From Coriobacteriales bacterium (GTDB lineage Bacteria > Actinomycetota > Coriobacteriia > Coriobacteriales > UBA8131), in assembly GCA_031286975.1 (NCBI GenBank), contig JAITTM010000193.1, forward strand, positions 1-12,557: a DNA stretch of 12,557 nt. Reading direction: 5' to 3'. The translations under genes were made by a program, and so were the position numbers. How positions within the stretch are numbered: position 1 is the first letter of the stretch; the number at the start of each line of letters is the position of its first letter. Positions 1 to 12,557 of the stretch are shown here, piece after piece. A model generated the notes under the pieces. That model had not been told where the DNA came from, searched no databases, and saw nothing but the letters and a program-made list of their open reading frames with translations.

Positions 1-65
1 AATATGCAAGCAGTCTCTTTCTTTTTGATGCAGTAGAATAAAAGGAATAAGGTTTAAATCAACGC
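1..65 (+). other. AT-rich leader upstream of lepA
   Basis: This short leader is clearly more AT-rich than anything downstream. A weak ribosome-binding-like AAGG lies at 49-52, about 13 bases before the lepA ATG, and an AAAGGA at 41-46 is too far away to be ideal. A TAGAAT hexamer at 34-39 resembles a -10 box, but I see no matching -35. One frame is open from the window edge to a TAA near 39-41 and could be the tail of an upstream gene, but it is too short to judge. Its base composition goes with the 5' part of lepA, not with the rest of the window. Confidence 0.4.
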
Positions 66-1883
66 ATGTCAGAAACCGCCTACATCCGCAATTTTTGTAT
101 TATCGCCCATATCGATCACGGTAAATCCACTCTGGCGGACAGGCTTATCCAGAAGGGCCGCCTTGTGGAAGACCGGGATTTTCAGGATCAGATACTGGAC
201 AACATGGACATCGAGCGGGAGCGGGGCATTACCATCAAAAGCCAGGCCGTTACCATTCCCTACATGGCAAAAGACGGCCGTGAATACGAACTCAACCTGG
301 TAGACACACCCGGCCATGTTGACTTTACCTATGAGGTAAGCCGGGCCATCAATTCCTGCGAAGGCGCCCTGCTATTGGTGGACGCCACCCAGGGCGTGCA
401 GGCCCAGACCCTCTCCAACATGTACCTGGCGCTGGAGCATAATCTGGAAATCATCCCGGTAATCAACAAAATTGATATGCACTCCGCGGATATTCCCATG
501 GCAAAACGGCAGATCGACAAAGACCTGGGACTTGATTCTTCAACCGCCCTGCTCGTGTCCGCCCGGCAGGGCACGGGGGTGGATGAACTCTTTGAGGCCA
601 TTGTTGAATTGGTTCCGCCTCCTTCGGGCGATTCCTCCGGTGCTTTAACCGCCCTCATTTTTGACTGCCACTATGATCCCTACCGGGGCGTGGTGGTTCA
701 CGTGCGCATCTTTGACGGGAAGTTCCAAAAGGGGCTGAAGATACGATTCATGTCCAACGGCAGTGAATACGAAGTGGAAACCGTGGGGGTCTTTAAACTT
801 GCCCTGGTTGAAACCGGTGAACTATCCGCCGGAAATGTCGGTTACATTATCGCCGGAGTCAAAACCGTAAGCGACGTGCGGGTGGGAGATACCGTTACCG
901 GCGCCGACAACCCCACGGAAAAAGCCCTGCCCGGTTTCCGGGAAATAAAACCCGTGGTTTTTTCCTCGATATACCCTGTGGACTCCAACGATTACGAAGA
1001 ACTCAAAACGAGTCTTGAAAAATTGAAACTCAACGACGCCTCCCTGGTCTATGAAAAAGATTCTTCCGCCGCCTTGGGCTTTGGTTTCCGCTGCGGCTTT
1101 TTGGGCCTCCTCCATCTGGAGGTTATTCAGGAACGGCTGGAACGGGAATTCAACCAGGCCGTGATCTTCACCGCCCCTTCGGTAAAATACCGTCTGCATC
1201 TCAAGGGGGTGGCAGGCGGCGCAGTGGAAGAAGTCATGGTGGACAACCCCACGGAGTACCCCGACGAGGGCCGCATCGAAAGCGCCGAAGAACCTTATAT
1301 CCGCGCTGCGGTGATCACCCCCAAAGATTTTCTTGGGAACATCATGACCTTGTGCCTGGAAAAGCGGGGAGTGCAAACCAACATGACCTACCTGGATGAA
1401 AAACGGGTGGAACTGGTGTACGATATGCCCCTTTCGGAAGTGCTTTTTGATTTTTACGACCGCCTGAAAAGCATAAGCCGGGGTTACGCTTCCTTTGATT
1501 ATGATATTACCGGTTACAAGTCCACGGAACTGGCGAAGCTGGACATCCTCCTCAACGGCAAGGCGGTGGACGCCCTTTCCCAACTGGTGTTCCGTGACAA
1601 TGCCTACGACCGGGCCCGCATAGTCTGTGAACGCCTGCGGGACGAAATCCCCCGGCAGCAATTCAAAATCCCCATCCAGGGCGCTATAGGCAGTCAGGTC
1701 ATCGCCCGTGAAACCGTGAAAGCTCTCCGCAAAGACGTGCTGGCCAAATGTTACGGCGGCGACATCACCCGCAAGCGCAAACTGCTCGAGAAGCAAAAGG
1801 CTGGCAAGAAACGCATGAAGAACATCGGCAGCGTCGAGGTTCCGCAAGAGGCCTTCATGGCGATCCTCAAGGTCGATGAATAG
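66..1883 (+). CDS. lepA: Elongation factor 4 (LepA/EF4), apparently a hybrid of two lineages
   Basis: Translational GTPase that back-translocates or remodels stalled ribosomes and affects initiation and assembly; it acts at the membrane and in the cytosol. The 605 residues match the usual LepA length of about 600. Visible motifs: P-loop AHIDHGKST (14-22), RGITIKS switch I (52-58), DTPGH (80-84), NKID (134-137), SAR (165-167), and the conserved LepA C-terminal domain from about residue 485. The body reads like Treponema-type LepA. By hand count, Lys codons up to about 1750 are 22 AAA to 9 AAG and Arg codons 17 CGG, 10 CGC, 4 CGT. After that point Lys is 6 AAG to 2 AAA, and Arg is CGC only (3 of 3). 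The last 35-45 codons therefore match the downstream genome. The position next to dus/hemW/hrcA is normal for lepA, so the 3' end is probably native. The frame is intact and the protein could function, but the gene may be an assembly artefact. Confidence 0.93.
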   Translation: MSETAYIRNFCIIAHIDHGKSTLADRLIQKGRLVEDRDFQDQILDNMDIERERGITIKSQAVTIPYMAKDGREYELNLVDTPGHVDFTYEVSRAINSCEGALLLVDATQGVQAQTLSNMYLALEHNLEIIPVINKIDMHSADIPMAKRQIDKDLGLDSSTALLVSARQGTGVDELFEAIVELVPPPSGDSSGALTALIFDCHYDPYRGVVVHVRIFDGKFQKGLKIRFMSNGSEYEVETVGVFKLALVETGELSAGNVGYIIAGVKTVSDVRVGDTVTGADNPTEKALPGFREIKPVVFSSIYPVDSNDYEELKTSLEKLKLNDASLVYEKDSSAALGFGFRCGFLGLLHLEVIQERLEREFNQAVIFTAPSVKYRLHLKGVAGGAVEEVMVDNPTEYPDEGRIESAEEPYIRAAVITPKDFLGNIMTLCLEKRGVQTNMTYLDEKRVELVYDMPLSEVLFDFYDRLKSISRGYASFDYDITGYKSTELAKLDILLNGKAVDALSQLVFRDNAYDRARIVCERLRDEIPRQQFKIPIQGAIGSQVIARETVKALRKDVLAKCYGGDITRKRKLLEKQKAGKKRMKNIGSVEVPQEAFMAILKVDE

Positions 1884-1894
1884 CTTGTAGCGGT

Positions 1895-2878
1895 ATGGAG
1901 ACGCACAGCTTACTCAAAGAACGCTTTGCCGCAAACCCGCTGCTCCTGGCACCGATGGCGGGTGTCAACGACCCCGTATTCCGTCTCATCTGCAAGAAGA
2001 TGGGCGCGGGGCTCACCTACACCGAGATGATCTCAGCCAAGGGCATGAGCCACGGTAATGCCCGAACCTTTGAGATGCTTACCCTTGAAGACGGCGAGAA
2101 ACCCGTGGCAGTCCAGCTCTTCGGCTCTGAGCCGCAGGTCATGGCACGCCAGGCGGCAGAGGTCGAGCAGCGTTTGGGCGAAGGCCTCGCCCTTATCGAC
2201 ATCAACATGGGTTGTCCCGCCCGCAAGGTCGCAGGCAAGGGAGAAGGTGCTGCCCTTATGCGGGAGCCCGAGCGGGCGCGGGCCATTCTGAGCGCTGTTG
2301 CAAAGGCCGTTGAGCTACCCGTGACCGTGAAGTTTCGCAAGGGATATGCGCTTGGTGATGACAGCGCGGTTACGTTCGCGCGCATGGTGCAGGACTGCGG
2401 AGTCGCGGCACTTGCCGTGCACGGACGTACGGCGCAGCAGTTCTACCAGGGCAGAAGCGACCGCTCGGTGGTCGGGCGGGTAAAGGCGGCTGTCGATATC
2501 CCGGTCATCGCAAGTGGCGATGTGTTCACTGCACATGATGTCGCGAGCTTTCTCTCTGAGCAGGGGGCTGATGCCGTCATGCTGGCACGCGGTGCGCAGG
2601 GCAATCCCTGGTTGTTCAGGCAGGCGGCAGCACTCCTTGCCGGTGATGCAGCGACTGCGGTTGCCGTCCCTACGCTCCAAGAGCGAACAGAGCTTGCAAG
2701 ACGGCATGTTCTTGGCGTTGCTCAAAGCTACCCCGCAAAGCTGACATCGATGCGTCGCCACGTGTCGTGGTATTTCAAGGGCACCGCAAATGCCAGCGCA
2801 ATCCGTCGCGCCGTCCACAGCTGCACAACAGTGGAAGACTACGAGACGCTGTTCTCCCAGATAGTGAAACAACGATGA
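1895..2878 (+). CDS. dus: tRNA-dihydrouridine synthase (DusB-like)
   Basis: FMN-dependent enzyme that reduces uridine to dihydrouridine in tRNA, using NADPH. The 327 residues fit the Dus family. The N-terminal TIM barrel opens with LLLAPMAGVNDPVFR (16-30), a variant of the usual MAGVTDxxFR. YTEMISAKG (42-50) follows, then the signature INMGCPARKV (103-112) with Cys107 as the expected catalytic acid. VTVKFRKGY, VHGRTAQQFYQG and IASGDV are the later FMN/tRNA-binding strands, and a helical tRNA-binding domain closes the protein. The ATG lies 11 bases after the lepA stop and has no clear Shine-Dalgarno, so translation may be coupled to lepA. The stop overlaps the hemW start. The family is certain; assignment to DusB rather than another Dus subtype is inferred from the sequence style and from its bacterial housekeeping context. 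Confidence 0.93.
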   Translation: METHSLLKERFAANPLLLAPMAGVNDPVFRLICKKMGAGLTYTEMISAKGMSHGNARTFEMLTLEDGEKPVAVQLFGSEPQVMARQAAEVEQRLGEGLALIDINMGCPARKVAGKGEGAALMREPERARAILSAVAKAVELPVTVKFRKGYALGDDSAVTFARMVQDCGVAALAVHGRTAQQFYQGRSDRSVVGRVKAAVDIPVIASGDVFTAHDVASFLSEQGADAVMLARGAQGNPWLFRQAAALLAGDAATAVAVPTLQERTELARRHVLGVAQSYPAKLTSMRRHVSWYFKGTANASAIRRAVHSCTTVEDYETLFSQIVKQR

Positions 2879-3996
2879 TGCTTGATCCTTATAAAGCGCT
2901 CTATATCCATATACCGTTTTGCAGGCAGCGCTGCGCGTATTGCGATTTTACTACGGAGGCACTGCCACCTGATGACGCGCGTATCGACGATTATTTTGAG
3001 GGGCTTATCCGTGCGATAAGAGAGGCCACGCGTGAAGGTTTGCTCGGTAGCATCCAAAGCGTCTACATCGGTGGGGGCACGCCGTCGCATGCGGGGCTCA
3101 AGCGGCTGACCAGCCTCGTCTATACGCTCTCGCTTAGCCTGCATCTGCATGATGACACAGAGTTCACCCTTGAGGCGAACCCCGAATCCCTGACGCCTGC
3201 GCTCGTGCGCGACCTCTATGCGTTGGGAGTGAACCGCTTCTCGCTGGGTGTGCAAAGCTTTCAGGACACCGAGCTTGCAGCCTTAGGACGCGTCCACAAC
3301 GCAGAAGCAGCGCGCGACGCCATTCGGGCCATTCAGGAGCGTTGCGAGAATGTCTCGGTTGACCTTATGTGTGGGATTCCCGGGCAGACGGTCGCATCCT
3401 GGCAGGACTCGCTTGCAACCGCGATTGGGCTCGCCGTTGCACATATCAGCGTCTATCCCCTGACCATCGAGGAGGACAGCTCCTTTGGACGCAGGTTTGA
3501 GCAGGGTGAGCTGTGCCCGCCGGACGATGACCTGCAGGCCGAGCTGATGGAGCAGGCGGCAGAGACCCTCGCCGCCACAGGCTTTGAGCGTTATGAGGTC
3601 GCCTCCTATGCGATGCCGGGCTTTGCCAGCAGGCACAACACGGCCTACTGGACGGGTTTGCCCTATCTGGGGCTTGGACGGGGTGCCGCCAGCATGCGCA
3701 TGACAGCCGAGGGGCGGCAGCGACTCCTTGACGGAACGGTGATCGAGCGACTCACGGCGGTGCAGGCCTGCGCCGAGGATCTTATGCTGGGCATGCGCAT
3801 GGCCCGTGGCGTGAGCACGGAGCAGATCATTGCGGCATGCGCTCTCATACCGGGGATTGCCACGGTCTTCTCCCAATTGCAGGAGCAGGGGCTGGCAACG
3901 TTGCGGGAGGGGCGCTACCAGCCCACACAGCGGGGGTGGCTCTTGGGCAATCGGATGTACGGTCTTATCTGGGATTCAGTCAGCCAGACTCAATGA
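2875..3996 (+). CDS. hemW: Radical SAM heme chaperone HemW (formerly annotated HemN-like)
   Basis: Radical SAM protein that binds heme and delivers it to respiratory or other hemoproteins. It is often mislabelled as oxygen-independent coproporphyrinogen oxidase. From the ATG at 2875 it has 373 residues. The cluster-binding motif is HIPFCRQRCAYCDF (12-25), with Cys16, Cys20 and Cys23 followed by D-F. True HemN has a fourth cysteine at that last position, so HemW is the better call. The SAM-binding YIGGGTPS, LEANPES and GVQSFQD follow, and HNTAYW with YLGLGRGA marks the C-terminal HemW region. The ATG overlaps the dus stop (ATGA), with a second in-frame ATG at 2878. The open frame extends upstream into dus, but the family begins at this point. 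The lepA-hemW-hrcA order is the same as in Bacillus, except for the dus gene placed between lepA and hemW. Confidence 0.93.
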   Translation: MMLDPYKALYIHIPFCRQRCAYCDFTTEALPPDDARIDDYFEGLIRAIREATREGLLGSIQSVYIGGGTPSHAGLKRLTSLVYTLSLSLHLHDDTEFTLEANPESLTPALVRDLYALGVNRFSLGVQSFQDTELAALGRVHNAEAARDAIRAIQERCENVSVDLMCGIPGQTVASWQDSLATAIGLAVAHISVYPLTIEEDSSFGRRFEQGELCPPDDDLQAELMEQAAETLAATGFERYEVASYAMPGFASRHNTAYWTGLPYLGLGRGAASMRMTAEGRQRLLDGTVIERLTAVQACAEDLMLGMRMARGVSTEQIIAACALIPGIATVFSQLQEQGLATLREGRYQPTQRGWLLGNRMYGLIWDSVSQTQ

Positions 3997-4022
3997 CGTT
4001 TCTCTTACAAAAAGACTGCTTG

Positions 4023-4049
4023 TTAGCAATCATCGAGGTAGACTGCTAC
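4023..4049 (+). promoter_or_regulatory. CIRCE operator (HrcA binding site), degenerate
   Basis: Left arm TTAGCAATC at 4023-4031, nine-base spacer 4032-4040, right arm GACTGCTAC at 4041-4049. The CIRCE consensus is TTAGCACTC-N9-GAGTGCTAA, so the left arm has one mismatch and the right arm two, with exact spacing. The two arms pair at 7 of 9 positions. It lies directly upstream of hrcA, where an autoregulatory CIRCE is expected. An additional right-arm-like half-site GACTGCT occurs at 4014-4020. I could not find a convincing -35/-10 pair; CTTACA (4004-4009) with AATCAT (4028-4033) is the best weak candidate and would put the start site inside the operator. Confidence 0.85.
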
Positions 4050-4083
4050 CATGTACGAATTGTTGTTCCATGCAGGGATAAGG

Positions 4084-4830
4084 GTGAAAAAACACATGCT
4101 CTCAGATCGGCGCCAAAAAGTGCTCCATGCTCTGGTTGACGAATATGTCGCCAGCGCGGTGCCCGTTGGCTCTGCAACGCTCACTCAGCGCTACACCCTG
4201 GGCATCTCACCTGCCACCGTTCGCAATGAGCTCATGGCTCTGGAGGAGAATGGCTACGTTGTCTCGCCCCATGTCTCCGCAGGCAGGATACCCACAGGAG
4301 CGGGCTACCGGATCTATGTCAATACGCTGCTGCTTTGTCCCGAGGTGCAACGCTCGCTGTGGGGAGGGATCCCTGCTTCGCACCCGGCGCAGGACGGGCA
4401 CAGCCGCACAGAGCCCGTCCTCTCGCTCGACGCGCTCTCGCAGCAGCTTTCGGATTCAACAGACTGCCTTGCCGTTGTCTGGGCACCGCGCGTGAGTGCG
4501 ACGCTCTATCGCAAGGGGATGCCTCGCGTGCTGGCACAGCCGGAGTTCCACGACGCGTCCTTGGCCATTCCCCTCATGCAGCTGCTCGAAAGCAGTACGG
4601 CCTTGGTGCGCCTGCTTGAGTCGACCTTTGATTCCAGTGGCCTGCGCATCATGATCGGGGGAGAAAGTCGTGACACGCAGGAGACGAATTTCTCCATGGT
4701 CGCCGCCTGCTATGGACGCATGAGACGCGATGGGGTAGTGGCTCTCTTTGGGCCCACACGCATGGATTATCGCAAGGCTATCAGAGCAGTCTGCTCTACC
4801 TCGCATGTTCTTGAGACGATGTACAACTGA
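4084..4830 (+). CDS. hrcA: Heat-inducible transcription repressor HrcA, internally shortened
   Basis: Repressor of class I heat-shock genes; it binds CIRCE and is kept active by GroEL. I chose the GTG at 4084, which has AGGG six bases upstream; an in-frame ATG at 4096 is the alternative. An ATG at 4051 touches the operator and is unlikely. From the GTG there are 248 residues, against about 340 in most HrcA. Residues 5-80 are the winged helix, with the ISPATVRNELMALEENG recognition region and SAGRIPTGAGYR. A GAF-like part has LAVVWAPRV (129-137), QPEF (152-155), IGGE (191-194) and the terminal GPTRMDY (223-229). APRV runs almost directly into the helix that normally follows the inserted dimerising domain, so roughly 80-100 residues seem absent without a frameshift. 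Located first in a long operon and just ahead of dnaJ. Identity is certain; the state of the dimer interface is unknown. Confidence 0.9.
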   Translation: MKKHMLSDRRQKVLHALVDEYVASAVPVGSATLTQRYTLGISPATVRNELMALEENGYVVSPHVSAGRIPTGAGYRIYVNTLLLCPEVQRSLWGGIPASHPAQDGHSRTEPVLSLDALSQQLSDSTDCLAVVWAPRVSATLYRKGMPRVLAQPEFHDASLAIPLMQLLESSTALVRLLESTFDSSGLRIMIGGESRDTQETNFSMVAACYGRMRRDGVVALFGPTRMDYRKAIRAVCSTSHVLETMYN

Positions 4831-4868
4831 GGCACTATGTATTCGGTTGGAACCAGGAAGGATAGTAC

Positions 4869-5996
4869 GTGGCTGTAGATTATTATGAAGTGCTGGGCGT
4901 TGCTAAAGAGGCATCGGATACGGAGATAAAAAAGGCGTTCTATAAGAAGGCGCGCGAACTCCACCCCGATGTCAACAAGGCCCCTGATGCCGAGGAGCGC
5001 TTCAAGGCGCTCAATGAGGCCTACGATGTATTGTCCGATACCAATAAGCGCGCGCAGTATGACCGTTTTGGTACGGTTGGTAACATGGGCGGCGGCGGAA
5101 GCCACCAGTATGTCGATTTCAGCGATCTGTTTGGTGGCGGCTTTGGGATGGGCGACCTGTTCAGCCAGTTCTTTGGCGGAGCGGCACAGGGGCGTGCCGC
5201 CGTGCGCAAAGAAGGTCGCGACATGGGCGTCGGCCTGCGTCTGACGCTTGAGGAGGTCGCCACTGGCGTCAAGAAGGAGATCGTCTACGATCGGTTGGCG
5301 CCCTGCGAGACCTGCCATGGCACCGGTGTGGGCGAGGGCGGCCAGACCGTCGAATGCGAGAACTGCCATGGTACTGGTCGCGTCATCAGCATACAGCGCA
5401 CGTTTTTGGGCGATATGCAGACACAGACCACCTGTCACGAGTGCGGCGGCACCGGCAAAACCATCGACATCCCCTGTCCGGACTGCGAGGGTCAGGGCCG
5501 TTTGCCCGACCGCCAGCATGTCACCATCGAGGTGCCGCATGGCATTCGCGACAGCCAGCAACTGCGGCTCTCGGGTTATGGCGAGGCAGGTATGCACGGA
5601 GCCGTAGCCGGCGACCTTATCGTAACCGTACGCATCGATCCGCACACGACCTTCCAGCGCGACGGTGACAGCCTCCATCTGCGCGTACAGGCATCGATTG
5701 CACAGGCCTCTTTGGGTTCGACCGTCAAGATAGATGGTATTCTCCCTAAGGAGAAGGTCGAGGTTCCTATTCCCGCCGGCTGCCAGAACGACCAGGTGAT
5801 CAAGGTCAAGGGCAAGGGTATGCCCATCTTCAAGCGCGAATCGCGCGGGGATCTCTATGCACACGTCACCGTCACGGTACCAAAGAATCTCACCAAGCGA
5901 CAGCAGGAACTACTTGAAGAGCTGGCAGAAGAGATGGGCGATGTGATAACCGGCAAGAAGAGCACCATGCAGCGCATCATCGACGTATTGTCATAA
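4869..5996 (+). CDS. dnaJ: Chaperone protein DnaJ (Hsp40, type I)
   Basis: Co-chaperone that delivers unfolded substrates to DnaK and stimulates its ATPase in the cytosol. All parts of a type I DnaJ are present in 375 residues: J domain 1-68 with the HPD triad at 32-34, a Gly/Phe region at about 72-105, and a zinc domain with four CxxCxGxG repeats (Cys146/149, 163/166, 189/192, 203/206). The substrate-binding C-terminal domains and dimerisation tail follow. The start is GTG at 4869, with a strong AGGAAGGA at 4855-4862 six bases upstream. It lies 38 bases behind hrcA with no visible separate promoter or CIRCE, so it is probably co-transcribed with hrcA under the operator at 4023-4049. Its partners dnaK and grpE are not in the window. 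They are presumably elsewhere in the genome. Confidence 0.97.
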   Translation: MAVDYYEVLGVAKEASDTEIKKAFYKKARELHPDVNKAPDAEERFKALNEAYDVLSDTNKRAQYDRFGTVGNMGGGGSHQYVDFSDLFGGGFGMGDLFSQFFGGAAQGRAAVRKEGRDMGVGLRLTLEEVATGVKKEIVYDRLAPCETCHGTGVGEGGQTVECENCHGTGRVISIQRTFLGDMQTQTTCHECGGTGKTIDIPCPDCEGQGRLPDRQHVTIEVPHGIRDSQQLRLSGYGEAGMHGAVAGDLIVTVRIDPHTTFQRDGDSLHLRVQASIAQASLGSTVKIDGILPKEKVEVPIPAGCQNDQVIKVKGKGMPIFKRESRGDLYAHVTVTVPKNLTKRQQELLEELAEEMGDVITGKKSTMQRIIDVLS

Positions 5997-6010
5997 GTAC
6001 CCGTGATGCC

Positions 6011-6799
6011 ATGTCGCTTCCGCGGTTCTTCATAGACGCTGCCTTTCTGCATCCCTCTGCCGCGGCTGGCGATGAGTGCGTTATCCCTCTTCCTGCCTCC
6101 GTCTACCAGCATATGAGAACAAGGCGCCTGCAGGCGGATGAGCATTTCGTGCTTGTCGACCAGGGCAATGTCGCGCTTGAGTTCGCGTTTGTTGAGTTGC
6201 TTGCTGCCGAGCAGGCTGTGGCGACCCAGTTTATCGCGCGAGCCCCGTCACCCGCTGGCCCCCCGCTCACCTTGGTGCAGGGCGTGTCCAAAGGCGAGCG
6301 CATGGAGCAGGCCATCCGCCAGACAACCGAGATCGGTGTCACGCGCATCATCCCCTTGCTGAGTGAGCGCGTGATTGTTCGTCTGGGGCAGGACGACGCA
6401 CGCAAAAAACGGGATCGTTGGCACAGGATCGCGCGCTCGGCGGCGGAGCAGGCAGGTCGCAACGCTGTGCCACAGCTGACGTTGCCGGTCGATCTGGAGG
6501 GCTCGCTGGCTGCCTGTGCTGACTGCGACGGCATCATCTGTGCCTGGGAGGAGAGCTCCGAGGCCTCTTTGCACACGGCAGTCGAAGCCATCAGATCCCG
6601 CAGCAACAAGCCGCTGCCCCATATCGCGTTGTACATCGGCCCCGAGGGGGGCTTCTCGGGATCTGAGGTGGAGCGGCTGCGAGCTGCGGGAGCCCTGGTT
6701 GTCTCTCTTGGCCCTACGATACTACGCACCGAAACCGCGGGACTCGTTGCCTCGGCACTGCTGCTTCATGAGCTGGGCGGCTTGGGTAACAGAGCATGA
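6011..6799 (+). CDS. rsmE: 16S rRNA (uracil-1498-N3)-methyltransferase RsmE
   Basis: SAM-dependent SPOUT-class methyltransferase that makes m3U1498 in the decoding region of 16S rRNA in the assembled 30S subunit. The 262 residues match the family. An N-terminal PUA-like domain (about 1-75) begins with PRFF. The SPOUT trefoil-knot domain carries KGERMEQAIRQTTEIGV (94-110), SAAEQAGR (143-150), the cofactor-loop IGPEGGFS (209-216) and LGPTILRTETA (233-243). Starts 14 bases after dnaJ, with only a poor Shine-Dalgarno; nearby GTG (6003) and ATG (6006) are out of frame. The stop overlaps the mtaB ATG by four bases. In Bacillus rsmE (yqeU) also follows dnaJ, separated by prmA, which is missing here. 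Confidence 0.96.
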   Translation: MSLPRFFIDAAFLHPSAAAGDECVIPLPASVYQHMRTRRLQADEHFVLVDQGNVALEFAFVELLAAEQAVATQFIARAPSPAGPPLTLVQGVSKGERMEQAIRQTTEIGVTRIIPLLSERVIVRLGQDDARKKRDRWHRIARSAAEQAGRNAVPQLTLPVDLEGSLAACADCDGIICAWEESSEASLHTAVEAIRSRSNKPLPHIALYIGPEGGFSGSEVERLRAAGALVVSLGPTILRTETAGLVASALLLHELGGLGNRA

Positions 6800-8049
6800 G
6801 CAGCGGCTTTTTTGTCCATAATCTCGGCTGCAAGGTCAACCGTGTCGAGTCTGATACCATGGCGGCAAGCCTTATTGCCGCAGGCGCTACGCAAACCTCA
6901 CTCGATGAGGCTGCTGTGGTGCTCATCAACACCTGCACGGTCACTGCTGAGGCCGACACCAAGGCGCGCAAAGCGGTGCGACAGGCACTGCGCGCGGCAG
7001 GGCAGCCGTGGGTCATCGTCACCGGTTGCGCCGCGATGATCGACCCGCAGGCGTATGCTGAGTTGGATAAGCGCGTGCTGGTCCTGCCCGATAAACCGGC
7101 GGCGACAGATCGGGCGCTTGCGCTCTGCTCGCCTCCGCAAGCAGGGCTCCCGGCCTCAAAGCCGCTACGCACGGGGGATGCCTTTCCCACACGGATGGGC
7201 ATCAAGATCCAGGACGGCTGCGATAATCGCTGCAGCTACTGTATCGTCAACAGGGCACGCGGCACCGCCAGATCTGTTGCGCTGACAGATCTGCTCGCCC
7301 AGGCACAGGCGGCCGAAAGCGGGGGAGTGCGTGAGATCGTGCTGACGGGGGTGAACCTTGGCTCCTACAGCAGTGCGGGTGTGGATCTGGTAGAGCTTTT
7401 GCAAACCCTGCTCCAGCAGACGGCAAAAACCCGCTATCGGCTCTCATCGCTGGAGCCACCCGACCTCTCTGATGCGCTCATCGCTACGATAGCCTGCTCA
7501 GAGGGGCGCCTGTGCGCCCATCTGCATCTGCCGCTGCAATCCGGCTGCGACAGCACCTTGCGCGCCATGGGTCGCCTCTATGACACGGCCTTTTTCAGCG
7601 AGCGGGTCCAGGCTCTACGCAAAGCCCTGCCCCAGGTCGCCCTCACCACCGATGTCATCGTGGGCTTTCCTGGCGAGACCACCGCCGATTTTGAACAGAG
7701 CTACGCCTTCTGTCAGCGCATCGGCTTTTCAAGGCTCCACGTCTTTCGCTACTCCAAGCGTACCGGTACCCCTGCTGCCTGTATGCCCCTGCAGGTATCG
7801 CCGGAGCTCAAGGCCGCGCGCTCGCGCCTACTGCGTGAGCTTTCCGCGCAGCTTCAGGAGCGCGATTTGCAGACGCGCGTTGGCACCCAGGAGCTCGTGA
7901 TTGTCGAGAAGCGTACACAGGGCACCTCTGAAAGCTATCTCAAGGTCGAAGTTCCGGGATCCTGTGAACCTGGCAGCCTTGTGCGGATGCAGTTTACCGG
8001 CTACCGTGCTACTCTTATCCACGGCAGCATTATCGCCCCCATCGACTGA
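6796..8049 (+). CDS. mtaB: tRNA methylthiotransferase MtaB (t6A to ms2t6A), radical SAM
   Basis: Adds a methylthio group to N6-threonylcarbamoyladenosine at tRNA position 37, which reads ANN codons. The 417 residues have the three MTTase parts. The N-terminal domain carries cluster cysteines Cys12 (NLGCKVN), Cys47 (NTCTVT) and Cys78 (TGCAA). The radical SAM core has CDNRCSYC (Cys142, 146, 149) and the TGVNLGSY and DVIVGFPGET motifs. A C-terminal TRAM RNA-binding domain covers about 360-417. The NLGCKVN start and the pairing with rsmE match the MtaB/YqeV subgroup rather than MiaB, which modifies isopentenyladenosine. Translational coupling to rsmE is suggested by the ATGA overlap. Subgroup assignment is by motif and neighbourhood. 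Confidence 0.93.
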   Translation: MSSGFFVHNLGCKVNRVESDTMAASLIAAGATQTSLDEAAVVLINTCTVTAEADTKARKAVRQALRAAGQPWVIVTGCAAMIDPQAYAELDKRVLVLPDKPAATDRALALCSPPQAGLPASKPLRTGDAFPTRMGIKIQDGCDNRCSYCIVNRARGTARSVALTDLLAQAQAAESGGVREIVLTGVNLGSYSSAGVDLVELLQTLLQQTAKTRYRLSSLEPPDLSDALIATIACSEGRLCAHLHLPLQSGCDSTLRAMGRLYDTAFFSERVQALRKALPQVALTTDVIVGFPGETTADFEQSYAFCQRIGFSRLHVFRYSKRTGTPAACMPLQVSPELKAARSRLLRELSAQLQERDLQTRVGTQELVIVEKRTQGTSESYLKVEVPGSCEPGSLVRMQFTGYRATLIHGSIIAPID

Positions 8050-8060
8050 ATGGAGCCCCT

Positions 8061-9014
8061 TTGGATTTTGCGCAGGTAGCACTCACCATTCCTGACACGC
8101 TCGACGTCGCACGTCTTGTGGGTGTCAATGACGAGATCATCCGCTCGATAGAGGAGCGTTTCGACGCCAAGATCACCTTGCGTGGCAGCAGGATAGACAT
8201 CAGCGGCGATGCCCTTGAGATACAGATGCTCACCGCGCTGTTCTCCGACATGATAAAAGTGGTTGAGGCGGGCAACGAGCTCACCTTGGACACACTCGCG
8301 CAATCCATCGACCTTATCCGCAACGGGGAGTTCGCCCCTGCCATCCTGCGCGAGGACATCCTTTTGACCTATCGCGGCAAGGCGATCCGCGCAAAAACCG
8401 GGGGTCAGAAGCGCTATGTCGATGCTATCCGCAGCAACACGGTGACCTTTGGCATCGGCCCCGCGGGTACGGGCAAGACCTATCTGGCCATGGCGATGGC
8501 GGTTGCCGCACTCAAGCGCAAAGAGGTCGGTCGTGTCATACTGACGCGACCAGTGGTCGAGGCGGGGGAGTCGCTCGGGTTTCTCCCCGGTACCTTGAAT
8601 GAGAAGATCGATCCGTATATCCGGCCACTATATGACGCCCTGTTCGATATGACGGATATGGAGCGCGGCAATCAGCTCATTGAGCAAGGCGTGATCGAGA
8701 TCGCGCCTCTGGCGTTCATGCGGGGGCGCACCCTCAACGACAGCTTCATCATCTTGGATGAGGCGCAGAACACCACGCCTGACCAGATGAAGATGTTCCT
8801 CACGCGCCTGGGTTTTGGCTCCAAGATGGTCGTTACCGGCGATGTGACGCAACTTGATCTGCCCAAACGGGTCTCGGGTCTCAAAAGTGTGCGACAGATT
8901 CTCGAGGGCGTCAAGGACATCGCGTTTGTGGATCTGACGGGCAAGGATGTGGTGCGCCATTCGCTGGTGCAGCGCATCGTGGCCGCATATGACGTATACG
9001 AGCAACGGGGGTAG
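8061..9014 (+). CDS. phoH: PhoH-like P-loop ATPase
   Basis: Cytosolic ATPase of the PhoH family. The exact role is unsettled; genome neighbourhood with ybeY and era suggests RNA or ribosome metabolism, and the C-terminal fold is helicase-like. The 317 residues have an N-terminal KH-like region (about 10-70), Walker A GPAGTGKT (133-140), the TRPVVEAGESLGFLPG segment, Walker B IILDEAQN (229-236) and VVTGDVTQLDLP (257-268). The start is TTG at 8061, supported by GGAG at 8052-8055 with a five-base spacer. The ATG at 8050 is out of frame. It follows mtaB by 11 bases. The arrangement phoH-ybeY-dgkA-era-recO is a conserved cluster in many Gram-positive bacteria. Confidence 0.95.
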   Translation: MDFAQVALTIPDTLDVARLVGVNDEIIRSIEERFDAKITLRGSRIDISGDALEIQMLTALFSDMIKVVEAGNELTLDTLAQSIDLIRNGEFAPAILREDILLTYRGKAIRAKTGGQKRYVDAIRSNTVTFGIGPAGTGKTYLAMAMAVAALKRKEVGRVILTRPVVEAGESLGFLPGTLNEKIDPYIRPLYDALFDMTDMERGNQLIEQGVIEIAPLAFMRGRTLNDSFIILDEAQNTTPDQMKMFLTRLGFGSKMVVTGDVTQLDLPKRVSGLKSVRQILEGVKDIAFVDLTGKDVVRHSLVQRIVAAYDVYEQRG

Positions 9015-9021
9015 ATGCAGG

Positions 9022-9492
9022 ATGCTGATAGCCATCGATAACAGGAGCGAGCGCGACCTGCCGCTTGACCAACTGGAGGCCTTGGCTCACTTCGTGCTTG
9101 AGCACGAGAGCGCTCCCCCCAACACCGAGCTGTCGATCTCGCTGGTAACCAAGGATGAGATACGCGAGCTCAATCGGGTCTATCGCGCCAAGGACGCGGC
9201 AACCGATGTGCTGTCGTTTGAATGCGACAGCGCCTATGAGCACGCGCTGGGCCCCGCGCTTGAGACGCTTCTGCTCGGCGATGTGATTATCGCGCCCGAG
9301 GTCGCCGATGAGCACGCACGGGATTTCAACTCCAACTTCGCGGCCGAGATGGACCTCATCCTCGTGCACGGTATCCTGCACCTGTTAGGCTACGACCATG
9401 ACCAAAACGATGAGGCGGAGGCCATGGAGTCCCGTGAGAGCGCCTTGCTTGCCCTGTGGAGCAAGACCCCGCACAGTCAGGAGCCGCAGTGA
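9022..9492 (+). CDS. ybeY: Endoribonuclease YbeY / rRNA maturation factor
   Basis: Zinc-dependent single-strand endoribonuclease involved in 16S rRNA 3'-end maturation and ribosome quality control. The 156 residues are typical. The catalytic zinc motif HGILHLLGYDH has His116, His120 and His126, and the upstream TDVLSFE (61-67) and LGDVIIAPEVA (85-95) are family strands. The frame is open upstream into phoH, but MLIAIDN at 9022 matches where YbeY proteins begin. A GGGGGT at 9007-9012 is a plausible ribosome-binding site nine bases upstream. The gap to phoH is seven bases, and the stop overlaps the GTG of dgkA. Confidence 0.94.
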   Translation: MLIAIDNRSERDLPLDQLEALAHFVLEHESAPPNTELSISLVTKDEIRELNRVYRAKDAATDVLSFECDSAYEHALGPALETLLLGDVIIAPEVADEHARDFNSNFAAEMDLILVHGILHLLGYDHDQNDEAEAMESRESALLALWSKTPHSQEPQ

Positions 9493-9893
9493 GCGCAAGC
9501 AAAAAGAGCCGGCAGGCACCCGAGCATACGCATCGCTCGAATATGGCGCAAACCTTCAAGTACGCCTTTGCAGGCATAGGCTACACCATCCGTTCGCAGC
9601 GCAACATGAAGGTGCATCTGGCCATTGCCGCGCTTGCCCTGTTTGCCTCAGCCTTCCTGCAGCTCACGGTGTTCGAGTGGGCGGTTATCATCATCCTTAT
9701 CGGACTCGTCTTCACCGGCGAGATGCTCAATACTGCCATCGAGGCCATCGTCGACCTGCTTTCTCCCGAGTTCCATCCGCTGGCAAAGGTCGCAAAGGAC
9801 GTAGGAGCTGGCATGGTCTTGATACTGGCCATCGTCTCCGTTATAAGCGGAGTCCTGATCTACGGCTCCGCATTGCTGCGATTGGTGGGCTAG
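9489..9893 (+). CDS. dgkA: Diacylglycerol/undecaprenol kinase family membrane protein
   Basis: Small integral-membrane lipid kinase. Gram-positive members act mainly as undecaprenol kinases that recycle the cell-wall lipid carrier; DgkA in Gram-negatives uses diacylglycerol. From the GTG at 9489 there are 134 residues, with AGGAG at 9479-9483 five bases upstream and a GTGA overlap with the ybeY stop. The family signature GEMLNTAIEAIVDL (77-90), with Glu78, Asn81, Glu85 and Asp89, is intact, as is VAKDVGAGMV (101-110). Three hydrophobic spans are visible at about 45-60, 64-76 and 106-127. A basic, hydrophilic N-terminal tail of about 20 residues is slightly longer than usual. Cdd, which follows dgkA in Bacillus, is absent. 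Substrate cannot be told from the sequence. Confidence 0.9.
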   Translation: MSASKKSRQAPEHTHRSNMAQTFKYAFAGIGYTIRSQRNMKVHLAIAALALFASAFLQLTVFEWAVIIILIGLVFTGEMLNTAIEAIVDLLSPEFHPLAKVAKDVGAGMVLILAIVSVISGVLIYGSALLRLVG

Positions 9894-9896
9894 GGC

Positions 9897-10817
9897 ATGA
9901 CCGGGATGGCGGAGCAGGGCGGGGGCTTCAGGAGCGGATTCGTCACCTTGGTGGGGCGCCCTAACGCGGGCAAGTCGACCCTCATCAACGCGATTGTAGG
10001 CAAGAAGATCGCCATTACCTCCAATACGCCACAGACCACGCGGCATCGCTTCAGGGCCGTGCTCGATACTGCCGCCTTCCAACTGGTGCTCGTCGATACG
10101 CCAGGCATCCACAAGCCCATCGATGCCTTGGGAGAAGAGCTCAACCACTCCGCCGTCAAGGCGCTCGAATCGGTGGATGTCGTCGCACTTCTTATCGACG
10201 TGAGCAAGCCCTTTGGCACGGGGGATGTGTGGGTTGCTGATCTGGTCAAGAACAGCCGCGCCAAAAAGGTTCTGGTCATCTCAAAGGCAGACCTCGCCCA
10301 GCCAGGGCAGATTGAGGCACAGATCGAGCGAGCGACGCAGAAGCTTATCTTCGACGATGTTGTGGTGCTCAGTGCCCTTGACGGCGTTAATATCGATGCC
10401 TTCGTGTCCACGGTGACCGCCTATCTGCCGCCAGGTCCGCGCTGGTTTCCACAGGGCACCAGCACCGACCAACCCCTCGAGGTGGTTATCGCCGAGTTCA
10501 TCCGCGAGAAGATACTGACCCACACCTTCGACGAGGTGCCCCATGCCGTGGGTGTCGCCCTGGAGGAGCTCGAATACGACCCCAAAAAGAACCTCTACTC
10601 CGCCTATGCCACCATCTATGTCGAGCGCGATTCCCAAAAAGGCATCATCATCGGTAAGGGTGGCGAGAAGATCAAGACGATCGGCACCCTGGCACGCCAG
10701 GATCTGGCGCACTTCCTGGCAGCACGCGTCTATCTCGATCTGCGGGTCAAGGTGCGCAAAGCCTGGCGCAAGGATGCCAACCAGATACGCCGCTTCGGCT
10801 ACGGAGAAGGCGCCTGA
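9897..10817 (+). CDS. era: GTPase Era, 16S rRNA-binding ribosome assembly factor
   Basis: GTPase that binds the 3' end of 16S rRNA and checks 30S assembly; partly membrane-associated. The 306 residues are the usual size. G1 GRPNAGKS (20-27), G2 region TSNTPQTTRHR (41-51) and G3 DTPG (67-70) are standard, as is the SAL at 159-161. G4 reads SKAD (129-132), with Ser in place of the usual Asn. The C-terminal KH domain has GKGGEKIKTIG (253-263) and the RVYLDLRVKV strand. The ATG at 9897 is three bases after the dgkA stop; an ATG at 9906 is possible but has no better signal. The stop overlaps recO by one base (TGATG). It lies next to ybeY and phoH, and YbeY and Era are functionally linked in 16S maturation. 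Confidence 0.96.
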   Translation: MTGMAEQGGGFRSGFVTLVGRPNAGKSTLINAIVGKKIAITSNTPQTTRHRFRAVLDTAAFQLVLVDTPGIHKPIDALGEELNHSAVKALESVDVVALLIDVSKPFGTGDVWVADLVKNSRAKKVLVISKADLAQPGQIEAQIERATQKLIFDDVVVLSALDGVNIDAFVSTVTAYLPPGPRWFPQGTSTDQPLEVVIAEFIREKILTHTFDEVPHAVGVALEELEYDPKKNLYSAYATIYVERDSQKGIIIGKGGEKIKTIGTLARQDLAHFLAARVYLDLRVKVRKAWRKDANQIRRFGYGEGA

Positions 10818-11590
10818 TGGCATCGTATCCGGCTGAGGTGCTGGTGCTCAAGAAGACAAAGCTCGGCGAGACCGACCTTATCCTCACCTTGCTCTCGCGC
10901 GAGGGCGCGCAGATACGCGCTGTGGCAAAGGGCGCCCGCAAGCCAGGTTCGCGCCTGGCGACCCACCTTGAGCTGTATGGTGTCGCCAGCGTGTTGCTGC
11001 ACGGGGGCAAGAACCTCGATATCGTGACCGAGGCTCAGATGCTTTGCGCCAATGAGGGCTGCCGCGCGGACGTCGAACACTCTGCCGGAGCAGCCGTGCT
11101 GGTTGAACTCCTTGAGAAGGTGACACGCGACAGCGAGGTTGAGGCGCGCTTGTTTCCCCTGAGTGTCGAGGCGCTGCGCTGCCTGGGAGCCGTGCCACAC
11201 GAGGGGATACCGCTCATCGTGGCGGCCACGATTCTCAAGGTATTGGCGCAATTGGGCTACCGTCCTGCCTTGGATTCCTGCGCGAATTGCGGCAGTGCCC
11301 TCGTTTTGGAGAAGAACAGGACCGTCGCGCTCTCGATCCAGCAGGGAGGACTCCTGTGTAGCGTCTGCGCGCGGCAGGACACCAGCACCGATAGACGCAG
11401 CTTCGACACGCAACGGATCACCTGGATACAGACGCTTTTAGGCAGCCGCTATGTCGACCTCGAGCACTACGTGACCGAGGAATATGCCACCATAGGCACA
11501 GCAATGCTCGATTTCGCCCGTGACTGGATGCGAGCCCACCTGCTCCCCACGATGAGATCCCTCGATTTTCTCTACAACTTCAACCGCTAA
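10817..11590 (+). CDS. recO: DNA repair protein RecO
   Basis: Recombination mediator of the RecFOR pathway; it binds single-stranded DNA and SSB and helps load RecA at gaps. The 257 residues have an N-terminal OB fold (about 1-75) with the typical LVLKKTKLGETDLILTLLS-like opening and VAKGARKPGSR (36-46). A helical domain follows, then a four-cysteine zinc site CANC (155-158) and CSVC (181-184). The C-terminal RSLDFLYNF is typical of the family. The ATG overlaps the era stop. It is the last gene of the tightly packed run; a 125-base gap follows and I found no clear hairpin terminator. Confidence 0.95.
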   Translation: MASYPAEVLVLKKTKLGETDLILTLLSREGAQIRAVAKGARKPGSRLATHLELYGVASVLLHGGKNLDIVTEAQMLCANEGCRADVEHSAGAAVLVELLEKVTRDSEVEARLFPLSVEALRCLGAVPHEGIPLIVAATILKVLAQLGYRPALDSCANCGSALVLEKNRTVALSIQQGGLLCSVCARQDTSTDRRSFDTQRITWIQTLLGSRYVDLEHYVTEEYATIGTAMLDFARDWMRAHLLPTMRSLDFLYNFNR

Positions 11591-11612
11591 GGCGCGAGCC
11601 ACACAACGAGCA

Positions 11613-11637
11613 GCCACTGAAAACTGCCACCGAAAAC
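11613..11637 (+). repeat. Two-copy tandem repeat, period 13
   Basis: GCCACTGAAAAC (11613-11624) is followed after one base by GCCACCGAAAAC (11626-11637); 11 of 12 bases match. It lies in the gap after recO, about 80 bases before the next start codon. It could be a regulator-binding direct repeat or chance; no third copy is present nearby and no function is known to me. Confidence 0.5.
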
Positions 11638-11698
11638 AGAGCGATTCTGCCATTTTGCCCAAAAGTAATCCTCTGAGTGTATTCCCGCAGACACACAG

Positions 11699-11715
11699 TA
11701 GGGTACACTTGACGC
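11699..11715 (+). promoter_or_regulatory. Possible leaderless promoter for the membrane protein gene
   Basis: TACACT at 11704-11709 resembles an actinobacterial -10 (TANNNT) and ends six bases before the ATG at 11716, so transcription would begin at or next to the start codon. An overlapping TAGGGT (11699-11704) is a second candidate. There is no Shine-Dalgarno before this ATG, which is consistent with a leaderless message. The -35 area (around 11680-11686, TATTCCC) is weak. This is inference from spacing only. Confidence 0.35.
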
Positions 11716-12465
11716 ATGCTTGGAATTCCTACAAAAATACTGCTCCTGATCGCCGGTGCTGCCTGGCTTATTGCCGGTGCAGCGGTAACGAGCACGGGCA
11801 TCGCGGCCTCGCAGGCATCCTGGACAAACGATATGCTCATCGGCCTGCTCATCGTCTTTATGTTCTTTGCCGTGATGTTTCTCATGGTCTCGCGCAAACA
11901 CAAAAAGCGCATCCTCGGCTACACGGAGCAGCTCACCTCCATTCTCAGGTTCTTCGACGCAGGCTCCTACATCATCATGGCGGTCATGATTGGCCTGGGC
12001 GTTGCGGTGCGTCTTTCTGGTCTGGTGCCGGATCCCATCATCGCTTTCTTCTACACAGGTCTTGGAAGCGCCCTGTTGCTTTCTGCCGTATACTACCTCG
12101 TCACCTTCCTGACGGTATGGGATGGTTTTCCCTTCTCTGCGGAGAAGGACGTGCCAACTGCCGCACCTGCTTGGCTTGCCCCGCTCTGGATCGTGCTGAT
12201 CGTTGTGGCTGTGTCCGTTGAATTCTGCGGCCGACTGTTTGGGCTTGAAGGCAACCCAACGGGCATCCATCACACCTGGGCTCCAATCTTGACCTCCTGC
12301 CTCTCGGTTCTCATGCTTCTCTTTGGTTACTTCACAGCACTGCACGGCAGACAGAAGCACTTATCCTTGCGTCTGCGCAATGGAGCCCTCATCTTCACCA
12401 CCGGCCTATTGATGCTCGCAACATCCTTCATCTTCAGAATGGCAATCCCCTTGATCTTTGGTTAG
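11716..12465 (+). CDS. Seven-span integral membrane protein of unknown function
   Basis: I do not recognise a characterised function. The 249 residues contain about seven hydrophobic spans: roughly 6-28, 40-58, 84-102, 106-130, 152-172, 188-209 and 222-247. A basic loop KHKKR (61-65) lies after span 2, and FFD (79-81) and FFYTGLGSALLL (111-122) are conspicuous motifs. The first 130 residues resemble, from memory, a short four-span hypothetical protein family found in Firmicutes and Coriobacteria (start IPTKILLLIAG, motif FYTGLG). The last 100 residues, with three more spans, look like an added unit joined by a polar linker (about 136-150). The ATG at 11716 has no Shine-Dalgarno. It is set apart from recO by 125 bases and is probably its own transcript. 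A 257-residue frame on the other strand covers the same DNA, but its product is polar and low-complexity and is taken as a shadow. Confidence 0.75.
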   Translation: MLGIPTKILLLIAGAAWLIAGAAVTSTGIAASQASWTNDMLIGLLIVFMFFAVMFLMVSRKHKKRILGYTEQLTSILRFFDAGSYIIMAVMIGLGVAVRLSGLVPDPIIAFFYTGLGSALLLSAVYYLVTFLTVWDGFPFSAEKDVPTAAPAWLAPLWIVLIVVAVSVEFCGRLFGLEGNPTGIHHTWAPILTSCLSVLMLLFGYFTALHGRQKHLSLRLRNGALIFTTGLLMLATSFIFRMAIPLIFG

Positions 12466-12557
12466 TGCCCTGTAGCTATCTTGCAACACGTGGTCTGAAT
12501 GACTATCTGAGTGAGGTAGATCCGAGCGCCCTGGCATGAGCCGCCCTCTCGTCCTAT
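12466..12557. other. Unassigned tail, possible start of a next gene
   Basis: The last 92 bases contain no gene I can name, no tRNA and no clear terminator hairpin. One + strand frame from GTG 12465 to TGA 12539 has 24 codons. Its stop overlaps an ATG at 12536 (ATGA) that reads MSRPLVL to the window edge. The overlap style matches this genome, but with seven codons visible this could be chance. A - strand frame is also open from the window edge to a TAA near the end of the membrane protein gene. Confidence 0.25.

Follow-up and report, generated by a model that had tools for sequence, protein, structure and literature searches.

The hybrid lepA of a Coriobacteriales genome bin is almost certainly an assembly chimera of Treponema and coriobacterial sequence

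In the available part of the work on MetaVelvet-DL, nodes conserved between species are the cut points of the multi-species assembly graph, and a chimera arises where two inputs and two outputs run through an interspecies-conserved stretch (PMC8171044). The lepA gene considered here lies in a 12,557-base window (the whole stretch of DNA analyzed) and resembles such a node in that both incoming halves can be seen, namely a Treponema-type gene body and a native front half on a separate contig, C134, together with one outgoing half, the native tail. It differs from the node as presented in that part of the paper in that no outgoing Treponema half and no shared k-mer was recovered for the window. 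Set against an ordinary LepA (TIGR01393), the window protein combines a body and a tail of different phyla, with lineage-specific residues that switch at positions 550–552. A literature search turned up no account of lepA mis-joins, although published cases may exist.

The window is the whole of contig C1 in a genome of 1,716,086 bases that is spread over 230 contigs and is 76% complete. Its first long open frame (66–1883) encodes a LepA of 605 residues that passes the model for translation elongation factor 4 (TIGR01393) at 987 bits across residues 7–604, against a cut-off of 533.9. The genes that follow stand in native order (Table 1), which is complete from hemW to recO in two (G009 and G017) of six relatives' regions compared and is cut by the end of the stretch or partly unmatched in the other four. 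Among these genes the family-library scan covered dus only, and the names hemW to recO are presumptive ones given from the translations; for hemW the open frame begins at 2767 and the gene probably at 2878. Beyond recO, an open frame of 249 amino acids (11716–12465) had no match in the six regions, several of which end before that place. The 65-base leader bears no likeness by eye to 13 treponeme leaders, and its continuity with the lepA body suggests that it is DNA of the same treponeme.

Table 1. Features of the window, with coordinates and the basis of each assignment
Feature	Position	Strand	Basis or remark
Leader	1–65	+	AT-rich; differs from native upstream sequence (rpsA in same-family relatives)
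lepA residues 1–550, Treponema-type body	66–1715	+	Homology to treponeme loci and diagnostic sites
Lineage seam	1715–1721	+	Likelihood optimum 1718; 1711–1771 within 4 log units
lepA residues 551–605 and stop, native coriobacterial tail	1716–1883	+	Homology and diagnostic sites
dus (tRNA dihydrouridine synthase, DusB model), native	1895–2878	+	TIGR00737, 322.5 bits, cut-off 293.3
hemW, hrcA, dnaJ, rsmE, mtaB, phoH, ybeY, dgkA, era, recO, native order	2767–11590	+	Order in relatives

Two lineages within one reading frame

The preliminary description had proposed that lepA joins a Treponema-type body to a native actinobacterial tail, and homology bears this out. Over residues 1–540 the window is 79–85% identical to the nine best loci (among the best 80 of 588 relatives), whose titles all name Treponema or Spirochaetaceae, and the best protein matches the body at 87.6% (among the best 120 of about 8000 scored). 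Identity of the body is only 51–54% to 16 same-family loci, which represent 16 of the 24 same-family genomes other than G000, and 53% to the LepA of C134. Diagnostic sites, defined as those with no residue common to both groups in an alignment of 9 treponeme and 16 same-family genes, number 132 in residues 1–550; the window has the Treponema state at 128, neither state at four, and the native state at none. Treponeme profiles were built from nine (L007–L015) of 13 loci, the four less similar ones being left out. The donor treponeme was not found among the matches listed, where the best genome locus reached 85% and the best protein body 87.6%. Some of the nearest treponeme records among those matches are labeled with isolate codes, for example Co191P3 and Emb289P3. 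Termite-gut samples bear codes such as Lab288 and Cu122 (PMC7024585), and the resemblance hints at a termite or similar gut source, although Co191P3 and Emb289P3 themselves are not among the codes in the available part of that paper.

The tail has a different ancestry. Residues 560–605 are identical to those of two same-family genomes and at least 93% identical to 12 of the 16 same-family loci, and the top 13 matches besides the window all come from the window genome's own family. Across residues 551–605 the native state is present at all 11 diagnostic sites; the Treponema-type tail, for comparison, is of the VGDVELPQSAFLAVLK type. Body and tail, compared separately as had been suggested, thus have their best matches in treponemes and in the same family respectively, and no single Coriobacteriia lineage accounts for both. 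The genome yielded a single copy of the tail, a second having been looked for and none seen. Among the matches listed, the named proteins closest to the native LepA are labeled Coriobacteriales, Coriobacteriaceae, Coriobacteriia, and Eggerthellaceae, and these names place the native lineage in Coriobacteriia.

A two-part DNA profile model places the switch after position 1718, and the Treponema-then-native arrangement outscores the best single model by a margin of 61.9 log units. In the same scan of 25 control genes (9 treponeme, 16 same-family) the largest gain was 5.5 in the Treponema-to-native direction and 14.9 in the reverse; the two-lineage make-up of lepA is far beyond chance. Single residues narrow the position further. 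Among the matches listed, all 119 treponeme-like proteins have E at residue 549, as do 23 of the 119 coriobacterial ones; at residue 552 every one of the 119 treponeme-like proteins has N, and every one of the 119 coriobacterial ones K or R. The window has E549 and K552. Since E549 and T550 differ from the T and N that stand opposite them in the C134 LepA, and since K552 is coriobacterial, the foreign sequence still extends to about 1714, and native sequence has taken over by 1721.

Codon counts that had pointed to a hybrid were reproduced, both for lepA up to residue 562 (AAA 22, AAG 9, CGG 17, CGC 10, GAA 35, GAG 8) and for dus (AAA 3, AAG 11, GAA 5, GAG 14); residues 551–605 have AAA 5, AAG 6, CGG 0, CGC 4, GAA 1, and GAG 3. 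The crossover had been put at 1750–1790. The switch is real, but its place is about 1715–1721 (residues 550–552), some 30–75 bases upstream, although the low end of the earlier range still falls inside the likelihood interval. Codon scores were 0.004 for the lepA body, −0.237 for its tail, and −0.208 for the C134 lepA, which is native by this score, against a mean of −0.135 (sd 0.074) for native genes and 0.171 for treponeme genes. Codon usage was rejected as the main test: it agrees in direction, yet two of the 77 native genes sampled reach the Treponema-like score of the body, so that the signal is weak alone and serves as support only. It is homology, rather than codon usage, that carries the two-lineage case.

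The native front half on contig C134

Another lepA of the same genome lies on C134, a contig of 8327 bases, and runs off the contig end. This fragment passes TIGR01393 at 842 bits and is 53% identical to the window LepA over residues 1–548; its last codon aligns with window residue 550, at positions 1713–1715. Its lepA is 76–87% identical to the 16 same-family loci (at least 80% for 13 of them) and, judged by its sequence, is the native gene. On C134 lepA is preceded by rpsA, as it is in 16 of 16 same-family loci and in none of 13 same-order loci (the fetched flank being at most 1500 bases). To the left of lepA in the window there are 65 other bases and then the contig end, without rpsA. Downstream, dus follows lepA in 14 of 16 same-family and 13 of 13 same-order loci, or 27 of 29 relatives overall.

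In four same-family regions the homologues of the 545 residues on C134 and of the 55-residue tail in the window abut base to base, and the joined lepA is followed by dus, hemW, hrcA, dnaJ, rsmE, mtaB and on; in two same-order regions the homologues of the C134 front and the window tail also occur together. C134 and the window from 1716 restore the order rpsA-lepA-dus and are therefore two halves of one ordinary locus, which makes window positions 1–1715 the intruder. C134 and the window have no exact common run of 15 bases or more, and no contig continuing the end of C134 was found among the other contigs of the genome.

Origin of the hybrid

The hybrid is almost certainly an assembly chimera. 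Treponema and the coriobacterium, as gut bacteria of one sample, would have differed very little in their DNA around LAKCYGGDITRKRKLLEKQK, in the conserved 3′ part of lepA. The assembler may have come into this stretch through the Treponema lepA and gone out along the coriobacterial one, by way of a k-mer that the two probably shared, leaving the true coriobacterial front half (rpsA-lepA) stranded as a dead end, C134. Binning would then have joined both contigs in one bin, most of each being coriobacterial, and the gene as assembled would exist in no cell. An assembly error is indicated because the missing coriobacterial front part sits on C134 and stops at the seam; the preference for chimeric assembly as the simpler explanation, already voiced in the preliminary description, is upheld by that contig. 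No Treponema-body, coriobacterial-tail hybrid occurs among 238 other LepA proteins (two capped lists, with the best 119 proteins of each apart from the query), and none occurs in the loci of 29 fetched relatives. Of the matches listed, 116 of the 119 coriobacterial proteins have a native tail and three a broken one, while all 119 treponeme-like proteins have a treponeme tail.

A real recombination event, in which the coriobacterium acquired part of a Treponema lepA and joined it in frame to the native lepA tail, is very unlikely. One form, for instance, would be an insertion by single crossover, with rpsA and a truncated native lepA remaining upstream, and an insertion at the seam would likewise leave the native front half of C134 ending there; the reading frame is moreover uninterrupted at the seam, and the LepA model accepts the product at the score given above. 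If true, this would be a coriobacterium with a cross-phylum, domain-swapped EF4 beside a cut native lepA. Against it, the contig starts 65 bases before the hybrid, so that no native upstream flank ties the hybrid to the chromosome, and the absence of the hybrid from the proteins and relatives' loci just mentioned counts in the same direction. The longest aligned exact run over 144 treponeme/same-family pairs is 26 bases, and an identity of that length offers little for homologous recombination. Seams at the same stretch also recur in the assemblies of other genomes. Such recurrence, in three other genomes, points to the assembly graph as well when set against a chimera formed before assembly, by amplification or library ligation. 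That origin would yield the same sequence, but amplification and ligation chimeras are usually rare in a library, and we regard it as extremely unlikely. The chance that the gene is simply a native lepA with unusual codons and a fast-changing body is practically nil: the two native genes that equal the codon score of the body are in its favor, but the diagnostic sites of the body are overwhelmingly Treponema with none native, and the genome already has a native body on C134.

Taken as an assembly chimera, the hybrid should not be mistaken for a case of horizontal transfer and calls for no functional explanation; the first ~1715 bases of the window should be removed from the genome bin. Metagenome assemblies can break or mis-join at the LAKCYGGDITRKRKLLEKQK stretch of lepA, as in 4 of the 36 genomes with a LepA-grade match (the window's included), and cross-phylum lepA hybrids that switch there deserve suspicion.

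lepA breaks and shared runs in other genomes

Besides the window's genome, 35 genomes have a LepA-grade match, and three of these show a break in the conserved 3′ stretch. Of 40 genomes compared, four same-family ones (G012, G013, G021, and G024) were excluded from the count of 36, their best matches (E 1e-47 to 1e-39) falling short of LepA grade. G014, G015, G016, and G019 do have lepA but lie outside the 30 loci fetched, and their genes were looked at separately. In G015 the gene is split over two contigs (L152 and L153, on C52 and C148) with an exact 41-base overlap in the conserved stretch, and in G031 the contig terminates at KCYGGD. The G019 gene (L155, C174) has another tail start, KKGKKRMRQVGNV, which is taken to be foreign, followed by two N at 1848–1849 and a native-type tail restarting at ITRKRK; it is an independent mis-join at the same stretch. 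G015 and G019 belong to the family of the window genome and share with it an assembly break at this stretch, but their assemblies stopped or left N whereas the join in the window is silent and in frame; likewise, the fork in G015 shows as a contig overlap, which C134 and the window lack.

Among the 144 pairs of treponeme and same-family lepA genes there are 16 aligned exact runs of at least 21 bases, seven of which start at 66–215, two at 216–365, and seven at 1716–1865. The longest run of a pair starts at 1700–1800 in 52 of the 144 pairs. With nine of the 16 long runs lying in the 5′ end of lepA (66–365), the seam stretch is one of two or three confusable places. Near the seam, the longest exact run between the window and the nine treponemes is 29 bases (1749–1777, with L011) and starts ~30 bases downstream of the best seam estimate.

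lepA is also interrupted at other places: the G038 gene starts at residue 417, G019 has a run of N before residue 78, and G016 has unread residues near the start. Two coriobacterial LepA proteins depart from the usual tail at the conserved motif, P0166 (658 aa) continuing immediately after KCYGG into sequence that looks unrelated and P0156 (570 aa) changing to other sequence just after KCYGGDI. In L095 (G003:C7) an in-frame TAG replaces the lysine codon of its relatives just before CYGGD, in a lepA that is otherwise whole.
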